A stretch of 64,000 bases of DNA from a virus. The notes beneath the pieces are model-generated. The model was not told the DNA's origin. It was given only the letters and a program-made list of their open reading frames with translations, and did not search any database. This document shows, piece by piece, positions 1 through 64,000 of this stretch (within the stretch, counting starts at the first letter, position 1; every line of letters begins with the position of its first letter). The stretch is from positions 88,465 through 152,464 of IMG/VR virus record IMGVR_UViG_3300033049_000020. One strand, written 5' to 3'. Both the position numbers and the translations under genes were made by a program.

Positions 1-13
1 CTTGTTACTTAGT

Positions 14-415
14 ATGAGCACAAAGTCTATGGGTACTATACTTAGAGAGCTAATGGCTGACGGAATGGATGAGGAAGATGCTGCGGATTTAGCTTTCGAA
101 TTAAAACATGGTATGATGTCCGAATCTAAAAAGAAAATCGCTTACCGATTACTTAATTTTGGTTGTAATGAACATTCAGTTAAAAATCCGATAACTAGAG
201 CATACTTTGAAGCTGTCAAAGAAGGTAAACTGAGAGATGTAGTTAGAGACTTCTGGAGATTCGACAGTTATATGTACCCAACTGGTAGATTTTACGATAT
301 TATCGGTACGTCTCCACAATGTGGAGACGCTATATCGGTTAAAAGAGTATTGGAAGCCGCATTGGTAGCAGTAGCCCCACAAGTAGCTCAAGAAGAGGAA
401 TACGCAAACGAATGA
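14..415 (+). CDS. hypothetical protein (start may lie before the window)
   Basis: No family recognised. The frame is 133 residues from the ATG at 14; an in-frame TTG at 2 and the window edge leave the true start open. It is mildly acidic, with an acidic patch near residues 20-25 and no Cys cluster, signal peptide or membrane segment. Its stop overlaps the next start (ATGA), making it the first visible member of a six-gene run ending at 2380. Confidence 0.75.
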   Translation: MSTKSMGTILRELMADGMDEEDAADLAFELKHGMMSESKKKIAYRLLNFGCNEHSVKNPITRAYFEAVKEGKLRDVVRDFWRFDSYMYPTGRFYDIIGTSPQCGDAISVKRVLEAALVAVAPQVAQEEEYANE

Positions 416-1122
416 AAAAAAATTTAAAAACATCAAAAGAGTGGGAAGAGTTAGTTCCCAAAAGATTTAAATTGCAAATCCTAGACCCAGATGGTTGGGA
501 TAGAAGTAACTATGAATTCTCCTTTCATGAGGAGTTGATTACGTGGGAGCAATTCCGTAACAGGATGTCTTATTCTACGTGCATTGTACATGCCGATATT
601 CATAAGTGGGATGGTTTAATATTTCGGGAGGAATTAGAAGAAAACGGATGGAAAGAAGAAGAAGGATTGTGGCGTCACGAAACGTTCGGTGCAGAAGGAT
701 TGATGTACGATGAGGCGGTACCAAACCTACCATCACAAAATGAAATACCAGAAGGCTGGATGGATTGGAATAATCAGTCAATGGACTTCTATGTAAGTGT
801 ACTTGGGGGGTGGCAATTCCAAAGTAGTGGAGAAGCTAAAGCTATATGCAAATTGATAGCGTTCTATGAAGCCAACAAGGATAGAGACCCAAACCGAACA
901 GAAACGGAACTATACTCAATCAAAGACGAGTGGGTGCGACATAACGCTAAAACAGATAGAGTAATTGCAGAAGGAACTAATCGTATAAATGGAATGTTCA
1001 CAATGGAAGAAGCTCAAGCGTATGTAGCTAAACAAGATGAGAGGGTAGAACTAGAGAAGTTCAACCAATATAGGTTACACTCTTTTATAATAGAAGAAAT
1101 CACCAGTAAACCATTAGTATAA
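412..1122 (+). CDS. hypothetical protein with LDPDGWDR block
   Basis: Function unknown. The first 60 residues contain LDPDGWDR, an aromatic stretch and a closing STC, a pattern I recall from other phage hypothetical proteins. Around residues 115-160 follows a segment with AKAICKLIAFYEANKDRDPN, then a charged helical tail. No catalytic motif is visible. It overlaps the preceding gene by 4 nt and lies 1 nt before the next, so it is probably co-translated with them. Confidence 0.85.
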   Translation: MKKNLKTSKEWEELVPKRFKLQILDPDGWDRSNYEFSFHEELITWEQFRNRMSYSTCIVHADIHKWDGLIFREELEENGWKEEEGLWRHETFGAEGLMYDEAVPNLPSQNEIPEGWMDWNNQSMDFYVSVLGGWQFQSSGEAKAICKLIAFYEANKDRDPNRTETELYSIKDEWVRHNAKTDRVIAEGTNRINGMFTMEEAQAYVAKQDERVELEKFNQYRLHSFIIEEITSKPLV

Positions 1123-1123
1123 G

Positions 1124-1360
1124 ATGGACTTAGAAAAACAATGGAACGACTTACGTAACGATGGTAAATTATTATCATATATTGAGGATAAGTTTGACCA
1201 CTATAAAGAACTTGGCTATCAAGTAAGTGCCTTCATAAGCTCTTCTTATATTAGTATTGGAGATGAGAGTATCACAGGCAACAAATCCATGTACCACGAA
1301 TTAAAGAGTATTCATGATATGGATGCGTACTTAAAAGATAAAGAGGAAAGTCAACCATGA
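1124..1360 (+). CDS. small hypothetical protein
   Basis: A 78-residue acidic soluble protein of unknown function. It starts 1 nt after the preceding stop, and its own stop overlaps the next ATG, which supports translation as part of the operon. No motif recognised. Confidence 0.75.
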   Translation: MDLEKQWNDLRNDGKLLSYIEDKFDHYKELGYQVSAFISSSYISIGDESITGNKSMYHELKSIHDMDAYLKDKEESQP

Positions 1361-1677
1361 ACAAACTACACGCAAGAAAAATAAGTGAAACCATACCTGA
1401 TGTTGCAATATTCAACATGCTGGAACGTGCTAAGACTGAGGTAAAGGATTGGTCGGTTCCATGTAAGGTGAATGGTCAGATAAGTAGGGGACATTTCTGG
1501 AACATGTTCGCATGTCAACTTAAAGCTCCAGATTTTGAAATCGTGAGTAGTATGGTTAAGTATAGTCTTATATATGAGTTCGGTGACCTACTTCCAAAGG
1601 AGTACCAACCACCCAAAAAGAAAAAAGGTAAGGAGTTACCATTAAACTATATTCATTCAGAACCAAAATTTAACTAA
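1357..1677 (+). CDS. hypothetical protein with basic tail
   Basis: A 106-residue protein, no family recognised. It ends in a proline- and lysine-rich stretch (PPKKKKGKE near residue 90) that could bind nucleic acid, which is only an inference from charge. Both ends overlap neighbouring genes (4 nt and 1 nt). Confidence 0.75.
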   Translation: MNKLHARKISETIPDVAIFNMLERAKTEVKDWSVPCKVNGQISRGHFWNMFACQLKAPDFEIVSSMVKYSLIYEFGDLLPKEYQPPKKKKGKELPLNYIHSEPKFN

Positions 1678-2174
1678 TGGAAACAGATGGAGATTACGAT
1701 ACTGGATGGGATGAATCAGAAGATACTGAACTAGAAGCATGGGATGTAGAAACGGATTCTGAAGACCCAGAATTTGAAACTGGTAAGGAACCAAATAAGG
1801 ATATTGATTATTTATACATTCTTGGTGAGGCTTGGCCAGTATATCCGCAAGGTATCACCACTATTTTCGAAGATAAATATGAAAGACCTCATATTGTATC
1901 TAGAGAGCAATTTGATGCTATTCACACCAAATACTCTTGTATAGATATTGATGATGAGGTAACGGCTATCGATATAGTCAAAATTGGAAACACATCTTAC
2001 GAATTTACCATTAAAGAACTTAATATCAGATGTCGCTCTAACTATCCTTGGGCATTCTTTGAGAACACTCCAGAGAATAGACCGAAAATCAATGAGTACT
2101 ATAGACAGAAAAAGAATAGAGAAGAGTTGGCTGAAATAGTTGAAGTATTAAGAAACGATATTGCACAACTATGA
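1677..2174 (+). CDS. acidic hypothetical protein
   Basis: A 165-residue protein whose first 45 residues are strongly acidic (Asp/Glu-rich, low complexity), followed by a more ordinary globular part. Such acidic N-termini occur in DNA-mimic proteins, but nothing else supports that role. It overlaps both neighbours. Confidence 0.8.
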   Translation: METDGDYDTGWDESEDTELEAWDVETDSEDPEFETGKEPNKDIDYLYILGEAWPVYPQGITTIFEDKYERPHIVSREQFDAIHTKYSCIDIDDEVTAIDIVKIGNTSYEFTIKELNIRCRSNYPWAFFENTPENRPKINEYYRQKKNREELAEIVEVLRNDIAQL

Positions 2175-2380
2175 ACGAAGAAGTTACCCACTTCAATTAT
2201 TGTATAGCTAGACCATGGAAAAATAATCCAAATAGTCTATCCGCATACGCTTTAGGTACTCAATTATTTTATGGTACTATGGAGGAGGCTGAAGACACAA
2301 GAGCGAATATAAGTAAACGAGCTGGAAAAGAATATGAAATCTATAAGCTTGATAATCAACCACTTATGAGAAAACCTTAA
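2171..2380 (+). CDS. small hypothetical protein
   Basis: A 69-residue protein that closes the operon beginning before the window. The pattern ARPWKNNPNSLSAYALGTQL followed by an EEA helix resembles short phage sequences of unknown role. A new promoter follows about 20 nt downstream. Confidence 0.75.
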   Translation: MNEEVTHFNYCIARPWKNNPNSLSAYALGTQLFYGTMEEAEDTRANISKRAGKEYEIYKLDNQPLMRKP

Positions 2381-2397
2381 AATATTTTACAAAAGAC

Positions 2398-2428
2398 TTG
2401 TATTATCCAAATACTTTTCGTATCTTTG
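2398..2428 (+). promoter_or_regulatory. Bacteroidota-type promoter for the first tRNA region
   Basis: TTG at 2398-2400 and TATCTTTG at 2421-2428 match the -33/-7 consensus. The transcript would begin with the MRNF leader ORF and the terminator at 2571. Confidence 0.8.
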
Positions 2429-2459
2429 TACTATATTTAATAGAAAGACATAAACAGTT

Positions 2460-2528
2460 ATGAGAAACTTTAACGACATATTCGAATTCAACTTTGCCGC
2501 ATTTGCGGAGGAGGATGATTGCATCTAG
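2460..2528 (+). CDS. Phe-rich leader peptide (22 aa)
   Basis: The frame encodes 22 residues starting MRNF, with five Phe among the first 15. It lies between a promoter and an intrinsic terminator, upstream of two tRNA-Phe genes, the layout of a classical amino-acid attenuator leader such as that of pheST. A second ORF starting MRNF (21179) has the same position before the second tRNA region but is not Phe-rich. Translation and attenuation are inferred. Confidence 0.5.
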   Translation: MRNFNDIFEFNFAAFAEEDDCI

Positions 2529-2570
2529 ATGCCAAAGGATATGTTGTAAACGAAACTCAATACGATATAC

Positions 2571-2604
2571 AAAACCTTTGGCTAACCAGTCAAAGGTTTT
2601 TTTT
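2571..2604 (+). terminator. intrinsic terminator / possible attenuator
   Basis: AAAACCTTTG pairs with CAAAGGTTTT across a 10-nt loop and is followed by a T run. It separates the MRNF leader from the tRNA genes, so downstream transcription needs readthrough or antitermination. Confidence 0.85.
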
Positions 2605-2624
2605 ATGCCTTAAAATTAAAATAT

Positions 2625-2662
2625 GCGACCTAAGCTAACTTGGTAGAAGCACTGGCTTGAAA
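2625..2662 (+). tRNA. 5' half of a split tRNA-like gene
   Basis: GCGACCT, a D-arm-like segment and CTGGCTTGAAACC (anticodon-arm-like) are followed by unrelated sequence. The only matching acceptor strand, AGGTCGC followed by ACCA, lies at 3294-3304. The two halves are separated by a boxA-like motif, a complete tRNA-Phe and an HNH gene. Whether they are ever joined is unknown; it may be a disrupted relic. Confidence 0.45.
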
Positions 2663-2698
2663 CCCTTCTTTCTAATAGAAGTAAAACAATTAGAGTGA

Positions 2699-2723
2699 GT
2701 TCTTTGACATCTTGGTTAAATGG
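2699..2723 (+). promoter_or_regulatory. boxA-like element
   Basis: GTTCTTTGACATCTTGG resembles the boxA/leader element in front of Bacteroidota rRNA genes. An almost identical copy lies at 3447. It immediately precedes tRNA-Phe, suggesting Nus-type antitermination or processing. Confidence 0.5.
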
Positions 2724-2795
2724 GGTAGTGGTAGAGTTGGTCAATTGCGTTCGGTTGAAGCCCGAAAGATGTAGGTTCGATTCCTACCTGCCTCA
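2722..2795 (+). tRNA. tRNA-Phe (GAA)
   Basis: A canonical 74-nt cloverleaf: acceptor GGGGTAG/CTGCCTC with two wobble pairs, anticodon arm TTCGG-TTGAAGC-CCGAA, T-arm GTAGG/CCTAC, A73, no encoded CCA. It is one of two tRNA-Phe genes flanking an HNH gene. Confidence 0.85.
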
Positions 2796-2835
2796 CAAAA
2801 GTTTGAACTATTTTTACACTTTTCAGTCTTTGTTG

Positions 2836-2845
2836 ATATTTATAT
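2836..2845 (+). promoter_or_regulatory. ATATTTATAT motif upstream of HNH gene
   Basis: The decamer lies 15 nt before the HNH start. The same motif precedes nearly every homing-endonuclease gene here, suggesting a second promoter class. Confidence 0.5.
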
Positions 2846-2859
2846 TAAACGATGATATT

Positions 2860-3276
2860 ATGGAAAAGAAAATTTGTACACGATGTGAAGATAGTAAAGA
2901 GTTAGACGACTTCAGTTGGAAGAGTAAAGTAAAAGGGACTAAACAGTCTAAGTGTAAAGTATGTATGCGTGAGTTGGATAAGATAAAATACGCTAATGAT
3001 ACTGAAAGGAGAAGAAGAATAAGGGAAACCGCAAAACTGGCTTATATTAGGAATCGTGATTTTGTGCGGAGAGTAAAAAGGTTGGGTAGCTGCTCTGAAT
3101 GTGTAGAAGATAGGTGGTATTGTTTAGACTTCCATCATTGTGGAGATAAAGAGTTTGAACTTAGTGATATGGTACATTCTGGGTATTCCATTATTAAGAT
3201 TAAAAAGGAAATTAGAAAATGTAAGCTTCTATGTGCTAATTGTCATAGAGAAGAACATTACCAGAATGGTTATTGA
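2860..3276 (+). CDS. HNH homing endonuclease
   Basis: The 138-residue protein has an N-terminal zinc knuckle (CxxC near residues 6-9 and KCKVC near 34-38), then an HNH core with DFHHCGDKEF and LLCANCHREEH near the C-terminus. It should cut DNA at a specific site and promote its own spread. The ATG at 2860 is preferred over upstream in-frame codons because those would translate through tRNA-Phe. Its stop lies in sequence that continues into the 3' half of a split tRNA-like gene. Confidence 0.88.
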   Translation: MEKKICTRCEDSKELDDFSWKSKVKGTKQSKCKVCMRELDKIKYANDTERRRRIRETAKLAYIRNRDFVRRVKRLGSCSECVEDRWYCLDFHHCGDKEFELSDMVHSGYSIIKIKKEIRKCKLLCANCHREEHYQNGY

Positions 3277-3304
3277 CGCGGTTCGAAACTGGTAGGTCGC
3301 ACCA
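3266..3304 (+). tRNA. 3' half of a split tRNA-like gene
   Basis: The segment contains GGTTCGAAAC and ends AGGTCGC followed by ACCA, so it even encodes a 3' CCA-like end. It complements the 5' half at 2625. The local T-stem pairs only partly, so the gene may be decayed. Confidence 0.45.
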
Positions 3305-3312
3305 AAACATAC

Positions 3313-3385
3313 GTGACAGTAGCTCAGTTGGTAGAGCATCGCCCTGAAGAGGCGAGTGTCGGGGGTTCGAGACCCTCTTGTCACA
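3313..3385 (+). tRNA. tRNA-Phe (GAA)
   Basis: A canonical 73-nt tRNA: acceptor GTGACAG/TTGTCAC, D-arm GCTC/GAGC, anticodon arm TCGCC-CTGAAGA-GGCGA, T-arm GGGGG/CCCTC with one mismatch-tolerant pair, A73. It is the second Phe gene, downstream of the HNH insertion. Confidence 0.92.
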
Positions 3386-3446
3386 CAGCTAATATTTTAG
3401 CCAGAAATAGCTAAAATAGAGGTAAATAGTTAATATATTAGCTATT

Positions 3447-3471
3447 GTTCTTTGACATCTTGGTTAAATGG
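3447..3471 (+). promoter_or_regulatory. boxA-like element, second copy
   Basis: It repeats the 2699 element through its last base and again sits directly before a tRNA 5' end (GGTGCTG at 3470). Confidence 0.5.
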
Positions 3472-3505
3472 TGCTGTATGCAAGCGGTTCAACGCAGCAA
3501 TTTGA
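3470..3505 (+). tRNA. 5' half of a split class II tRNA-like gene
   Basis: GGTGCTG, TA and a D-arm (TGC...GCA) are present, but the gene then runs into the HNH upstream region. GGTGCTG pairs over 7 positions (two wobbles) with CGGCACT at 4296-4302. The gene is interrupted by an HNH gene and a complete tRNA-Glu. The isotype cannot be decided. Confidence 0.5.
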
Positions 3506-3524
3506 CATTTTCTAAATGTTTAGT

Positions 3525-3534
3525 ATATTTATAT
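3525..3534 (+). promoter_or_regulatory. ATATTTATAT motif upstream of HNH gene
   Basis: A perfect copy of the decamer lies 16 nt before the ATG at 3550. Confidence 0.5.
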
Positions 3535-3549
3535 TAAAATAGATATATT

Positions 3550-4176
3550 ATGGTAAGAAAATGGAGAGAAAAGGAAATTGAGTTTTTAAAGCTTAATTAT
3601 GGTGCTAATGGTTGTAAATACGTTTGTGAAAAATTAAATAGAGGTAGAGGTAGTGTACAGAAAAAGGCTAAAGTCTTCAACCTGAAAGTAGATAGGAAAA
3701 AAATTTATTATTCAGTGGAAGTTGTTAGTAGAATAGTCAGTGAAAGTATGTCGATGAAGGATGTGGTGTTGGCATTAGGTAAAAGTGTTAGTGGTAAACA
3801 ATATAAGGTAATAAAAAAGTTTATAGATGATAATAGTATTGACGATACACATTTTAATCCTTACCACTTAAATAAAACTAATTTAAAAATTGGTAGAGTC
3901 ACATATCCAATTGACCATTGGCTTAAGAACGGTTCTAATATTAGTAGTTCTAACTTAAAGGTTAAACTATATAAAGAAGGTCTGAAGAAGAGGGATTGCG
4001 AAATGTGTGGGCAAGGTGAAGAATGGTTAGGTAAAAAAATGAGTTTAATACTTGACCATATTAATGGGGTGAATGATGATAATAGGTTGGATAACTTAAG
4101 GATTGTTTGCCCTAATTGTAACGCTACCTTGGAAACCCATTGTAGAGGTAGTAAGGGATTAAAACAACGTGCGTAA
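3550..4176 (+). CDS. HNH homing endonuclease ending inside tRNA-Glu
   Basis: The 208-residue protein has an N-terminal helix-turn-helix-like region (EIEFLKLNYGANGCKYV) for DNA recognition. The C-terminal HNH domain has CEMCG, LDHINGVNDDN, LRIVCPNCN and a final ETH. The last codons and the stop form the acceptor strand of the tRNA-Glu that starts at 4168. Such endonucleases usually target their own insertion site, and the geometry suggests the element inserted in a tRNA and supplied a new 5' half. Confidence 0.9.
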   Translation: MVRKWREKEIEFLKLNYGANGCKYVCEKLNRGRGSVQKKAKVFNLKVDRKKIYYSVEVVSRIVSESMSMKDVVLALGKSVSGKQYKVIKKFIDDNSIDDTHFNPYHLNKTNLKIGRVTYPIDHWLKNGSNISSSNLKVKLYKEGLKKRDCEMCGQGEEWLGKKMSLILDHINGVNDDNRLDNLRIVCPNCNATLETHCRGSKGLKQRA

Positions 4177-4250
4177 TGCAATTGGGTGCGCAACTGGGCT
4201 TTCACCCCAGCTACATTGTTAGAGAGTGGGTTCGATTCCCACACGCATGA
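4168..4250 (+). tRNA. tRNA-Glu (TTC) with long variable arm
   Basis: The acceptor is CGTGCGT/ACGCATG (one wobble), D-arm TGC/GCA, anticodon arm CTGGG-CTTTCAC-CCCAG with a textbook Glu loop, T-arm GTGGG/CCCAC, A73. The variable region is 15 nt with a CTA/TAG stem, where tRNA-Glu normally has 4-5 nt. Its 5' strand is also the end of the HNH gene. Confidence 0.82.
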
Positions 4251-4256
4251 CTATAC

Positions 4257-4303
4257 AACCTTGTGTCTATATGACTTCGAGGGTTCGAATCCCTTCGGCA
4301 CTA
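4257..4303 (+). tRNA. 3' half of a split class II tRNA-like gene
   Basis: It carries a class II-type variable arm (GTC...GAC), a good T-arm GAGGG-TTCGAAT-CCCTT, acceptor strand CGGCACT and A73. It matches the 5' half at 3470, about 0.8 kb upstream, and starts right after tRNA-Glu. Confidence 0.5.
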
Positions 4304-4307
4304 CATT

Positions 4308-4398
4308 ATTGGTGTTCCAAATTGACCTAAAATTGAGTGTTTTGGAACACCAATAACCAGCCAAAACTACCTGTTTTAGGGTACATTTGGCTGGTTAT
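4308..4398 (+). repeat. two back-to-back long RNA hairpins
   Basis: ATTGGTGTTCCAAA (4308) pairs with TTTGGAACACCAAT (to 4354). The overlapping ATAACCAGCCAAA pairs with TTTGGCTGGTTAT (to 4398). Neither is followed by a T run, so they look like RNA processing or structural elements rather than terminators. Confidence 0.6.
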
Positions 4399-4444
4399 AG
4401 AACGCGGAATGTACTTAAATGTGGTAGATTCCGAGAAATATCAC

Positions 4445-4517
4445 CGCCCGTTGGTCTATCGGTTAGGACGTCTGGTTTTCAACCAGAAGGTGATGGGTTC
4501 AATTCCCATACGGGTGA
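4445..4517 (+). tRNA. tRNA-Glu (TTC)
   Basis: A standard 73-nt tRNA: acceptor CGCCCGT/ACGGGTG, D-arm GTC/GAC, anticodon arm TCTGG-TTTTCAA-CCAGA, T-arm ATGGG/CCCAT, A73. It is the second Glu gene. Confidence 0.9.
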
Positions 4518-4543
4518 CCTTGACAATCTGGAAAGACAGATAA
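4518..4543 (+). repeat. repeated tRNA spacer CCTTGACAATCTGG...CAGATAA
   Basis: The spacer forms a hairpin (ATCTG/CAGAT) after a TTGACA-like start and recurs almost exactly at 5907-5932. It resembles the boxA-like spacers and always leads into a tRNA. Confidence 0.55.
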
Positions 4544-4547
4544 TTAT

Positions 4548-4624
4548 GGGGGATGGGACTGCTTTGGAGTGGTCACCTCACTTGCAATGAGGAAATCAGA
4601 TGGGTTCGAATCCCATATCCTCCA
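4548..4624 (+). tRNA. tRNA-Ala (TGC)
   Basis: Acceptor GGGGGAT/ATCCTCC, anticodon arm CCTCA-CTTGCAA-TGAGG, T-arm ATGGG/CCCAT, A73. The 77-nt length reflects a slightly enlarged D-arm. Confidence 0.9.
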
Positions 4625-4665
4625 CTCAATGTGGGACTTTGATTTACTTTTTCTCCACTTTGCGT

Positions 4666-4675
4666 ATATTTATAA
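4666..4675 (+). promoter_or_regulatory. ATATTTATAA motif upstream of HNH gene
   Basis: A close match to the ATATTTATAT class, 15 nt before the ATG at 4690. Confidence 0.45.
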
Positions 4676-4689
4676 TAAAGACTAAATAA

Positions 4690-5469
4690 ATGGCTAAGTG
4701 TAAGAATATTGAGTGTAAAAATAATACAGAAGGTAAACGAGTTTATTGTTCGTTACAGTGTAGGAACTATTATGTTAACAAATATATTAGGGACTACAAT
4801 AAAAATAGCAAGGGGCTTGCCAAAGACGCTAAGAAAGTTTATGAGGACAACCCTAAATATTGCTTAAACCCTAATTGCGGAGAGAAGATAACATATAAGA
4901 AAAGAAGGAACCAATATTGTAATAGCTCATGTCAGGCGTCTGTTACGGGTGTAGGTAGAATTGTTAGCGAAAGTACTAGGGAAAAGCATAGATTAAGTAG
5001 GTTAAAACAAATTGGTGATTACAAAAAGGTTGATTGTAAATGGTGTGGTTCAGAACTATTAGTTATGAATAGAAGACTATATTGTGATTCAGAATGTAGA
5101 AGAAAATATAATCGTAAGAATATGGATGAGTTCTTAATCTACAAAGCTGACACAAAATTCGGTTTTAATTTGGGTGATTATCCTAAAGAATTTAATTTTG
5201 GGCTGATAGAGGAACACGGTTGGTACTCACCAACCAATTCAAGAAAGCCTAATATTGGTGGTATAAGTAGAGACCACATGTTATCAGTTAGAGAAGGGTT
5301 TAATAGTGGGATAGACCCAAAATTATTGAGTCATCCAGCCAATTGTAAATTGATGATTCATGGTGATAATATTAGTAAGAATAAGAAATCTAGTATAACA
5401 GAAGAAGAATTAAAGGAAAGGATTAAAGAATGGAATAAGAAATATGGGGCTATGGTGACAACTGGCTAA
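4690..5469 (+). CDS. zinc-finger HNH-like endonuclease ending inside tRNA-Ala
   Basis: The 259-residue protein carries three Cys4-type knuckles (CKNIEC...CSLQC near 4-24, CLNPNC...CNSSC near 58-81, CKWCG...CDSEC near 116-136). A C-terminal HNH-like segment follows, with ISRDHMLSVREGF and CKLMIHGDNISKNKKS. Such proteins are intron- or intergenic-type homing endonucleases. The last codons (from 5446) coincide with the 5' half of a tRNA-Ala, the same arrangement as the HNH gene ending at 4176. Confidence 0.85.
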   Translation: MAKCKNIECKNNTEGKRVYCSLQCRNYYVNKYIRDYNKNSKGLAKDAKKVYEDNPKYCLNPNCGEKITYKKRRNQYCNSSCQASVTGVGRIVSESTREKHRLSRLKQIGDYKKVDCKWCGSELLVMNRRLYCDSECRRKYNRKNMDEFLIYKADTKFGFNLGDYPKEFNFGLIEEHGWYSPTNSRKPNIGGISRDHMLSVREGFNSGIDPKLLSHPANCKLMIHGDNISKNKKSSITEEELKERIKEWNKKYGAMVTTG

Positions 5470-5519
5470 CACGTTGCTTTTGCAAGGCAGAGATGGGGTA
5501 TCGTACACCCCTAGCTCCA
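5446..5519 (+). tRNA. tRNA-Ala (TGC) with atypical T-loop
   Basis: Acceptor GGGGCTA/TAGCTCC, D-arm GTG/CAC, anticodon arm TTGCT-TTTGCAA-GGCAG, A73. The T-arm is GGGGT-ATCGTAC-ACCCC, so the loop starts with A instead of T. Its 5' half is shared with the end of the HNH gene. It is the second Ala gene. Confidence 0.82.
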
Positions 5520-5544
5520 CTTATTAACTTAAAAATGAAGTAAA

Positions 5545-5814
5545 ATGAGACTTACAGAGAAAAGAGAAATGCTTATGAAATTGGGTGAGAACCTAATGAG
5601 TAAAGGTGGTAAGCTAACACTTAACTTCACCAACGGTAGTATGAGGTATACGGAGCTTATAGCTTCTGAACAGTATCACTATCAAAGTGACAAACGATAT
5701 GTCGAAATATCGGCTATGGTTCATTTCAGTGAACCAAACGTCTACAGGGTAATACCTATAGGCACTAATACAATTAGTTTTGTACTGGAAACACTTCTGA
5801 GTAACTCCAAGTAA
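5545..5814 (+). CDS. hypothetical protein between tRNAs
   Basis: An 89-residue soluble protein of unknown function, rich in beta-type residues in the second half. It sits between tRNA-Ala and tRNA-Asp without its own obvious promoter, so it is probably co-transcribed with them. Confidence 0.65.
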   Translation: MRLTEKREMLMKLGENLMSKGGKLTLNFTNGSMRYTELIASEQYHYQSDKRYVEISAMVHFSEPNVYRVIPIGTNTISFVLETLLSNSK

Positions 5815-5833
5815 CCGCTTGGCATCAGTAATT

Positions 5834-5905
5834 GGTCTTGAAGCACAATGGCTGTGCAACTCGTTGTCTGCGAGAAAGTTGCGAGTTCGAATCTCGTCAG
5901 GACCG
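5834..5905 (+). tRNA. tRNA-Asp (GTC), atypical anticodon loop
   Basis: Acceptor GGTCTTG/CAGGACC, D-arm GCAC/GTGC, T-arm GCGAG/CTCGT and G73, the Asp discriminator. The anticodon loop TTGTCTG has T at position 37 where a purine is normal. Confidence 0.8.
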
Positions 5906-5906
5906 C

Positions 5907-5932
5907 CTTTGACAATCTGGAAAGACAGATAA
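5907..5932 (+). repeat. repeated tRNA spacer, second copy
   Basis: It copies the 4518-4543 spacer (TTTGACAATCTGG, AAAG, ACAGATAA) with the same hairpin and leads directly into the next tRNA. Confidence 0.55.
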
Positions 5933-5934
5933 AT

Positions 5935-6017
5935 GGATATGGCGCATAACGGCTGGTGTACCTGACTGTCACTCAGGTGTGTGTAACACGTAGTGGGTTC
6001 GACTCCCATCATATCTG
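5935..6017 (+). tRNA. tRNA-Asp (GTC) with long variable arm
   Basis: Acceptor GGATATG/CATATCT, anticodon arm CCTGA-CTGTCAC-TCAGG with the standard Asp loop, T-arm GTGGG/CCCAT, G73. The variable region is 15 nt and can form GTGT...ACAC, unlike ordinary tRNA-Asp. Confidence 0.82.
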
Positions 6018-6041
6018 CCCTTGACTTTTTGGTACTTAGCC

Positions 6042-6051
6042 ATATTTATAT
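6042..6051 (+). promoter_or_regulatory. ATATTTATAT motif upstream of GIY-YIG gene
   Basis: A perfect decamer 2 nt before the start codon, with CTTTTTGG about 15 nt upstream. Confidence 0.5.
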
Positions 6052-6053
6052 GT

Positions 6054-6695
6054 ATGAGGAAACCAAAAACGATACATTACCTTTACAAGACTACTTGTAA
6101 AGTAACAAATAGGTACTATGTAGGGATGCATAGTACCAACGACTTAGAAGACGGTTATATGGGTTCTGGAAGAAGGTTACGAGCCTCAATCAGGAAACAT
6201 GGTGAAGATAACCATACCAAAGAGATATTGGAGTTCTTTGATGATAGAGGACGACTGATAGAAGCAGAGAAGGAATCTATTACCTTAGACATGATTGATG
6301 ATAAGGATTGTATGAATCTGATGGGAGGTGGAACAGGTGGTTTCATCAGCGAAGACCAACAGAGGCATCGTTCAACGATTGCAGTGGAGAAGAGAGAAAA
6401 GAAGAGAGAGGACGACCCAGAGTGGGATAAAGAGTATAGACAAGCTCAATCCCTATCATTGATGAAGCAATATGAGAGTGGTAAGCGAGTATCCAAGCTC
6501 CCAAACTGGGAAGGTAGGAAACATTCAGAAATTACTAAAGAGAAGATGAGGGAGACTAAGAAGGGACAAGGCTCTGGCGAAACTAACTCTCAATACGGTA
6601 CTTGTTGGATAACCAAAGATGGTTCCAACAAGAAGATTAAGAAACAACTTCTTGATTCATTCCTTACTGAAGGATGGGTTAAAGGTAGAAAATAA
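6054..6695 (+). CDS. GIY-YIG homing endonuclease (Seg-like)
   Basis: The 213-residue protein has the GIY-YIG signature near its N-terminus (HYLYKTT...RYYVGMHST) followed by GYMGSGRRL. A basic C-terminal region has HSEITKEKMRETKKG, typical of DNA-binding NUMOD-type repeats. Family members make site-specific breaks and behave as free-standing mobile genes. The ATG at 6054 aligns with the paralogue at 8245; the longer frame upstream would run through the tRNA-Asp end. Confidence 0.9.
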   Translation: MRKPKTIHYLYKTTCKVTNRYYVGMHSTNDLEDGYMGSGRRLRASIRKHGEDNHTKEILEFFDDRGRLIEAEKESITLDMIDDKDCMNLMGGGTGGFISEDQQRHRSTIAVEKREKKREDDPEWDKEYRQAQSLSLMKQYESGKRVSKLPNWEGRKHSEITKEKMRETKKGQGSGETNSQYGTCWITKDGSNKKIKKQLLDSFLTEGWVKGRK

Positions 6696-6738
6696 TTTGG
6701 ATAGGTCGAATATTTTACGTATCTTTTACGTATCTTTG
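6696..6738 (+). promoter_or_regulatory. Bacteroidota-type promoter, leaderless gene
   Basis: TTTG at 6696, then two tandem -7-like boxes (TATCTTTT, TATCTTTG). Only 4 nt separate TATCTTTG from the ATG at 6743. Confidence 0.8.
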
Positions 6739-6742
6739 TAGG

Positions 6743-7009
6743 ATGAAAAGATTTAAGATAGGCGATACGTTCGTCAATAATGTAGACCATAGTAAGGTTA
6801 GTTCTAAAGGATATGACCATGCAGTTAACTACCTGCCATACACTTCAGAACCAGATGAAAGTTTGGAAACTATTGGTAAAACACAAACGGTTATAGATAT
6901 TGAAGATGGTGATACTATAATCACTGATTTTGTTTTATCATCTGGAGAAACGTACTGGTTTGAAAAGGATTCCTCATACGCAGAAAGTTGTAAAAAAATA
7001 CGAATGTAA
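6743..7009 (+). CDS. hypothetical protein whose stop lies in tRNA-Met
   Basis: An 88-residue beta-rich soluble protein of unknown function. It starts 4 nt after a -7 box, so its mRNA is probably leaderless. Its last two codons and stop form the 5' acceptor strand of the tRNA-Met-like gene at 7002, so the mRNA and the tRNA cannot both be mature from one transcript. Confidence 0.7.
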   Translation: MKRFKIGDTFVNNVDHSKVSSKGYDHAVNYLPYTSEPDESLETIGKTQTVIDIEDGDTIITDFVLSSGETYWFEKDSSYAESCKKIRM

Positions 7010-7112
7010 GAGCAAGCTGTCGTGAGACGCTGTATTGGGTTCATTACCCGATAAGTCTACGGTTAAAGGTGGTACCATTGTTAACTTATAGGTGCAATTC
7101 CTATTACATTCG
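7002..7112 (+). tRNA. tRNA-Met-like (CAT) with very long variable arm
   Basis: Acceptor GAATGTA/TACATTC (7 bp), D-stem AGC/GCT with an enlarged loop, anticodon arm TTGGG-TTCATTA-CCCGA. The variable region is about 34 nt with a GTTAA/TTAAC stem, and the T-arm ATAGG-TGCAATT-CCTAT has TG instead of TT. At 111 nt it is far longer than any normal tRNA. G73 is unusual for Met. Confidence 0.6.
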
Positions 7113-7114
7113 CT

Positions 7115-7196
7115 AAGGTTGAATACAGCAAACAAAAATTCCGAGAGATGTGCCCACGGGCACCCTTCCCGACCAAATTCCCGAAAGGGGTCAACC
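7115..7196 (+). ncRNA. structured RNA with TACAGCAAACAAAAA motif
   Basis: AGGTTGA and TCAACCT form a 7-bp closing stem, like a tRNA acceptor. Inside are ATACAGCAAACAAAAA, a GTGCC/GGCAC hairpin and a CCC-GAAA-GGG hairpin. The A-rich motif recurs at 8898 and 22271 beside anticodon arms. No function is known to me. Confidence 0.5.
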
Positions 7197-7203
7197 TACA
7201 TTC

Positions 7204-7275
7204 CGTCCTATGGTGTAACGGCTAACATGCTACCCTGTCACGGTGGCGCTAGGGGTTCGATTCCCCTTGGGACGG
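7204..7275 (+). tRNA. tRNA-Asp (GTC)
   Basis: Acceptor CGTCCTA/TGGGACG, D-arm GTG/CAT, anticodon arm CTACC-CTGTCAC-GGTGG, T-arm AGGGG/CCCCT, G73. A canonical 72 nt; the third Asp gene. Confidence 0.9.
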
Positions 7276-7340
7276 CTCTGGAACTTTTGTACCTTAGCTA
7301 TATGAGGAAACAAAATGATGGTGTTTCAAGTAGAAAATAA

Positions 7341-7372
7341 TTTGTAAATGTCAAATAAATTTTGTATCTTTG
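7341..7372 (+). promoter_or_regulatory. Bacteroidota-type promoter, leaderless gene
   Basis: TTTG, an ATGTCAAAT spacer and TATCTTTG, with 4 nt to the ATG at 7377. Confidence 0.8.
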
Positions 7373-7376
7373 TATT

Positions 7377-7538
7377 ATGAGTAGATATGAAGTAAGGGTA
7401 ATATGGTACGAGGGTGCCACTCAAACTGAAATAATCACAGGTAACCTAACCATGGGTAATAATTATTATCAGATAGTTGACGAAGATTTTAAGGACTGGT
7501 TCTTCCCAATGGGAAGAACCGTAATTCAAGAACTATGA
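7377..7538 (+). CDS. small hypothetical protein
   Basis: A 53-residue soluble protein, unrecognised. It is supported by a strong promoter exactly 4 nt upstream and by overlap with the following short frames. Confidence 0.6.
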   Translation: MSRYEVRVIWYEGATQTEIITGNLTMGNNYYQIVDEDFKDWFFPMGRTVIQEL

Positions 7539-7571
7539 AAGGATTTATATTTTGTATATGGATGTTTATGG

Positions 7572-7730
7572 ATGTTTATAACACTTGTACTTGTACTTAG
7601 TCTTATAGGTTTGTGGGTGGTATTACCTACCACAACACATTACGTTGAAGGTCCGCCAAACATCATTAGAAGTGACTGGATGATATTAGGTGACAAATTA
7701 CTGGAAGCGGTATTAACGGATAAGAAATAA
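7572..7730 (+). CDS. small single-span membrane protein
   Basis: The 52-residue frame starts with about 18 hydrophobic residues (FITLVLVLSLIGLWVVLP), a membrane anchor or uncleaved signal, followed by a polar tail. It has no recognised homologue and follows the preceding gene by 33 nt. Confidence 0.55.
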   Translation: MFITLVLVLSLIGLWVVLPTTTHYVEGPPNIIRSDWMILGDKLLEAVLTDKK

Positions 7731-7739
7731 AACTGACAG

Positions 7740-7967
7740 ATGAAACTTAAGAAATTTATAAAGAACTTAGAAGCGTTCGCAAAGAAACATCCAGAAGCAT
7801 TGGAAATGACGGTAGTAACTGCCATTGATGATGAAGGTAACGGATTCAATGAGGTGTACTTTACTCCAATATTGGGATTCTACGAAGATAGAGAATTCAT
7901 GTCTGTTGAGAATATGGAGGAGTACGAAAGACCTCCATCTGACATCAACGCTGTCTGTGTGAACTAA
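7740..7967 (+). CDS. hypothetical protein
   Basis: A 75-residue acidic protein, unknown. A lysine-rich N-terminal helix is followed by a beta-type region and an acidic tail. It overlaps the next ATG by one base. Confidence 0.7.
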   Translation: MKLKKFIKNLEAFAKKHPEALEMTVVTAIDDEGNGFNEVYFTPILGFYEDREFMSVENMEEYERPPSDINAVCVN

Positions 7968-8188
7968 TGGGTAATAAGAAAATAAATAGGCTGCTTATCA
8001 ACATGAAGAACAAGATTGATATTATTAACGGTTCAATCAACATGGTTCATGAGATGAGGCGAGGAGAAACGATTACGTTAAATGGAATACACCGATTGGA
8101 AGTCGGGATGTCAGAGTCTACAACCAATGACGAGTACATCGGAATAATAGACAAGTTGATTGATGAGAGAGATAACCTTCAAAATTAG
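7967..8188 (+). CDS. hypothetical protein
   Basis: A 73-residue, probably helical protein of unknown role, translationally coupled to the preceding gene (TAATG). Confidence 0.7.
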   Translation: MGNKKINRLLINMKNKIDIINGSINMVHEMRRGETITLNGIHRLEVGMSESTTNDEYIGIIDKLIDERDNLQN

Positions 8189-8232
8189 TTAACCGAATGG
8201 ATGGTTAAGTACGAATAACGCTTCTCTCTGTC

Positions 8233-8242
8233 ATATTTACAT
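8233..8242 (+). promoter_or_regulatory. ATATTTACAT motif upstream of GIY-YIG gene
   Basis: A near match to the ATATTTATAT class, 2 nt before the ATG at 8245, the same spacing as at 6042. Confidence 0.4.
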
Positions 8243-8244
8243 AT

Positions 8245-8661
8245 ATGACAGAGAGAAGAAAAAAACTCCATTTTATTTATAAGATTACCCATATCAAATC
8301 TGGTAAGTATTATTTGGGTATGCATTCAACATTCGATATGGATGATGAGTATATGGGTTCAGGTAAAAAGATAGTGGCATCCGTTAAAAAGTACGGAGTA
8401 GAGAAACACACTAAAGAGATTTTAGCATATGCTAAGAGTCGTAGTAGTCTGGTAAAGTTAGAAGCTGAGATGGTTACCGAAGATGTTGTGAGCGAAAAGC
8501 TTTGCCTCAACATGAAGAATGGTGGACATGGAGGTTTTGCTGGCGAGACGCATAAGAAGAGATTCATGGCCGCAGGCAGAAGAAAGAGGAGATTTAATCT
8601 TAAGAAGAAGAAAGTGAAGAAACGTATTGCAGCAAGGAAAGCAAAAGCAAGGAAAAAATGA
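8245..8661 (+). CDS. GIY-YIG homing endonuclease (Seg-like)
   Basis: The 138-residue protein contains FIYKITHIKSGKYYLGMHST and EYMGSGKKI, the GIY-YIG core, closely resembling the paralogue at 6054. The C-terminal 35 residues are almost entirely Lys/Arg, a generic DNA-binding tail shorter than in the paralogue. It lies between small genes rather than in a tRNA. It overlaps the next start by 4 nt. Confidence 0.9.
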   Translation: MTERRKKLHFIYKITHIKSGKYYLGMHSTFDMDDEYMGSGKKIVASVKKYGVEKHTKEILAYAKSRSSLVKLEAEMVTEDVVSEKLCLNMKNGGHGGFAGETHKKRFMAAGRRKRRFNLKKKKVKKRIAARKAKARKK

Positions 8662-8837
8662 AAGAAAAAGAGAGAAACAAAAGATTGATAGAACTCATTA
8701 CTAAACTTAGGATGGAAGGTGATGATAAAGCAATTGAATTATTAGGTACAATGGTGGCTTATAATACCGAAGCGATGCAAAAGTCCTATGAAATAATGAC
8801 AACAGATAATTTCATCACAAGGATGCTTGATGAGTAA
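8658..8837 (+). CDS. small hypothetical protein
   Basis: A 59-residue helical charged protein overlapping the GIY-YIG stop (ATGA), so it is probably translated from the same message. Function unknown. Confidence 0.6.
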   Translation: MKEKERNKRLIELITKLRMEGDDKAIELLGTMVAYNTEAMQKSYEIMTTDNFITRMLDE

Positions 8838-8844
8838 ATAATAT

Positions 8845-8957
8845 TGGCGTATGGTGTAGTGGTAGCACACTTATAACGGAACCTGACCAAGGTTCTATTC
8901 AGCAACAAAAATTTCCATTTCGAGGAAGTAGCGGAGGTTCGATTCCTTCTACGTCAA
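8845..8957 (+). tRNA. tRNA-Glu-like (TTC) with insertion before the anticodon arm
   Basis: Acceptor TGGCGTA/TACGTCA, D-arm GTG/CAC, anticodon arm TTTCC-ATTTCGA-GGAAG (8912-8928), T-arm GGAGG/CCTTC, A73. About 43 extra nt lie between the D-arm and the anticodon arm. They contain a GAACCT/AGGTTC hairpin and the motif TTCAGCAACAAAAA. Without the insertion it is an ordinary tRNA. Confidence 0.6.
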
Positions 8958-8963
8958 CCAGAC

Positions 8964-8973
8964 ATATTTATAG
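8964..8973 (+). promoter_or_regulatory. ATATTTATAG motif
   Basis: A member of the ATATTTATAT class, 12 nt before the small gene at 8986. Confidence 0.4.
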
Positions 8974-8985
8974 AGAAACATAGAT

Positions 8986-9156
8986 ATGGAAAAGAAGATT
9001 AATAGTATTAATAGTTGGAAAGCTAGAAACAAACAACGTGACAAGGTTTATATTTATGTTCGATTCGGCAAATTAACCGTATTCGAGGTTTACTTAGACT
9101 TATCCACAAAAGAATTCAGAGTAATGATACTCAATTTCGGGTATGAAAGAAAATGA
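8986..9156 (+). CDS. small hypothetical protein
   Basis: A 56-residue basic protein with beta-type composition, unrecognised. It overlaps the DUF5522-like gene and is preceded by an ATATTTATA-type motif otherwise linked to homing endonucleases. Confidence 0.6.
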   Translation: MEKKINSINSWKARNKQRDKVYIYVRFGKLTVFEVYLDLSTKEFRVMILNFGYERK

Positions 9157-9334
9157 TACATTTAAGAAGGACGTAGATTACTACATGGAAGATGGTCGGT
9201 TAGTTTTTACCGAACATTATTTAACCAAGATTAGGAAATACTGCTGCGGCAACGGCTGTAGACACTGCTGTTTCACACCAGCCAACCAAAAGGGAAACAC
9301 TCAACTGAAGAGTCAAAAAATCAAATTAAACTGA
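9143..9334 (+). CDS. DUF5522-like Cys-rich protein
   Basis: The 63-residue protein carries KYCCGNGCRHCCFTPANQK near residues 32-50, matching the CCGNGCRHCP signature I associate with the short DUF5522 family of Bacteroidota. The cysteines probably bind a metal; the function is unknown. It overlaps the previous gene by 14 nt. Confidence 0.75.
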   Translation: MKENDTFKKDVDYYMEDGRLVFTEHYLTKIRKYCCGNGCRHCCFTPANQKGNTQLKSQKIKLN

Positions 9335-9341
9335 AATTAAA

Positions 9342-9373
9342 TTTGGTAGTATGGATTATTTTACCTATCTTTG
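9342..9373 (+). promoter_or_regulatory. Bacteroidota-type promoter, leaderless gene
   Basis: TTTG then TATCTTTG, nearly the same sequence as the promoter of the structured RNA at 15810. The ATG at 9378 is 4 nt away. Confidence 0.8.
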
Positions 9374-9377
9374 TAGT

Positions 9378-9662
9378 ATGAGAAATCAAAGAGAAATAGA
9401 TTTAGCAATCGCATCGATTGAAAAGGACATGGAAACTGCCCCAGAGTATAACTACTTCGGGGATAATAATCATGAGAAGATGAGACTCGGTTTGAGTATC
9501 TTACAAGGTTTGATTGATGAAGACGAACTTGACCAGATGGGGGATGATGAGGAAATTACTTCCGAGGAATATAATGATGCTTATACGTATATTGAGTATC
9601 TTAATGGTGATGTTGAATTGGTCGAGATGTTGTTCAATCCAGAAAACATCGTCACAGAGTAA
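9378..9662 (+). CDS. acidic hypothetical protein
   Basis: A 94-residue acidic helical protein. The longer frame starting at 9351 reads through the promoter and is rejected; the ATG at 9378 has the standard 4-nt spacing. Function unknown. Confidence 0.75.
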   Translation: MRNQREIDLAIASIEKDMETAPEYNYFGDNNHEKMRLGLSILQGLIDEDELDQMGDDEEITSEEYNDAYTYIEYLNGDVELVEMLFNPENIVTE

Positions 9663-9664
9663 GT

Positions 9665-10021
9665 ATGGTCAACGTCTGCAAGAAAACATGTAAGGACTGT
9701 CCGTTCTCCAATCAATCTATGAAAGGGTGGCTGGCAGATTATGAAATCCAAGATTTTCAAAATTATATGTCTCGTGAAGTCAGCTTTCCTTGTCATATGA
9801 TGATGACCAAAGATAATTTGGACGCTAATGAAACCAAAGAAGCCATTACCAACGGAGAGATGAGTTTGTGTAGGGGATATGTTGAGAGTATTATTAAATC
9901 GGCTAAGATGCCGTACATGAACAAGCAACTGGTTGAGGCCATTGCTCAAGTTAAAGAAGAGGGATTATCTAACAATACAATGTCCATATTTGAATTCAGA
10001 ACTTATCATACATTAAATTGA
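9665..10021 (+). CDS. Cys-rich phage protein with CxxCPF motif
   Basis: The 118-residue protein starts with CKKTCKDCPFSN, then GWL, FPCHMMM and LCRGY. This order of Cys/His elements recurs in phage hypothetical proteins and suggests a zinc or iron-sulphur site. No enzymatic role can be assigned. It follows the preceding gene by 2 nt. Confidence 0.75.
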   Translation: MVNVCKKTCKDCPFSNQSMKGWLADYEIQDFQNYMSREVSFPCHMMMTKDNLDANETKEAITNGEMSLCRGYVESIIKSAKMPYMNKQLVEAIAQVKEEGLSNNTMSIFEFRTYHTLN

Positions 10022-10040
10022 ATAATAATACGTAGTAGGC

Positions 10041-10071
10041 TTGTTTTTCTCAATATTAATGCGTATATTTG
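10041..10071 (+). promoter_or_regulatory. Bacteroidota-type promoter
   Basis: TTG at 10041 and TATATTTG at 10064-10071; a 24-nt AT-rich leader precedes the ATG at 10096. Confidence 0.7.
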
Positions 10072-10095
10072 TACTTACAAACATTACTATTAAAC

Positions 10096-10839
10096 ATGGA
10101 ACTAATAATTGGGTCAACCGCCCTTAAATACCACTTCCCCGACTTCAATCGGGAACCGAAGGACTTAGACATTGCGGTGCCAGATAGTTCTAAGTATAAG
10201 ACTTCTAGAGAGATAGAATATCTCCAAAATCCAGTAATTTTCAAGTATATAGAAGAAGGTCAAAAATACATTGACCCAAACTTGTTATTATCCTTAAAAA
10301 TGTCACACCTATTCTTTGATAATAGATGGGACAAACATATGTGGGATACTCAGTTCCTAATAGATAAAGGTTGTGAGTATGACATCAATATTATGATGGA
10401 CTTATACGAGTACTGGAAGAAAGACTATCCTAGACATAGAAGAAGTGATTTGGATATGACCAAAGATGAATTCTTCACCAATGCTATTAACTATGATGAG
10501 AATGAACATGATTACCTTCACACTCTAATCAATCCAGAGCCACTATATCGTAAGATATTGGTTGGAGGTAAAGAGGTGGAGATAAGTGAAGCCCAGTTCA
10601 ACGCTTTAGACTTTGAAACTAAGTTGGAATTGATTAGGGAAGAAGTATATGTAATGGCATTTGAAAGGTATAAGGATAAACATCATTTGGTGGCCTATTC
10701 TATAATGCTTAAGAAGTTTATCAGACAACACGCACCGATATGGATGTTTCCATTTGTGGTGGAGAATTACATTAAATTAAGTAGAGCAAAAATCAATTTT
10801 ATAACAAAAATAGAAACACAATTAAATCATGGAAATTAA
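10096..10839 (+). CDS. nucleotidyltransferase-like protein
   Basis: The 247-residue protein begins MELIIGSTALKYHF and has KDLDIAV near residue 22. This is the GS...DxD arrangement of the DNA polymerase beta-type nucleotidyltransferase fold, as in phage proteins related to the minimal transferases. The C-terminal half is helical. The substrate could be a nucleotide added to RNA or protein, but nothing visible decides it. The upstream part of the frame (10069-10095) covers the leader and is excluded. Confidence 0.6.
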   Translation: MELIIGSTALKYHFPDFNREPKDLDIAVPDSSKYKTSREIEYLQNPVIFKYIEEGQKYIDPNLLLSLKMSHLFFDNRWDKHMWDTQFLIDKGCEYDINIMMDLYEYWKKDYPRHRRSDLDMTKDEFFTNAINYDENEHDYLHTLINPEPLYRKILVGGKEVEISEAQFNALDFETKLELIREEVYVMAFERYKDKHHLVAYSIMLKKFIRQHAPIWMFPFVVENYIKLSRAKINFITKIETQLNHGN

Positions 10840-11062
10840 CTTAACAGAACTTAACACAAAGCTGAAGAACTTCGGCTCACTACCTGTCGTAGAGTCACAC
10901 TCTGACGTCAACGTTGACGAAGGATACACTATCAGAAAGCTTACCGATGACTTATTCTTGAAGGTATACACCTATGAGGATTCGTATGGTGACAACGTAA
11001 CCACTGGAATCGAATTCGTTAAAGCGGTAGAATCAAAAGTAACAAATTATGAAACAATTTAA
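10829..11062 (+). CDS. small hypothetical protein
   Basis: A 77-residue acidic protein with alternating beta-type residues, unrecognised. It overlaps the nucleotidyltransferase-like gene by 11 nt. Confidence 0.7.
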   Translation: MEINLTELNTKLKNFGSLPVVESHSDVNVDEGYTIRKLTDDLFLKVYTYEDSYGDNVTTGIEFVKAVESKVTNYETI

Positions 11063-11071
11063 AAATAAAAC

Positions 11072-11464
11072 ATGGAAGACAAGAAATTAACATTTGACGA
11101 GATTATAACTATCGCTAAAGAAATGTACGGTGATGATGGTGTATCTGACTTCGCTGAAGGAATGTGGTATAGCGTCCCAGAAGACTTCGAACCACTGTCA
11201 GAAGATGCTACTGCTGAAGAAAGAAAAAGTAGACGAGAGAATTATGCAAATACACAACCATTGGGGCATACTACAGAGGTAGATAGTACTGGTGGTATGG
11301 ACGAAGGTTCTGATTGGAGTACCGTACAACACTTTACCAAGCATGATGTGTACATCCAAACATCTGGATGGTACCAGTCTCATAGTGGAGTCGAATTCTA
11401 CGATGGGTGGGAATCCTGTTCTGAGGTAACACCTAAACAAAAAACAATAACTGTTTACACATAA
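11072..11464 (+). CDS. hypothetical protein, paralogue 1 of a tandem pair
   Basis: The 130-residue protein is clearly related along its length to the next gene: both begin ME(D/N)KKLTFDEII and share DFEPL, NTQPLG/DTQPLG, GGMD(E/K)GSDW, KHDVY and SGWY. The function is unknown. The pair arose by tandem duplication. Confidence 0.8.
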   Translation: MEDKKLTFDEIITIAKEMYGDDGVSDFAEGMWYSVPEDFEPLSEDATAEERKSRRENYANTQPLGHTTEVDSTGGMDEGSDWSTVQHFTKHDVYIQTSGWYQSHSGVEFYDGWESCSEVTPKQKTITVYT

Positions 11465-11468
11465 AACT

Positions 11469-11891
11469 ATGGAAAATAAAAAACTAACGTTTGATGAGAT
11501 TATAGCTCTAATACAAGAAATATATGATGTTGACGAAACGGCTCAAGATGATTATGGTGGAAGTATTGAAATGTTCGCACATGAAGGTATGTACTACCCA
11601 ACCCCCCAAGACTTCGAACCGTTAGGGAGTGATTCTACCTACCAAGAAGATATTGCTAGGGATAAGCGATATGTAGATACCCAACCATTGGGTCGAACTG
11701 AGCAGATGGCTAGTAATGGTGGTATGGACAAAGGTTCTGATTGGTGGAGAATTTACCATTTTGTTAAGCACGATGTATATGTGAAGGTTAGTGGTTGGTA
11801 CGCATCTCACGATGGTACACACTTTGAAGATGGATGGGGTAGCTGTAAGGAGGTTCATCCTAACGAAGTCACCGTTATCGAATATAAATAA
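11469..11891 (+). CDS. hypothetical protein, paralogue 2 of a tandem pair
   Basis: The 140-residue partner of the gene at 11072 has the same order of conserved blocks plus a short insertion near residue 25. The strong divergence with conserved Trp/Gly/Asp positions indicates both copies are maintained. Role unknown. Confidence 0.8.
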   Translation: MENKKLTFDEIIALIQEIYDVDETAQDDYGGSIEMFAHEGMYYPTPQDFEPLGSDSTYQEDIARDKRYVDTQPLGRTEQMASNGGMDKGSDWWRIYHFVKHDVYVKVSGWYASHDGTHFEDGWGSCKEVHPNEVTVIEYK

Positions 11892-11907
11892 AAAAAATGG
11901 GAATTTA

Positions 11908-11939
11908 TTTGTATATGTCAAATAAATTCCCTATCTTTG
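11908..11939 (+). promoter_or_regulatory. Bacteroidota-type promoter, leaderless gene
   Basis: TTTG, an ATGTCAAAT spacer and TATCTTTG, then 4 nt to the ATG at 11944. Confidence 0.8.
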
Positions 11940-11943
11940 TTGT

Positions 11944-12402
11944 ATGAACGACTCAATATTATTTCACGGAGGGTGCCACGGATGTACTATGCAGACTGAA
12001 GGAGAAGGATTAGGCGGCTGTGTCGGCTGTAGATTTTTCGACTTCACTGCGCACTCAGATTTACCTGACCTTAATGATTCTCATCTAAAAGAAGAGGATT
12101 CTCATCTAAAAGAAGAGAATTATATGACTAAAGTTAGAGGTGAGGCAAGAGCATTAGCCGCAGGTCTAAACAACATACCAAAAGAGCCGAAGGTATCCTT
12201 GGGTGACCAACTGGATGTTGCAGTTGGAGCCGAGAACTATGAAGAGGCTGCAATTGTCAGAGACAAGATAGCGGCTGAGAAACCTTTTAAGGATGCCCTT
12301 AATGCTGCAATAGCTAAAGGTGATTATGAAGAGGCTTCTAATATCAGAGAAAAGAATAAGAAAGGTTTTTTTGGTAAACTCGGTGATTACTTCAAGAAAT
12401 AA
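11944..12402 (+). CDS. UVR-motif protein with N-terminal Cys pairs
   Basis: The 152-residue protein has CHGC and CVGC near residues 11-29, likely a zinc site. A tandem repeat DSHLKEE (18-bp DNA repeat, 12076-12119) follows. C-terminally there are two UvrB/UvrC-type motifs (LDVAVGAENYEEAAIVRDKI and a second AIAKGDYEEASNIREK). UVR motifs mediate helical-hairpin protein contacts. Another UVR protein lies at 19919. The role in the phage is unknown. Confidence 0.75.
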   Translation: MNDSILFHGGCHGCTMQTEGEGLGGCVGCRFFDFTAHSDLPDLNDSHLKEEDSHLKEENYMTKVRGEARALAAGLNNIPKEPKVSLGDQLDVAVGAENYEEAAIVRDKIAAEKPFKDALNAAIAKGDYEEASNIREKNKKGFFGKLGDYFKK

Positions 12403-12404
12403 AA

Positions 12405-12869
12405 ATGGGAAAATATAAAATACTTATATCATATGGTACGGGTGATAGTTTCAATAATTATGATACTACCAGTTTCATTGAATTGGAATGGGATAATCTT
12501 GACGTAGCCAAAGAGAATTTGAAGGCTATTCGAGAGCACGACAATATGTGCGAGTTAGCCAATGCTTGGAGAACTAAATTCGAGGACAAGGTTAAATATT
12601 ACCAAGATAATGAAGACAAGTTCTGGTTTGTTTCGGATAGTAAGCCTTTACACAATAAGAATAAGTGTTATCATGCTATGGCAGACTATAAGAAGTCTCC
12701 AGACGATTTCACTTTAGTGCCAGATGATTACTCTGCACAACACCTCATTAAGTTTAAAGCTGATAACGGCAACTTGATGCAAATTCAAGCTTTTTGGGTT
12801 GGTTATTTTGAAAGATTTATGGGTGCTGAAATAATCACCGATGACTCAGATATGAAATTCATTAAATAA
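12405..12869 (+). CDS. hypothetical protein
   Basis: A 154-residue soluble protein of unknown function, between a UVR protein and a P-loop kinase and coupled to both (2-nt gap, 1-nt overlap). No motif recognised. Confidence 0.8.
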   Translation: MGKYKILISYGTGDSFNNYDTTSFIELEWDNLDVAKENLKAIREHDNMCELANAWRTKFEDKVKYYQDNEDKFWFVSDSKPLHNKNKCYHAMADYKKSPDDFTLVPDDYSAQHLIKFKADNGNLMQIQAFWVGYFERFMGAEIITDDSDMKFIK

Positions 12870-13711
12870 TGGCATTCAAAATTAAAGTATTACATATTAC
12901 GGTTGGCTTACCAGCTAGCGGTAAAACGACTTGGGCTAAAGAGCAAGCGGCTAAGGCTGGTTACTCACGTAATTTTGGTGCCATACACTTAGATGAGTGG
13001 ATGATGAGAGACCAATTCGATAGTTATTCTGACTTCATCGAGTCGACTTCATTTCGTCCATACTGTAGAGAAACAACCATCATTGATGGTTTGTTCTTGA
13101 CTGTGGCCAATATTGAGATGTTCTTGACAGCTTTGAATAAGAAGGGTATGTCATTTGAAAAGGTGGTTATTCATAAGTGGGATATTGACCGAGAATCATG
13201 TATCTGGAATGACTTATACCGTAGAGAGAAGGGTTCGGGTATTACTATTGCAAATGGTGAAATAGATATGTTCAGTAGAGAGCAACTAAAGGCTCTGAAA
13301 GATAAGTTCAATGGTACCGTATTCATTAGAGAGAAGCACTTAGTCGAGAAGAAAGAACCTTGGCAAGTATTTGCCAATCAGTACGAAATATATCACAATA
13401 GAGACGGATACGTAAAAAGCGAATCGTGGTCTGGTGGTGGTGATTGGAGAGACTGTTGGGAAGGTGGGGGCATTATTCATCCAGACTCAGAGCCTGAATA
13501 TATGAATGAGTTATATGACCTATTAAAGAAAATCGATGAGACTACTGACCACTACAAGTATAAAGTTATTCATAATTCGGTAGTATGGGAAGACGAGGAT
13601 TACGAGAACGACTACTATGGTGGTAGTGAGAAACGTATTCGGCACGTATTCTCTGTAGAGTCACTTTACAAAATGTTGGTTACTGATAAATTGATAGAAG
13701 CAATAACATGA
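12869..13711 (+). CDS. P-loop kinase (AAA_33 / polynucleotide kinase-like)
   Basis: The 280-residue protein opens with a Walker A motif GLPASGKTTW near residues 12-21. LDEWMMRDQ (an Asp-containing second motif) and a C-terminal region with LVEKKEPWQVFANQ follow. This matches small kinases of the zeta-toxin/polynucleotide kinase type that phosphorylate nucleic acid ends or small molecules. No phosphatase domain is visible. An RNA-repair role would fit a tRNA-rich phage but is only an inference. Confidence 0.7.
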   Translation: MAFKIKVLHITVGLPASGKTTWAKEQAAKAGYSRNFGAIHLDEWMMRDQFDSYSDFIESTSFRPYCRETTIIDGLFLTVANIEMFLTALNKKGMSFEKVVIHKWDIDRESCIWNDLYRREKGSGITIANGEIDMFSREQLKALKDKFNGTVFIREKHLVEKKEPWQVFANQYEIYHNRDGYVKSESWSGGGDWRDCWEGGGIIHPDSEPEYMNELYDLLKKIDETTDHYKYKVIHNSVVWEDEDYENDYYGGSEKRIRHVFSVESLYKMLVTDKLIEAIT

Positions 13712-13712
13712 T

Positions 13713-13892
13713 TTGGATTATAGTGGAGCTAATAATACCTTAGATGGTCTTCATACCTTCGATAATAATAAGTTCAAAGCAGTGTATTTGCATAAGCATG
13801 GTGCTAACATCATGTTTAAGAGTTCAACACCAGCACACGAAGTTATTAAATTCATTGATTGCAATATTCAATTGGGGGTTAAAACCATATAA
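13713..13892 (+). CDS. possible short gene or gene fragment (TTG start)
   Basis: A 59-residue frame from TTG at 13713 with plausible protein-like composition (FKAVYLHKHGANIMFKSS). It has no ATG and no promoter, so it may be a decayed remnant downstream of the kinase. Confidence 0.35.
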   Translation: MDYSGANNTLDGLHTFDNNKFKAVYLHKHGANIMFKSSTPAHEVIKFIDCNIQLGVKTI

Positions 13893-13907
13893 ATGTTAAT
13901 AAATTAC

Positions 13908-13938
13908 TTGTTATTGTCAATTTTTTTACGTATCTTAG
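13908..13938 (+). promoter_or_regulatory. Bacteroidota-type promoter
   Basis: TTG at 13908 and TATCTTAG at 13931-13938, followed by a 20-nt A-rich leader before the ATG at 13959. Confidence 0.6.
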
Positions 13939-13958
13939 CATAATCAAAACAAAAACAG

Positions 13959-14882
13959 ATGTTTAATAAATTATATGGTAAGCCAGTGGCTACAGTTGAA
14001 GAAATTCACGAAGAATTTGATTCGGCACAAGAAAGACTACTTAAAGAGTGTGATGATATTTTGAATACACTTGAAATCCCTACTGAGGGTAAAGTGGAGC
14101 GAAAAGCATCTAACTTAGAAGCGTTAGGTTTTATTAATTCAAAAACAGTAGAAGATTATAAGGACTTTAAAGAGTCAGTAAAGAACGTAGAGGAAAAAAT
14201 TGATTTTACAACCACACAAGCCACTGAAATCAGAAACTTAGCATTCAGATATCCATTCGAGAAATTCATCACTACTGACGAATTAGATAGAATCTGTACT
14301 AAGTACGACCTACTTCATGCGCCAGTAGCTAACTACATCAAAGATGTTCCAGAGAAGAATGTGTTGGAGATGAAGAATAGAAAACCTTTGGACGTAAAAG
14401 ATGCGGTTGAGGCGGTTTACGAATTATTTGGATTCGAAACCAATAGATTCATGAATCTATTGGGTAAAACGGATACTAAGTTCACTGAGTCTGAGGTAAT
14501 AGCTATCTGTGAAACATACGGAGGGCGTCCAAATACTACGATTGGACACCTTAAAAATGGTGATACTAGTTTTACCTTCGGAATTCTTTATAGTATTTTA
14601 AACGATTTTACGAAAATTAATTATAGTGATTATAATTTTACTAGTATGACCACGATAGACCAATCTGGATTACATGTTGCTGCACCAAAATCACACTTTA
14701 ACCTAAAAGGGTTAGATAAAATTACTAAATTTGGGTGGGGCGTTAAAAGAGAGGTAGAAGTTAAAGACCCAGTAGTATTTGAATACTGCCAAAATGACAT
14801 CGTAAGAATTATTACTAAATGGGGAACGGAAGACGACCAATCATATTTGGATGATGCATTACAAAACCCAACACTAAACTAA
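13959..14882 (+). CDS. hypothetical protein, paralogue 1 of a tandem pair
   Basis: The 307-residue protein is homologous to the next gene: both have TVEEIHxEFD near the start, a coiled region, then KFIT(T/V)DELDxIC, APV, YIKDVPEKN and a conserved end WGTxDDQSYLD. No domain recognised. Conserved acidic and aromatic residues suggest a structured intracellular protein. Confidence 0.82.
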   Translation: MFNKLYGKPVATVEEIHEEFDSAQERLLKECDDILNTLEIPTEGKVERKASNLEALGFINSKTVEDYKDFKESVKNVEEKIDFTTTQATEIRNLAFRYPFEKFITTDELDRICTKYDLLHAPVANYIKDVPEKNVLEMKNRKPLDVKDAVEAVYELFGFETNRFMNLLGKTDTKFTESEVIAICETYGGRPNTTIGHLKNGDTSFTFGILYSILNDFTKINYSDYNFTSMTTIDQSGLHVAAPKSHFNLKGLDKITKFGWGVKREVEVKDPVVFEYCQNDIVRIITKWGTEDDQSYLDDALQNPTLN

Positions 14883-14887
14883 GAGAC

Positions 14888-15781
14888 ATGTTTAATATTT
14901 TTAACAAAGAGGTGTTTGACACCAAGAAGATAGTTACTGTGGAAGAAATCCACCAAGAGTTTGATGATGCACAAGAAAAAGTGTTAAAGGAAGCTTCAGA
15001 CATACTGGATGGTATTCCTACCAAAGATTCTAGATTAGAAAGGAAGGCACTTAAATTAGAAATTACTGGTTTCGCTAAGTCGGAATTATTACAGGAATAT
15101 TATACTAAGAATACCGAAATAGAAACTATTGCAAAAGCGGTGGAGGGTAGAAAACGTATGTTGGATAGTATTATGAAATTCATTCAGAAATATCCATACC
15201 AAAAGTTTATCACAGTTGATGAATTGGATAATATTTGTGGCAAATATGGGTTGATATATGCACCCGTCAAACACTACATCAAAGATGTTCCAGAGAAGAA
15301 TCTAGACGAAATAGTTAATAGGAAGGAGCTTCATAGTTCTGAAATAACACCAGTTGTTCATATTGTGTCAAAAATAAGTTTTTGGGACAATACACCACAA
15401 GATTATCAGGATTTTGTGAATAAGCATATCTTGAACCGAGTCTTTCCCGATAAAGAAATGACTGAACGAAACTTTGAACAAGTGATTGAAGAGCGAGGAT
15501 GGAAAGATGGTAAGTCATCCCAGTATTGGTTTAGGAAGGCAACTGTGAAGACTGAAGATAATGCTGGATTACAGGTTGCCGCTCCAGAATCACATTTTGA
15601 TTTGAAAGGATTGAAAAAGACCAAGAAATTTGGTTTCGCTAAAGTGGAATATATCGAAACTAAAGACCCAATTGTTTTTGAATACTGTAAAGACAATATT
15701 GTACGAATAATAAGTAAGTGGGGGACTGACGATGACCAATCATATTTGGACGAATCGTTGATTAATCAAAATTTAAACTAA
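14888..15781 (+). CDS. hypothetical protein, paralogue 2 of a tandem pair
   Basis: The 297-residue tandem paralogue of the gene at 13959 shares the same N- and C-terminal blocks; the middle (residues 150-210) is the divergent part. Function unknown. It ends just before the promoter of the structured RNA region. Confidence 0.82.
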   Translation: MFNIFNKEVFDTKKIVTVEEIHQEFDDAQEKVLKEASDILDGIPTKDSRLERKALKLEITGFAKSELLQEYYTKNTEIETIAKAVEGRKRMLDSIMKFIQKYPYQKFITVDELDNICGKYGLIYAPVKHYIKDVPEKNLDEIVNRKELHSSEITPVVHIVSKISFWDNTPQDYQDFVNKHILNRVFPDKEMTERNFEQVIEERGWKDGKSSQYWFRKATVKTEDNAGLQVAAPESHFDLKGLKKTKKFGFAKVEYIETKDPIVFEYCKDNIVRIISKWGTDDDQSYLDESLINQNLN

Positions 15782-15809
15782 AAGAAAAAGTGAAATAATT
15801 GTCCAAAGA

Positions 15810-15841
15810 TTTGGTAGTGTGGATTATTTTACCTATCTTTG
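15810..15841 (+). promoter_or_regulatory. promoter of the large structured RNA
   Basis: TTTG at 15810-15813 and TATCTTTG at 15834-15841, almost identical to the promoter at 9342. No ORF follows for 1.7 kb, so this drives RNA. Confidence 0.8.
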
Positions 15842-15845
15842 TAGT

Positions 15846-15862
15846 GTTCTTTGAAATGATAG
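15846..15862 (+). promoter_or_regulatory. boxA-like element at the start of the structured RNA
   Basis: GTTCTTTGAAATGATAG resembles the boxA-like GTTCTTTGACAT of the tRNA regions and lies at the expected transcription start. Confidence 0.5.
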
Positions 15863-16863
15863 ATATTGAAGTATTAGGATTTAAAGATTTATTTCTGCAA
15901 TTAAAAGCGAAATAACGGTTCTAAGGTACTGACAGCCGTGAAAGCGGCCTAGGGATAGTAGTGTTAGACAGAAGTTTGATGTTAACGCATTAAATGTTTA
16001 CTGCGGTAGGAAAGGCTCTTCGGAGTTACGAAAACATTACGTGCTCAGTGTTGCATATGTGGGCTGGTTCAAGGAGGTTAGACTCTCTGCCCAAAAAAAT
16101 GCAATTTATAGCGGCCATAAGCGCTCGTGGAGATGTAGTCTGCATCGAATAGAGTAATTAAATCTATATCCGATACTTCAACCTTTAAAAATATTTAGGA
16201 AATGCTTGGCATTAACCTGATGAGGCAATCACGAATGTAGTGGATACATTGCAATAGTAGTGATTGTAACTGGTAAGTGAGAACCAACCATGGAACGGTT
16301 ATCATAGTCTTGCCGCACGTAGAGTGCCAACATGCCTCTAAAGCATTAGATTCATACGATTGAGTGTGGGTCGTGGTTGACGGATGGTGCAAACCCCTCC
16401 CAAGACGCAAAGGAATAGTGAGAAGAGTGGTAGTTCGCCCTACTTTGTCCCCTTAAGTGGGATGCTCTTCTGGCGACATTATTCCGAGAAATTAAAGATA
16501 GATTGGAGAGTGACCTATTAGCGTAGGCGGCCTAGTTGGGGTGGAACATACTACGACACCCAACAACGTGGTTAGAGGTCATTGAAGAGTAAGTGTATGT
16601 GACGATGACACGCTCTCCTAACTGTATTGTTTACCGCAGCATCCGAGATTCAAGGTAGGACTGGGCGTTTGGTTTATCCAACGAAGAAAACTTGGGAGAA
16701 TTGGCGAGTCGATAGGGTAGATATACCTTGAATACGCGAAATAAATTGTTCAAAAGGGGCGAATCGAGAGTCGAGGTATTTGTCGTTCCAAACCGAGAAA
16801 CTCGAACTACTGGCGAGTAGATTCCACTAAAGATGAAAGCTTGTCTAGGGTGGTGAATACGTA

Positions 16864-17027
16864 GATGCCCCACCTGTTAAAAGGTTCCAACTACCGTTGG
16901 AGGATGGTCGTGGTCGGAGTGGTGTTCGATTAGTAGCAATGACTTGAAAAAATCAGAGGTCACTGTCATACGCTGTGAATGGGCGTATCGGTAGTCGGAC
17001 ACCGTAAGTTCTGATGAAGGGGTGCCC
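16864..17027 (+). repeat. structured RNA module, copy 1
   Basis: It begins ATGCCCCACCT and has a hairpin CCAAC-TACC-GTTGG, an A-rich CAGAGG segment, a TACGC/GCGTA hairpin and then CGGTAGT. That last segment complements the first hairpin loop (ACTACCG), a likely pseudoknot. Copy 2 follows directly. Confidence 0.7.
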
Positions 17028-17205
17028 ATGCCCCACCTATATGGTTCGAACTACCGTTCGAACAGAGATGTGTCGACTTCCAACCGACTATATAGCATTC
17101 TCGAAAAAAACAGAGGCAAAGGGGGTACGCTGCAAATGGGCGTAATAGGTAGCTATATCCGAATAAGTATAGTAAGTCGCCAGAGACTTGGGATTCATCT
17201 CTGGC
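17028..17205 (+). repeat. structured RNA module, copy 2
   Basis: It has the same order of elements as copy 1. The first hairpin is CGAAC-TACC-GTTCG, a compensatory C-G to G-C change relative to copy 1, and GGTAG again complements the loop. This covariation argues for selected RNA structure. Confidence 0.7.
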
Positions 17206-17212
17206 GGTAATT

Positions 17213-17297
17213 GGCGCAATAGCTCAGTTGGTAGAGCGAGGTTTAAAAATGCTACTTGTAGCGGCCTTGGTCGGTGGTTCGAATCCATCTTGCGCCA
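17213..17297 (+). tRNA. tRNA-Leu-like (TAA) with 16-nt insertion in the anticodon loop
   Basis: Acceptor GGCGCAA/TTGCGCC, D-arm GCTC/GAGC, T-arm GGTGG/CCATC, A73. The anticodon stem CGAGG/CCTTG encloses TTTAAAA, a perfect 7-nt loop for anticodon TAA, followed by an extra hairpin GCTAC/GTAGC. The variable loop is short, unlike normal tRNA-Leu. The isotype is tentative. Confidence 0.6.
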
Positions 17298-17302
17298 CAT
17301 AT

Positions 17303-17360
17303 GGGGAGGTCAGAGAGGTAGCATTAGGGCTACCCAAGGGTTCGAATCCCTAACTCTCCA
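17303..17360 (+). tRNA. minimal tRNA-like RNA lacking one arm
   Basis: Acceptor GGGGAG/CTCTCC and a T-arm (AGGG-TTCGAAT-CCCT) are present, but only 26 nt lie between them. They form a single hairpin GGTAGC/GCTACC with loop ATTAGG. At 58 nt it lacks a D-arm or an anticodon arm. It could be a functional mini-tRNA or a deletion relic. Confidence 0.45.
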
Positions 17361-17372
17361 CTATTATATAAG

Positions 17373-17570
17373 GTACGGTAGCTCAGATTGCGTTAGAGCA
17401 CTCTTCCTATTAGAGGTGTACAACTTGAAGTAGGAGTATTAAGATGACTGATAAGATAGTATAGTGAGATTCCCTGATGTACAAGGAGGAACGTTGCTAG
17501 AGTGAAATTGAAAGAAGTCTCGATATTAATAACATGAGAGGGGTCGGTGGTTCGAATCCCTCTAGTGCAA
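17373..17570 (+). tRNA. tRNA-Arg-like (CCT) with about 120-nt insertion in the anticodon loop
   Basis: The 5' part has a good D-arm (GCTC/GAGC) and CACTC-TTCCTAT. The 3' part has GAGAG, a T-arm with TTCGAAT and A73. Between them lie about 120 nt without tRNA features, too short for a typical group I intron. The acceptor strands pair only partly, so it may be a decayed or chimeric gene. Confidence 0.4.
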
Positions 17571-17595
17571 CTAAAATATTTTAAACGAATATACT

Positions 17596-18483
17596 ATGTA
17601 TAAAGGAGATTTAAAAAATGTACCATCAGAAGTGGTGGTAGTAATCTTGGAAAGGCAGTTAGAACAAGGCAATAGAAGGGATGTAAGTGTATTTGAAGAA
17701 ACTCTATATGCCCAACAAGATGAAAATGGGTTCGATTGGGATGCTGCGCCAGAAGGCGATAATTTTTGGGAGAGAGTTTTGGAGTTTGAGGAGTGGGAAA
17801 TATTTTTCGAGAAATATCCTAGGAAGTCTTGTGGAGATTATAAGGAGGGTGATTATATTATAGTTACTGAACTTCACGGTGAGTCTAACTACTATAATTG
17901 GTTTATGCCAAATGAAGTTATAAAAGTTGGTGGTGACCGTTGGATGGGGTCTTTAAGAGAACATTTTGCGGCTATAAGTGCTAACAACTACCCAAATGGT
18001 AACGGCATGAATTATAATTTTGAAGAAAACTACAAGATAAGACATGCTACAGATTGGGAAATATTATTATCATTTTGGGGTAGTTTTCCAAAAACTAAAA
18101 TTGAGTTACAAGTAGGGGACACTTACGAGAACTCAACAGGTAAGATGATGAGGATACATTCAATGAATAACAGTATGTTATGGTACATACATGAGAATGG
18201 TACTCTGTACGAGGAAGAAAAAAATACAATATTGGAACGATTAGAAAGGAAGTTATACAAGAATTATAAATCAGTAAATAATAAATCAAAAACAATTAAA
18301 AATGAAGTACACAGAGAGAATTCAGAATCAAGGCGAACAAGCAACAAAGGTATTAGAGCAATTAGGCAAAAGGTCGAAATTGCAAGCGCAAGCAGACCTG
18401 TTGGAAGTAGAGTCTCAGATATCCGACAAAGAAACAGACCTAGAAAATCTACGATTAGCGGAAGGAGAGTATTCTTTAACTAG
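17596..18483 (+). CDS. hypothetical protein with an overprinted C-terminus
   Basis: The 295-residue frame is acidic and ordinary up to about residue 235, with no recognised family. The last 60 residues are Arg/Ser-rich and overlap the gene at 18302 in another frame by 182 nt. The sequence just before 18302 looks like a normal intergenic leader. The tail is therefore probably an accidental extension after a frameshift, rather than designed overlap. Confidence 0.65.
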   Translation: MYKGDLKNVPSEVVVVILERQLEQGNRRDVSVFEETLYAQQDENGFDWDAAPEGDNFWERVLEFEEWEIFFEKYPRKSCGDYKEGDYIIVTELHGESNYYNWFMPNEVIKVGGDRWMGSLREHFAAISANNYPNGNGMNYNFEENYKIRHATDWEILLSFWGSFPKTKIELQVGDTYENSTGKMMRIHSMNNSMLWYIHENGTLYEEEKNTILERLERKLYKNYKSVNNKSKTIKNEVHRENSESRRTSNKGIRAIRQKVEIASASRPVGSRVSDIRQRNRPRKSTISGRRVFFN

Positions 18484-18571
18484 AGTAGCGGAATGTCAAC
18501 TTGCGTTGAACGACCTGAATGCCGTTTACAAATTGATGAATAAAGAGATGATTGCCGAATTCGGCAAGTAA
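18302..18571 (+). CDS. hypothetical coiled-coil protein
   Basis: The 89-residue protein is dominated by heptad-like Leu/Ala/Glu/Gln patterning (KLQAQADLLEVESQISDKE), indicating a coiled coil. Its ATG follows an A-rich leader like other starts here. It is probably the true gene in the overlap with the upstream frame. Confidence 0.75.
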   Translation: MKYTERIQNQGEQATKVLEQLGKRSKLQAQADLLEVESQISDKETDLENLRLAEGEYSLTRVAECQLALNDLNAVYKLMNKEMIAEFGK

Positions 18572-18718
18572 TCAAAAACATTAAGGATAACAACCTTGTG
18601 GGTTACAAAATATTATCTGCTTTAAGCAAACAGTAAACACGCTGCCCATGGAACCGTTGATAACCTATATTATAGGAAGGAGGGGCAAGGATAATGAAAG
18701 GAATAATACGTCCTTTTT
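18572..18718 (+). ncRNA. structured non-coding segment ending in a terminator
   Basis: No ORF. It contains AACC-TTGTG-GGTT, a TGCCC/GGGGCA long-range stem enclosing CCTATA/TATAGG, and a terminal AAAGGA/TCCTTT hairpin before T residues. It could be the 3' UTR of the upstream gene or an independent small RNA. Confidence 0.45.
18697..18718 (+). terminator. intrinsic terminator
   Basis: AAAGGA and TCCTTT pair across 8 nt, followed by TT. A short stem, moderate support. Confidence 0.55.
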
Positions 18719-18722
18719 AATT

Positions 18723-18955
18723 TACAGTCTAACCAAGACGTTGTTTGTATTAGAGGTGTAGACAGAAGTAACTGTTTTGTTACGACCACTCAACCTTTGG
18801 TGGGTTGACAGATATAATATTGAGAGTGATAGACAGCTCCTGAGTGGATACAGGGCGATTAGGACTAAGGAGAGTCATTAATGACTAGCCTCCTACGGGA
18901 ACACAACTCCGTCTAGCTCTTTTATTGTTCTCATCCAATTTGCAGAGAGCACAAC
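18723..18955 (+). ncRNA. structured non-coding segment
   Basis: No ORF in about 230 nt. Hairpins include TCAACC/GGGTTGA and GGAG-AGTCATTAATGACT-CTCC. It lies between a terminator and the ATATTTATAT motif of the next gene. No family recognised. Confidence 0.4.
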
Positions 18956-18965
18956 ATATTTATAT
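18956..18965 (+). promoter_or_regulatory. ATATTTATAT motif
   Basis: A perfect decamer 4 nt before the ATG at 18970, one of the few copies not serving a homing endonuclease or repressor gene. Confidence 0.5.
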
Positions 18966-18969
18966 ACAC

Positions 18970-19449
18970 ATGAGAGCAATAGAGACACAAGCACCAGACC
19001 CAATAGAGAATAAAGATGGATTCTTAACAGTTTTCTTAGCTGGTTCCATTGAGATGGGAATAGCTGAAGACTGGCAGAAAGAATTAATCGGACTATTATC
19101 AGATAAACCAATTGAATTCTTGAATCCAAGACGAGACGATTGGGATTCATCTTGGATTCAAGAATTCGGTGATAATGAATTTACCGAACAAGTAGAATGG
19201 GAACTATCATCATTAGATGCGGCAGACTTAATCATCTGCTATTTCGACAAAGAAACCAAATCACCGATTACCATGATGGAACTTGGCTTACATGCTAAGT
19301 CTCAGAAGCTAATTGTTTGCTGTCCAGAAGGATTCTGGCGTAAAGGAAACGTTGATGTTATTTGTAATAAATACGGTATAACACAAGTAACAGAATTAGA
19401 AAAATTAGCCAATATATTAAGATTACGAAGTCTTATAAGTACAATTTAA
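18970..19449 (+). CDS. nucleoside 2-deoxyribosyltransferase-like protein
   Basis: The 159-residue protein has VFLAGSIEMG near residue 21, NPRRDDWDSSW near 55, EQVEWEL and ADLIICYF near 75-90, and PITMMELGL near 99. This is the order of the nucleoside 2-deoxyribosyltransferase family (Nuc_deoxyrib_tr_2). Such enzymes exchange bases on deoxyribonucleosides or hydrolyse modified nucleotides. In phages they may serve salvage or nucleotide hypermodification. The ATG at 18970 is chosen because the family begins just before the FLAGSI strand. Confidence 0.82.
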   Translation: MRAIETQAPDPIENKDGFLTVFLAGSIEMGIAEDWQKELIGLLSDKPIEFLNPRRDDWDSSWIQEFGDNEFTEQVEWELSSLDAADLIICYFDKETKSPITMMELGLHAKSQKLIVCCPEGFWRKGNVDVICNKYGITQVTELEKLANILRLRSLISTI

Positions 19450-19481
19450 TTTGGTAATATCGGATATTTTTTGTATCTTTG
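19450..19481 (+). promoter_or_regulatory. Bacteroidota-type promoter
   Basis: TTTG and TATCTTTG with a 20-nt spacer. A 21-nt leader precedes the ATG at 19503. Confidence 0.75.
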
Positions 19482-19502
19482 TCTTGAATCAAAACAATTA
19501 CT

Positions 19503-19670
19503 ATGATTAAGAACTTATTACAGGCGAGAGCCAACGGTATTATCGATAGCATGGAAGCCTTGGAAGGTAGAGATGATGAGGAGGCTAACTATGAATTTGA
19601 TGCATTGTATAAGATGGGTATATCTTTGAATATGATGGCATTACACATATTTAAGGTAGAATTAGATTAA
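19503..19670 (+). CDS. small hypothetical protein
   Basis: A 55-residue acidic helical protein, unrecognised, with a clear promoter upstream and a separate promoter immediately downstream. Confidence 0.6.
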   Translation: MIKNLLQARANGIIDSMEALEGRDDEEANYEFDALYKMGISLNMMALHIFKVELD

Positions 19671-19705
19671 TTTGTTGAAATTCTCAGAATAAATGTGTAT
19701 CTTTG
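19671..19705 (+). promoter_or_regulatory. Bacteroidota-type promoter, leaderless gene
   Basis: TTTG directly after the previous stop and TATCTTTG at 19698-19705; the ATG at 19710 is 4 nt away. Confidence 0.75.
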
Positions 19706-19709
19706 TATT

Positions 19710-19880
19710 ATGAAGAAAAATAATTACAGAAGACGAATGACCGTCTTAAACCAATTAGAAGCCCAATTGGAGTCTGGAACTAAAAATTCTGATGGGAAGG
19801 AAATCTCTCTTACTGACAAGGATAAGAAGAGAATAACGAAGGAAGTTGAGGTGTTAACTACTCGACTAAAGAGTGCATAA
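19710..19880 (+). CDS. small basic hypothetical protein
   Basis: A 56-residue Lys/Arg-rich helical protein. The ATG at 19710 has the fixed 4-nt spacing to the -7 box, so the upstream in-frame codons are rejected. Function unknown. Confidence 0.65.
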   Translation: MKKNNYRRRMTVLNQLEAQLESGTKNSDGKEISLTDKDKKRITKEVEVLTTRLKSA

Positions 19881-19918
19881 ATAGTTTTAGATACTATTTA
19901 TCATAAAGAATAGGAACT

Positions 19919-20398
19919 ATGGAATTTGACGATAATGAATTTGATTTCAATGGCTTTCACAATATGAAAGACCTTGGAGAACCCACCAGTGTTGAGAAAT
20001 TTACCCAAGGTGGAGTAACTTACGAACTTAAAGTATGGCAAACAGCTAACGGTGTTATTAAAACCATGGACATCATAGATGTCTCCAGCAACTTTGACGA
20101 TATAGATTTTAAGGTTGTTAAGGAAGAGGTTTCGTTTAATAAGGACGATTTAAACTCAGTATTTGATAATGCAGGTGCAATACCAATGGGCTTTTTACGT
20201 TTATTAGGTGAAGCGGCACAATTGCATGACAGTCATGCAGAACGATTCAGAGGTATGAAACCACCTGAACTCACAATAGAAGAACAAATTGAGGAACTAG
20301 AAGAAGACCTTTTAGTTGTAGTAGGCCAAGAAGATTACGAAGCTGCTGGTGACATTAAAAAGGAAATTGAAACTCTTAAGTTAAAAACTAATGGTTAA
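19919..20398 (+). CDS. UVR-motif protein
   Basis: The 159-residue acidic protein has a C-terminal UvrB/UvrC-type motif near residues 120-155 (EEDLLVVVGQEDYEAAGDIK). The N-terminal part is beta-rich and unrecognised. It is the second UVR protein after 11944; a shared partner is possible. Confidence 0.72.
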   Translation: MEFDDNEFDFNGFHNMKDLGEPTSVEKFTQGGVTYELKVWQTANGVIKTMDIIDVSSNFDDIDFKVVKEEVSFNKDDLNSVFDNAGAIPMGFLRLLGEAAQLHDSHAERFRGMKPPELTIEEQIEELEEDLLVVVGQEDYEAAGDIKKEIETLKLKTNG

Positions 20399-20404
20399 AA
20401 ACTA

Positions 20405-20698
20405 ATGGCTAAGAAACCAGTACCATGTATAAAGTGTGGCGAAACTAAAATAGTAATCGGAGATGCAAACGAAAGCGCCTTCAACTATTTTACGGGTAAA
20501 TGTACCAATTGTGGTAATGAAGTATTTGGTGATTGTGGCATATTCCCTGAGATGGATATGATGGTTGGAACGTGGAATGCGTCTAACGACCCAAAGAAGA
20601 TACTTAAGTCTTATAAGAGTACTATTAAAGATTACGAGAAGAAGATTGACGAAGTAAAACAAAAGATAGTTGAACTTGAATTCTGGCATACCAAATGA
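20405..20698 (+). CDS. zinc-ribbon protein, Lar-like
   Basis: The 97-residue protein has a zinc ribbon (CIKCGE...CTNCGN, near residues 8-38) followed by VGTWNAS and a coiled-coil tail. The ribbon plus a W-N element resembles the small restriction-alleviation (Lar) family, which modulates type I restriction. The similarity is partial, so it is best read as a zinc-ribbon protein that might be anti-restriction. Confidence 0.6.
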   Translation: MAKKPVPCIKCGETKIVIGDANESAFNYFTGKCTNCGNEVFGDCGIFPEMDMMVGTWNASNDPKKILKSYKSTIKDYEKKIDEVKQKIVELEFWHTK

Positions 20699-20814
20699 TA
20701 GATATTAAAGACCTAAGAGTAGGAAATCATATTCAACTTCATGAGGTAGATGCTGGTGAAGATAGAAAGGCAACCTTTGATTGGTTGAAGTCAAATCAAT
20801 TGAAAAGGATATGA
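20695..20814 (+). CDS. short hypothetical protein
   Basis: A 39-residue frame coupled to the previous gene (ATGA) and followed 3 nt later by the next ATG. IDIKDLRVGNHIQL resembles the start of small SH3-like phage proteins. It may be a truncated gene. Confidence 0.45.
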   Translation: MIDIKDLRVGNHIQLHEVDAGEDRKATFDWLKSNQLKRI

Positions 20815-20817
20815 TAA

Positions 20818-21033
20818 ATGGATAAATTAGAGATAGGAACAAGAATAATATTCGTAAAGCTTTTAGATAGCCCAGCCACTGGCGACCACCCAGAATTAGT
20901 TTATGCTTATAAAGGAGACGAAGGAGAGGTAACTGGATACAATAACTTTGAAGGGTATTGGGTTAAAAGAGATAAATGGCCAGCCCCTTTCGGTGCAGAG
21001 ATAGAAACCGAATTCATCGAGTTAAAATTATAA
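20818..21033 (+). CDS. small hypothetical protein, SH3-like pattern
   Basis: A 71-residue beta-rich protein (LEIGTRIIFVK, GDEGEVTGYN, GYWVKRD) with the spacing of a small beta-barrel. Function unknown; last gene before the second tRNA region's promoter. Confidence 0.65.
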   Translation: MDKLEIGTRIIFVKLLDSPATGDHPELVYAYKGDEGEVTGYNNFEGYWVKRDKWPAPFGAEIETEFIELKL

Positions 21034-21084
21034 GACTGAAAATCAGTCACTTAAGAGAAATTTTAAAAATAATTGTACGAACAC

Positions 21085-21115
21085 TTGTTTTATTCAAAAC
21101 TATTTCGTATCTTTG
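21085..21115 (+). promoter_or_regulatory. Bacteroidota-type promoter of the second tRNA region
   Basis: TTG and TATCTTTG, the same layout as at 2398. It is followed by an MRNF ORF, a terminator, a boxA-like element and tRNAs. Confidence 0.75.
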
Positions 21116-21178
21116 TACTATAATTAAAATAAACAAAGAAACTTTGCACTTTTATTAAGTGCGCTATATTTAAAAGAA

Positions 21179-21268
21179 ATGAGAAACTTTACTACGACTT
21201 ATAAAGGGAAACAGTATCCGCAAGGCACAAAGCCAAGCGCACTGAGATTGTCGTATCTTGTTTTCTAA
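21179..21268 (+). CDS. MRNF leader ORF (29 aa)
   Basis: A short basic peptide whose first codons match the leader at 2460 at both DNA and protein level (ATGAGAAACTTTA). It precedes a terminator and a tRNA operon. It is not enriched in one amino acid, so classical attenuation is less obvious than at 2460. Confidence 0.4.
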   Translation: MRNFTTTYKGKQYPQGTKPSALRLSYLVF

Positions 21269-21302
21269 CTTTTTAGAATAGAAAAACACATAGATATTGC
21301 GA

Positions 21303-21334
21303 AAGCCTCAGTGAGAAATCACCGAGGCTTTTTT
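21303..21334 (+). terminator. intrinsic terminator / possible attenuator
   Basis: AAGCCTC plus GTGA pair with TCAC plus GAGGCTT around a GAAA-containing loop, followed by TTTT. It parallels the terminator at 2571. Confidence 0.85.
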
Positions 21335-21372
21335 GTTGTTTCATATTTTGACAACGTTAAAAATAAAATATG

Positions 21373-21392
21373 GTTCTTTGACATCGTGGTAA
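21373..21392 (+). promoter_or_regulatory. boxA-like element
   Basis: GTTCTTTGACATCGTGG is a third copy of the element at 2699 and 3447. It lies between the terminator and the first tRNA. Confidence 0.5.
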
Positions 21393-21400
21393 TAAATAAA

Positions 21401-21473
21401 TTGAGAAGTAGCTTAAACTACAAAGCTCCATCCGTGAGGGGTGGGGATGGAGGTGTAAACCCTCCTTCTCAAC
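21401..21473 (+). tRNA. tRNA-like gene, possibly His (GTG)
   Basis: Acceptor TTGAGAA/TTCTCAA, D-arm AGCT/AGCT, anticodon stem CCATC/GGTGG, T-arm GGAGG-TGTAAAC-CCTCC. C73 is typical of bacterial tRNA-His and GTG lies in the loop. However, no T precedes it, and the T-loop has TG rather than TT. Ser (TGA) is the alternative reading. Confidence 0.5.
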
Positions 21474-21479
21474 TAATAT

Positions 21480-21558
21480 CTAGGTACTTGAGCAGTTGGT
21501 TGAACTCGCTTGCTTTGGGAGCAAGAGTATTGCGCTGGTTCGAATCCAGCTACCTAGA
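21480..21558 (+). tRNA. tRNA-Pro (TGG)
   Basis: Acceptor CTAGGTA/TACCTAG, D-stem GAG/CTC, anticodon arm CTTGC-TTTGGGA-GCAAG, T-arm GCTGG/CCAGC, A73. Slightly long (79 nt). Confidence 0.88.
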
Positions 21559-21569
21559 CTTTTTAATCT

Positions 21570-21663
21570 CTAGTAATGTGCGAGTGGATTAAGCAACTGG
21601 CCTTGGAAACCAGTGAGGACTTCAAGAGGTTGTCTTCCGTAGGTTCGAATCCTACTTACTAGA
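21570..21663 (+). tRNA. tRNA-Ser (GGA) with 9-nt anticodon loop
   Basis: Acceptor CTAGTAA/TTACTAG, class II variable arm GAGGAC/GTCTTC, T-arm GTAGG/CCTAC, A73. The stem ACTGG/CCAGT encloses CC plus TTGGAAA, so the loop is two bases too long on the 5' side; without them the loop is normal for GGA. Confidence 0.75.
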
Positions 21664-21700
21664 AATGACTAAGTTAACTACTTCCACGTAGTAGTCATTG
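21664..21700 (+). repeat. hairpin after tRNA-Ser
   Basis: AATGACTA pairs with TAGTCATT (8 bp), with a CTAC/GTAG inner helix. There is no T run. It could be a processing signal or a remnant acceptor-like stem. Confidence 0.4.
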
Positions 21701-21761
21701 GAAACAGGTAATGCTGGCTAAAAGTTAACAAAAAATTCTGGTCACTTTCTCTGACTTGAAC

Positions 21762-21771
21762 ATATTTATAT
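21762..21771 (+). promoter_or_regulatory. ATATTTATAT motif upstream of HNH gene
   Basis: A perfect decamer 13 nt before the ATG at 21785. Confidence 0.5.
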
Positions 21772-21784
21772 AGAAATAGATATT

Positions 21785-22132
21785 ATGGGACAATCAGAGA
21801 AACAACAATTATGGAAGAAGCAACACTACCAAGAGAACAAAGAATTTTATATTAATAAGCAACAAAAGAGGAGGAAAGAAATTAAAGAATTCATTGATTC
21901 CTTTAAAACGGAATGTGATGCATGTTATGAATATGATAAAGCGTGTTTGGACTTTCATCACCTAGATGGAGCTGATAAAGATGCGGCAGTATCTCAAGCA
22001 TTGGTAAATAAATGGGGCAATAAAAGGATTATAACAGAGATAGAAAAATGTGTTGTATTATGTTCTAACTGTCATCGTAAGTTACACGCTTATAATTTAA
22101 CAGTCGAAGAACTTAAAATTAGAATAGCATAA
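21785..22132 (+). CDS. HNH endonuclease
   Basis: The 115-residue protein has a basic helical N-terminus, then ECDACYEYDKACLDFHHLDG and CVVLCSNCHRKLHAY, a compact HNH nuclease with two CxxC pairs. It is probably a homing endonuclease inserted between tRNA-Ser and tRNA-Pro. It does not overlap a tRNA. Confidence 0.88.
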   Translation: MGQSEKQQLWKKQHYQENKEFYINKQQKRRKEIKEFIDSFKTECDACYEYDKACLDFHHLDGADKDAAVSQALVNKWGNKRIITEIEKCVVLCSNCHRKLHAYNLTVEELKIRIA

Positions 22133-22135
22133 TAA

Positions 22136-22181
22136 TATACGGCAATTAGTTGTCGTATTTGCCGCAGAAAATGCGGCAAAT
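22136..22181 (+). repeat. tandem hairpins after the HNH gene
   Basis: ATACGGCAA/TTGTCGTAT and ATTTGCCGC/GCGGCAAAT are adjacent hairpins sharing GGCAA-type arms. The absence of a T run argues for processing or antitermination rather than termination. Confidence 0.5.
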
Positions 22182-22184
22182 AAT

Positions 22185-22259
22185 CGGGGGGTTCCGCAGA
22201 TGGATATACGGACCTGCTTTGGAAGCAGGTGTTCGTGGGTTCGAATCCCACTCTCCCGA
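22185..22259 (+). tRNA. tRNA-Pro (TGG)
   Basis: Acceptor CGGGGGG/TCTCCCG with wobbles, D-arm CCG/CGG, anticodon arm CCTGC-TTTGGAA-GCAGG, T-arm GTGGG/CCCAC, A73. It is the second Pro gene, on the other side of an HNH gene. Confidence 0.85.
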
Positions 22260-22263
22260 CTAA

Positions 22264-22320
22264 AGGATGATTACAGCAAACAAAAACAATTTGACTCTTA
22301 ATCAAAAAAAATTCATCCTG
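22264..22320 (+). tRNA. armless tRNA-Lys-like RNA (CTT), 57 nt
   Basis: A perfect 7-bp acceptor AGGATGA/TCATCCT and a perfect anticodon arm TTTGA-CTCTTAA-TCAAA are present. In place of the D-arm is TTACAGCAAACAAAAACAA (19 nt), and in place of the variable region and T-arm is AAAAAT. The anticodon loop equals that of the full tRNA-Lys (CTT) at 25104. It resembles the armless tRNAs of some animal mitochondria; I know of no phage precedent. Confidence 0.5.
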
Positions 22321-22326
22321 TTATAT

Positions 22327-22412
22327 TGAGCGATATGCAAACTGGCAAGCAAACAGGTTTTGAACCTGTCGTGACGAAAGTCCAATTGTAGGTTCGAACC
22401 CTACTCGCTCAA
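22327..22412 (+). tRNA. tRNA-Gln-like (TTG) with class II variable arm
   Basis: Acceptor TGAGCGA/TCGCTCA, D-arm TGC/GCA, anticodon arm ACAGG-TTTTGAA-CCTGT, T-arm GTAGG/CCTAC, A73. The 18-nt variable region contains GAC-GAAA-GTC, which normal tRNA-Gln lacks. Confidence 0.75.
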
Positions 22413-22467
22413 CCGTTTACTTTTCTGTACTTTTTAAGTACATTATACAATAACAAAAAATGATACT

Positions 22468-22713
22468 ATGGAGAATATAGAGAAATTAATAACTGAATAT
22501 GAAACCAAATATGAAGAAGGTTTCACCGATGATGAAATCAAAAACATATTAGAGAATTATCCCAACATTAACATGGATAAGTTTAATGGTGCAATGATGG
22601 GAAATACGTGTGCAATGAGAGATGGGTTACTAGTAATGTATCCTTGTGATGTAAGAGCAGCATTGTATTGTGGAATGGAGAATCGAGATTTAAATATACA
22701 GGAATGGGATTAA
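22468..22713 (+). CDS. hypothetical protein between tRNAs
   Basis: An 81-residue acidic protein of unknown function with four Cys (residues 48, 60, 68 region), located between two tRNA-Gln genes. Confidence 0.65.
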   Translation: MENIEKLITEYETKYEEGFTDDEIKNILENYPNINMDKFNGAMMGNTCAMRDGLLVMYPCDVRAALYCGMENRDLNIQEWD

Positions 22714-22721
22714 ACGTATAT

Positions 22722-22792
22722 TGCCTTGTCGTCTAGCGGCAGGACCCTCCCCTTTGAAGGGAGTGACGGTGGTTCGAATCCATCCGAGGCAA
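22722..22792 (+). tRNA. tRNA-Gln (TTG)
   Basis: A canonical 71-nt tRNA: acceptor TGCCTTG/CGAGGCA, D-arm GTC/GAC, anticodon arm CTCCC-CTTTGAA-GGGAG, T-arm GGTGG/CCATC, A73. Confidence 0.92.
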
Positions 22793-22817
22793 CCCTTAAC
22801 TTTTTGGTCGCTTTACT

Positions 22818-22888
22818 CCAATTATAAAAATTGTACATGACCTAATTATAAAAATCGTACATGACCTAATTATAGATATTGTACGTCA
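22818..22888 (+). repeat. three tandem 23-24 bp repeats
   Basis: Units at 22818, 22841 and 22865 share CCTAATTATA...TGTAC(A/G)T(G/C)A. They lie between tRNA-Gln and tRNA-Tyr. They could be protein-binding iterons or a replication-related site; no further support. Confidence 0.65.
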
Positions 22889-22910
22889 CTTTAGAGATGA
22901 ATAAAAATAT

Positions 22911-22993
22911 CGGTTAGATGGTAAATTGGCTAAATCAGCAGACTGTAAATCTGTCGTCTTTCGACTATGTAGGTTCGATTCCTACCTGACCGA
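22911..22993 (+). tRNA. tRNA-Tyr (GTA)
   Basis: Acceptor CGGTTAG/CTGACCG, anticodon arm GCAGA-CTGTAAA-TCTGT, class II variable arm with CGTC...GACT, T-arm GTAGG/CCTAC, A73. Here the long variable arm is normal. Confidence 0.92.
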
Positions 22994-23006
22994 CCAAGCT
23001 AAGTTC

Positions 23007-23035
23007 ACACTATAATCGCAAAGAAGAGGAAGTGT
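23007..23035 (+). repeat. ACTATA-type hairpin, copy 1
   Basis: ACACT/AGTGT stem with TATAATCG and GAGGA inside, directly before a tRNA-Thr-like gene. Copies at 23123 and 24530. Confidence 0.5.
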
Positions 23036-23038
23036 AAT

Positions 23039-23112
23039 TGGGAATATGCTCAGGGTAAGTCAGACGGATTGTAACCCCGAACTGCATGGAGTTCGAGTCT
23101 CCTCATTCCCAC
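23039..23112 (+). tRNA. tRNA-Thr-like (TGT)
   Basis: Acceptor TGGGAAT/ATTCCCA and a T-arm around TTCGAGT are good. The anticodon stem CGG/CCG encloses ATTGTAACC, so TGT is likely but the stem is weak. It could be a second Tyr (GTA) reading. Confidence 0.5.
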
Positions 23113-23122
23113 AGCTTAGTTG

Positions 23123-23150
23123 GTACTATACTCGGTTGACGAGGAAGTAC
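23123..23150 (+). repeat. ACTATA-type hairpin, copy 2
   Basis: GTACT-ATA-CTCG-loop-CGAG-GA-AGTAC. With copies 1 and 3 it shares the internal-loop pattern ATA opposite GA, while the stem bases differ. Confidence 0.55.
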
Positions 23151-23224
23151 ATTGGTTGAAGTTATAATAAACCACCCTTCTTGAAAGGGAACCCATAAAG
23201 ATGGGTTATAAATAAAACTTAGAT

Positions 23225-23307
23225 GCTTGATTAGTATAACGGAGGGGAAACCCGTATTACCTTGGCTTTGTAACCCAAAAATATCAGTTCGATTCTGATA
23301 TCAAGCT
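23225..23307 (+). tRNA. tRNA-Thr (TGT) with D-loop hairpin insertion
   Basis: Acceptor GCTTGAT/ATCAAGC, anticodon arm TTGGC-TTTGTAA-CCCAA (one mismatch), T-arm ATCAG/CTGAT. The D-arm region is about 9 nt too long and contains a GGG-GAAA-CCC hairpin. Confidence 0.75.
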
Positions 23308-23379
23308 CTACATAGTGATTATTTGTGGTTGATGTATAACAATTAATCATTATCACTATACTTTTTGATGATAATGCTT

Positions 23380-23389
23380 ATATTTATTA
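23380..23389 (+). promoter_or_regulatory. ATATTTATTA motif upstream of HNH gene
   Basis: A near match to the decamer, 2 nt before the ATG at 23392, with CTTTTTGA upstream. Confidence 0.45.
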
Positions 23390-23391
23390 TT

Positions 23392-23892
23392 ATGGAAGCT
23401 AAAATATGTAAAAATTGTGGTGAGGAAATCAAAGGTAGAGGCATTAAGTTCTGCTCTCAAACCTGTAATGGTATCTACAACAATAAAGATAGGATTAAGA
23501 AGGTAGAACGAGAATGTAATAATTGTGGTGTAGTAACAACTAATAAATTTTATTGTACGCCAGAGTGTAATCAAAAACATAAAACTCAATTAAGGTTTGA
23601 CCAGATTGAGAATGGTGACATTACATTAGATTTTAGGCAGTATAAAAAATACCTAATTAATAAACATGGTGCTAAATGCATGAGATGTGGTTGGTGTGAG
23701 GTTAATCCGACATCTGGTAATGTGCCTATAGAGTTGGAACATAAAGATGGTGACTCAAGTAATAATTCATTAGGTAATCTTGAATTACTTTGTCCTAACC
23801 ACCATTCACTAACACCAACGTATAAAGCGTTGAATAAAGGTAACGGTAGACATAAAAGGATGGAACGTTACAAAGAAGGTAAAAGTTATTAA
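23392..23892 (+). CDS. HNH homing endonuclease
   Basis: The 166-residue protein has an N-terminal zinc finger (CKNCGEE...CSQTC, CNNCG...CTPEC) and a C-terminal HNH domain with CMRCGWCEV, ELEHKDGDSSNN and LELLCPNHH. It lies between the Thr and Gly tRNAs. The start at 23392 follows the ATATTTATA-type motif and gives a zinc finger at the very N-terminus as in the relatives here. Confidence 0.9.
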   Translation: MEAKICKNCGEEIKGRGIKFCSQTCNGIYNNKDRIKKVERECNNCGVVTTNKFYCTPECNQKHKTQLRFDQIENGDITLDFRQYKKYLINKHGAKCMRCGWCEVNPTSGNVPIELEHKDGDSSNNSLGNLELLCPNHHSLTPTYKALNKGNGRHKRMERYKEGKSY

Positions 23893-23902
23893 ATTAATAG
23901 TT

Positions 23903-24106
23903 ATGGAAGAGACAATAATCGATGGTAGAGAAGCCATCATAACAAGAGGAGAGGGGTTAGTGGTCATAGCATCCAAAGGTAAAGGTGGTGCTGTAATATC
24001 TGATGAGAATGAAGATGTTGCTAAGGAGAAGTTTTCTGAAGCGATGAATTTGGCTGAGTCAGTTTACAAACTAATCTTTTTTGAAAAACATGGGAAATTC
24101 CCATAA
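23903..24106 (+). CDS. small hypothetical protein
   Basis: A 67-residue protein with a beta-type first half and helical second half, unrecognised. It lies between the HNH gene and tRNA-Gly. Confidence 0.6.
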   Translation: MEETIIDGREAIITRGEGLVVIASKGKGGAVISDENEDVAKEKFSEAMNLAESVYKLIFFEKHGKFP

Positions 24107-24112
24107 ACATAA

Positions 24113-24186
24113 GCGAGTAACGCATAAGTGGTGGTGCGCCAGCCTTCCAAGCTGGAATAGAGTCGGTTCGATACCGTCTACTCGCT
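24113..24186 (+). tRNA. tRNA-Gly (TCC)
   Basis: Acceptor GCGAGTA/TACTCGC, D-arm GCA.../TGC, anticodon arm CCAGC-CTTCCAA-GCTGG, T-arm with loop TTCGATA. T73. Confidence 0.82.
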
Positions 24187-24226
24187 CACGGACATATCGG
24201 ACTGTCCAATAAAATGTCCGATAAAT

Positions 24227-24297
24227 GCAGTATAGGTGTTACGGTAGCACATCTGGCTTCCACCCAGAAGGCGAGATTTCGACTATCTCATACTGCA
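24227..24297 (+). tRNA. tRNA-Gly (TCC)
   Basis: A canonical 71-nt tRNA: acceptor GCAGTAT/ATACTGC, D-arm GTG/CAC, anticodon arm TCTGG-CTTCCAC-CCAGA, T-arm GAGAT/ATCTC, A73. Confidence 0.92.
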
Positions 24298-24437
24298 CAA
24301 AAGTAAGTATAGTAGCAATAACACAAAGCGCTTGTGTTATGTACCTTGCAGTGGGTGACCACAAGGAGAAGTACGTTTCGAGTAATTAACGGGATGGAAT
24401 TGGGCTAATCAGGCGAATAAACTTCTCTTACTTTTAA
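24298..24437 (+). ncRNA. structured RNA between tRNAs
   Basis: About 140 nt closed by AAGTAAG/CTTACTT, containing an ATAACACAA/TTGTGTTAT hairpin and CCTTG/CAAGG around GTGG-GTGA-CCAC. No ORF. It could be a novel small RNA or an elaborated spacer. Confidence 0.5.
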
Positions 24438-24442
24438 TAATT

Positions 24443-24517
24443 CCATCGGTAGCAAATGTGGATAAGCAACTGGTTTTTACCCAGAATGGAAGACGGGTTC
24501 GACTCCCTCTTGGGGCA
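24443..24517 (+). tRNA. tRNA-Lys-like (TTT), defective acceptor
   Basis: The 5' half is nearly identical to the intact tRNA-Lys at 24557, with anticodon arm CTGG-TTTTTAC-CCAG context. The 3' half (TTGGGGCA) does not complement the 5' CCATCGG, so it is likely a pseudogene or needs repair. Confidence 0.5.
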
Positions 24518-24529
24518 CTGGATTAGTTA

Positions 24530-24552
24530 GCACTATACTCGAAAGGAAGTGC
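24530..24552 (+). repeat. ACTATA-type hairpin, copy 3
   Basis: GCACT-ATACTCGAAAGGA-AGTGC, the shortest of the three related hairpins, immediately before tRNA-Lys. Confidence 0.5.
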
Positions 24553-24556
24553 AAAA

Positions 24557-24630
24557 CCATCGGTAGCAAATGTGGATAAGCGTTCGGTTTTTACCCGAAG
24601 TAGGAGTGGGTTCGACACCCACCCGATGGA
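24557..24630 (+). tRNA. tRNA-Lys (TTT)
   Basis: Acceptor CCATCGG/CCGATGG, anticodon arm TTCGG-TTTTTAC-CCGAA, T-arm GTGGG/CCCAC, A73. A U34-containing MnmA-type substrate. Confidence 0.92.
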
Positions 24631-24635
24631 CAAAT

Positions 24636-24707
24636 GGCTCTATAGTATAAGCGGCAATACACTAGTCTTGTAAACTTGAGTTCTGGCATCGATTGCCAGT
24701 AGAGCCT
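24636..24707 (+). tRNA. tRNA-Thr (TGT) with A-type T-loop
   Basis: Acceptor GGCTCTA/TAGAGCC, D-arm GTA/TAC, anticodon arm CTAGT-CTTGTAA-ACTTG (one T-T mismatch), T-arm CTGGC-ATCGATT-GCCAG. The T-loop begins with A, as in the tRNA-Ala at 5446. Confidence 0.8.
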
Positions 24708-24713
24708 CAATAT

Positions 24714-24783
24714 GCGATTATAGTTTAATTCAGAATACCAACCATCTAGGTTGGAGATGTTGGTGGAAACCCAGCTAATCGCT
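24714..24783 (+). tRNA. tRNA-Arg-like (TCT), atypical loops
   Basis: Acceptor GCGATTA/TAATCGC, anticodon arm CCAAC-CATCTAG-GTTGG (A instead of T at position 33), T-arm GTTGG-TGGAAAC-CCAGC with TG in place of TT. Confidence 0.6.
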
Positions 24784-24788
24784 CATAT

Positions 24789-24876
24789 GACTCCATAGTT
24801 CAATTGGTTATCCCGAAAGGGTGTAGAATAGTTGCCTTTTAAGCTTCGGATTTGGGTTCGAGTCCCAATGGAGTCA
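24789..24876 (+). tRNA. tRNA-Lys (TTT) with D-loop hairpin insertion
   Basis: Acceptor GACTCCA/TGGAGTC, T-arm TTGGG/CCCAA, A73. The D-loop carries an extra CCC-GAAA-GGG hairpin. The anticodon loop CTTTTAA is correct but its stem has two T-T mismatches. Confidence 0.7.
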
Positions 24877-24989
24877 CACAAGTTTGTACGTTTGTGCTGT
24901 AAAACGTACTTATCATGATGAATTCATGTGCAACTGGGTAACAGGTTAACCACTCTCCTGTCCTAATGTTAAAGACTAAAAGTGGATAT
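24877..24989 (+). other. spacer with hairpin, possible RNA remnant
   Basis: It contains GTACGTTT/AAACGTAC and some tRNA-like fragments (GTGCAACTGGGTAACAGG) but no complete tRNA or ORF. Confidence 0.35.
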
Positions 24990-25064
24990 GCGAATGTAGC
25001 TCAGTTGGTTTAGAGCGTCTGGTTGCCAATCAGAAGGTCGTGAGTTCGAATCTCATCTTTCGCT
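24990..25064 (+). tRNA. tRNA-Gly (GCC)
   Basis: Acceptor GCGAATG/CTTTCGC (one mismatch), D-arm GCTC/GAGC, anticodon arm TCTGG-TTGCCAA-TCAGA, T-arm TGAG/CTCA, T73. Confidence 0.85.
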
Positions 25065-25103
25065 CTCTTGACTTTTTGGTACTTCCCACCTCCCCAACAA
25101 TAA

Positions 25104-25177
25104 CCATCGATAGCAAATGCGGATATGCACTTGACTCTTAATCAAGACGGGAAAGGGTTCGACTCCCTTACGGTGGA
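25104..25177 (+). tRNA. tRNA-Lys (CTT)
   Basis: Acceptor CCATCGA/ACGGTGG (one mismatch), anticodon arm CTTGA-CTCTTAA-TCAAG, T-arm AAGGG/CCCTT, A73. It shares its anticodon loop with the armless RNA at 22264. Confidence 0.87.
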
Positions 25178-25200
25178 CTAACATTAAAATCAACATTATT

Positions 25201-25875
25201 ATGGAAGATGAATCGTATTACGTCTCTGACGTAACAGGTAATAAGTACCCCAAAGATGAGTATCATAATCATGGTTGGGGTGGGATTAAGTACAATTTTA
25301 AGGATTTACCTCATGATGAATATCCTTATTCAGTAGTAGAACCAAACATCAAAAGCGATGAGGAGTTACTGGTTGAATATATGCGAGAGGTCTTTAGTAT
25401 CCTTAAGGAACGAGAAGTGCCGAGTAAGTATGATAAAGAGTATGATGCTAGACTATACAAAGCTCTGGCTAATTGGAACATTCACGTAATACCTCACGCC
25501 TTTAAGGAGCGTGGATTGAGAGAAGAGGATGTTGCGATAATATTACCGTCAGCACGATTAAGAGAGCTGGCAGAATACGTTGAATTCACAAATTTAATTG
25601 ATTTTACCACGGGAAAGAAGGTATTGGGCGAAATGCTTGATAGTAATGAAGACGCTTGGACGGTAATGGAAAGAATGGATTTATTATACAAGGCCGAAGG
25701 TTCGGCAGTAGAAGATGCTGTTGACGCAGTATTAGCTAAATATCCAGATAAAATTATTGCCTACAAAGGTGGAAAGAAAGGTTTATTTGGAATGTTTGTT
25801 GGTGAGATAATGCGAAGCATTAAGGGTGTTAATGGGAAAGAAGTAAGTGATATATTAACCGAAAAATTAAAATAA
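25201..25875 (+). CDS. protein with GatB/YqeY-type tRNA-binding tail
   Basis: The 224-residue protein has an unrecognised acidic N-terminal 60 residues. The rest reads like the C-terminal domain of GatB: LREEDVAIILPSARLRELAE, FTTGKKVLGEMLDSNEDAW, VDAVLAKYPDKIIAYKGG and LFGMFVGEIMRSIKG. In GatCAB this domain binds the tRNA elbow during Glu-tRNA(Gln) amidation. There is no catalytic GatB core, so it probably acts as a tRNA-binding protein. It directly follows the tRNA cluster; a YqeY relative is at 49993. Confidence 0.78.
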   Translation: MEDESYYVSDVTGNKYPKDEYHNHGWGGIKYNFKDLPHDEYPYSVVEPNIKSDEELLVEYMREVFSILKEREVPSKYDKEYDARLYKALANWNIHVIPHAFKERGLREEDVAIILPSARLRELAEYVEFTNLIDFTTGKKVLGEMLDSNEDAWTVMERMDLLYKAEGSAVEDAVDAVLAKYPDKIIAYKGGKKGLFGMFVGEIMRSIKGVNGKEVSDILTEKLK

Positions 25876-26171
25876 TGATGGAACGAATAGATTTTCCAAC
25901 ATCTGGAATGCACATCAACGACTATTTAACGTCAGTTGAACGTGAAGTATCTGAATACTACTCAGATTCTATTCGTAGAATTTGGGTAAGCTATGCTAGA
26001 ATCAGCAAAGGACGTGGAGAGTATAGGCTACAAGTGACTGTATTTCCAAATGGAGTTGACTCCCCATATAGGATTATCACTGGAGAGGTTGATACTCAAT
26101 TGACTCTAGAGGGAGTCTGCGAAATGATTGATGGAGCACTTAAGGCCATCAATAATGCCTCCATGGTATAA
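25875..26171 (+). CDS. hypothetical protein whose stop lies in tRNA-Thr
   Basis: A 98-residue protein of unknown function, coupled to the GatB-tail gene (1-nt overlap). Its final codons (ASMV) and stop are encoded by the 5' part of the tRNA-Thr starting at 26157. Confidence 0.7.
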   Translation: MMERIDFPTSGMHINDYLTSVEREVSEYYSDSIRRIWVSYARISKGRGEYRLQVTVFPNGVDSPYRIITGEVDTQLTLEGVCEMIDGALKAINNASMV

Positions 26172-26228
26172 AGGTTATTACGTGCCCTTGGTAAGGGTAA
26201 AATTCCGATTCAATTTCGGGTGGAGGCT
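26157..26228 (+). tRNA. tRNA-Thr (GGT)
   Basis: A canonical 72-nt tRNA: acceptor GCCTCCA/TGGAGGC, D-arm GTA/TAC, anticodon arm TGCCC-TTGGTAA-GGGTA, T-arm TCCGA-TTCAATT-TCGGG, T73. It overlaps the end of the preceding protein gene by 15 nt. Confidence 0.87.
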
Positions 26229-26242
26229 CCCTGAACTTTTTA

Positions 26243-26274
26243 TTTGTACATGTCAAATATTATGCGTATCTTTG
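26243..26274 (+). promoter_or_regulatory. Bacteroidota-type promoter, leaderless gene
   Basis: TTTG, spacer with CATGTCAAATA, TATCTTTG, 4 nt to the ATG at 26279. Confidence 0.8.
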
Positions 26275-26278
26275 TCTT

Positions 26279-26959
26279 ATGGATAAGTATGTAAAGGTAA
26301 AGTTCAATGGTAAGGTAACACCTTATTTACTTTACGTAGATGAGAATTACGTATGGACAGATGAGCAGGTAAAGTCGGAAAACGCTAAAACAGTTGAATT
26401 AGCTAAAATGGCTTTCCTTGACCACGGAGTACCATTAATACCTTTGGATTCAATATCAGATGTCTTGAGCCTTAAAGCGGCCTACACAACACCAACCAAA
26501 GATGTAGTATTACTCATTTATGAGGGTGGAAATTTCATGACACTATTACCATCTATGGAGATAGTAAAGGAACAATACTCTGAGTATTACCCAATAGAAG
26601 AAGGTTTTGCGGTTATATGTGAAAATGACCCATTCGATAAAAACGTGAGTATGACGGACTACATATTTGAGAGGATGTGCAAGGATAACTCAATAGTTGG
26701 GTATCATTATCTGTTCAGCTTCAGGAATAGATTAGAATCGGAATTGATTAAAGCATTTTCTGAAGCACCAGCGATACTATTCAATAGTTCGTATGTGGAT
26801 GTGGATTGGTGGGAATTAATGCTGAGGTGTATAATAAAGTCTAAAACCAAGGCTAAAGTCATCGGTAAGAAAAAAACTCACCCAAAAATGGTGGAGAGAC
26901 AGGATAAGTATCTTGAATTAGCCAATAAGTTTGGGGTTGAAATATCGATGATGCTATAA
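26279..26959 (+). CDS. hypothetical protein
   Basis: A 226-residue soluble protein with no recognised family. The last 35 residues are Lys-rich (KSKTKAKVIGKKKTHPK). A monocistronic leaderless unit with its own promoter. Confidence 0.8.
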   Translation: MDKYVKVKFNGKVTPYLLYVDENYVWTDEQVKSENAKTVELAKMAFLDHGVPLIPLDSISDVLSLKAAYTTPTKDVVLLIYEGGNFMTLLPSMEIVKEQYSEYYPIEEGFAVICENDPFDKNVSMTDYIFERMCKDNSIVGYHYLFSFRNRLESELIKAFSEAPAILFNSSYVDVDWWELMLRCIIKSKTKAKVIGKKKTHPKMVERQDKYLELANKFGVEISMML

Positions 26960-26991
26960 TTTGCATATGTCAAATATTTTATGTATCTTTG
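26960..26991 (+). promoter_or_regulatory. Bacteroidota-type promoter
   Basis: TTTGCATATGTCAAATA and TATCTTTG, the most typical form of the extended promoter here; 7 nt to the ATG at 26999. Confidence 0.8.
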
Positions 26992-26998
26992 TTCTATT

Positions 26999-27520
26999 AT
27001 GAGTAAAGAAGACAAATTCAATCCAGAGAGACTATTACGTAGTCTAGGCTTCACTAGTGTAAGTAAGGATGAAGACGGAAATTCTAAACCTAGCGATTGG
27101 GGTAGTAGTCGTTTCTACAATCATCCTCTAGGTTATCGTGTAGATATCACTTACGATGACAATACGACTAGGAAGCCTGATAATGTCCTTTACTACATGT
27201 TCAGGGATAACCAACATAGAGAAGTGGTTGAGGATTACAATAAATCATACGGACAGCATAGAACGTCAACGGAGTTTGCTAACGCTCTACACGACTTCAA
27301 TAAAGAACTCAAAGAATTTTACAAAGACAAATTAGAGGCTAATCCACTATTAAAAAAGTATGTAACAACCTTCGAATACGTAGGCTGCTCAGGATTTCAC
27401 CCTTCTCACTTTGGAACAAGGACTAAAGGTCATTTAAGTATGGACTGGTGGTTAGAAACATTCAAAAACTTAGAGTGGGATGTGGACATGATGAAAGAAG
27501 CAAAAGAAAAATCAGAATAA
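26999..27520 (+). CDS. hypothetical protein
   Basis: A 173-residue charged protein, unrecognised, with a possible helical C-terminal half. The ATG at 26999 is chosen because the upstream in-frame codons lie in the -7 box. Confidence 0.78.
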   Translation: MSKEDKFNPERLLRSLGFTSVSKDEDGNSKPSDWGSSRFYNHPLGYRVDITYDDNTTRKPDNVLYYMFRDNQHREVVEDYNKSYGQHRTSTEFANALHDFNKELKEFYKDKLEANPLLKKYVTTFEYVGCSGFHPSHFGTRTKGHLSMDWWLETFKNLEWDVDMMKEAKEKSE

Positions 27521-27521
27521 A

Positions 27522-27553
27522 TTTGCATAGCTCGAATATTTTTCGTATCTTTG
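27522..27553 (+). promoter_or_regulatory. Bacteroidota-type promoter
   Basis: TTTGCATAGCTCGAATA and TATCTTTG, with a 24-nt A-rich leader before the ATG at 27578. It starts the operon that includes bL12. Confidence 0.75.
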
Positions 27554-27577
27554 TAATCTAATCAAAACAAAAAACGT

Positions 27578-27940
27578 ATGATTCTAATTTTTATATTACT
27601 AGCATTAATAATACTCGGTGGGTATATAATGAACACTAGTTATAATTATGAGCCTCTTGGCTTTATGATGGTAGCTATATTCAGCATTTGGCTACTTATT
27701 CATACTATTATGTGGGGGTTAACTACTTACGATTATTATATGTTTGTAGTTAAGAGAAATGCATTTGAGCAAACGTTGAGTGACTCTAGAGAAAACGGCA
27801 ATGAATATGAGACTGCTGCAATTGTTAAAGAGGTGGCTGAGTGGAATATTAGTTTGGCCACTAGACAGTACGACAATAAGACTTTCTATCTAGACCAATA
27901 TCATGACGATAGAATAGAAGATTTAAAGCCAATCAAATAA
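27578..27940 (+). CDS. membrane protein with two predicted spans
   Basis: The 120-residue protein has hydrophobic segments at about residues 2-16 and 28-48 and a cytoplasmic-type helical tail. The function is unknown. It heads a run of short coupled genes leading into bL12. Confidence 0.7.
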   Translation: MILIFILLALIILGGYIMNTSYNYEPLGFMMVAIFSIWLLIHTIMWGLTTYDYYMFVVKRNAFEQTLSDSRENGNEYETAAIVKEVAEWNISLATRQYDNKTFYLDQYHDDRIEDLKPIK

Positions 27941-28090
27941 ATGGCCTCTAAGAATAAGTGGAATAAGATGAAGAACGCTCGTTCTAATCGTGGATTTGCA
28001 CTTAAAGAGTCTAAATTAAAAATGAAGCGAAGACTATTCTTCAACGCCTCAACAAGAAAAAATTTAAACAACCCCAAAAACTGGGATTAA
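27941..28090 (+). CDS. small basic protein upstream of bL12
   Basis: A 49-residue protein with a large excess of Lys/Arg (KNKWNKMKNARSN, KLKMKRRLFF), of the size and charge seen in small ribosomal or RNA-binding proteins. It matches no ribosomal protein I can name. Its position 9 nt before the bL12 gene makes an RNA or ribosome role plausible. Confidence 0.55.
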   Translation: MASKNKWNKMKNARSNRGFALKESKLKMKRRLFFNASTRKNLNNPKNWD

Positions 28091-28099
28091 TTAATAACA

Positions 28100-28468
28100 A
28101 TGAAAGAATTAAAAGAATTTGCAGAGAGAATAGCCAACTTCACACCAAGTGAAGCAAAAGAGCTAAAAGAAATATTAGAAGATACTTACGGTATTGAAGC
28201 ACCTAATACTGATGTTGTGGTATTTGATAACGTTGAGGTAGAAGAAGTGGAAACTCAAACTGAGTTTGACGTGATTCTAGAGAACTCTGGCGCATCCAAA
28301 TTGGGAATCGTTAAGTTGGTTAAGCAAATGCTTGGTTTAGGGCTTAGAGAGGCTAAAACCATTGTTGATGCGGCTCCTACAGCAATAAAGGAAGCAGTTT
28401 CTGACATGGAAGCTCAGTCCCTTAAGTCTGAATTGGAAGCAGCAGGTGCGACTGTAACAATTGTATAA
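28100..28468 (+). CDS. rplL: ribosomal protein bL12 (L7/L12)
   Basis: The 122-residue protein has the full length of bacterial bL12. There is a helical N-terminal dimerisation region (residues 1-30), a short acidic hinge and the C-terminal domain (about 53-122). The latter carries TEFDVILENSGASKLGIVK, GLGLREAKTIVDAAP and the final LEAAGATV. bL12 forms the ribosomal stalk that recruits IF2, EF-Tu, EF-G and RF3. Phage-encoded bL12 has been reported for other viruses. The copy could replace the host stalk and bias factor recruitment. It overlaps the next start by one base. Confidence 0.93.
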   Translation: MKELKEFAERIANFTPSEAKELKEILEDTYGIEAPNTDVVVFDNVEVEEVETQTEFDVILENSGASKLGIVKLVKQMLGLGLREAKTIVDAAPTAIKEAVSDMEAQSLKSELEAAGATVTIV

Positions 28469-28641
28469 TGACCTTTAAAAAGATTGACGTCATAAATCGA
28501 ATATTGGTTTTCTGTGATGAGGTCAAAATTTATCGTAAAGAACTTATGGTTCGTAAGCACTTTATATGCGAGTCAGAAGAATATACTGATGAGCTGTGGG
28601 AAATATTCAAAGAAATTTGGTTATCCAAACCCCTATTGTAA
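28468..28641 (+). CDS. small hypothetical protein
   Basis: A 57-residue protein of unknown function, coupled to bL12 (TAATG) and to the next gene (one-base overlap). Confidence 0.6.
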   Translation: MTFKKIDVINRILVFCDEVKIYRKELMVRKHFICESEEYTDELWEIFKEIWLSKPLL

Positions 28642-28745
28642 TGTTCGATAAGATACTAGAAGAACATAAAAACTTGATGAATAGTAATCACCGTAACATA
28701 GTTATTGTGGTTATGATACTAACAATACTTATAGCATGTTTATAG
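28641..28745 (+). CDS. single-span mini membrane protein
   Basis: 34 residues: a polar N-terminus and a C-terminal hydrophobic helix (NIVIVVMILTILIACL). Overlaps on both sides support it as a real gene. Function unknown. Confidence 0.5.
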   Translation: MFDKILEEHKNLMNSNHRNIVIVVMILTILIACL

Positions 28746-29035
28746 AGAGATACACTTCCCCGACTTCCGACCTATACCTTGATGGTGAGTTCGTGACAAC
28801 CCTCTTTAATGAGGAAGAACTTCTTAGAGTAAGACTTAAAGTGGCTCAAGAAGAACTTAAAGGTTACACAGTGGTGATTGAAGGATACGAATATAACATG
28901 TTACATGACGGCATGTTGGAGTCGGAAGATGATAAGGATGGTGAAGCGCTCAGAGAGGTATTTAATGTGTCCTTTGAATGTGTTCGGAAAATATGCTTAC
29001 TCAATCGAGAAAGAAAAGACCTTTTGAAGAACTAG
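28736..29035 (+). CDS. hypothetical protein
   Basis: A 99-residue acidic protein, unrecognised, overlapping the mini membrane protein by 10 nt; last gene of the bL12 operon before a terminator. Confidence 0.72.
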   Translation: MFIERYTSPTSDLYLDGEFVTTLFNEEELLRVRLKVAQEELKGYTVVIEGYEYNMLHDGMLESEDDKDGEALREVFNVSFECVRKICLLNRERKDLLKN

Positions 29036-29062
29036 AGTTCTTTTCCATACCACCCTGAGTAC

Positions 29063-29087
29063 AAAGCCGAAGTTTATTTTCGGCTTT
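29063..29087 (+). terminator. intrinsic terminator
   Basis: AAAGCCGAA and TTCGGCTTT pair around GTTTATT, closing the bL12 operon. Confidence 0.8.
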
Positions 29088-29089
29088 CC

Positions 29090-29120
29090 TTGCATTTGTC
29101 AATTATATTTTGTATCTTTG
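29090..29120 (+). promoter_or_regulatory. Bacteroidota-type promoter
   Basis: TTGCATTTGTCAATTATA and TATCTTTG, directly after the terminator; 7 nt to the ATG at 29128. Confidence 0.8.
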
Positions 29121-29127
29121 TCTCATA

Positions 29128-29403
29128 ATGAATGAAACAAGACTGAAATTAGACCATTGTCCAGCTTGCAAAAGTGAATGTGATTCTGCATCATCTTCTG
29201 ATAATAGTAATGCTAAACCAGTACCATACGATATTACAGTATGTTTTTACTGCGCAGAGACATTACAATTCGATGAGGATTTGCGATTAACATCATTATC
29301 TAGTCGAGATTTCGACATGTTGGATAAGGAGACAAGAATAGAGGTTTTGAAAGTAAAGAGGTTTGTTAAAGAGGAAATAGATAGAAAAGAAAAAAATGAG
29401 TAA
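29128..29403 (+). CDS. Cys-containing hypothetical protein
   Basis: The 91-residue protein has HCPACKSEC and VCFYCAE, a probable zinc-binding set of two CxxC pairs in the first 50 residues, and a charged C-terminal helix. Function unknown. It overlaps the metallophosphoesterase gene. Confidence 0.72.
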   Translation: MNETRLKLDHCPACKSECDSASSSDNSNAKPVPYDITVCFYCAETLQFDEDLRLTSLSSRDFDMLDKETRIEVLKVKRFVKEEIDRKEKNE

Positions 29404-29995
29404 CAAAAGTAATAAAAGTGACATATTTGTCACGAGTGACCAACATTTTGGTCATAAGAACATCATACGATTCTCCAATCGCCCGTATCGAGACGTGAAT
29501 CATATGAATGAGGAAATGATAAAGAATTGGAACGCTATCATCAGTGATAATGATGATGTTTACATGCTGGGAGATGTAAGTCTAACAAATGCAGAGAAAA
29601 CAAAGGATATAATATACCGATTAAACGGTAGATTACATCTGATTAACGGTAACCATGAGAAGAGTGTTCTTAGCAAAAGCTATAATAGAGACCGATTTGA
29701 GTGGATTAAAGATTACTACGAATTGAAGATTAATGACGAAGGCGAAAAAGCAATGTTCGTGATGTGTCATTACGCATTTAGAGTATGGAATAAAAGCCAT
29801 CATAAATCAATTCACCTTTATGGGCACTCTCACGATAGCTTAGACGCTAACGGAGAATTTTGGGGGAGAAGTATGGATGTTGGGGTTGACAGTGCCGCCA
29901 GAGTATTGGGAGAATATAGACCATTTAGACTTAGCGAAATTACGAATATAATGAAAAAACGTGAACCTAAAATTATTGACCATCATGGTAAATAA
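29396..29995 (+). CDS. calcineurin-like metallophosphoesterase
   Basis: The 199-residue protein has the family motifs in order: TSDQHFGHKN (D-x-H, residue 13), MLGDVSL (GD), INGNHEK (GNH), MCHYAF and LYGHSHD (GHxH). These bind two metals and hydrolyse phosphoesters. Phage and bacterial relatives of this size act on nucleotides or cyclic nucleotides, but the substrate cannot be read from the sequence. It may be co-transcribed with the Cys-rich gene upstream. Confidence 0.88.
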   Translation: MSNKSNKSDIFVTSDQHFGHKNIIRFSNRPYRDVNHMNEEMIKNWNAIISDNDDVYMLGDVSLTNAEKTKDIIYRLNGRLHLINGNHEKSVLSKSYNRDRFEWIKDYYELKINDEGEKAMFVMCHYAFRVWNKSHHKSIHLYGHSHDSLDANGEFWGRSMDVGVDSAARVLGEYRPFRLSEITNIMKKREPKIIDHHGK

Positions 29996-30039
29996 TTTGG
30001 AGTATTTCACATCAGTTATGACTTTTTGGTTATTCTACG

Positions 30040-30049
30040 ATATTTATAT
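30040..30049 (+). promoter_or_regulatory. ATATTTATAT motif upstream of endonuclease VII-like gene
   Basis: A perfect decamer 11 nt before the ATG at 30061, with CTTTTTGG about 18 nt upstream of it. Confidence 0.5.
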
Positions 30050-30060
30050 TAAAGACTAAG

Positions 30061-30642
30061 ATGGAAAAAAGATGTGTAATATGTGATGACGTGAAACCAC
30101 TTAATAAGTTTCATAAAGCTTCAGATAGACCAGATGGATATAGAGGTGATTGTAAAATTTGTAGGAAAACTAAGAGGAGATTAGACCCAAACGCCACTAA
30201 ATTAAGGTGCTATACTTGCGATGAGCTAAAAGATAAAACGGACGAAAATTTCCACATATCTAAAAAGAGTAAGTATGGGTTTAGGCGTTGTTGTAAAGAG
30301 TGTCACAAAAATATACAGAGGAAGAGTCACCTAAATAGGAATTACGGTATAACACCAGAAGAGTATGAGGGTATGCTAATAAACCAAGATTATAAATGTT
30401 TAATATGTACAGAGGTTAAAAAATTGGTTGTTGACCACAACCACTTGAGTGGTGAGGTGAGAGGTCTTCTATGTGATACTTGTAATCGGGGAATCGGTTA
30501 TCTACAGGAAAGTAAGACCAACCTTTGGAACTCGATACTATATTTGATGCCAGAATTAGAGAATGTTAGATTTAGTGAAGTAAAAGACATTTTGGATAAA
30601 AGAGAAAAAAAGGTGGTAGACCACCACACAGGGAGGACTTAG
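30061..30642 (+). CDS. endonuclease VII-type HNH nuclease
   Basis: The 193-residue protein has two N-terminal CxxC knuckles (CVICDD...CKICRK, CYTCDE...CKECHK). The C-terminal region contains YGITPEEYEGMLINQDYKCL, VVDHNHLSGEVRGLLCDTCN and GIGYLQES. This is the signature of the recombination endonuclease VII family (T4 gp49 fold). With the ATATTTATAT motif upstream it behaves like the mobile endonucleases here, so a homing role is more likely than Holliday-junction resolution. Confidence 0.85.
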   Translation: MEKRCVICDDVKPLNKFHKASDRPDGYRGDCKICRKTKRRLDPNATKLRCYTCDELKDKTDENFHISKKSKYGFRRCCKECHKNIQRKSHLNRNYGITPEEYEGMLINQDYKCLICTEVKKLVVDHNHLSGEVRGLLCDTCNRGIGYLQESKTNLWNSILYLMPELENVRFSEVKDILDKREKKVVDHHTGRT

Positions 30643-30703
30643 ATTTGTCTTAGACAATTGTCCTCTACTATTTATAAATGAGGATAATTAAAAAAGAGAA
30701 ATT

Positions 30704-31309
30704 ATGGAAACAGTTTTCAAACTAAAGAATGGTGCATCAGTCGATGTTATCGAGCACACTAACAGCGTAATCGCTGAAAATAGAGCATTAGGATACGTAA
30801 CCAGAATCTACATTGGTACAGACTCACAAGACAGAGGTAGCAAGTCTACTTATGCTACTTGTATTTGTTACAGAAGTGGGTTCTACTTAGAACCAGCATA
30901 TGAAGGTGCAGACCCAGAATTTGTTGGTAAGGGTGTTCACTATATCTACACTAAGGAAAAGATTCCAAGGTTAAGAGACATCTGGTCAAGGTTGTACAAG
31001 GAAACTGAGTACACCATGGAAATTGCCACTTGGTTCATTGACTTGTACCCAAATGCAGATGTAACAATCGATTTGGACTATAATATCAAGCCAAGCGAAA
31101 ATAGTAACATCTTGGTAAGCGCAACCAAAGGTTGGGCAGAAAGTATGGGTATGAAGGTTAACATTAAGTTGGACTGGGAGGACGAAAATACTAAGTACCA
31201 TGTACAAGTTGCTACAAAGGCGGCTGACCGTGAATGTAGAGGTGGTGGTTCAAAAGCTGGAAACAGAAAGAAGTTCCGAAAGGAAAACAAAAAAGCCGCT
31301 AAGTCATAA
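30704..31309 (+). CDS. YkuK-like (DUF458) RNase H-fold protein
   Basis: The 201-residue protein has IYIGTDSQDRGSKSTYATCI near residue 36 and VTIDLDYNIKPSENSNIL near 125, as in the YkuK/DUF458 family with a predicted RNase H-like fold. A Lys/Arg-rich tail (GNRKKFRKENKKAAKS) suggests nucleic-acid binding. A nuclease activity is possible but unproven for the family. Confidence 0.78.
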   Translation: METVFKLKNGASVDVIEHTNSVIAENRALGYVTRIYIGTDSQDRGSKSTYATCICYRSGFYLEPAYEGADPEFVGKGVHYIYTKEKIPRLRDIWSRLYKETEYTMEIATWFIDLYPNADVTIDLDYNIKPSENSNILVSATKGWAESMGMKVNIKLDWEDENTKYHVQVATKAADRECRGGGSKAGNRKKFRKENKKAAKS

Positions 31310-31312
31310 TTT

Positions 31313-31343
31313 AAAAAGCCCATTTATTACAAATGGGCTTTTT
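31313..31343 (+). terminator. intrinsic terminator
   Basis: AAAAAGCCCATTT and AAATGGGCTTTTT form a strong 13-bp stem. Confidence 0.9.
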
Positions 31344-31344
31344 A

Positions 31345-31376
31345 TTTGCATATGTCAAATATTTTGTGTATATTTG
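31345..31376 (+). promoter_or_regulatory. Bacteroidota-type promoter
   Basis: TTTGCATATGTCAAATA and TATATTTG, immediately downstream of the terminator, driving the small membrane-protein cluster. Confidence 0.75.
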
Positions 31377-31403
31377 TATTATCATTAATAAAAACTATTA
31401 ATT

Positions 31404-31529
31404 ATGGAATGGGTAATGTTAAACATGTTTCTGGCAATAGCCAATTTTGGAGTGGGGGTACACTCTTATAATAATAAAGAGTATGGACAATATGTGGGTG
31501 TCTGGATTATGTACAATGAGTACATTTAG
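31404..31529 (+). CDS. small membrane protein
   Basis: 41 residues with an N-terminal hydrophobic helix (EWVMLNMFLAIANFGVGV). It has a promoter but no recognised homologue. First of four very short hydrophobic genes. Confidence 0.5.
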   Translation: MEWVMLNMFLAIANFGVGVHSYNNKEYGQYVGVWIMYNEYI

Positions 31530-31553
31530 TCAAATTGCAAACCTTATAGTCTA

Positions 31554-31715
31554 ATGGGAGTTCTACTATTCGTATTGTTACTCCTATTAATATTAGCGCC
31601 AGAGATACTGCTACTACTTGCAATGGTTCCAATCATACTACTTGTAGTGATATTCGAGTTCATATTGAACCTATTTGGTAAGAGCCTTGATGGTAAAGAC
31701 CTTAATAATAACTAA
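31554..31715 (+). CDS. small membrane protein
   Basis: 53 residues, about 40 of them hydrophobic (two adjacent helices rich in Leu/Ile/Val), with a short charged tail. It could be an envelope-associated or superinfection-type peptide; no homology recognised. Confidence 0.55.
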   Translation: MGVLLFVLLLLLILAPEILLLLAMVPIILLVVIFEFILNLFGKSLDGKDLNNN

Positions 31716-31726
31716 AATAAATAATA

Positions 31727-31999
31727 ATGAAAAGAATACTATTAGTACTTGCGGTTGCGGTGACATTTATGTTCACTATTACAAGCTGCACTGAGAACCA
31801 AAGAGCAAAGCGATTTGGTGGGAATATGACAATCAACCTACCAGCAGGTCAGAAATTGGTTGAGGCAACGTGGAAGAACGAAGACCTTTGGTATCTCACC
31901 AGAGATAGACGAGAAGGAGAAGTGGTTGAGAAATTTAGCTTCGTTGAAGAATCCTCATTTGGGATTATTGAAGGAAGTGTAACCTTTATAGAGAAATAA
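31727..31999 (+). CDS. small lipoprotein
   Basis: The 90-residue protein starts MKRILLVLAVAVTFMF and has a lipobox ending TSC at about residue 21, so it is probably a lipid-anchored envelope protein. The mature part is beta-rich. Phage lipoproteins often act in superinfection exclusion; that role here is an inference. Confidence 0.75.
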   Translation: MKRILLVLAVAVTFMFTITSCTENQRAKRFGGNMTINLPAGQKLVEATWKNEDLWYLTRDRREGEVVEKFSFVEESSFGIIEGSVTFIEK

Positions 32000-32002
32000 A
32001 CC

Positions 32003-32152
32003 ATGTCAGTATTTGCAATGAACATATTATTTGTCTTCCTTAACGGAGGAGTATCAATTTTGAATTACAACATTGGAAACCACAAGACATCATTATTTTC
32101 AATGTTTGTGGTTGGATGGTGTGCTGCCTTGGCATTTAAAGCAATCCTTTAA
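32003..32152 (+). CDS. small membrane protein
   Basis: 49 residues with two hydrophobic stretches separated by NYNIGNHKTS. It is coupled to its neighbours by 3-nt and 0-nt gaps. Function unknown. Confidence 0.5.
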   Translation: MSVFAMNILFVFLNGGVSILNYNIGNHKTSLFSMFVVGWCAALAFKAIL

Positions 32153-32467
32153 ATGACTGAGATAATCATTTGTAGTGCTGTTTGGTATAAGGACTTACCA
32201 ACGATGGTTCACTTACCTAAAAACATTGATGTTGGAACGGTAGTATGTGGTCATAGACATCACAACTGTATTCACACCGTTTTTACCCTATGTAAACTTA
32301 GAAGTGTTACTTTCGCTGAAGATGCCGCAGGTGAGGATGTACAAGGTTTCCTAACCAATACGAACAGATTTGTGGATAGGTATGATGGGATGGAAATTGC
32401 AATTGCATGTGGACAAGTGGGTGAAGAGAAAACTGGTAAAGAATTATATAGTGAAGATTTATATTAA
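32153..32467 (+). CDS. conserved phage protein with CGHRHHNC motif
   Basis: The 104-residue protein contains VVCGHRHHNCIHTVFTL near residue 30 and QGFLTNTNRFVDRYDG near 63, blocks I recall from many phage hypothetical proteins. The His/Cys cluster could bind metal. Function unknown. Confidence 0.78.
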   Translation: MTEIIICSAVWYKDLPTMVHLPKNIDVGTVVCGHRHHNCIHTVFTLCKLRSVTFAEDAAGEDVQGFLTNTNRFVDRYDGMEIAIACGQVGEEKTGKELYSEDLY

Positions 32468-32880
32468 TGAGCGATAAAGCCTACATAAGGATGATTGAAA
32501 CGGCTGAGTCCATACAGAAGGGTGACTGGTTGTTTACCTGTGATATGGAACCTAAACAATTTGAGTCTTTTGACCCAGAGAAATCTCCCGATGATTGGGA
32601 GAGGGATAAATTCTCGGACAAGAATTGGGAGCAATTCTCCAAGTATGGGGACTTTACAACCATTGGAGGTGCATGTCATTCACAATCTAATTGTGGTCTA
32701 CACCCAGTATCGGAGAAGTACGCTAAGTGGTTCATCGAGAACAAATGCTGGGAAGAATATGATAAGTTGAAAGGTAGCGACATAAATTATGATTCGACAG
32801 ATAATGACATCTGGGAGGACTATGAGATACGAGTAAAGGAACGATGTGAAGAAGAAGGAATAACTTACGAAGGAATATAA
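32467..32880 (+). CDS. hypothetical protein
   Basis: A 137-residue acidic, Trp-rich protein, unrecognised, overlapping the preceding stop by one base. Confidence 0.75.
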   Translation: MSDKAYIRMIETAESIQKGDWLFTCDMEPKQFESFDPEKSPDDWERDKFSDKNWEQFSKYGDFTTIGGACHSQSNCGLHPVSEKYAKWFIENKCWEEYDKLKGSDINYDSTDNDIWEDYEIRVKERCEEEGITYEGI

Positions 32881-32883
32881 AAC

Positions 32884-32946
32884 ATGGAGTGGATATTGAT
32901 AGCATTAGTAATTTGGTATTTCTTCTTTCGAGAAGATGATTATTGA
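32884..32946 (+). CDS. 20-residue membrane peptide
   Basis: MEWILIALVIWYFFFREDDY: one short hydrophobic helix and an acidic end. The 3-nt spacing to the upstream gene is the only support. Confidence 0.35.
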   Translation: MEWILIALVIWYFFFREDDY

Positions 32947-33235
32947 GAAATAAAGGCAGAGATTGTATCGCTGGGCGAAAGCCTTGAGGAATTATATAGA
33001 GTGGGTAAACAGAGAATCTAACGCTGTGAATACGCTAGACGTATTCATTGAGGAAGTTCAGGGCATCTCTCCAAGAGGTAGGAGATTCGGGCTAACGTTC
33101 GGGTTGTTTGGACTACCGCAACATGGGATGCAACACCAACAGTCTTAGCAAGCGAACTTGGATTGCGATGATAGACGGGTAGTGGCACCAGTATGAAAAA
33201 CTGGATGACTTTTAGGGTCATAGATAAATGTTAGA
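32947..33235 (+). ncRNA. structured non-coding RNA candidate
   Basis: About 290 nt without a credible ORF. It includes GAATACG/CGTATTC, ATCTC/GGAGAT, CCAGT/ACTGG and ATGAC/GTCAT hairpins and GC-richer composition. It lies between a plus-strand operon and convergent minus-strand genes. It is not a tRNA, and I could not match it to RNase P RNA or tmRNA. Confidence 0.45.
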
Positions 33236-33260
33236 TTTAAAAACAAGACCTTGGCTATGC

Positions 33261-33827
33261 TCACTTACCCACTCTTATGTAATTTTCTCTCTTTATTTCT
33301 CTATTTATCTTACTACACAAAGGTTGGAGGTTAGTATAGTGATTTAGGTTAATAATATCATCCTCAGTCTTACCAGATGTCGATGGTATTATGTGGTCAA
33401 TATCCCAACCGTAATCAAATTCACCATTATACTTACCATAATTATCCCAGTTCATCCATGGCTCCCAAAGGGATTCTATACGTATTTTAAATTCATTAAA
33501 CGAACAATCTAGTATTTCAGTGGCTTTAGACTTTTTGGTATAACCATTACGATATATGGTCATTCTTATTAGTCTACTAATACTGCTACGTATCTTGAAT
33601 AGGTTATCGGATTTGCGCTTAGTCTTTAGGTACTCACGTTTATACTTTCGTCTATAGTCAACATTTTTAAGTTCCCAGCGTCTACGGCCATCTTTAACCT
33701 TTTCTGGGTTATTATTACGCCATACTTTATGCTGAATACTGGTACATAGCTTACAAATACCCTTATGTTTATAGAACGTAACATTAGGTTCATACTCACC
33801 ACAATGTTTACAGGTTTTAACCTTCAT
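33261..33827 (-). CDS. HNH homing endonuclease (antisense)
   Basis: The 188-residue protein has an N-terminal zinc finger (CKHCGE...CKLC), a basic middle and a C-terminal HNH domain with WDIDHIIPSTSG and YTNLQPLCSKINRE. It is on the minus strand, downstream of and overlapping a ribbon-helix-helix gene, the same arrangement as the GIY-YIG unit at 39850-40697. Confidence 0.88.
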   Translation of the reverse strand: MKVKTCKHCGEYEPNVTFYKHKGICKLCTSIQHKVWRNNNPEKVKDGRRRWELKNVDYRRKYKREYLKTKRKSDNLFKIRSSISRLIRMTIYRNGYTKKSKATEILDCSFNEFKIRIESLWEPWMNWDNYGKYNGEFDYGWDIDHIIPSTSGKTEDDIINLNHYTNLQPLCSKINREIKRENYIRVGK

Positions 33828-33960
33828 CGATATCTTTCTTTAGTAACACCCTTAGTCGTTGTGATATAGAATATCCATTATCTTTGCAGTGCTTAACGAA
33901 CGCATCCTTTAATTCTTGTTCAACCCTTACGTTGAGCATTATCTCCTTTTTATTTCCCAT
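33817..33960 (-). CDS. ribbon-helix-helix DNA-binding protein
   Basis: The 47-residue protein has IMLNVRVEQELKDAFVKHC followed by a second helix SISQRLRVLL, the beta-strand/helix/helix pattern of Arc/CopG-type regulators. Its 3' end overlaps the HNH start, so the two are probably co-expressed. It may repress its own promoter and thereby the endonuclease. Confidence 0.72.
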   Translation of the reverse strand: MGNKKEIMLNVRVEQELKDAFVKHCKDNGYSISQRLRVLLKKDIDEG

Positions 33961-33979
33961 GTAAATCAATTGCTTTACA

Positions 33980-33989
33980 ATAAATATAA
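33980..33989 (-). promoter_or_regulatory. ATATTTA-type motif of the antisense unit
   Basis: On the minus strand TTATATTTATTG lies about 20 nt before the ribbon-helix-helix ATG, a variant of the ATATTTATAT class. Confidence 0.4.
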
Positions 33990-33995
33990 TAAAAA

Positions 33996-34027
33996 TTTGG
34001 AAAAGTCATATTAATTGTGTATATTTG
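33996..34027 (+). promoter_or_regulatory. Bacteroidota-type promoter, leaderless gene
   Basis: TTTG and TATATTTG; 4 nt to the ATG at 34032. It is divergent from the antisense RHH/HNH unit. Confidence 0.72.
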
Positions 34028-34031
34028 TAAT

Positions 34032-34526
34032 ATGAAAGTAATAACAGGTAAAGCGAGATATAAGAAAGAGAGTAGGTTCATCTATAATACTGATGAAAAA
34101 CTTATCTTCGACATCACTAAGGTGTATATCACGACTACAGCTAAGAGTTGTGTCGGTGTATACCCAGTAGGGTCACGAGAATATCGACTTAGCTTAGTTG
34201 GTACCGAATGGGACGACTCTGATGGTAAGTATAAAAAGGATACGGTGTGTCATGATAGTGAACTGATTATACTTGAGTTGTATGAGACAGTTACACTGCC
34301 ATTGACAGATGAAGAGTGTTACAAGCTAGTCGATTTCATTAAAGAAGACTCAACTAGAGTATTACAAGATTTCTTGGATGCTAACATTAGGGTATCTAAT
34401 TTCCCAATTATTGATTTGTCAACCTCTAACTTCCCCTCAGTGAGGGAAAGCTACTTGGAGTGGGAACAAGACCCAAACGCAAGAATCATCAACGCAGACG
34501 TTGAACCTGCGCCATACGATAGATAG
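34032..34526 (+). CDS. hypothetical protein
   Basis: A 164-residue acidic protein of unknown function, beta-rich in the first 100 residues. The ATG is fixed by the 4-nt spacing to the -7 box. Confidence 0.78.
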   Translation: MKVITGKARYKKESRFIYNTDEKLIFDITKVYITTTAKSCVGVYPVGSREYRLSLVGTEWDDSDGKYKKDTVCHDSELIILELYETVTLPLTDEECYKLVDFIKEDSTRVLQDFLDANIRVSNFPIIDLSTSNFPSVRESYLEWEQDPNARIINADVEPAPYDR

Positions 34527-34536
34527 GACTAATAGT

Positions 34537-34570
34537 GGAGGGGTATGGGTAAGCTCACCTCCTTTATTTT
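34537..34570 (+). terminator. probable intrinsic terminator
   Basis: GGAGG and CCTCC pair across a loop containing GTAAGCTCA, then TTTATTTT. A related GTAAGCTCACCT-TTTATTT sequence lies at 34922. Confidence 0.6.
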
Positions 34571-34583
34571 AAAACCAAACAAC

Positions 34584-34907
34584 ATGGCTAAGACTAAAAA
34601 GAAACGTACAGATTTAAGGTCACTTACAGTTAACGGTGTGGAGTGGGGGTATAAGATTGGAAAGACTTGTATTGCTATTCACGACCCTAACGATAAGAGG
34701 TACTTCCCTAAGATTGACAGTTTAATCGATTCTAGCAGTATAGGTTACAGAATAACACCTGCGCTGATACTCAACTATATTAAGGTTGTGATATTGAAAG
34801 AGGAAGCGGTACATAGTACGTGTTGTGACTGTGGTATAGTGTCTAGTAATTTGGAAGTGTTAACTTTTGATGGTATTACCAGTGCGTGGTGTTATAGTTG
34901 TGTATAA
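34584..34907 (+). CDS. Cys-rich hypothetical protein
   Basis: The 107-residue protein has a basic start (MAKTKKKRTD) and a C-terminal CCDCG...CYSC zinc site. The ATG at 34584 is preferred over an in-frame ATG at 34545 that lies inside the terminator hairpin. Function unknown. Confidence 0.7.
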   Translation: MAKTKKKRTDLRSLTVNGVEWGYKIGKTCIAIHDPNDKRYFPKIDSLIDSSSIGYRITPALILNYIKVVILKEEAVHSTCCDCGIVSSNLEVLTFDGITSAWCYSCV

Positions 34908-34948
34908 AGAATATGATTCTGAGTAAGCTCACCTTTATTTATTTTTTG

Positions 34949-34973
34949 AAAAACCACCCATTGGGTGGTTTTT
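34949..34973 (+). terminator. intrinsic terminator
   Basis: AAAAACCACCC and GGGTGGTTTTT form an 11-bp stem with a 3-nt loop. Confidence 0.9.
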
Positions 34974-34977
34974 CTCG

Positions 34978-34996
34978 TTTTAATATAGTATCTTTG
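34978..34996 (+). promoter_or_regulatory. Bacteroidota-type promoter (-7 element)
   Basis: TATCTTTG at 34989-34996 with a weak -33 inside the terminator; a 30-nt leader precedes the AAA gene. Confidence 0.6.
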
Positions 34997-35026
34997 TTGT
35001 AACCTTAAAAATAATAAACAAATAGA

Positions 35027-36316
35027 ATGAATTTAGACCCAAAGACTAAAGTATGGAACGAATCAGGAGGTAGACACTATCTACAATTCCCAACCAACAG
35101 AATGCAAGAATTAGATAAAAACTCTGTCTATGTGGTAGAGCAAGATGAATTTAAAGTGTTTTATTTATCTAAAGTATCGAATGGATATGTTTTCGATTAT
35201 AAAATTTACGGATTAGAATCAGAATTCGTTAGGAGAGTGGAGAAGAGTTATGCCGCTACAAATAGCAACTTAGGTATTCTACTTAATGGTACAAAAGGAA
35301 CTGGTAAAACTGTATGTTGTAAAACGATTGCTAACAACCTTAATCAACCAACGGTTATTATTAATGTCCCGTTTCCAGGAGTCCAATTCTTCGTGAATAG
35401 TATTCCACAGGACATCACCATTTTTGTTGATGAGTATGAGAAGATTTACGGTAATTCAAATGATATGCTTACCATTATGGATGGGGCACTTAATTCTGAG
35501 TTCAAGCGTATGTTCTTATTGACAACTAATAAGTTGTACATCGAGGACAACCTAAAACAACGACCATCAAGATTACGTTACTTGAAGACCTTCAGTGACC
35601 TATCACCAGATGTTGTCGAGGAATTGGTTGAGGACATTCTCATATTGGAGAAATTCAAAGATGAGTGCTTCAAGTTTATCAGCTCTCTAGAGATTATCAC
35701 TGTGGACATAGTGAAGGAGATTTTGAATGAAGTAAACCTTCATAATGAATCACCATTTGAATTCGCTGAAGACTTTAACGTAGAAATGCGAGAAGGTAAG
35801 TATAAGATTTTCAATGTAGACCAAAATGGTAACACGTCATTGGCTATGAACAATGCGAATATCTACCCTAGACCTAAGTTTAACGAACAACATACTCGAC
35901 ACTACGTTGAGGTTGGTGGTATAATGATTGGTGAAATAGTCAACGTGATTGATGAAGATACCATTATGATTGGTGAATGGGTGGTTGATGAAGAAACTGG
36001 TGAAAATACACCGACTCTGAGCAAGCTAATGGTATTACGACTTGAAAAGACATATACTACTCACGTTCATTACGCTTACGGTGGCTATGATGATTACGGT
36101 TTCGGTGGTAGAACTGATATTAATTCGTCAAAGATAGCAGGTGGATTCACAAATATCTTAATAGGTATGACGGCTGAAGAGCTATTGAAAATCATGAAAC
36201 TTATCAATCATAACCAGCCAACCGATGAAGGATTTGAATTCGGTGATGAGGCGGTTGCAAAGCCAAAAGCATACCAAGCTATAAGCGAAGTAGAAGTAGG
36301 AAAGGCAGAGGGATAA
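35027..36316 (+). CDS. AAA-family ATPase
   Basis: The 429-residue protein has Walker A LNGTKGTGKTVCCKT near residue 88, a Walker B-like TIFVDEYEKIYG near 134 and an arginine-bearing QRPSRLRY near 185. A C-terminal domain (after 270) is Gly/Tyr-rich (YAYGGYDDYGFGG) and unrecognised. Probably an ATP-driven remodelling factor. A second AAA protein is at 50756; the two share only the ATPase core. Confidence 0.8.
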   Translation: MNLDPKTKVWNESGGRHYLQFPTNRMQELDKNSVYVVEQDEFKVFYLSKVSNGYVFDYKIYGLESEFVRRVEKSYAATNSNLGILLNGTKGTGKTVCCKTIANNLNQPTVIINVPFPGVQFFVNSIPQDITIFVDEYEKIYGNSNDMLTIMDGALNSEFKRMFLLTTNKLYIEDNLKQRPSRLRYLKTFSDLSPDVVEELVEDILILEKFKDECFKFISSLEIITVDIVKEILNEVNLHNESPFEFAEDFNVEMREGKYKIFNVDQNGNTSLAMNNANIYPRPKFNEQHTRHYVEVGGIMIGEIVNVIDEDTIMIGEWVVDEETGENTPTLSKLMVLRLEKTYTTHVHYAYGGYDDYGFGGRTDINSSKIAGGFTNILIGMTAEELLKIMKLINHNQPTDEGFEFGDEAVAKPKAYQAISEVEVGKAEG

Positions 36317-36335
36317 TACCCACTAATATATCAAT

Positions 36336-36372
36336 AAATAAGGAAGCTGGATTAAATCCAGCTTCCTTATTT
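36336..36372 (+). terminator. intrinsic terminator
   Basis: AAATAAGGAAGCTGG and CCAGCTTCCTTATTT form a perfect stem of about 15 bp. Confidence 0.9.
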
Positions 36373-36401
36373 GCATATGTCAAATATTATTTGTATCTTT
36401 G
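36370..36401 (+). promoter_or_regulatory. Bacteroidota-type promoter, leaderless gene
   Basis: TTTGCATATGTCAAATA and TATCTTTG; the 4-nt rule points to a GTG start at 36406. Confidence 0.8.
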
Positions 36402-36405
36402 TGGT

Positions 36406-36771
36406 GTGGATTTATTCAAGAACGGCATATTAAGTTTAAAAGATATATTCTCTTTACTTAATTCCCCTAGGGATTTAACTGAAGAAGAGTTTCATTGCCT
36501 ATCTATTTTCTGTAGTCTTAAGCCGTGGAAACATATTATTGAATCCATAGATACTCCACAAGTAGTGATAGATTGTGGAATCTCATCCACGCTTAGTGAG
36601 GTGAGAAGGATGATAAAAGCTAACGCACTATCAATCGGTAAGCGAAAGGTAAAAGACTTTAGTGATACTATCCAACCTGAAGATTTCTTTGAGACGGGTA
36701 TCGAAGGGTTAAAGTGGACAACAGTTAAACACGGAAAGAAAATTCAAGAAGTAATACTAACATGTCAGTAA
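36406..36771 (+). CDS. hypothetical protein (GTG start)
   Basis: A 121-residue protein of unknown function. No ATG is available near the promoter. The GTG at 36406 sits exactly 4 nt after TATCTTTG, matching the leaderless genes. It overlaps the next gene by 10 nt. Confidence 0.7.
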   Translation: MDLFKNGILSLKDIFSLLNSPRDLTEEEFHCLSIFCSLKPWKHIIESIDTPQVVIDCGISSTLSEVRRMIKANALSIGKRKVKDFSDTIQPEDFFETGIEGLKWTTVKHGKKIQEVILTCQ

Positions 36772-37301
36772 GAGGAATAACATACAATGATGGTGGAAAT
36801 CCGATTGATTACAAAGAGGTAACAATCAGCACCAGAGAAACTGGAGACCATAAGTGGAACTCTGGAGATTTCGTAAGAGATTGGTATTTCTCGACTAAGT
36901 TCATTCTAATGGGTGGGCTGAATGGAGAACACGGTTGCCATTCATCAAGTGTTGACCATTTTGTTATGGATGGTGCTCCGTATGATTCGCTTTATCTGGT
37001 TTTCGGTGAGGACGACAAACCTAGTTTAACTAATCAGTATGATTGGGATGGTGATAATATCGAACTTTTCGTACCAGAAGGAACCCAACCAACGTGGGAA
37101 GAATTAAGAGAGATGTGTGGTGACCCAGTATTAAAAGTTGGTGATATTGTTAGCTTCATGCCAGATTATGATGTAATCACTGGTATGGTTGACGAAATCA
37201 TTGATGAGGAGAAGGAAAGATTCGTGATGGTTAATTGTGTTGAGCCTGTGCAAGGTACCATAAGAATACCATTTTTGGACTTAATACGGCCAGAGAGGTA
37301 A
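36762..37301 (+). CDS. hypothetical protein
   Basis: A 179-residue acidic protein. NGEHGCHSSSVDHFVMDGA suggests a His/Cys site, and the C-terminal segment LKVGDIVSFMPDYDVITGMV looks like a small beta-barrel. No family assigned. Confidence 0.78.
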   Translation: MSVRGITYNDGGNPIDYKEVTISTRETGDHKWNSGDFVRDWYFSTKFILMGGLNGEHGCHSSSVDHFVMDGAPYDSLYLVFGEDDKPSLTNQYDWDGDNIELFVPEGTQPTWEELREMCGDPVLKVGDIVSFMPDYDVITGMVDEIIDEEKERFVMVNCVEPVQGTIRIPFLDLIRPER

Positions 37302-37594
37302 TGAAAAAACGAACTCCCTGTCAGCGATTTGATAAGGATGGCAATTTAGTACCTAAGAAGGCGTTTAATACGTTTGAGAATGCTTTAAGACGGGCTAGAG
37401 AGCTTAATTTAAGAAAAGGGGAGACCGATATGCTTACACCCTATAAGTGCCCTATATGTGCTTTATTTCACATGGGACATAATGGTGAAAAAATAACAGA
37501 TGCGTATCGCAAAGCAGTTATACCTAAGATGTTTGCCATTAAGGTTGTGGGGAAGATTGATTTAGAGGAGTTGAGTAAACGAATAAAGAAATAA
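37301..37594 (+). CDS. small zinc-finger-like protein
   Basis: The 97-residue basic protein has YKCPICALFHMGH near residue 48, a C2H2-like pattern found in small phage proteins that may bind nucleic acid. It overlaps the previous gene by one base. Confidence 0.7.
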   Translation: MKKRTPCQRFDKDGNLVPKKAFNTFENALRRARELNLRKGETDMLTPYKCPICALFHMGHNGEKITDAYRKAVIPKMFAIKVVGKIDLEELSKRIKK

Positions 37595-37653
37595 TGAAAT
37601 ATAAACTAACATGTGGGTATCAATATACCAAAAGACTTTAAAATAGAAGGAAT

Positions 37654-37956
37654 ATGAGTACAATAAGAGAAGAAATATATTACGAACACTTTGGGGGTCA
37701 CCACGTATTAAGGTTTTCTGATTTACCAGAAGATATGTTACCAGACGACCAAATAGAGATGACACATGTTGAGGGATTCTATTCTGAGAATAATAGTTGG
37801 GATGCATATTCTGAGTTAAGGGTTTTCCATGTGAGAGAAACAACAGAAGAGGAAAAGGTTGAGTTGAAAGCACATTTCGCTAAACTAAAGGCTGAGAGTA
37901 AGGAAAAAAGACGACTTCAGTTTTTAAAATTACAAGAAGAATTTAAAGATGAGTGA
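37654..37956 (+). CDS. hypothetical protein
   Basis: A 100-residue acidic protein with a long charged C-terminal helix, unrecognised. It overlaps the next gene by 8 nt. Confidence 0.72.
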   Translation: MSTIREEIYYEHFGGHHVLRFSDLPEDMLPDDQIEMTHVEGFYSENNSWDAYSELRVFHVRETTEEEKVELKAHFAKLKAESKEKRRLQFLKLQEEFKDE

Positions 37957-38206
37957 ATTTATATTAAAGTTTAATGAGGCCAATAACTTCGACCCAGTTG
38001 GTGAGAAGTATGGAACTCTAGGAGATAGAGAGGACATAGCCAGAAACGTTGCGTGGATTATCAATTGTGCTGAATCGGCTATCGAAAAGGCTTATGGTGA
38101 TGGTGCTCCTAGAAGGGTGGAGATGTTCAAAATGTGTAATGAATTAAGAGGTCAATTGAGAAACCAATTATCTCAAGAGGAGATTGAAACGTTGAAATTA
38201 GGATAG
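37949..38206 (+). CDS. hypothetical protein
   Basis: An 85-residue helical protein, unknown function. The stop is followed directly by a new promoter. Confidence 0.72.
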   Translation: MSEFILKFNEANNFDPVGEKYGTLGDREDIARNVAWIINCAESAIEKAYGDGAPRRVEMFKMCNELRGQLRNQLSQEEIETLKLG

Positions 38207-38221
38207 GTCAATTTAATTTTG

Positions 38222-38229
38222 TATATTTG
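38222..38229 (+). promoter_or_regulatory. -7 element, leaderless gene
   Basis: TATATTTG with 4 nt to the ATG at 38234; the -33 region is less clear. Confidence 0.6.
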
Positions 38230-38233
38230 TACT

Positions 38234-38674
38234 ATGGAAAAACAATTTGTACCATATGCCGAGGCTAAGGCTATGAAAGAGCTGGGATTTGATGAAACAT
38301 GTTTTGCATGTTTTTATGATGGAGTGTTAAGTTTGACAACTGACGAAGAATCTTTGGTTTATGAAATAGAAGATAATTTTTGGAGAAAGAATAGTGATAT
38401 GGATAATTCAGTCACTACACCACTATACCGACAAGCATTAGAATGGTTTAGAAAGGAACACGGATTATACTATTCAATTATACCTGAGTTCTATACTAAT
38501 GTAATACATTTTAATTGGCAATTACGTTGGTATTTACCTAAAGAAGAGTGGACTAAATATGTTATTAGTGGTGGTACATATTGGTATGGTGATGATGGTC
38601 AATATCCCACACAAGAAGAGGCAGAGTTAGCCACTTTAAGAAAAATGATTGAAAGAGTGAAACAACAAAGTTAA
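38234..38674 (+). CDS. hypothetical protein
   Basis: A 146-residue acidic, aromatic-rich protein with no recognised motif. Start fixed by the 4-nt spacing to the -7 element. Confidence 0.75.
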   Translation: MEKQFVPYAEAKAMKELGFDETCFACFYDGVLSLTTDEESLVYEIEDNFWRKNSDMDNSVTTPLYRQALEWFRKEHGLYYSIIPEFYTNVIHFNWQLRWYLPKEEWTKYVISGGTYWYGDDGQYPTQEEAELATLRKMIERVKQQS

Positions 38675-38682
38675 TATGGAAA

Positions 38683-38763
38683 ATGGGTGAATTATATGGT
38701 GTTAGTTTGGAAACAATTAAGAATATAAAATATAAGAAGACGTGGAAACATATAAAGATTTAA
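38683..38763 (+). pseudogene. remnant of a homing-endonuclease C-terminal helix-turn-helix
   Basis: A 26-residue frame (LYGVSLETIKNIKYKKTWKHI) matches the DNA-binding tail typical of HNH endonucleases, with no nuclease domain upstream. It overlaps the first 22 nt of mnmA. It suggests an endonuclease gene was once here and was deleted. Confidence 0.5.
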
Positions 38764-39863
38764 AAGGGAAAAGGGTCTTGTGTGCGATGTCGGGAGGATT
38801 AGATTCCACCATGACAGCGTTACTATTGCACGAGGCTGGATGTGACTGTATAGGTATCACGATGAAAACTTGGGACTATGCATCTTCTGGAGTTGCTGAC
38901 AGTAACTCCAAGACCACAGGTTGTTGCTCGTTGGATGACATCAACGATGCTAGACAACTATGTGTCGATTACGATATCCCTCATAACATCATTGATATAC
39001 GTGAAACTTTCACCGACTCAGTGGTTGATAACTTCATTGATGAATATATGGCTGGTAGGACACCCAATCCTTGTATAGTATGTAATACTCACATTAAGTG
39101 GGGTGCGCTATTAAATTATGCCGACCAATTAGGGTGCGACTATATTGCGACTGGCCATTATGCTCGTATCCGTTACGAAAATGACAGATACGTTATCTCA
39201 AGTGGTATTGATGTAACTAAAGACCAAAGCTATGTGCTATATGGGTTGAGCCAAGAGGTGTTAGCCCGTACTCTAGTTCCTATGGGTGAATACCTTAAAA
39301 GTGATATCAGGAACATGGCTAAAGAGCGTGGCTATGACGCAATTGCTACTAAATCGGAGAGTTACGAGATTTGTTTTGTACCTATTGGACACTTTAGTGA
39401 TTTCTTAAAATTTAAGAGACCAGAGTTATTGCACTTAGATGGTGGGGAAATCAGACTTAAAGATGAGACCGTAATAGGTACGCATCATGGGTATCCTTTC
39501 TACACCGTAGGACAAAGAAGAGGACTTGGGTTATCGACTGGCAATGCGGTATACGTTAATGACATAGACCCTAAGAATAATATTGTCTACGTTGGTGGTG
39601 AAGATGAGTTGAATAAGACTGTGGTATATGTCAAAGATTTTAACTACGTCAAATACCCGTCTATTGAGGATGGATTCGAATGTGTTGTTAAAATACGTTA
39701 TAAGGATAGAGGTTCCCATGCTAGGTTATACAATGCTGAAGATGGGTTAATTAGGGTAGAGTTCCTAAAAGAGGTGAAAGCCCCTACGTTAGGTCAGAGT
39801 GCAGTAGCCGTTGATTATGATGGTGACCTGATTGGTGGTGGTATAATGATTAAGCGTATGTAA
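38742..39863 (+). CDS. mnmA: tRNA-specific 2-thiouridylase MnmA
   Basis: The 373-residue protein is of normal MnmA length. The PP-loop SGGLDSTMTALLLHEAG is near residue 17. The two catalytic Cys are in NPCIVCNTHIKWG (near 106) and ESYEICFVP (near 207), and a GHYARI element and C-terminal beta-barrels are present. MnmA thiolates U34 of tRNA Lys, Glu and Gln, and the window encodes tRNAs with TTT, TTC and TTG anticodons. The start is a GTG inside an endonuclease remnant. Its 3' end overlaps the convergent GIY-YIG gene by 14 bp. Confidence 0.92.
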   Translation: METYKDLKGKRVLCAMSGGLDSTMTALLLHEAGCDCIGITMKTWDYASSGVADSNSKTTGCCSLDDINDARQLCVDYDIPHNIIDIRETFTDSVVDNFIDEYMAGRTPNPCIVCNTHIKWGALLNYADQLGCDYIATGHYARIRYENDRYVISSGIDVTKDQSYVLYGLSQEVLARTLVPMGEYLKSDIRNMAKERGYDAIATKSESYEICFVPIGHFSDFLKFKRPELLHLDGGEIRLKDETVIGTHHGYPFYTVGQRRGLGLSTGNAVYVNDIDPKNNIVYVGGEDELNKTVVYVKDFNYVKYPSIEDGFECVVKIRYKDRGSHARLYNAEDGLIRVEFLKEVKAPTLGQSAVAVDYDGDLIGGGIMIKRM

Positions 39864-40545
39864 ACGTAAATCCTAAATGGGTTTTACGTCTTCCACAAAC
39901 AACGTTTGATATGTACTTAACTTGGGTGTTTAACGCATTAGCGCAATGCGTTAAACTTTCCCATTTCTTGATGAATTCACCATCCTTAGTGAATTGCTTG
40001 ATTCTCTTATAGGTCTTGTGTTCTTCCTTAACTGTTTTACCGTAAAACGGGTTTTTGTTACCTAATTTAGATTTTCGTATGTTTTCTACGTGAGTTTCTG
40101 ATAATTTCTTACCTTTACGGGCTTTGCTTAATTTTAATTTAGTTTCTTCTGTAAGTGTTTTACCCTTTCTATGTGATGGTCTACCCTTTAATGATTCACT
40201 TATTTTACGTTTAGTTTCTTCACTTTGTTTAGACCCTAAACGACTTCCAGCTACAGGACAACAATTGTAGCCGAGTTTATATGTATCACCTTCATCAATG
40301 AAACTTTGTTCGATGGTTATAAGTTCTTCTATATCACATGTGGTAATAACCTCAAACTTGAAATTACTTTCACCATATTTATTCCACGCTCGTTGCAGTT
40401 TAATTGAGTGATGTTTATCACCCTTTAAGTCGTTTAGGTGTTCTCTCCACCTCACCCCAATATTAATAGCTGAACCGATGTAAACCTTACCGTTGGTAAT
40501 ATTCGTGATAGAGTAAATGCCAGATACGTTTAAATCCTCTTTCAT
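39850..40545 (-). CDS. GIY-YIG homing endonuclease with NUMOD repeats
   Basis: The 231-residue protein has a GIY-YIG nuclease (SGIYSITNITNGKVYIGSAI, residues 8-28), NUMOD3-type repeats (SEETKRKISESLKGRPSHRKG and two more) and a C-terminal NUMOD1-like region (IKQFTKDGEFIKKWESL). It is on the minus strand, converging into the end of mnmA. It overlaps an upstream ribbon-helix-helix gene by 4 nt (ATGA). Confidence 0.93.
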   Translation of the reverse strand: MKEDLNVSGIYSITNITNGKVYIGSAINIGVRWREHLNDLKGDKHHSIKLQRAWNKYGESNFKFEVITTCDIEELITIEQSFIDEGDTYKLGYNCCPVAGSRLGSKQSEETKRKISESLKGRPSHRKGKTLTEETKLKLSKARKGKKLSETHVENIRKSKLGNKNPFYGKTVKEEHKTYKRIKQFTKDGEFIKKWESLTHCANALNTQVKYISNVVCGRRKTHLGFTFTYA

Positions 40546-40697
40546 GGCTTTACTAATCCAAAATGTTGTTCCAACAACCAATTAATCAGTTGCGACTTAT
40601 TCGTACCAGTCTTGGCTAACGATTCGTAGTTCTCTGGTGAGATGGTAACACTTACCGTACTCTTTTTATCACTATCTTTTTTCTTTGGTCTTCCCAT
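40542..40697 (-). CDS. ribbon-helix-helix-like regulator
   Basis: The 51-residue protein starts GRPKKK (AT-hook-like), then STVSVTISPENYESLAKTG and KSQLINWLLEQHF. This is the strand/helix/helix order of RHH proteins. It is coupled to the GIY-YIG endonuclease, so it probably controls it. Confidence 0.7.
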   Translation of the reverse strand: MGRPKKKDSDKKSTVSVTISPENYESLAKTGTNKSQLINWLLEQHFGLVKP

Positions 40698-40713
40698 ATC
40701 TATTATTCCTTTA

Positions 40714-40723
40714 ATATAAATAT
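40714..40723 (-). promoter_or_regulatory. ATATTTATAT motif of the antisense unit
   Basis: A perfect decamer on the minus strand, 16 nt before the ribbon-helix-helix ATG, with a CTTTTTAC-like... GTTTTTAC element further upstream. Confidence 0.5.
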
Positions 40724-40758
40724 GAAGCTACTTAGTAAAAACACGATAAATATTATTT

Positions 40759-40887
40759 TTATTTATTCTTTTCGAAATATTCGGTCAGGAGTGAGTCAAT
40801 CAGTTTGGAGCGATTATAGTTACCGTCTTCAATCAGTTTGATTATCTCTGGAGATAACGTGACGCTGAGTTTAGTTTGTTTTTTCAT
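40759..40887 (-). CDS. second ribbon-helix-helix-like protein
   Basis: The 42-residue protein KKQTKLSVTLSPEIIKLIED plus RSKLIDSLLTEYF is very similar in layout to the protein at 40542. It stands alone upstream of it on the same strand. Confidence 0.68.
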   Translation of the reverse strand: MKKQTKLSVTLSPEIIKLIEDGNYNRSKLIDSLLTEYFEKNK

Positions 40888-40892
40888 ATTGG

Positions 40893-40902
40893 TAAATATA
40901 CA
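40893..40902 (-). promoter_or_regulatory. TATATTTA motif upstream of the second RHH gene
   Basis: A variant of the ATATTTATAT class, 5 nt before the start at 40887. Confidence 0.35.
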
Positions 40903-40933
40903 CATAGTAGATGAGAAAATACATGGTAAAAAC

Positions 40934-40964
40934 TTGTATTCTGGGAAACTTTTCCGTATCTTTG
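40934..40964 (+). promoter_or_regulatory. Bacteroidota-type promoter, leaderless gene
   Basis: TTG and TATCTTTG; 4 nt to the ATG at 40969. Confidence 0.8.
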
Positions 40965-40968
40965 TAAC

Positions 40969-41316
40969 ATGAAGAAGTGTATCGTAACTAAACAGAACTT
41001 ATTACACACCGAAACGGTGGATAACACTAAAACTGAAATTCATATTTATGCAGATGAAGTTGAAATCATTAATCGTGATGAATTAACTATTACCATTACA
41101 GATGAAACTCTCCCATTGGCTAAACTCATAAATGATTCTTTTGAGGTTAACGATAAATTGATTCTACCGCCCAAAGAATTTGCATTCAAATTAAATGGTG
41201 AGGTGGTTGAAACCGTTGAAACGTTCCACGACTTGTCATTCCAAATATTAGAGATGGAGTTGAGTGGAGATACTGGTAAACTAATCTACCAATTTAAAAA
41301 TATGAGACCACTATAA
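40969..41316 (+). CDS. hypothetical protein
   Basis: A 115-residue beta-rich acidic protein, unknown. It overlaps the start of the helicase-methyltransferase gene by one base, so the two are probably made together. Confidence 0.75.
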   Translation: MKKCIVTKQNLLHTETVDNTKTEIHIYADEVEIINRDELTITITDETLPLAKLINDSFEVNDKLILPPKEFAFKLNGEVVETVETFHDLSFQILEMELSGDTGKLIYQFKNMRPL

Positions 41317-44300
41317 TGACCGATAAAACCAAAGAGTTTATTCAGAAGTTAAAGGATTCGGGATACTGGAATGATGAATATGATTATTCCAAGGTTGAGT
41401 ATGTTAATAGTAAAACGAAAGTTATCATTATTGATAAGAAGTTTGGTACTGAGCATAAAATTAAACCCAATAATATATTAAGTCAGGGGTTCAAACCTTC
41501 TATTCGAAATGCCGTAGATAGAAACGAATATCTGGTAAATCAATTTAGGGAGGTTCACGGTGAGTGGTATGACTATTCTAAGGCGAATTACGTTGGAAAT
41601 GGTAAGGTAAAAACTACTATTATATGCCCAGAGCATGGTGAGTTTGAACAGTCAGTAGCTAAACATATCTTTGGTCAGGGTTGCACTAAGTGTGGTGGTA
41701 ACGAAAAGGATATAACAACGGAAAGATTTCTTCAGAAGTTAAAGGATTCGGGATACTGGAATGATGAATATGATTATTCTAAAGTAAATTATGTTAATGG
41801 TAATACCAAAGTAATTGTAATCGATATTAAGTTGGATACTGAACATCTGATTACCCCAACTAAACTATTAGTAAATAACAAATGTACCATTCAGAATGCT
41901 GTTGACCAAAATGAATATCTGATAAAACGATTCGAAGAGGTTCATGGTGGTAGGTATGACTATTCTAAGGTTGAGTATGTGAATTCGTACGATAATGTCA
42001 TTATCATTTGTCCAGAACATGGTGAGTTTGAGCAGACACCTACTAACCATAGGAGAGGCGCTGGCTGTCGTGAATGTGGGGGTAATAAACCACTTACGAC
42101 AGAAGGGGTGATTGAACAATTCAAAGAGGTTCATGGTGAGGGGTATGATTACTCTAAGGTTCGTTATAGTGGTATTGATAATAAAGTAATTATCATCTGC
42201 CCAGAGCATGGAGGATTTGAGCAGACACCTTATGACCATAGGAAAGGTGCTGGTTGCTCGATATGTAATCGTGGTTGGAATAGGGGACACTTGATTAGGT
42301 TCTTCTCGGATATGGAGAAGGGTAGAGATATTCTTCTTATGGATTCTATGGAGCTTATGAGACTTATCGAGCAAGGTAAACTACCTAGAGAGGTGCAAGA
42401 GCTTGTGTTTGAAATGGATGATACTGGTGATAACACATTGCGAGACCTTAAAGATAGGGTTCTGGGTGAAGATGGAACGGAAGAACCCACGACCCAAAGT
42501 GGTGAAACCGACACCACAACTGATACTGAAGAAGGGGTTGAAACCCCACAACGAACGCAGACTGAGGATGAAGAGGTTGGTGAGGAACCAGAACCCACAT
42601 TACCAACAATGGGTGGTATTGATGATTTGTTAGTCTTAGATAATGAGATGGTGGTAACATGTGACGATGAGACCGTTGAGTTCTTCATCTCACACCGACT
42701 GAATAAGTATTGGAACGGTGTCATCAATGGTGAGCGAGATGTGAATGAATTAATTGGTTCTGAAGGTGGTGTTAATTTCCAGACCACTAAACAGAGGTTC
42801 CTTGAAGAGTATCAAGAGGTAATGGATTACCAAGTTCCAGAAGGTTATAACTTCAGGGATAAGAATGGTAAGCTATTGCAACCATTCATGATGCAGAAAC
42901 TAACTGTTCTTAGGGTTAAGAATTATAGGAGATATGGTAATTGGTCTGGTACTGGCGCTGGCAAAACAAATGCGTTCATCATTACCTCTCGTGAGATTGA
43001 TAGTCGATTAACGTTGGTTGTTGGTCTGAACGCTACGATAAACCAATTGGGTGAGGATATTTTGAGTGTATTCCCAGATAGCGTTATCCACACTAGATAC
43101 AGTAAAGGTACTACATATGATAGAAGTAAGCATAATTACCTATTATTGAACTATGAGAAGTTCCAACAGGACTATTCCGAGGGGTTATTTCAAGACCTCA
43201 ATGATAATAATCAGATTGATTTCGTTGTAATTGATGAGGTACATAATGTTAAACAACGCACTACAGATGATGAAAGTATTAGACGTGGTACATTAATGCG
43301 TTTGGTTGGTAGAGCCGAGGAAACGAACCCTAACCTACACCTATTGGCTATGAGTGCAACACCTGTCATCAATAACTTAACCGAAGCCAAGTCATTATTA
43401 CATATGACCACTGGTGAAGAGTATAATGATATACACAATAGAAGTACTATTAGTAATGCCATAAGGGTGTTCTCACATTTAACACGTAATGGTATCAGGT
43501 ACAGACCCAACTACGACATTAAGGTTAATGAGTTGAGTGGAGAAAATACCCCACACCTTAGAATCGATGGTATGCACCTTATTGATAGATTGGTTACGTT
43601 GAGTAACACCGACTATGTTGGGGTGGAGAGGACATTACTTGATGATAAACTGAATGCAGTATTCAACGATATTGATAAGGGTACAATAATGTATAGTTAT
43701 TACACGGATGACGGTATCATTCCTAGATTGATAGCTGACCACATTAAGAGGTTAGGATTTAGTTATGGTCTCTACACTGGTGAGGTTGGTACTAGCGAAA
43801 GGGTAAGCACACTTAACGACTTCATTGATGGTAAAATAGATGTGCTAATAACGAGTGGACCTATATCAACTGGTGTTGATGGGTTACAGAAGGTTTCAAA
43901 TAAGATTATAATCACCACACTACCATGGACTGACGCAAATTACGTTCAGTTGAAGGGTAGACTACAAAGAACTGGCAGCATCTTTAAGGAGGTTGATATT
44001 ATTATACCTCAAATTCACATTGAGTATGATGGTGAGCCGTGGTCTTTAGATAGTCAGAGGTTAGCCATACTGCGAAATAAGAGAACCATTGCTGATGCGG
44101 CTGTTGATGGTGTATTACCATCCCAAAGTATGGTGACAATGAAGGGTTTACACACAGAAGCGTTTAAGTCGCTAGCAGTTATTAAAGAACGATTAGAATT
44201 AGATGGTGCCCGATTATCCCAACGTAATAAATTAACATTCCCTTTGAGACCAGAGGTTGTTGAAACCATGGGACGTAAGTTGGGTGACTTCTCTGAGATG

Positions 44301-44837
44301 AATAGGACTTGGAGTATATCTAAGTCCACCACAACACACGATAGGCTTAAGAAAGACCCTATGGAATGGTATTATTACCATACCTTATATGCTGAATCAC
44401 GTAAATCTTGGTTGGAGATACCGTTTGTTGAGATAGCTAAGAAGTTGAAAGGTAGACCTGATTGGATTGTGGGTGATTTTGGTTGCGGTGAGAACCTATT
44501 GGCTAAGGAAGTCGATAATAAGGTTCATGGATTTGACCATGTGGCTATCAATGACTCGGTAGTATCGTGTGACATAACCAACGTACCACTAGAGGATGGG
44601 GTATTAGACGTTGCGGTGTTCTCATTATCCTTGATGGGTACTAACTACAAGGGATACTTCCAAGAAGCGTATAGAACGCTTAAATCCTATGGTAATATAT
44701 TCGTATGTGAGCCAGCAGCCAAATGGGAAGGAAGAGAAGAACAACTTAAGGCTGAATTAGAAGTAGTCGGTTTCAAGTGTTTCGGAACCATAAGGAATAC
44801 TGACAAATTCATTTACGTTGATGGTGTTAAGTATTAG
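41316..44837 (+). CDS. zinc-repeat / SF2 helicase / RRP8-like methyltransferase fusion
   Basis: A 1173-residue three-part protein. Residues 1-330 hold repeats of YDYSKVxY plus zinc sites (CPEHGEFEQ...CxxC), DUF723-like. Residues 370-440 are an acidic, Thr-rich linker. Residues 520-900 are an SF2 helicase: Walker A GTGAGKTNAF near 545, DEVH near 638, MSATPV near 678 and QLKGRLQRTG near 878. Residues 1040-1173 match the RRP8 rRNA methyltransferase family: VGDFGCGENLLA, VHGFDHVAIND, CDITNVPLEDGVLDVAVFSL, SLMGTNYKGYFQEAYRTL. RRP8 makes m1A in large-subunit rRNA in eukaryotes. The phage target is unknown. Confidence 0.88.
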   Translation: MTDKTKEFIQKLKDSGYWNDEYDYSKVEYVNSKTKVIIIDKKFGTEHKIKPNNILSQGFKPSIRNAVDRNEYLVNQFREVHGEWYDYSKANYVGNGKVKTTIICPEHGEFEQSVAKHIFGQGCTKCGGNEKDITTERFLQKLKDSGYWNDEYDYSKVNYVNGNTKVIVIDIKLDTEHLITPTKLLVNNKCTIQNAVDQNEYLIKRFEEVHGGRYDYSKVEYVNSYDNVIIICPEHGEFEQTPTNHRRGAGCRECGGNKPLTTEGVIEQFKEVHGEGYDYSKVRYSGIDNKVIIICPEHGGFEQTPYDHRKGAGCSICNRGWNRGHLIRFFSDMEKGRDILLMDSMELMRLIEQGKLPREVQELVFEMDDTGDNTLRDLKDRVLGEDGTEEPTTQSGETDTTTDTEEGVETPQRTQTEDEEVGEEPEPTLPTMGGIDDLLVLDNEMVVTCDDETVEFFISHRLNKYWNGVINGERDVNELIGSEGGVNFQTTKQRFLEEYQEVMDYQVPEGYNFRDKNGKLLQPFMMQKLTVLRVKNYRRYGNWSGTGAGKTNAFIITSREIDSRLTLVVGLNATINQLGEDILSVFPDSVIHTRYSKGTTYDRSKHNYLLLNYEKFQQDYSEGLFQDLNDNNQIDFVVIDEVHNVKQRTTDDESIRRGTLMRLVGRAEETNPNLHLLAMSATPVINNLTEAKSLLHMTTGEEYNDIHNRSTISNAIRVFSHLTRNGIRYRPNYDIKVNELSGENTPHLRIDGMHLIDRLVTLSNTDYVGVERTLLDDKLNAVFNDIDKGTIMYSYYTDDGIIPRLIADHIKRLGFSYGLYTGEVGTSERVSTLNDFIDGKIDVLITSGPISTGVDGLQKVSNKIIITTLPWTDANYVQLKGRLQRTGSIFKEVDIIIPQIHIEYDGEPWSLDSQRLAILRNKRTIADAAVDGVLPSQSMVTMKGLHTEAFKSLAVIKERLELDGARLSQRNKLTFPLRPEVVETMGRKLGDFSEMNRTWSISKSTTTHDRLKKDPMEWYYYHTLYAESRKSWLEIPFVEIAKKLKGRPDWIVGDFGCGENLLAKEVDNKVHGFDHVAINDSVVSCDITNVPLEDGVLDVAVFSLSLMGTNYKGYFQEAYRTLKSYGNIFVCEPAAKWEGREEQLKAELEVVGFKCFGTIRNTDKFIYVDGVKY
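41341..41389 (+). repeat. 49-bp direct repeat, copy 1
   Basis: The DNA is identical to 41731-41779, within the zinc-repeat part of the helicase gene. This indicates a recent internal duplication or gene conversion. Confidence 0.85.
41731..41779 (+). repeat. 49-bp direct repeat, copy 2
   Basis: Identical to 41341-41389; the surrounding repeat units have diverged much more. Confidence 0.85.
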
Positions 44838-45477
44838 AAGCTATGTACTTTGGGGACTTCCACAAGAAGTGATTGCTAGAACGCTATTCCCAATGGGTGA
44901 TTACTTGAAGGCTGATATTAGAAAGATGGCAGAAGATAGAGGATATAAGGCTATTGCTACTAAGTCAGAAAGTTATGAAGTTTGCTTCATTCCAGATAAT
45001 AATTATCGAGGATTCTTATCTCGAAAGAGAGAAATCAAAGGTGGTAACTTCTTGGACATGGATGGTAATGTAATGGGAACTCATGATGGGTATCCATTCT
45101 TCACCATTGGACAAAGAAGAGGATTGGGGATTGAAGGTGGCGCTGACCCGTATTTTGTTTGCGCCATTAATCCTAAGACTGGTGACGTGGTTTTAGGTAG
45201 AGAAAAGGACTTGATGCGTAAGAGTATGTTGGTGACTGATATCAACACTGTTAAGTACCCAATCGAAATGTTGGATGGTATGGAAGTACTTGCCAACGTG
45301 AGATATAGAGGCGCTAAAGTGACTGGTAAGTTGACCGATATGGGAGATGGTATATTCAGAGTAGACTTCAATCACCAAGTTAAGTCTATAACTGCTGGTC
45401 AATCCACTGTGTTCTACGATGTTAAGTATACTGACGATGTAATCGGTGGTGGACATATACATAGTGTATTAGAATAG
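44818..45477 (+). CDS. C-terminal MnmA fragment (second mnmA)
   Basis: From SYVLWGLPQEVIARTLFPMG to the end it parallels residues 160-373 of the full MnmA at 38742 and keeps the second catalytic Cys (ESYEVCF). It lacks the PP-loop and the first Cys. It starts at a TTG overlapping the helicase stop. Divergence from the full copy is substantial, so it is not a recent duplicate. It may be a decayed gene truncated by insertion of the helicase gene, or a tRNA-binding fragment. Confidence 0.7.
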   Translation: MMVLSIRSYVLWGLPQEVIARTLFPMGDYLKADIRKMAEDRGYKAIATKSESYEVCFIPDNNYRGFLSRKREIKGGNFLDMDGNVMGTHDGYPFFTIGQRRGLGIEGGADPYFVCAINPKTGDVVLGREKDLMRKSMLVTDINTVKYPIEMLDGMEVLANVRYRGAKVTGKLTDMGDGIFRVDFNHQVKSITAGQSTVFYDVKYTDDVIGGGHIHSVLE

Positions 45478-45483
45478 TATTTA

Positions 45484-45528
45484 CATTAAGTGTCGTAAAG
45501 GTTATATTTACCTTTATGACACTTAATG
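45484..45528 (+). promoter_or_regulatory. 19-bp inverted repeat over a start codon
   Basis: The arms 45484-45502 and 45510-45528 match at 18 of 19 positions, with a TATATTT loop. The right arm contains the ATG at 45516. It could be an operator, a translational hairpin or an ATATTTA-type promoter inside a repressor site. Confidence 0.75.
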
Positions 45529-46169
45529 AATTCGCATCTGAGGCATACTGTCCTCACGATACATATGAACATTTTTTCGATTCTTTAGATTCTGGCCAAA
45601 ATACACATTTAGTTGGTTGCAGACAAAGCGGTAAATCTACCGCTTTGGCCGTTTATATGGCATATCACTTAATCACCAATACTCAAGAGAATGCTAAAAC
45701 AATTATGTTCAGCACGTTCAACTCTTCTGGTGGTAAAATACTATTAGATTTGGTTAGGACATTCGTTAAAGAGTATAATTTAAGGCATGGTGGAATGCCG
45801 TGGGATAAAGACGAAAAATTACGAGTAGTAATGGCTAATGGAAATAAAGTAGAGTATTTCGATAGCAAACGACTACAGGAATTTAGAGGTAAAAATAATG
45901 TAAGAGCGATATTATTAGACGAGTTCGGAACTATGTGGGATGCGCTTACCATATATGGCACTTTAAGATACAACGCTGAGATACTTGATGCCCAATTAGT
46001 TATCGTAGGTAAAAGACCTAAAGTGGTTCCAGACTCGACATTCAATTTTTATTCAATTCAATGGTTTGAATGTGGACTAACAAAAACGAATCTAAAGGGG
46101 GTGCCTATGATGTTTCCAGATACGGTTTTCCACTCAACATATGAAAGAATGACACCTTATTTGGGATAA
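45516..46169 (+). CDS. terminase-large-subunit-like ATPase domain
   Basis: The 217-residue protein has VGCRQSGKSTALAVYMAYHL near residue 33 (Walker A with the CRQ.GKS form of phage terminases). FSTFNSSGGKILLDL and RAILLDEFGTM (Walker B with Glu) follow. It corresponds to the ATPase part of a terminase large subunit but stops before any nuclease domain. Either it is a split or truncated terminase, or a related ATPase with another role. Its start is embedded in an inverted repeat. Confidence 0.65.
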   Translation: MTLNEFASEAYCPHDTYEHFFDSLDSGQNTHLVGCRQSGKSTALAVYMAYHLITNTQENAKTIMFSTFNSSGGKILLDLVRTFVKEYNLRHGGMPWDKDEKLRVVMANGNKVEYFDSKRLQEFRGKNNVRAILLDEFGTMWDALTIYGTLRYNAEILDAQLVIVGKRPKVVPDSTFNFYSIQWFECGLTKTNLKGVPMMFPDTVFHSTYERMTPYLG

Positions 46170-46172
46170 GGG

Positions 46173-46203
46173 TTGTTTTTATAAATAAAAAGTAGTATCT
46201 TTG
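46173..46203 (+). promoter_or_regulatory. Bacteroidota-type promoter, leaderless gene
   Basis: TTG and TATCTTTG with 4 nt to the ATG at 46208. Confidence 0.7.
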
Positions 46204-46207
46204 CAGC

Positions 46208-46576
46208 ATGAAAAATATTGTAATAGTAGACATAGACACTGAAAGAACTGATGCCGTTATCGTAGGTAAGCCTGCCGATATTCCTGAACCAACTTCTCTT
46301 GAAGAAGCTAAGGTGATGGTAGATTTAGACATTAAGACGATTACGGAGGCTTTAGTAACCTTAGTAGCGGCATCACACATCAACAACTTCTCCGATAAGG
46401 ACGGGTTGATTAAGGGTATTAACAACAGACTATTGGAAGGTGTGAAACAATACACTGACATGGTTAATGCGGAACCAATTTCGCAAGTAGCCGATATAGT
46501 TGCTAACGAACCAGTAACGGAGGATGCGACAGACGAAGACGTAACCGATATAACGAACGAAGAGGCAAAAGACTAA
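46208..46576 (+). CDS. acidic hypothetical protein
   Basis: A 122-residue protein with a strongly acidic C-terminal third (EPVTEDATDEDVTDITNEEA), unrecognised. Leaderless by promoter spacing. Confidence 0.75.
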   Translation: MKNIVIVDIDTERTDAVIVGKPADIPEPTSLEEAKVMVDLDIKTITEALVTLVAASHINNFSDKDGLIKGINNRLLEGVKQYTDMVNAEPISQVADIVANEPVTEDATDEDVTDITNEEAKD

Positions 46577-46654
46577 TGAAATTAGTAATCAATATCTTTT
46601 ATTGAACATCTATTTCATTTTTACTGCATTAAGTATGTTTTAAGATGAGAAATA

Positions 46655-47284
46655 GTGACTAAGAAAAAAGAAAAGATATTATTTGCGAAAAGCGCTCTAC
46701 TAAACAAAGCAGGGTATAACAGTACTGCTGCTATTAGCGCCACTGTTATTAACGACTACGGAGACAACCCTAGTATAGAGTTACAATTGACTGATTGTTA
46801 TAAAGCAATCACTTTTGATTTTTCATTATATGAAGAAATTGACAGAGATAACACACTATACAAGTTGGACACATTATTGGACGTATTAGTGGATTTCAGA
46901 CATGCAGTTTCTGATGCGTGTGACAAAGCCAAAATAGTCCAAATAAAAAGGGAGAAAGCCAGTCGAAAAGCCAAAAAAAACGGAAAAGACGTGAACGAAA
47001 GCCAAACGTGTGAACTATGTGAACGTGAACGCACAACAACGTTCCATCACTTAGTACCTAAGAAAAGTCACAAGCGTTCAAGAGTAACCAAACTACACAC
47101 CAAGGAATACATGAATGCTATTGGTGTTGACCTATGCAAAAGTTGTCATAAGACTGTTCACAAATTTTTTACTCATATGGAATTAGCATTAGAATACTAC
47201 ACCTTAGACTTGCTCAAAGGTAATGAGAAATTAATGAAATTCGTTATATGGCTTAAAAAACAGAAGAAAGACGTTAAGGTATAA
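46655..47284 (+). CDS. protein with C-terminal HNH domain (GTG start)
   Basis: The 209-residue protein has an unrecognised N-terminal 100 residues and a basic linker. The HNH domain has CELCERERTTTFHHLVPKKS and GVDLCKSCHKTVHKFF. Its last 46 residues recur, mutated, at 47954-48094. That duplication indicates that the HNH element at 47356 inserted in this gene and supplied a replacement 3' end. Confidence 0.8.
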   Translation: MTKKKEKILFAKSALLNKAGYNSTAAISATVINDYGDNPSIELQLTDCYKAITFDFSLYEEIDRDNTLYKLDTLLDVLVDFRHAVSDACDKAKIVQIKREKASRKAKKNGKDVNESQTCELCERERTTTFHHLVPKKSHKRSRVTKLHTKEYMNAIGVDLCKSCHKTVHKFFTHMELALEYYTLDLLKGNEKLMKFVIWLKKQKKDVKV

Positions 47285-47355
47285 CTTTATGTCACAATAA
47301 TATAAAGTTTTTACTACTTTCACATTTTAGTTCATAGTTATATCTAAACGGGATT

Positions 47356-47952
47356 ATGAAAGAATGTGTTAAATGTGATGAGATAAAATTGGATGATGAG
47401 TTTTACTTGAGGGGTTCCCCTAAAAAGTTGACTAAATATTGTAAAGACTGTATAAAGAAATCTGATAAGGAGCGAAGAATTAGGCGACTCATGAAGTCAG
47501 ACCCAAATAAGGCTAACCGAATACTAACTCTCCATAAGGAGAAAGAAGTTAGAGATAAAACTAAACGAGATGGGTGTTCTTGGTGTTACAAATGTAAAGA
47601 ACATGTCCCAAATGAAGGCTTCTCAGAGTATAATTTGGGAAATCATGGTTCGTGTAGGAATTGTTCCAATATGGATTCGATACAAAGAACTAGAAAATTA
47701 AAATTAGAGGGTATTGAATATTTAGGTGGTTGTTGTAGTATTTGTGAGTTTATAGGTCACTACTCAGCATTTGATTTTCACCATAAAGATTCATCAACTA
47801 AAGAGTTTGATTGGAGAATAGGTAGGAAGATGACATTTGAAAAAATTAAAAAAGAGTTGGATAAATGTGAACTACTTTGTGGTAACTGCCACTCAATGGT
47901 ACATAGTAAATTAAATAATAATGGTACATTAAATAATATGTACATCATCTAA
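47356..47952 (+). CDS. HNH homing endonuclease
   Basis: The 198-residue protein has an N-terminal zinc finger (CVKCDE...CKDC), a second knuckle (CYKCKE...CRNC) and a C-terminal HNH with DFHHKDSSTKEFDW and CELLCGNCHSMVHS. It lies between a gene and a displaced copy of that gene's 3' end. Confidence 0.9.
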   Translation: MKECVKCDEIKLDDEFYLRGSPKKLTKYCKDCIKKSDKERRIRRLMKSDPNKANRILTLHKEKEVRDKTKRDGCSWCYKCKEHVPNEGFSEYNLGNHGSCRNCSNMDSIQRTRKLKLEGIEYLGGCCSICEFIGHYSAFDFHHKDSSTKEFDWRIGRKMTFEKIKKELDKCELLCGNCHSMVHSKLNNNGTLNNMYII

Positions 47953-47953
47953 T

Positions 47954-48094
47954 TGTCATAAGGCTATTCATAAAATGTATGACCACATGACTCTAGCATT
48001 AGAGTATTATACCTTAGAACTACTTAAAGGTAGTGAAAAACTAATGAAGTTCGTAACTTGGGTTAAGAAACAAACTAAAAAAGCAAAGATATGA
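47954..48094 (+). pseudogene. displaced 3' end of the HNH-domain gene at 46655
   Basis: The frame encodes CHKAIHKMYDHMTLALEYY... with 46 codons and a stop. It aligns without gaps to the C-terminus of the protein at 46655 but starts in the middle of the HNH motif. It has no start codon. Confidence 0.8.
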
Positions 48095-48663
48095 AATTAA
48101 CTGACGCATTCAATGAAGTTGTGAATAACCCACTTAATGAGGCAAAACGAGATTACGGTTGTGTAATGTTATATTTTCCAGTATCAGACGAGTTCTGGGA
48201 TAAAATTCAAGGGAGAATTGATGATGAAGACATATCATCGGATAAGGATGAAGACGGTAAAGAGAAGAATGGTAGACAACCTGCTAATGAAGCTCATGTT
48301 ACCCTACTATATGGTATCCATGCTGACGTTACAGATGAAGACGTTGAGGCTATCATCAACCAAATTGGTAAAATGGACTTAACATTACGCAAGATTTCAA
48401 TGTTCGAGAACGATGAGTTCGATGTGTTGAAATTTGATGTAGAAGGAGATGGTTTATTCGAATACAATAAGAAATTCCGTGAATTACCACATACGACCAA
48501 CTTTCCAGACTACCATCCACACCTTACAATCGCATATATGAATAAGGGTACAATTACTGATGAGATACAGAAAGATTTGTCTAAGGACGAGACCTTGACG
48601 GTTCAAGCCAACAAGGTAGTATACTCAAAACCAGATGGTTCCAAGAAAAATTATGAGCTTTAA
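48091..48663 (+). CDS. 2H phosphoesterase family protein
   Basis: The 190-residue protein has the two signature motifs HVTLLYG (near residue 69) and HLTIAYM (near 145) in the expected spacing. 2H enzymes hydrolyse 2'-5' or 2',3'-cyclic phosphodiester bonds. Members include LigT-type RNA enzymes and the phage anti-CBASS protein Acb1. The sequence alone does not tell which. The gene overlaps the pseudogene upstream and the next gene. Confidence 0.8.
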   Translation: MKLTDAFNEVVNNPLNEAKRDYGCVMLYFPVSDEFWDKIQGRIDDEDISSDKDEDGKEKNGRQPANEAHVTLLYGIHADVTDEDVEAIINQIGKMDLTLRKISMFENDEFDVLKFDVEGDGLFEYNKKFRELPHTTNFPDYHPHLTIAYMNKGTITDEIQKDLSKDETLTVQANKVVYSKPDGSKKNYEL

Positions 48664-48916
48664 GATAGGTGACTTCATTAAATGGAAAGGTAGGGAAGTA
48701 GACTTACCATGGGTATACCTTATCCATTACATTATAGATGATGAGATATATAGTAGTCGTTTTGAAGAATATTCGGATGACCCACCAGCACCTAGAGAAT
48801 TAAAAGTATATTTCGGTAGGGGTGATACCTTATGGTACTGTTCTGAACCATCAGCGTGGCAACTGAATTGGAGGCTACCAATCGATGTGGTAGAGGATAA
48901 ATACGAACTTCTTTAA
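48653..48916 (+). CDS. hypothetical protein
   Basis: An 87-residue protein beginning MSFKIGDFIKWKG, with a beta-type, Trp-rich sequence, unknown. The ATG at 48653 gives an 11-nt overlap with the 2H gene. Confidence 0.7.
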   Translation: MSFKIGDFIKWKGREVDLPWVYLIHYIIDDEIYSSRFEEYSDDPPAPRELKVYFGRGDTLWYCSEPSAWQLNWRLPIDVVEDKYELL

Positions 48917-48933
48917 ATTAATTTACTTAGGGG

Positions 48934-48964
48934 TTGAAACTCTCATTTATATTCGGTATCTTTG
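48934..48964 (+). promoter_or_regulatory. Bacteroidota-type promoter, leaderless gene
   Basis: TTG and TATCTTTG; 4 nt to the ATG at 48969. Confidence 0.75.
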
Positions 48965-48968
48965 CTGT

Positions 48969-49349
48969 ATGAGACTAATATCAACACACGTTGTAAAGAC
49001 CTTAGACCTTGGAGTTCACGGAAATTTATTCGGTGGACGAATGTTAGCTTGGGCTGATGAAGCTGGGGGAGCATACGCATCAGAGGCTGCAAGGTCTACT
49101 ATGTTAGTAACCGTATCTTTAGGGTCGGTAGAGTTTAGAAAAGCGGTCAAATTAGGTCGAATAGTTAAAATATATGGAGATACCATTAAAATCGGTAACT
49201 CATCAATCACAATCAAATTAGAAGCTAGGTCGTTCAATACTTATACGGGTAAGGAGACCATTGTGTTTTCAACTGACGCTATATTCGTGAGGATTGATGA
49301 TGAAGGTTCCCCAATACCAATAGATAAAGTCAAAATTGAGAATGGATAA
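48969..49349 (+). CDS. hotdog-fold acyl-CoA thioesterase (YciA-like)
   Basis: The 126-residue protein has the hotdog pattern of acyl-CoA thioesterases: HGNLFGGRMLAWADEAGGAYA near residue 17 (N, GG, D/E), then VEFRKAVKLGRIVKIYG and an SITIKLEA strand. Such enzymes hydrolyse acyl-CoAs. In a phage this could alter lipid or CoA metabolism during infection. It is unusual in phage genomes and looks host-derived. Confidence 0.85.
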   Translation: MRLISTHVVKTLDLGVHGNLFGGRMLAWADEAGGAYASEAARSTMLVTVSLGSVEFRKAVKLGRIVKIYGDTIKIGNSSITIKLEARSFNTYTGKETIVFSTDAIFVRIDDEGSPIPIDKVKIENG

Positions 49350-49956
49350 AAAATATGAATCAAAAGAGATAGATGCGGTAGTAGAATTATTGTGCCGAAT
49401 GATAAATACCAAGGACTTTACCTATGGTCATATGATAGACCTAATGGAGGGAGTTCAATCTAATGGTCATTTTATGGGTGAAGAATATTGTGGTAATGAC
49501 CACGAATATTGGGGTGATTATGACGAAGGTGAAATCTTTGATAATTATATGGTCACCACTTATGAGCCTGACTTAAATATGGTAATGGCCAGATATGGAT
49601 TTGTTCCTACGATTAAGGGTTTAGAACTTGAGAACTTAATAGATGAAGAGAAACATGAGTTATTGGTTAGTATAGGTAAAAAGTTTGGGTCAATACAGCA
49701 ATTGGAAACCTTTATAGGTGAAGAATTGATGAGTGAGTTTAGAGGATTCGAATATAAGAAGACGGATATAGCTAATACTGATAAGAACTGTATATGTGAA
49801 AATATTATCGAAAACGAAAACTATGAAATTGAAGGTTGTTGTCGATATAATAACAAATCATTCCATAATCAGTGGATAGGAACGGGCAAAGACGGTGATT
49901 TTTTCCAGACAGTCTGTCCATGTGGAAAAGTTTCTAAACCTTTTTTAGGTGAATAG
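49342..49956 (+). CDS. hypothetical protein with C-terminal Cys cluster
   Basis: A 204-residue acidic protein. The last 50 residues contain CICE, GCCRY and TVCPCGKVS, a possible zinc site. The ATG at 49342 is chosen over a TTG 6 nt upstream. It overlaps the thioesterase by 8 nt. Confidence 0.72.
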   Translation: MDKKYESKEIDAVVELLCRMINTKDFTYGHMIDLMEGVQSNGHFMGEEYCGNDHEYWGDYDEGEIFDNYMVTTYEPDLNMVMARYGFVPTIKGLELENLIDEEKHELLVSIGKKFGSIQQLETFIGEELMSEFRGFEYKKTDIANTDKNCICENIIENENYEIEGCCRYNNKSFHNQWIGTGKDGDFFQTVCPCGKVSKPFLGE

Positions 49957-49957
49957 G

Positions 49958-49988
49958 TTGTAAGTCTCGAATAAATTTTGTATCTTTG
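49958..49988 (+). promoter_or_regulatory. Bacteroidota-type promoter, leaderless gene
   Basis: TTG and TATCTTTG; 4 nt to the ATG at 49993. Confidence 0.8.
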
Positions 49989-49992
49989 TAAC

Positions 49993-50385
49993 ATGCTATT
50001 AGAAACGATAAATACGGACATTAAAAATGCTATGAAAGCTAAAGAAGCTGACAAGCTTCTGACACTAAGATTCCTTAAAGGTCAAGTCCAAAGAAAATAC
50101 GACAATCCAACGGATGGTGATATAGTTAGCACAGTCAAGAAGTGTATTAACGATGTTAAAGATACTACCAATGACGCTGCTGAAATTGCTATTTTAGAAA
50201 TTTATCTACCAAAGCAATTATCTTCTGAAGACATGGGTGCATTAACATATATGTTCGTTAAGGAAAATACCCTTGAGGGTAGAGCTGGAATGGGGCAAAT
50301 TATGAAACACTTCAAGGAAAATTATGCTGGTCAATATGACGGTAAGGAATTATCTAATATTGCTAACAACGCATTAGGACTATAA
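49993..50385 (+). CDS. yqeY: GatB/YqeY domain protein
   Basis: The 130-residue protein has the YqeY layout: an N-terminal helical part (INTDIKNAMKAKEADKLLTLR), EIAILEIYLPKQLSSEDM and the C-terminal tRNA-binding part GRAGMGQIMKHFKENYAGQYDG. It is a stand-alone relative of the GatB tail seen in the protein at 25201. YqeY has no established activity; the fold binds tRNA. The upstream in-frame codons belong to the promoter. Confidence 0.87.
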   Translation: MLLETINTDIKNAMKAKEADKLLTLRFLKGQVQRKYDNPTDGDIVSTVKKCINDVKDTTNDAAEIAILEIYLPKQLSSEDMGALTYMFVKENTLEGRAGMGQIMKHFKENYAGQYDGKELSNIANNALGL

Positions 50386-50750
50386 TGACAATCACTATAG
50401 GTTACGTACTTCTGATAGGTTTTATTCACTGGATAAGTGACTTTATTTTTCAGACTGACGATATGGCTAATAATAAAGGTAAGTCGATTAAATGGCTTTC
50501 CTTTCATGTTTTCACCTATTCCTTATTGACAACAATGGGATGGGCGGCTTTTACACAAAATCCAGAGGACTTATTCATGGTTTTCTTGATAACATTTAGC
50601 ACTCATTGGGTGACGGACTTCTTCACCAGTAAGGCCACAGGATATTTCTACTTAAAACAAGAATGGAGAAATTTCTTTAATGTAGTGGGGCTAGACCAAT
50701 TAATACATTTAACAACACTAATGCTAACATACAACTATATACTAAACTAA
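50385..50750 (+). CDS. DUF3307-like membrane protein
   Basis: The 121-residue protein has HWISDFIFQTDDMANNK near residue 15, three to four hydrophobic helices and HWVTDFFTSK. This matches the small DUF3307 integral membrane family common in phages and bacteria. Role unknown. Coupled to YqeY. Confidence 0.75.
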   Translation: MTITIGYVLLIGFIHWISDFIFQTDDMANNKGKSIKWLSFHVFTYSLLTTMGWAAFTQNPEDLFMVFLITFSTHWVTDFFTSKATGYFYLKQEWRNFFNVVGLDQLIHLTTLMLTYNYILN

Positions 50751-50755
50751 GAAAT

Positions 50756-52141
50756 ATGTCGGAAGAGAAGAATGAGAATAAGAGGAAAACGTATTTCCCA
50801 AAAGTGAATGGAGAATTAGACCCAGCTTTAGTGATTAGCGCAGAGGCTAAGACACCATCCGATACCGTACTCAAAACTATTAAAAGTCATCTTAAAATGG
50901 AAGAACAATATGAGTTCGACTCTGAATACCCATTAGAAGAAGTCGAAGAAGGAGAAGAGACAATTGGGGCTGGATTAGAGAACGGTAGAGATTTTAAAAT
51001 TAGTTGTATAGAATTAGCCATTATCAATAGGTTTTTGACTGATGTTCTATTAAAAGGATTCGAGGGTATCAAGGTTAATTCTTATGGTACAACTACAAGT
51101 ACAGGTAGATTATCATTTGGTGGTGACCTTAACGTAACTAACGGATGGTGGTATGATATTAGCATTGAGGATGATAACAATAGTTATATTTTTCAAACTA
51201 TGTCACACCTTGATAGATATGATAGATTACAAACATACTTAAGCATCTCCTCAAAAGAGGGTTTACTCTTTAACGTTTTTAAAGAAATGTTCGAAGAGTT
51301 CAAACTAATAGCATTCAACAACTCAGCATATCAAGGTAAGTGTATCGAGGTTGAAATATTTGAAGGTGTATTCCAAGGAATAGAAATCTTAGATTTGGGT
51401 GATATTGTGCATAACTTAATATTAACTGAAACTCAAGACCGATATGTAAACCACTTCATTAAAAGAGTGAGTAGAGGTAAGACGGCTAGAGTGCTGTTCA
51501 ATGGGATTCCAGGAACTGGAAAGACTGAAAGTATTCGAAAAATTAATGCGGCACTAATGCCTCATGCAACCTTCATTATACCAAGATTTGCAACAATCAA
51601 CGACCTTAGAATGGTTCTAGAAACCTGTGAGGTGTTTAACAATGGTGTCGTGATTATGGATGATATTGACTTATTCATTGGGTCTAGAGATAAAGGTAAC
51701 TACACCAACCTATTGGGTGAATTCTTATCATTTTTTGATGGGGTTAAGAAACGCAAAATTAGCCTATTAGCATCTACCAATGATAAAGGATTAGTAGATA
51801 GGGCGGCAGAGCGTCCAGGACGATTTAACTTCATCATTGACTTTGAATATCTTGATAAGGGGCAAACAATTGAAATTTGTAAAATCCATTTGGATAAGAA
51901 ATGGCAAATACAAAAAGTATATGATGCCTTAACTGGGTCAATTGATGGAAAGCCCATGAAAGTAACTGGTGCATTTATCGCAAATCTATCAGAAAACATT
52001 AGAGAGATGTCAGAAGATGCTGATGAAGAAGGAGATGTGTGGACAATTGAGGACACTATCTCGCTCATCAACTCATCTTATAAAGGATTCTATAGTAGTC
52101 AAGTAAATAATAAAAACGGTCACGTAGGATTAGTACAGTAA
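50756..52141 (+). CDS. AAA+ ATPase
   Basis: The 461-residue protein has about 220 unrecognised N-terminal residues. The AAA core follows: Walker A FNGIPGTGKTESIRK near 246, Walker B VVIMDDIDLF near 298, sensor ASTNDKGLVDRAAERPGRF near 338. The order resembles BCS1/FtsH-type AAA modules that unfold or remodel proteins. No protease or membrane segment is present. Substrate unknown. Confidence 0.85.
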   Translation: MSEEKNENKRKTYFPKVNGELDPALVISAEAKTPSDTVLKTIKSHLKMEEQYEFDSEYPLEEVEEGEETIGAGLENGRDFKISCIELAIINRFLTDVLLKGFEGIKVNSYGTTTSTGRLSFGGDLNVTNGWWYDISIEDDNNSYIFQTMSHLDRYDRLQTYLSISSKEGLLFNVFKEMFEEFKLIAFNNSAYQGKCIEVEIFEGVFQGIEILDLGDIVHNLILTETQDRYVNHFIKRVSRGKTARVLFNGIPGTGKTESIRKINAALMPHATFIIPRFATINDLRMVLETCEVFNNGVVIMDDIDLFIGSRDKGNYTNLLGEFLSFFDGVKKRKISLLASTNDKGLVDRAAERPGRFNFIIDFEYLDKGQTIEICKIHLDKKWQIQKVYDALTGSIDGKPMKVTGAFIANLSENIREMSEDADEEGDVWTIEDTISLINSSYKGFYSSQVNNKNGHVGLVQ

Positions 52142-52148
52142 AATTAAA

Positions 52149-52180
52149 TTTGCATATGTCAAATATTTTACTTATCTTTG
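52149..52180 (+). promoter_or_regulatory. Bacteroidota-type promoter of the NAD salvage genes
   Basis: TTTGCATATGTCAAATA and TATCTTTG, followed by a 24-nt leader to the ATG at 52205. Confidence 0.8.
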
Positions 52181-52204
52181 TGATATCAAAACAAACTTAT
52201 TAGA

Positions 52205-53167
52205 ATGGGAGTAGAATTAAAAACAGCAGTTAACCCAGATGATTACACGTTAGGTGTAATTGTTGCGAGATTCCAAATAGACCGACTACATGAAGGTCAC
52301 ATTGCATTAATTGACTCTGTAGTTAGTCATCACAAGAAGGTAATTGTTTTCCTTGGTATTCCAGCCAAAGATAAAGGTGGTACAAGAAGCAACCCACTAC
52401 CTTATGCTGCAAGAGAAAAGATGGTTAAGGAAGCTTACCCTAATGTAGTGGTAATGCCAATACAAGACAAACGAAGTAACGAAGAGTGGAGTAAACAACT
52501 CGATACTCTAGTTAAACAACCTTTCGGAAACACTAAGTGCTTACTATATGGTGCAAGAGATTCATTCTTGAAACACTACTGCGGTAAGAATGATACAACC
52601 GAACTTACATCAGACATCTTTTATTCAAGTACAATTGCTAGGAAAGAGATTTCAGAAGAAATCCAAGGCTCCGAAGCATGGAGAGCTGGAGCAATTCATG
52701 CTATATATGACAGATACCCAGTATCTTACCCAACAGTAGACATTATTCCTTATAACGTAAACAACCAAATCCTATTGGCTCAACGTGAGAACTCTGACAA
52801 GTGGAGAATGATTGGCGGATTTGTTGACCGAACAGATAAAAACTTGGAATCTGCCGCTAAACGAGAGTTGAGCGAGGAAGCTGGAATGTGGGAAAGTACA
52901 CCAATGGAATATGTAACCAGTGGCCAAGTAAATGATTGGAGATACCGAGGTGACGAAGATGGTATTATGACCACAGTATTCAAGTGTCAACACCTTTTTG
53001 GCCGACCTGCACCAGACGATGACATTTATGCCCTTAAGTGGTTTGACATCAATGTGTTACAAGAAACACTTGAAGATATCATTGTAGAGGAGCATAAAGA
53101 ATTTTTACAAACATTTTTGGACACTCATGTAGAGATGGTCGGAGATACGAAGGGAAAAGGAGTATGA
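52205..53167 (+). CDS. nadM: bifunctional NMN adenylyltransferase / Nudix hydrolase
   Basis: The 320-residue protein has residues 10-180 like NadM-type NMN adenylyltransferases: VARFQIDRLHEGHIALI, KRSNEEWS and YSSTIARKEI. Residues 190-315 form a Nudix domain with GGFVDRTDK and AAKRELSEEAG. The first part joins NMN and ATP to give NAD; the Nudix part hydrolyses ADP-ribose-type compounds. Together with NAMPT (53767) and PRPP synthetase (59287) it completes nicotinamide-to-NAD synthesis. Confidence 0.92.
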   Translation: MGVELKTAVNPDDYTLGVIVARFQIDRLHEGHIALIDSVVSHHKKVIVFLGIPAKDKGGTRSNPLPYAAREKMVKEAYPNVVVMPIQDKRSNEEWSKQLDTLVKQPFGNTKCLLYGARDSFLKHYCGKNDTTELTSDIFYSSTIARKEISEEIQGSEAWRAGAIHAIYDRYPVSYPTVDIIPYNVNNQILLAQRENSDKWRMIGGFVDRTDKNLESAAKRELSEEAGMWESTPMEYVTSGQVNDWRYRGDEDGIMTTVFKCQHLFGRPAPDDDIYALKWFDINVLQETLEDIIVEEHKEFLQTFLDTHVEMVGDTKGKGV

Positions 53168-53451
53168 CACCAGAAGAATGTAGAATATTTCGTGGTCAAA
53201 ACATGAAGGTCAAAAACAAAGATGTTCGTGTGAAACTATTGGCAATGTCCCAAGAAAATATGTGGGACTATATGGACTGGCATGAGTCTGAATTGATTCA
53301 TGGGTGGAGATTGAAAGCCAATCACACAGACGAGGATATTAAAATTCTTAAGACTGCATTAGCGGAAGCCAACGAGTGTATCGAGATACAATCATATGAG
53401 TTAGATTCTAGTAACGAAAGAATCATAGAGCTGATGGAAGAGAATAATTAG
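53164..53451 (+). CDS. hypothetical protein
   Basis: A 95-residue helical protein with a predicted coiled C-terminal half, unrecognised. It overlaps the nadM stop by 4 nt. Confidence 0.7.
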   Translation: MTPEECRIFRGQNMKVKNKDVRVKLLAMSQENMWDYMDWHESELIHGWRLKANHTDEDIKILKTALAEANECIEIQSYELDSSNERIIELMEENN

Positions 53452-53461
53452 ACAAAGAACA

Positions 53462-53716
53462 ATGAAATATCGAATCAAAATAATCACGTTTAGAAATGGT
53501 AAACAAGAATTTGAACCTCAAGCAGGAGAAAACTCAATGCTACCTTGGAAGGAAACAACTTGGAATGGTGTCAATTATAAAGGTGAAGTCTTATCTGGTT
53601 TTTATGATTACGCTCCTAAATGTGATACTAGGAAAGATGCATTAAGAGCTATTGACAGGCATTATGACGGTAACACTGATGCTCATACCATTGAATTTGA
53701 ATACATCAACAAATAA
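53462..53716 (+). CDS. hypothetical protein
   Basis: An 84-residue basic, beta-rich protein, unknown; last gene of the nadM transcription unit. Confidence 0.7.
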   Translation: MKYRIKIITFRNGKQEFEPQAGENSMLPWKETTWNGVNYKGEVLSGFYDYAPKCDTRKDALRAIDRHYDGNTDAHTIEFEYINK

Positions 53717-53717
53717 A

Positions 53718-53749
53718 TTTGCATAATCGGAAATAATTCCATATATTTG
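53718..53749 (+). promoter_or_regulatory. Bacteroidota-type promoter
   Basis: TTTGCATAATCGGAAATA and TATATTTG, 17 nt before the NAMPT ATG. Confidence 0.75.
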
Positions 53750-53766
53750 TATAAAATTAAAACAAT

Positions 53767-55350
53767 ATGAGTTTACAAAGACAACTTAGACGAAACCTCA
53801 AGACAGCCTTAGAGAATAGGGATTGGGAGACCATGAACATATTAGCTCCATCATTAGACAAACTATTGGAGAAGCCTGATAATTTAGTACTTCTTGGAGA
53901 TGCTTACAAGTATTCTCATCATAAGTTTTATCTTGACAATACAAGTGTAATTGGTTCGTATATGGAATCAAGAGGGGGTCGATACTCCTCAACAGTATTC
54001 TACGGACTACAATACTTCCTTAAACGATATTTGAGTGGAGTTGCTATCCTTGCAGAAGAGGTAGACGAGGCTTATGAGTACCTAGGAACTAAATTGGGTA
54101 CATTCGGTAGAGACGATGTGTTTGACCGAAGTAAGTTTGACTACATTGTTGAGAAGCATGGTGGTAGACTACCAATCAGAATTAAGGCAGTTCCAGAGGG
54201 AACGTCAGTTAACGTTAGTAACGTTATGTTGTACATCGAGAACACTGACCCTAATTGTGCATGGTTAACCAACTTCTTAGAAACATTGATTCTACAGATT
54301 TGGTATCCAATTACAGTAGCTACTCTTTCAAGAGAGGTGAAGAAAGTAGCTAATCAAGCGTTCCTTGATACTACTGACCATGATAAAGACACTATTGATT
54401 TCTTATTGGACTTCGTATTGAATGACTTTGGTTTCCGTGGAGTGTCCAGTGTTCAATCAGCCGCAATCGGTGGCTCTGCACACTTGGTGAACTTTAGAGG
54501 TTCAGACACTACAGTAGCGTCTCAACTTATTAGAGAGAATTATAATACCGATGTTGTTTACAACCTATCAGTTCCAGCAACTGAGCACTCCATCATGTGT
54601 ATGGAAGGTAAGGAGGGTGAAGCTAAGATGATGAGACGAGTTCTTGAGCAATATCCAACAGGTATTGTAGCTTGTGTGTCAGATACTTATGGTATTATGA
54701 ATGCAATCAGAAACATCTGGGGCGATGAGTTGAAGGATTTGATTTTGTCAAGACCTGCGGAACCAGGAAATCAGTTGGTTATCCGACCTGATTCTGGCCA
54801 CGTAATCAACACATTGATTATGATTTTCGATGAGTTATTTGACATTTTCGGATACACAACCAACAGCAAAGGTTATAAGGTACTTCCATCACAGATTAGA
54901 GTAATCCAAGGTGATGGTGTCAACCCAGACGCAATTGCTGAGATTTATGACATGCTACGAGAGAGAAAAATCTCTGCCGAGAACATTGTATTCGGTATGG
55001 GTGGAAAGCTTCTTCAAGCTAATATTGATAGAGATACGCAGAATTTCGCAACCAAAGCATGCTATGCTGTGATTAATGGTAAAGAACGTAACATCGTTAA
55101 GGAGCCGATTGAAATTAATGAGAACTTCGAGGAAGTTCCATCATTCAAGAAGTCTAAGCAAGGAATGCCTAAATTGGTTAAGAATGATGATGGAACGTTC
55201 CGAACAGTTACTAGCCATATGGTCGAGTTTGACTCAGTTAAAGATGAGTTAGTGACTGTGTTTGAAAATGGTAACATTTTGGTTGATTACACTTTCGAAG
55301 AAATTAGAGAACGAGCAAGTATTCATGAAGAAACTCTGGAGCTAGTTTAA
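53767..55350 (+). CDS. nadV: nicotinamide phosphoribosyltransferase
   Basis: The 527-residue protein is full NAMPT length. Recognisable parts are DAYKYSHHKFY near residue 46, ESRGGRYS, DFGFRGVSS near 220, VPATEHS near 275 (catalytic His region), RPDSGH near 343, QGDGVN and FGMGGKLLQ near 405. It couples nicotinamide to PRPP, giving NMN. The N-terminal 40 residues are a phage-specific helical extension. It is preceded by its own promoter and followed by small coupled genes. Confidence 0.95.
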   Translation: MSLQRQLRRNLKTALENRDWETMNILAPSLDKLLEKPDNLVLLGDAYKYSHHKFYLDNTSVIGSYMESRGGRYSSTVFYGLQYFLKRYLSGVAILAEEVDEAYEYLGTKLGTFGRDDVFDRSKFDYIVEKHGGRLPIRIKAVPEGTSVNVSNVMLYIENTDPNCAWLTNFLETLILQIWYPITVATLSREVKKVANQAFLDTTDHDKDTIDFLLDFVLNDFGFRGVSSVQSAAIGGSAHLVNFRGSDTTVASQLIRENYNTDVVYNLSVPATEHSIMCMEGKEGEAKMMRRVLEQYPTGIVACVSDTYGIMNAIRNIWGDELKDLILSRPAEPGNQLVIRPDSGHVINTLIMIFDELFDIFGYTTNSKGYKVLPSQIRVIQGDGVNPDAIAEIYDMLRERKISAENIVFGMGGKLLQANIDRDTQNFATKACYAVINGKERNIVKEPIEINENFEEVPSFKKSKQGMPKLVKNDDGTFRTVTSHMVEFDSVKDELVTVFENGNILVDYTFEEIRERASIHEETLELV

Positions 55351-55535
55351 TGAATAAATTTGAATCGTTGTTAGAAAAGTTTGAGCGAGAAGGGAAGGTG
55401 ACAACGTTGCCACCAAAACAAGTAAGTAAACTACATAAAGGTCTTATGAAGGATTTGGCCGAGTATAGAGCAGAGGATAAGATTCGTAGATATAAGTCCG
55501 AACAAGATATTTTAGTAACAATATTAAACGCATAA
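55350..55535 (+). CDS. small hypothetical protein
   Basis: A 61-residue basic helical protein, coupled to NAMPT by a one-base overlap. Function unknown. Confidence 0.65.
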   Translation: MNKFESLLEKFEREGKVTTLPPKQVSKLHKGLMKDLAEYRAEDKIRRYKSEQDILVTILNA

Positions 55536-55537
55536 TT

Positions 55538-55750
55538 ATGAGTGATATGAAAGATTTAAAGTGGGTAGAAACCAACATTAGCAGGTGTAGACACTTTGCT
55601 ACGATAGGTAACCCCATAGCACTGCATTTGATTCAATCAGGCTTCAAGGATGAGTATGTGATGGTTGAGGAGTATGGAGAGTACGAGTCCTATGAGATGT
55701 ACATTCTTACTGGTGCAGAAGTTAAAAAAAATTATGGAATAATAGTATGA
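55538..55750 (+). CDS. small hypothetical protein
   Basis: A 70-residue protein, unrecognised, with two Tyr/Glu-rich segments. It overlaps the HAD-like gene by 4 nt. Confidence 0.65.
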   Translation: MSDMKDLKWVETNISRCRHFATIGNPIALHLIQSGFKDEYVMVEEYGEYESYEMYILTGAEVKKNYGIIV

Positions 55751-56457
55751 GTATAGTAAGAGCATTCGAAACCGCATTTTCAGACGCTGAGAGAAAGGGT
55801 TGGGATTATATTTATGTCTTCGTGGACTTACATAGTACTGTAATTAAGCCAAATTATACTGCTGGTAACATACCATCAGAATTCTATATTGGAGCCTTAG
55901 AAGCACTTAAAATGATGAGTGATACTGACGACATGAAACTCGTTATGTATACGTGTAGTCATCCACATGAGATTGAGAAGTATATTAAGCTGTTCGAGGA
56001 GCACAATATAATATTCAATTATGTAAATGAGAATCCAGAGGTAACTACAACACCTCAAGGGTATGGTTGTTATGATATGAAGCCATATTTTAATGTAATG
56101 CTTGAGGATAAGGCAGGTTTCTATCCAGAAGAGGATTGGGAGCCAGTAAATAATTATCTAAGACTTAGATATGATGTAGGTAGTCCAGATGCATGGTTCA
56201 AAGGATTGTTGATTAATATCAAAACCAATCCTAATTTTAAGGAAGACACTATGATAAGGTCAATATCGGCTATAGATATTGACATGTGGAATGAAGAATT
56301 TCCTGAAGCCAATTTTTATAATAGTTCTTTAGATAGGAAAGAATTTTTCAGTAGAATCAAAATAGCTAGCACCAAAGGGATGTTATCCTGTGACCCATGG
56401 AAACCATTCATAGATACTATTATAGAGATACAAAAAACAAAACCAAGATTAGGATGA
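55747..56457 (+). CDS. HAD-like hydrolase
   Basis: The 236-residue protein has VFVDLHSTVIKPNY near residue 25 (motif I with Asp, second Asp replaced by His). KLVMYTCSHPHEIEKYI (motif II) and KPYFNVMLEDKAGF (motif III/IV region) follow. This is a phage HAD-type phosphatase pattern. The His in place of the second motif-I Asp may weaken phosphatase activity. The C-terminal 80 residues are unrecognised. Confidence 0.68.
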   Translation: MSIVRAFETAFSDAERKGWDYIYVFVDLHSTVIKPNYTAGNIPSEFYIGALEALKMMSDTDDMKLVMYTCSHPHEIEKYIKLFEEHNIIFNYVNENPEVTTTPQGYGCYDMKPYFNVMLEDKAGFYPEEDWEPVNNYLRLRYDVGSPDAWFKGLLINIKTNPNFKEDTMIRSISAIDIDMWNEEFPEANFYNSSLDRKEFFSRIKIASTKGMLSCDPWKPFIDTIIEIQKTKPRLG

Positions 56458-57227
56458 CAAAGATTAAGGGAGAAGATTTTAGAAAATTACATGAAGGTGC
56501 GTGTGGAGAATGGCAAAAAAAGTTAGAAGATTGGTTTGCCCTCGATATTGCTATATATGGCTGGGCTAATGTATCTAACTCTAACTTATCAAATATGAGA
56601 AGTGCCTCAGATTCAGCACAACGCAAAATATTAGATGATATGTTCGGTTGTCAATATGAAATTGGAGATTGGGTTACTAAAATTGATACCCCATTTTCAG
56701 ATGACACATATACTAAGAAAATCTACAATATACAGAACGATGGTTGGTTACAATTTGAAGGGGAATTAATGCCAGATAATACACTAAACGCTTTCAATCC
56801 ACGTAAAGAATATTTGCGTTTGGCAACCAATGACGAAATAGATTCGATGAAATCTAAATTTAAAATAGGTGATTGGGTTACATGGACAGGTGCCCATCCC
56901 ACTACTGCTCAGATAATGGATACTTGTAAGTATGAGTCAGATTGTTGGAATTTATTAGGTATAGGGAAAACAGGTAACTACGACTTATGTAATGAAAAAC
57001 ATTTAAAATTTGCGACTAAGAACGAAATCAAGGTAGCTAAAGAAAATAGCTGGAAAGAAGGTGAGCCGTATTTAGTGTCATTCAGGGATGAAGGGTGGAA
57101 GTTAGCATATAGCACTGACACATTTGAACATTTCTATTATGAGTCTAAAAAGAGTGGTGGTAGCTCATACTACTCAATTTACCAAAAGTTGAGCTTAAAT
57201 ATTGATTATCCCGTAAAGGACTTTTAA
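56454..57227 (+). CDS. hypothetical protein with repeated beta-barrel-like units
   Basis: The 257-residue protein contains two related segments, QYEIGDWVTKIDTPF and KFKIGDWVTWTGAHP, each followed by a ...LRLATN(D/E)EI or LKFATKNEI stretch. This suggests tandem small beta-domains. Function unknown. The ATG at 56454 gives the usual 4-nt overlap. Confidence 0.75.
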   Translation: MTKIKGEDFRKLHEGACGEWQKKLEDWFALDIAIYGWANVSNSNLSNMRSASDSAQRKILDDMFGCQYEIGDWVTKIDTPFSDDTYTKKIYNIQNDGWLQFEGELMPDNTLNAFNPRKEYLRLATNDEIDSMKSKFKIGDWVTWTGAHPTTAQIMDTCKYESDCWNLLGIGKTGNYDLCNEKHLKFATKNEIKVAKENSWKEGEPYLVSFRDEGWKLAYSTDTFEHFYYESKKSGGSSYYSIYQKLSLNIDYPVKDF

Positions 57228-57275
57228 TTAGCAGACCTTAGCATTGTATTTATTAATATAACAGCGACATCACTA

Positions 57276-57638
57276 ATGAGCGACAAAGAAGCGTCTAAAC
57301 CAACCGATGGTAAGGCAGAAGATAAGTTACCAGTTGAACTAGAAAATCAGAAGGAACTTCTTGCATTAGAGTCACAAAGACTCGATAATTTCGACAAGAA
57401 ACTTAAGATTAAAGGTTTAACTGCTAAGAACGAATTGGAGAAATCCAAGAACGAACTAGACCTATCTAGACACTATATTGACCAGATTAATACGCTTAGA
57501 TGGTTATTATCCGACACAATGCTAGATGAAGACGCTACCCAAATTGGTAGTGAAGCGAAGTTCAAGCACCTCTTTGTAGAGAAAGACCAACAAATCATTA
57601 AAAAAAAGATAATGACACTGGTAAAAAACCTGAAATAG
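57276..57638 (+). CDS. coiled-coil hypothetical protein
   Basis: A 120-residue highly charged helical protein (ELENQKELLALESQRLDNFD), probably a coiled coil. Role unknown. Confidence 0.72.
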   Translation: MSDKEASKPTDGKAEDKLPVELENQKELLALESQRLDNFDKKLKIKGLTAKNELEKSKNELDLSRHYIDQINTLRWLLSDTMLDEDATQIGSEAKFKHLFVEKDQQIIKKKIMTLVKNLK

Positions 57639-57639
57639 G

Positions 57640-57670
57640 TTGACATTATCAATTTAATTGGGTATCTTTG
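57640..57670 (+). promoter_or_regulatory. Bacteroidota-type promoter
   Basis: TTG and TATCTTTG; a 15-nt leader precedes the ATG at 57686. Confidence 0.75.
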
Positions 57671-57685
57671 TGGTAAACAACAACA

Positions 57686-58051
57686 ATGAGCTTAATAAAA
57701 TTTGAATTAACTAACGACCACTTAAAGCTGGTCAAGCAACTACGATTTACCAAGGGTAAAGGAATCACAATCAATGCAGCAGACGAGTTCGGCTCACCAT
57801 TCGGTGGGGACAATTTGTATGAAGACATGGATGTAATTCTATCTGGTAAACCAGAGGTCAACTTTGACCCATTAGGAGAGCCAGAACCATTAGATATGGA
57901 GGCTATTGAACTATACAAGAAACTATACGATGAACTTCCAACCGCGTTAGAAGTAATGTTGAACCTCAACACCTTTGAAACGGGACACTACAAACGTAAG
58001 TTCCATCAACGAGGTTACTGGAAACTATATACACCAAAGATTGAGTCGTAA
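57686..58051 (+). CDS. hypothetical protein
   Basis: A 121-residue soluble protein, unrecognised. It begins a run of small genes, several with Cys pairs. Confidence 0.75.
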   Translation: MSLIKFELTNDHLKLVKQLRFTKGKGITINAADEFGSPFGGDNLYEDMDVILSGKPEVNFDPLGEPEPLDMEAIELYKKLYDELPTALEVMLNLNTFETGHYKRKFHQRGYWKLYTPKIES

Positions 58052-58213
58052 ATGTGGAGAATTAAATACTTGCTACATGATTGGTTTGGAATCAATTGGT
58101 CTAAGGATATTAGTTGTAAACATAGGTGGGTAATGAGTGAAATGTCAAAGAACATATGTCTTGATTGTGACGCTACCAGATGTCATTGTAAATGTGGATT
58201 ATATAAACACTAA
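58052..58213 (+). CDS. small Cys-rich protein
   Basis: A 53-residue protein with CLDCDATRCHCKCG near residue 35, a dense metal-binding cluster. It starts immediately after the preceding stop. Confidence 0.6.
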   Translation: MWRIKYLLHDWFGINWSKDISCKHRWVMSEMSKNICLDCDATRCHCKCGLYKH

Positions 58214-58215
58214 TT

Positions 58216-58392
58216 ATGGATAATATACGTTGTTATTTATGTGGAAGATTTATCGGAAATAAAGACTTCGAAGCCAATAAGGTTGACGTGAAGTTCACGC
58301 CTGACACGGAATTCACGTCAGAAGATATAAAACATTATCATTCAGAGTGTATGTGCAAAATTAGTCAGAACAGTAAAAACAAAAAAATATGA
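58216..58392 (+). CDS. small Cys/His protein
   Basis: A 58-residue protein with RCYLCGR at the start and YHSECMC near the end, likely a small zinc finger. It overlaps the next gene by 4 nt. Confidence 0.6.
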   Translation: MDNIRCYLCGRFIGNKDFEANKVDVKFTPDTEFTSEDIKHYHSECMCKISQNSKNKKI

Positions 58393-58811
58393 GTGTAGAT
58401 TTTTATGGTTGCGAATCATGCGGCAATTCGAGATACGAAGAGTATGTAGCAGCATGTAATAAGTGTTACAATGACTTATGCGTATCATGTCTGGTTGATA
58501 AGAACACTATAGAGGTTGATTCCGACTTCGCATACGTATATGGGTATAGGTTCGACTCTAAGAACCCAGAACTAATGGAGCGTTACAAGTCAGAGGGATT
58601 CTACCTTTATAACGAGGATGGTACAACTGACTACGAAGATGGTGAAATCATCGGTGACAGTGGTATTGATAGTAAGTACTGCCCGTTTTGTGCTGGTAAT
58701 AAAATAGACAAAGTAGAAGTGTTAGGTTACCTATTAGGTAAATGTGGACTAAGCCTTGATGAGGCTTGGGAAGAAATGAAAAAATCATATCAAAAAGAAG
58801 AGAATGAGTGA
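58389..58811 (+). CDS. zinc-finger-like hypothetical protein
   Basis: The 140-residue acidic protein has CESCG, CNKCYNDLCVSC in the first 40 residues and CPFCAG near 100: several CxxC pairs like a RING or double zinc-ribbon. A protein-interaction role is plausible but not shown. Confidence 0.72.
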   Translation: MSVDFYGCESCGNSRYEEYVAACNKCYNDLCVSCLVDKNTIEVDSDFAYVYGYRFDSKNPELMERYKSEGFYLYNEDGTTDYEDGEIIGDSGIDSKYCPFCAGNKIDKVEVLGYLLGKCGLSLDEAWEEMKKSYQKEENE

Positions 58812-59001
58812 GAGAGCACCATCATACGTAATCGTAAAACAATACATCAACTCCAAAGGGGTAACGATACCAACAATACTCATTAACAATATTAGTGAGA
58901 TAATGGAATTTGATGACGAAGACAAGGCCACTAAGCTGGCCATGTTATTTGAAGCCAATTCTGATTCAGGTTGGAAATATAACGTTAAAAAAATAGGATA
59001 A
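58804..59001 (+). CDS. small hypothetical protein
   Basis: A 65-residue protein, unknown function, overlapping the zinc-finger gene by 8 nt. Confidence 0.65.
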   Translation: MSERAPSYVIVKQYINSKGVTIPTILINNISEIMEFDDEDKATKLAMLFEANSDSGWKYNVKKIG

Positions 59002-59003
59002 TT

Positions 59004-59234
59004 ATGGAAAAGCAAGAAGTGCAAAAAGTAAAAGTTTATCTATCGATATATGGTGATTATACCGCATTTCATGAAATATCAGTGGTTGTTGAATATGACA
59101 TTACTAATAAGAAACAAATAGGTGATATGACATTAGAAGAATGTGAAAACTTCAATAGTGATGATAGTGATTATGGTGACACTGAGTTACATGATGCAAT
59201 ATTGATTGATGGTAGGTATTACTATTCGATTTAA
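59004..59234 (+). CDS. small acidic hypothetical protein
   Basis: A 76-residue beta-rich acidic protein, unrecognised; last gene before the PRPP synthetase promoter. Confidence 0.68.
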   Translation: MEKQEVQKVKVYLSIYGDYTAFHEISVVVEYDITNKKQIGDMTLEECENFNSDDSDYGDTELHDAILIDGRYYYSI

Positions 59235-59266
59235 TTTGCATATGTTAAATATATTTCGTACCTTTG
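59235..59266 (+). promoter_or_regulatory. Bacteroidota-type promoter of prs
   Basis: TTTGCATATGTTAAATA and TACCTTTG, followed by a 20-nt leader to the ATG at 59287. Confidence 0.72.
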
Positions 59267-59286
59267 TATTAAATCAAACTTAATAG

Positions 59287-60255
59287 ATGGGTAAAAAATC
59301 AATAATTTTTTCAGTAGATAATAGGTTAGACCTTAGAGATGAAGTTGTAACTTATATCAGGGGAAGACTCAAAAAGATTCATAAAGGCACGATGAAGAAT
59401 CGTGAGTTTAAGGACGGAGAAGTCAACGTTGATTTCCAAGATAGTATCAGAGGGAGACGAGTATATCTACTTTCGTCTCCCAATACATCTACAGAGCGAG
59501 AAAAATTAATGTTCGCCATTGATGCTGCTAAACGAGCATCAGCCAAAGAAATAGTTTTAATTCTACCATTCTTCCCGTATGCTCGGCAAGATAAAATGGA
59601 CCAGCCTAGAGGTGCCATCGGTGCCAAGGTATTGTCTGGTGTGTGGGAATACTTAGGATGTGATAAAATAATCACATTGGAGCTTCATGCGGAGCAGATT
59701 CAAGGTTTCTTCCAAATTCCAGTAACACACATTAAAGGTAAGTATTTATTTGCTGATTACGTAGCTGAAAAGGCTCGTGAATACGGTGGTGATGTTGTAT
59801 TAGCGGCAGCAGATGCTGGTGGTGGAAAGCGATTGGAGAAGATGGCGGCACTCGTACATAAACGTCACGGTATTGACCTACCATTGGTATTCGCGCATAA
59901 GACCCGTATCGAAGATAATAAGGTCGACAAGATGCGTATCATAGGTAAAGTGAATGATAAATACGTTATCTTCTTAGACGACATGTTAGATACTGGCGGT
60001 ACACTATGTGCCGCAGCAAGTGGAGTAATGGGTGAAGGTGCTCTAGGTTGTGAAGGTATTGTAACACACGTATTAGCGAGTGGTAATGCCGTAGAAAATA
60101 TTGAAAATTCAGATTTAAAAACCTTGATGGGTTCGAATAGTCTTATCATACCAATACACCCTAAGTTCGTTCAATTGAGTGCGGCAGGTGAGATTGGTAA
60201 AGCGATTATAGCCGAAGACTATAATCTTAGTCACAATAAGTTACAAGAGAACTAA
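59287..60255 (+). CDS. prs: ribose-phosphate pyrophosphokinase
   Basis: The 322-residue protein has the family order: GEVNVDFQDSIRGRRVYLL near residue 43, LPFFPYARQDK near 98, ELHAEQIQGFF near 135, VVLAAADAGGGKR near 175 and the PRPP-binding loop VIFLDDMLDTGGTL near 232. It makes PRPP, the co-substrate of NAMPT encoded 4 kb upstream, and so feeds the phage NAD pathway and nucleotide synthesis. It is coupled to the sigma factor gene by one base. Confidence 0.94.
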   Translation: MGKKSIIFSVDNRLDLRDEVVTYIRGRLKKIHKGTMKNREFKDGEVNVDFQDSIRGRRVYLLSSPNTSTEREKLMFAIDAAKRASAKEIVLILPFFPYARQDKMDQPRGAIGAKVLSGVWEYLGCDKIITLELHAEQIQGFFQIPVTHIKGKYLFADYVAEKAREYGGDVVLAAADAGGGKRLEKMAALVHKRHGIDLPLVFAHKTRIEDNKVDKMRIIGKVNDKYVIFLDDMLDTGGTLCAAASGVMGEGALGCEGIVTHVLASGNAVENIENSDLKTLMGSNSLIIPIHPKFVQLSAAGEIGKAIIAEDYNLSHNKLQEN

Positions 60256-60881
60256 TGATTGATAAGAATTTCTTTTATGAAACTGAACTTAAAGCTGCTC
60301 ATGGTGGATGTCCTCACGCAATGAATAATGTGTACCTAAAGTTATATAAGGCTATGCAACCAACGGTTGAGTATCATTTTTATAATAATGCATTAGGACG
60401 AGAAATCATCCAAGATAGTATTATAAAGATATTCAAGCGTCTTGATAAAATTAATTACAAGGCAATGAGTAGATACGCTAAGAGGACGGCCAGTAATATG
60501 TGTATTGATACGCATCGTAAAAATGCCATAAAAGACCGTAAACTTGAAATTAGTATGGATAAGCCTCTAATGACTTCCTATGATGTGAGGACGTTTAAAG
60601 ACTTACTCCCAAACACAGACGATACTAGCCTTTACGATAAATATAATCCAGATATAGTCTGGGAGCAATTGTTTGAAGCTATTAACGAACTATCTCCAGC
60701 ATACAAGAGAATATTTGAGATGTTTTACTTAGACGAAATGAGTCACGAAGAAATTAGCGAAGAGCTAGGAATTTGCAAAGGAGCATCCAAATCCAACCTG
60801 TTCAAGGCTAGGAATAACATGAGAAAGAAATTAGGTTCATACAACGGAGTCTTGAAGAAAGATTTTGAACCTATATGGTAA
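60255..60881 (+). CDS. ECF-type RNA polymerase sigma factor
   Basis: The 208-residue protein has a region 2-like helix set (LGREIIQDSIIKIFKRLDKI, YAKRTASNMCIDTHRK) and a region 4 helix-turn-helix (LSPAYKRIFEMFYLDEMSHE, EISEELGICKGASKSNLFKA). That is the size and layout of ECF sigma factors. It should redirect host RNA polymerase to phage promoters. The ATATTTATAT motif class found before the mobile genes is a candidate target. Confidence 0.85.
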   Translation: MIDKNFFYETELKAAHGGCPHAMNNVYLKLYKAMQPTVEYHFYNNALGREIIQDSIIKIFKRLDKINYKAMSRYAKRTASNMCIDTHRKNAIKDRKLEISMDKPLMTSYDVRTFKDLLPNTDDTSLYDKYNPDIVWEQLFEAINELSPAYKRIFEMFYLDEMSHEEISEELGICKGASKSNLFKARNNMRKKLGSYNGVLKKDFEPIW

Positions 60882-60898
60882 ATACCGATTATTTTCGG

Positions 60899-60906
60899 TA
60901 TCTTTG
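60899..60906 (+). promoter_or_regulatory. -7 element of the A1-like gene
   Basis: TATCTTTG, 14 nt before the ATG at 60921. Confidence 0.65.
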
Positions 60907-60920
60907 TACAAAACAACAAT

Positions 60921-62501
60921 ATGAAATTTAAGGAACTAACGGATGAACATATCCAAGCTATACGTAATATATTTACAGATAAAAGCGTCTCTTGGGATGA
61001 GAGAATCGACCAAATTAAAGCTATTACCGATACGTCCGAAAGAACGGTTAGGAAATGGTTAATCAAATTAGGTATTTCCAAGACCAAAGAGGAAGTATCA
61101 CCTCAATACGAAACAGCTAAAAAGAAGAAAGCTGATAAGACCAAAAATGTTCTTTGTATAACATGGGGTCAATGTAATACTGATGTCCATGAACAATTAT
61201 TTACCAATATAGAATCATATGCTAAAGAGCGTAATGGTGCTATTCACGTAATCGCAGGTCGATATAAAAATCCAACTAGCTTGGAGGGTATGCACACCAT
61301 CCAACAAGGTGAGACTTGGCATTCTCGTTTAGTACCATATTTGGATGCTAATCGACATGACATTCATAAATACTTATCGATACTATCTGATATTAAAACC
61401 CAACCAACTGCTATTAATCCAATGTCGGGTATGGCAGGTGTAAGTGGTGTTAATTCGTGTATTTTCGGGTCACCTAAAGTACAAATGGAAATGATACCAG
61501 TACTTGAAGGTAATAGACCTAAAATGATGATGACTACTGGTGCCTGTACGGTTAAGAACTATACAGACAGTAAAGCTGGTAAAAAAGGTGAATTCCATCA
61601 TACGTTAGGTTTTATAGTAGTAGAAATTGAAGATAAGGATACGTTCCACCTTCGTCATGTAACTGCTGATGATAATGGTAATTTTATAGACCTATTTTAT
61701 GAGGTTAAAGACGGTGTGGTTTCGACCATTGAAGATTGTGATGCAATTGTATTGGGTGACCTTCACGTTGGCCACCACGATGAAGAGGTTCTTGTTAAGA
61801 CGTCTGACCTTATGAATAGACTTAAGCCGAAGCACACCATATTGCACGATGTGTTTGATGGTAGGTCAATAAGTCACCACGAAGCTAAAGACCCGTTCAT
61901 TCAATACGCTAAGGAATTCCATGGTCAAAATGATTTGGGAGAAGAGATTGAGGAGATGATGGGAGTTCTGAGTATGTTCAAACATAGACCAAATGTGGTT
62001 ATTGTTAGAAGTAATCACGATGACTTCTTAGATAGATGGTTGAAGCTGAATGATTGGCGTAAACAATCCACACCAAAGAACAATAAGCTGTATATGGATT
62101 TTTCTCAAAGATTGATGAACCAATATGAGAATACTCCAGACCAAGTATTAGGTGTTATTCCCGAATTGATTACTGATAGATTCCCTAAGTATAAAACATT
62201 AGGCAGGGGCGACTCTTATAAGGTAAATGGATGGGAGTTAGGTCATCACGGAGATATGGGTGCTAACGGCTCCAGAGGTAGCTTATTGAGCTTCAGGAGA
62301 CTTAATACTAAAGTAATTGTTGGTCACTACCATAGCCCACAGAGAAAAGACGGTGCTTTGGCAGTCGGAACATCAACTCACTTACGAGTAGGCTACAATA
62401 AAGGAGCTTCAGGTTGGTTGCAAAGTCACGTAATTATTCATAAAAATGGTAAGGCGCAGCATATCAATTTTATAAATGGTAAATTCACCATTATAAAATA
62501 A
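60921..62501 (+). CDS. T5 A1-like metallophosphoesterase
   Basis: The 526-residue protein has an N-terminal helix-turn-helix (TSERTVRKWLIKLGISKTKE, residues 34-54). A middle region has GWxQ-type ITWGQCNTDVHEQLF and FGSPKVQMEMIP. The C-terminal metallophosphoesterase has LGDLHVGHHD near 277, HDVFDGRSISHH near 313, RSNHDDFLD near 358, GHHGDMGANG and IVGHYHSP near 465. This resembles the T5 A1 protein, needed for host DNA degradation and completion of DNA entry. That function is assigned by similarity. Confidence 0.75.
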   Translation: MKFKELTDEHIQAIRNIFTDKSVSWDERIDQIKAITDTSERTVRKWLIKLGISKTKEEVSPQYETAKKKKADKTKNVLCITWGQCNTDVHEQLFTNIESYAKERNGAIHVIAGRYKNPTSLEGMHTIQQGETWHSRLVPYLDANRHDIHKYLSILSDIKTQPTAINPMSGMAGVSGVNSCIFGSPKVQMEMIPVLEGNRPKMMMTTGACTVKNYTDSKAGKKGEFHHTLGFIVVEIEDKDTFHLRHVTADDNGNFIDLFYEVKDGVVSTIEDCDAIVLGDLHVGHHDEEVLVKTSDLMNRLKPKHTILHDVFDGRSISHHEAKDPFIQYAKEFHGQNDLGEEIEEMMGVLSMFKHRPNVVIVRSNHDDFLDRWLKLNDWRKQSTPKNNKLYMDFSQRLMNQYENTPDQVLGVIPELITDRFPKYKTLGRGDSYKVNGWELGHHGDMGANGSRGSLLSFRRLNTKVIVGHYHSPQRKDGALAVGTSTHLRVGYNKGASGWLQSHVIIHKNGKAQHINFINGKFTIIK

Positions 62502-62502
62502 A

Positions 62503-62534
62503 TTTGGAAAGTTAAATAATTTTACGTATCTTTG
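62503..62534 (+). promoter_or_regulatory. Bacteroidota-type promoter, leaderless gene
   Basis: TTTG and TATCTTTG; 4 nt to the ATG at 62539. Confidence 0.8.
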
Positions 62535-62538
62535 TGAT

Positions 62539-62712
62539 ATGGAAGAGCAGGTAACAATTGTTATTGATAAGAAAGACCTAAACATATTAGCTATGGCGGT
62601 TAATAGATTTTGGGCGATGACTTATAAAGAGTCTATAGAAGATAAAACTGACTTAGGTAAAAATACGCCAAGCATGTTATGGAAAGAACTGAATTGTTGG
62701 AGAAACAATTAA
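62539..62712 (+). CDS. small hypothetical protein
   Basis: A 57-residue protein with a beta strand then a helical part, unknown. Supported by the fixed promoter spacing; followed 10 nt later by the Nudix gene. Confidence 0.65.
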   Translation: MEEQVTIVIDKKDLNILAMAVNRFWAMTYKESIEDKTDLGKNTPSMLWKELNCWRNN

Positions 62713-62722
62713 TATCTTTAAA

Positions 62723-63178
62723 ATGAAAACAACCTGTGGATTATTCCTTATCAATAAGGACAATGAATTGCTTTGTGTTCACCCGACTAGACATCCTATT
62801 GATGTGTGGTCAGTACCTAAAGGTATTGTGGATGAAGGGGAAAGCCATTTACATGCGGCTATACGGGAAACTTTTGAGGAAACTAGTATTACGCTGAATA
62901 CGGATGAACACATCTTTCACAGCATAGCAGTGCCGTTTATGTACCCAAGTGGTAAGAAACAGTTATCTGCTCACTTCATATTCGAAAAAGAGAATCCAGA
63001 ATTGGACTTCGGTAACTTCAACTTCAATTGTAGTTCATTTGTACCAGAGTTCTTAGGTGGGTTTCCAGAAGTGGACTCATTTGGTTGGGTAGACATAGAT
63101 TTAGCTATGGAATTCATCCACTTGACACAAGCAAAAGCACTTGATAGTTCCATTACTTTACATAAGTTTTGGCCATGA
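62723..63178 (+). CDS. Nudix hydrolase
   Basis: The 151-residue protein carries a complete Nudix box GIVDEGESHLHAAIRETFEE (residues 35-54) after WSVPK. It hydrolyses nucleoside diphosphate-linked compounds; it could clean up ADP-ribose, modified NTPs or cap-like RNA ends. A second Nudix domain is in the NadM protein. Confidence 0.92.
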   Translation: MKTTCGLFLINKDNELLCVHPTRHPIDVWSVPKGIVDEGESHLHAAIRETFEETSITLNTDEHIFHSIAVPFMYPSGKKQLSAHFIFEKENPELDFGNFNFNCSSFVPEFLGGFPEVDSFGWVDIDLAMEFIHLTQAKALDSSITLHKFWP

Positions 63179-63202
63179 GTGGTTTTTTACATATTAATTT
63201 AG

Positions 63203-63210
63203 TATCTTTG
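63203..63210 (+). promoter_or_regulatory. -7 element of the IF-3 gene
   Basis: TATCTTTG, 8 nt before the ATG at 63219; the -33 region is weak. Confidence 0.6.
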
Positions 63211-63218
63211 TACAAATA

Positions 63219-63767
63219 ATGGCAAGAAGAAACGAGAGAATTCAACCGAGAATTCAACAAAAACATAAACTTAACGACCAAATAATAGGCGATGAAGTTA
63301 GGTTAGTTGGAGATAATGTGGAGAACGGAGTGATAACTTTATCAGAGGCTAAAAGTATAGCCAAGGCGAAGGAGATGGATTTGGTATTAATTAACCCCAA
63401 CTCAGAGCCAGTTATTTGCAAAGTGATGGACTACAAGAAATTTCTCTATGAGGAAAAGAAGAAAGGTGGTCAGCCGAAGCCAAAACCGATTAAAGAATTA
63501 AGATACCGTCCTAACACGGACGACCATGACTTCGAGTTCAAGCTTAAACACGCTAAGAGCTTCTTAGATAAGGGTCATAAGGTTAAGGCATATGTCATGT
63601 TTCGAGGTAGAGAATTATCTTTTAAAGATAAGGGGGAAGCTATATTATTGAGGCTATCAGTAGAGTTAGAAGGACTTGGTGTGCCAGAGGCGTTACCTAA
63701 GTTTGAAGGGCGTAAATGTATAATGATTTTTAAGCCAATAAATGGAGATAATAAAAAAAATGGGTAA
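63219..63767 (+). CDS. infC: translation initiation factor IF-3
   Basis: The 182-residue protein is full IF-3 length. The N-terminal domain (about 18-90) includes LNDQIIGDEVRLVGDNVENG and LVLINPNSEPVICKVMDY. After the basic linker (KKKGGQPKPKPIKELRYRP) comes the C-terminal domain with HDFEFKLKHAKSFLDKGHKV and VMFRGRELSFKDKG. IF-3 binds the 30S subunit, rejects wrong start codons and usually disfavours leaderless mRNAs. A phage version could retune start selection towards its own messages. It overlaps the next gene by 8 nt. Confidence 0.95.
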   Translation: MARRNERIQPRIQQKHKLNDQIIGDEVRLVGDNVENGVITLSEAKSIAKAKEMDLVLINPNSEPVICKVMDYKKFLYEEKKKGGQPKPKPIKELRYRPNTDDHDFEFKLKHAKSFLDKGHKVKAYVMFRGRELSFKDKGEAILLRLSVELEGLGVPEALPKFEGRKCIMIFKPINGDNKKNG

Positions 63768-64000
63768 GAGAAGAATGGCTATCGACACCAAACGTGGTGA
63801 ACAGATAAAGGATAGTGACGATTACAAATGGACTGTCATAATAGAAGAGATTGACGGAACGGTTGTGACCAAACATGCAAATGGTCACAACTTAGAAGAA
63901 GCATTATATAGATTACAAATAATTGAGCGTAAAGATTCAATCACTAAATTCATTGATAAAGTACCTGAGTGGATACTACAAGTTGCAATATTTTCCTTAA
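63760..64000 (+). CDS. hypothetical protein, truncated by the window end
   Basis: The first 80 residues of a frame coupled to IF-3 run to the window end without a stop. The start is basic (MGKRRMAIDTKRG), followed by mixed alpha/beta sequence and a C-terminal hydrophobic stretch beginning WILQVAIFSL. Function unknown. Confidence 0.65.
   Translation, partial: MGKRRMAIDTKRGEQIKDSDDYKWTVIIEEIDGTVVTKHANGHNLEEALYRLQIIERKDSITKFIDKVPEWILQVAIFSL

What the first reader, a model, noticed from the sequence alone, without database searches (positions are those of the whole stretch)
16864..17205. Tandem RNA modules with a compensatory change and a repeated pseudoknot
Two adjacent copies share ATGCCCCACCT, a hairpin with loop TACC, a CAGAGG segment, a TACGC/GCGTA hairpin and a GGTAG segment. 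The first hairpin is CCAAC/GTTGG in copy 1 and CGAAC/GTTCG in copy 2, a paired change. In both copies the downstream GGTAG complements the loop. Internal covariation is strong evidence of a selected fold.
Basis: seen in the sequence. Interest (0 to 1): 0.85.

Follow-up and report, generated by a model that had tools for sequence, protein, structure and literature searches.

The report
New structured RNA in phage tRNA arrays
A large phage, apparently of Bacteroidota bacteria, carries two side-by-side copies of an undescribed ~165-nucleotide folded RNA, which related phages carry as a single copy just upstream of a tRNA gene, so it is a real and conserved non-coding RNA of still unknown job.

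Summary
A covariance model built only from these two finds single-copy homologues in two related phage records at E ~1e-16 and 1e-14. A pattern derived from them finds one more phage type. On five distinct sequences the fold is strongly supported: 24 pairs with changes on both sides, none of 500 shuffles reaches this, and slid controls give 3-8. The full fold is larger than reported: P1, P1b, P2, P3a/P3b, a CAG/CUG mini-stem, P5 and P6. The 'pseudoknot' UACC/GGUA is invariant in four sequences and broken in the fifth, so it is possible but unproven. No Rfam family matches, GOLLD and ROOL included, and GOLLD occurs separately in two relatives. Single copies end 4-6 nt before a tRNA, so the likeliest picture is a stable RNA co-transcribed with tRNAs and released by tRNA processing. 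The window also holds a second new RNA, 'domain A' (15886-16172), behind a Bacteroidota-type promoter, with homologues in two phages. Function is unknown; a role with tRNA or the ribosome is inference.

The parts
15811..15841 (+). Bacteroidota-type promoter (TTG...TATCTTTG) upstream of the non-coding region
   Evidence: TTG-N17..21-TANNTTTG occurs 35 times on the + strand of the window against 2.7 expected; the same motif precedes domain A in G048 and G031; a 97% identical promoter lies at about 9341-9377
15886..16172 (+). Domain A, a second conserved structured RNA closed by AGATTTA/TAAATCT
   Evidence: Homologues in G048 (L112) and G031 (L080), nhmmer E 2.3e-19 and 1e-27; 18 pairs with changes on both sides in three sequences; CM R3
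16173..16846 (+). Middle stretch without homologues; GC-rich, non-coding, folds somewhat better on the + strand
   Evidence: no nhmmer match in 0.92 Mb of related phage DNA
16847..17016 (+). Module B, copy 1 (M1)
16886..16901 (+). M1 P2 hairpin, loop UACC (16892-16895)
   Evidence: Covaries in five sequences, 100% of cells paired
16907..16943 (+). M1 P3a/P3b stem with conserved bulge UUAGUAG
16969..16987 (+). M1 P5 hairpin TACGC/GCGTA, loop YGNRAAUGG (T-loop-like sequence)
   Evidence: All five pairs show changes on both sides among homologues
16990..16994 (+). M1 GGTAG, proposed pseudoknot partner of the P2 loop
   Evidence: GGUA present in four of five; no covariation
16995..17014 (+). M1 P6 hairpin, loop containing CCGUAAG (consensus NCCGAANAA)
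   Evidence: Stem changes in every homologue while it stays paired
17017..17176 (+). Module B, copy 2 (M2)
17019..17034 (+). M2 P1 hairpin GGGG-UGCCCAUG-CCCC
   Evidence: GGGC/GCCC and ACGC/GCGT in homologues with loop UGNMCAUG
17044..17063 (+). M2 P2 hairpin, loop UACC (17052-17055)
17126..17144 (+). M2 P5 hairpin
17148..17152 (+). M2 GGTAG
17153..17172 (+). M2 P6 hairpin CTATA-TCCGAATAAG-TATAG
17180..17208 (+). Strong hairpin (CGCCAGAGA/TCTCTGGCG) between M2 and the tRNA; no U-run follows
17213..17298 (+). tRNA-like gene with an enlarged anticodon region, downstream of M2

Best explanation
Module B is a free-standing structured non-coding RNA of about 165 nt, encoded inside the tRNA arrays of a group of large phages of Bacteroidota-type hosts and duplicated head to tail in this genome. 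Shown: the fold (P1, P1b, P2, P3a/P3b, P5, P6) is kept by covariation; conserved unpaired patches lie in fixed places; the single copies end 4-6 nt before a tRNA 5' end; in the window it lies downstream of a Bacteroidota-type promoter. Inferred: it is transcribed with the tRNAs, the tRNA maturation enzymes cut it out (RNase P at the next tRNA leaves its 3' end just after P6), and the stable RNA then works in trans by presenting the UACC loop, the UUAGUAG bulge, the A-rich CAGA segment and the T-loop-like P5 to a partner. That partner is most plausibly tRNA or another part of the translation apparatus.
For: CM R1 from the two window copies finds G002 (E 1.7e-16) and G009 (1.3e-14) in a scan of 32 records; an exact pattern finds G048 and near-copies of G002 in IMG/VR. 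Covariation: 24 pairs and 38 cells with changes on both sides, 0 of 500 shuffles, slid controls 3-8 pairs; helix table. Not obviously coding: no frame stays open across all homologues. Position: 6, 4 and about 4 nt between P6 and the next tRNA in G002, G009 and G048. Promoter. No Rfam match at E <= 1 over the module in three homologous loci.
Against: No expression data. In the window M2 is followed by a further 9-bp hairpin before the tRNA (40 nt gap), so RNase P would not directly give its 3' end there. Only five distinct sequences are known. The partner and function are guesses.
Confidence: 0.6

Rival explanations
1. The modules are the 3' part of one giant ornate RNA of about 1.3 kb (domain A, middle, B, B), comparable to GOLLD or ROOL, which works as a single large molecule or assembly.
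For: One promoter, then an uninterrupted non-coding GC-rich stretch that folds better on the + strand (z -3.3 against -1.6); in G048 domain A is followed directly by B; GOLLD lies in the same kind of place in relatives.
Against: B occurs without a detected A in G002 and G009, and A without a detected B in G031; the 670-nt middle has no homologue; no GOLLD match in the window, and G048 and G031 carry GOLLD elsewhere as well.
Confidence: 0.2
2. B is a cis-acting leader of the downstream tRNA, controlling its processing or transcription, rather than an RNA that works in trans.
For: Single copies sit 4-6 nt upstream of a tRNA.
Against: The downstream tRNA differs each time (Arg-TCT, Gly-GCC, two irregular ones); M1 is followed by M2 and not by a tRNA; most tRNAs in the same arrays have no such leader.
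Confidence: 0.15
3. B is an undescribed ribozyme, for example one that cleaves itself or the array.
For: Compact fold with conserved unpaired core segments and a possible pseudoknot.
Against: No match to any Rfam ribozyme; no conserved cleavage-site context was recognised.
Confidence: 0.04

Closest known systems
GOLLD RNA (Rfam RF02032)
   Same: Phage-encoded, structured, non-coding, near tRNA genes; function unknown; relatives of this phage carry it (PMC12286853)
   Different: No match of the window to the GOLLD model; B is about 165 nt against 800+ nt; helices and conserved loops differ; GOLLD coexists as a separate locus in G048 and G031
ROOL RNA
   Same: Phage and prophage RNA often near tRNA islands, with loop contacts and pseudoknots (PMC12286853)
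   Different: No Rfam match in the window or in homologous loci; much smaller
T4 RNA C and RNA D (stable RNAs of the T4 tRNA cluster; from memory, not tested)
   Same: Short stable non-tRNA RNAs encoded among phage tRNAs
   Different: No comparison was made here; different phage group
Bacterial RNase P RNA
   Same: Superficial likeness of short strings (ACAGAG, GGUA) and tRNA association
   Different: No match to the Rfam RNase P models in three homologous loci or the window

Membership tests
GOLLD RNA (RF02032) | Match to the covariance model of the conserved 3' domain | tested here: not met
   No match in G000, while G010, G013, G031 and G048 score 57-96 bits (below the 150-bit cut-off) and LR756502 scores 275 bits in the same kind of search
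GOLLD RNA (RF02032) | Encoded by phage near tRNA genes | tested here: met
GOLLD RNA (RF02032) | Homo-oligomeric cage | not testable with these tools
   Needs cryo-EM or native gels
ROOL RNA | Match to the Rfam model | tested here: not met
   No match in the window at gathering threshold or at E <= 5 in 15700-17700
RNase P RNA | Match to any Rfam RNase P model | tested here: not met
   No match at E <= 1 in L109, L112, L113 or E <= 5 in the window stretch
Structured RNA with conserved fold | Covariation in homologues beyond shuffled and slid controls | tested here: met
H-type or loop-junction pseudoknot (UACC/GGUA) | Pairing kept through compensatory change | tested here: inconclusive
   Three of four pairs never vary; the fourth is broken in G009
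T4 RNA C / RNA D | Sequence or structural homology | not tested
   No sequence of these RNAs was compared

The most novel reading that the evidence does not exclude
Domains A and B are two parts of an undescribed phage RNA machine made from tRNA arrays that acts directly on translation: the invariant UACC loop of B pairs with the GGUA of tRNA D-loops (or of domain A), while domain A carries a copy of the universal 23S rRNA motif CUAAGGUA. The phage would use RNA mimicry to handle tRNAs or ribosomes.
Probability: 0.1. Interest if true: 0.85.

Novelty: new variant of a known kind. Interest (0 to 1): 0.6.

Why it matters
It adds two structured RNA families, absent from Rfam release 15, to the short list of phage RNAs that live among tRNA genes and have no known function (GOLLD, ROOL). 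They are short enough, B especially, to be tested directly by probing, in vitro processing and pull-down. That several unrelated structured RNAs settle in the same tRNA arrays of one phage group makes the question of what such RNAs do there directly approachable.

Tried and rejected
Exact pattern TACGCTGNNAATGGGCGTA in IMG/VR: none. Two looser patterns hit only protein-coding coincidences, as did a third apart from the known loci and the one genome-contig hit, in a Sulfurimonas MAG. blastn of the region or of single modules against 50,697 phage records: none. A DNA search of relatives with the whole region found nothing, but it also missed domain A in G031, which local blastn finds at E 7e-28, so that negative is worthless. 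The neighbouring 297-aa protein has no relatives found in IMG/VR. Long stem GGTGTTCGA/TCGGACACC from single-sequence folding: rejected, not conserved. A third module upstream: rejected. Divergent GOLLD or ROOL: rejected by model searches. A leader ORF of 19 aa at about 15856 seemed possible but G048 has no ATG there. Weak hits of R2 and R3 (E 0.003-5) in other records were not accepted.

Full report
WHAT WAS CHECKED. The window is the last 64 kb of a 152,464-base IMG/VR virus record. Its A1-like DNA-transfer protein is 54-79% identical to proteins of about 56 other IMG/VR contigs of up to 369 kb and about 48% identical to that of Cellulophaga phages phi17:2 and phi4:1. The record holds about 45 tRNA matches and a tmRNA. 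Promoters of the Bacteroidota type (TTG-N17..21-TANNTTTG) occur 35 times on the coding strand against 2.7 expected. The host is therefore probably a member of Bacteroidota; this is inference.

THE OBSERVATION. They lie at the end of a 1.8-kb stretch without a convincing gene (15782-17595), 40 nt upstream of an irregular tRNA gene. Neither copy matches any Rfam family.

HOMOLOGUES. A covariance model of only the two copies (R1) found one copy each in G002 (86 kb, E 1.7e-16) and G009 (321 kb, E 1.3e-14) among 31 related records. A pattern taken from the four sequences (ACTACCGT N40-60 AAAAAANCAGA N14-26 AATGG) was then scanned over IMG/VR and gave five contigs: G002 and two near-copies, G009, and a new one, G048 (160 kb). 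A five-sequence model (R2) found no further copy in about 50 related records, in two 640-kb phages, or in Cellulophaga phi17:2. The RNA is thus rare and confined, as far as searched, to this phage group.

THE FOLD. The conserved fold has P1 (loop UGNMCAUG; degenerate in M1), P1b, P2 (loop UACC), a long stem P3a/P3b with the one-sided conserved bulge UUAGUAG, an A-rich CAGA segment with a 3-bp CAG/CUG stem (broken in M2), P5 (loop YGNRAAUGG) and P6 (loop NCCGAANAA). On the MAFFT alignment, which knew nothing of the structure, 85.8% of cells pair against 70% in shuffles. 24 pairs change on both sides against 11.9 expected, and 38 cells against 14.4; none of 500 shuffles reaches these, and sliding the partners by 1-3 columns drops the score from 0.53 to 0.04-0.13. 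The structure was derived from these sequences, so the slid control flatters it somewhat; the change-on-both-sides counts are the better evidence. Helix by helix, P2 reads TCCAAC/GTTGGA, GTTCGAAC/GTTCGAAC, TGAAC/GTTCA, TGTAC/GTACA, GACAC/GTGTC, and P5 reads TACGC/GCGTA (both window copies), TCTGA/TCAGA, GTTGA/TCAAC, CCAC/GTGG.

THE PSEUDOKNOT. UACC and GGUA are both present in four sequences; G009 has UACC but GGGA. No pair covaries. The loop ACUACCGU is more conserved than its proposed partner, which would also fit a contact in trans. The pseudoknot is therefore possible, not shown.

SURROUNDINGS. In G002, G009 and G048 the P6 hairpin ends 6, 4 and 4 nt before a tRNA. In the window M1 ends 4 nt before M2, and M2 is followed by a 9-bp hairpin and then the tRNA. 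Upstream, 15886-16172 is a second conserved RNA, 'domain A', with homologues in G048, where B follows directly, and in G031. Among three sequences 18 of its pairs change on both sides. All three copies of A lie about 45-70 nt behind a Bacteroidota-type promoter. A was not detected in G002 or G009, nor B in G031. G031 and G048 also carry a GOLLD RNA at another place. The stretch 16173-16846 has no homologue.

READING. The structured RNA is shown. Co-transcription with tRNAs and release by tRNA processing are inferred from position. Action on tRNA or the ribosome is a guess. The kind, structured phage RNA of unknown function in a tRNA island, is known from GOLLD and ROOL (PMC12286853); the families are new to Rfam.

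Noticed in passing
window 15886-16172; L112 ~1215-1490; L080 ~11610-11330 (-): Domain A: a second conserved structured RNA behind a Bacteroidota-type promoter, with hairpins GCCG/CGGC, CUCG/CGAG, AACG/CGUU around UGAAAG and a conserved GUGGGCUGGUU..GAGG..UAGAC..CUC..GCCC domain.
   Followed up: yes
window ~15917-15930; L080 ~11577-11563 (-): Domain A contains (G)GUYCUAAGGUA; the G031 copy has GGUCCUAAGGUAG, which I recall as identical to a universal stretch of 23S rRNA. Could be mimicry or chance.
   Followed up: no
window 8845-8957, 17213-17298; L086 ~7452-7575; L084 ~1720-1840 (-); L112 1680-1775; L080 ~11105-11250 (-): Many tRNA genes of this phage group carry insertions of about 10-70 nt in the anticodon region; several inserts share a UUCAGCA motif. 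G048 encodes an RNA ligase (PF09414) next to domain A, and the window a polynucleotide-kinase-like protein (12869-13711), so a splicing or repair system is conceivable.
   Followed up: partly
L075/L078 (G010), L076 (G013), L077/L080 (G031), L137 (G048), L136 (LR756502): GOLLD RNAs in this group of large phages and in a 642-kb phage; all but the last score far below the Rfam cut-off (57-96 against 150 bits), so the Rfam threshold misses them.
   Followed up: partly
L089 ~7590-7620: A short copy of the 3' hairpin of domain A (GGAGGTTAAACTCTCGGCCCAAAAGG) directly upstream of a tRNA-like gene.
   Followed up: no
L112 ~2040-2640: A tRNA gene of G048 appears to be interrupted in the anticodon region and followed by a small helix-turn-helix/HNH-like ORF before an intact copy of the tRNA.
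   Followed up: no
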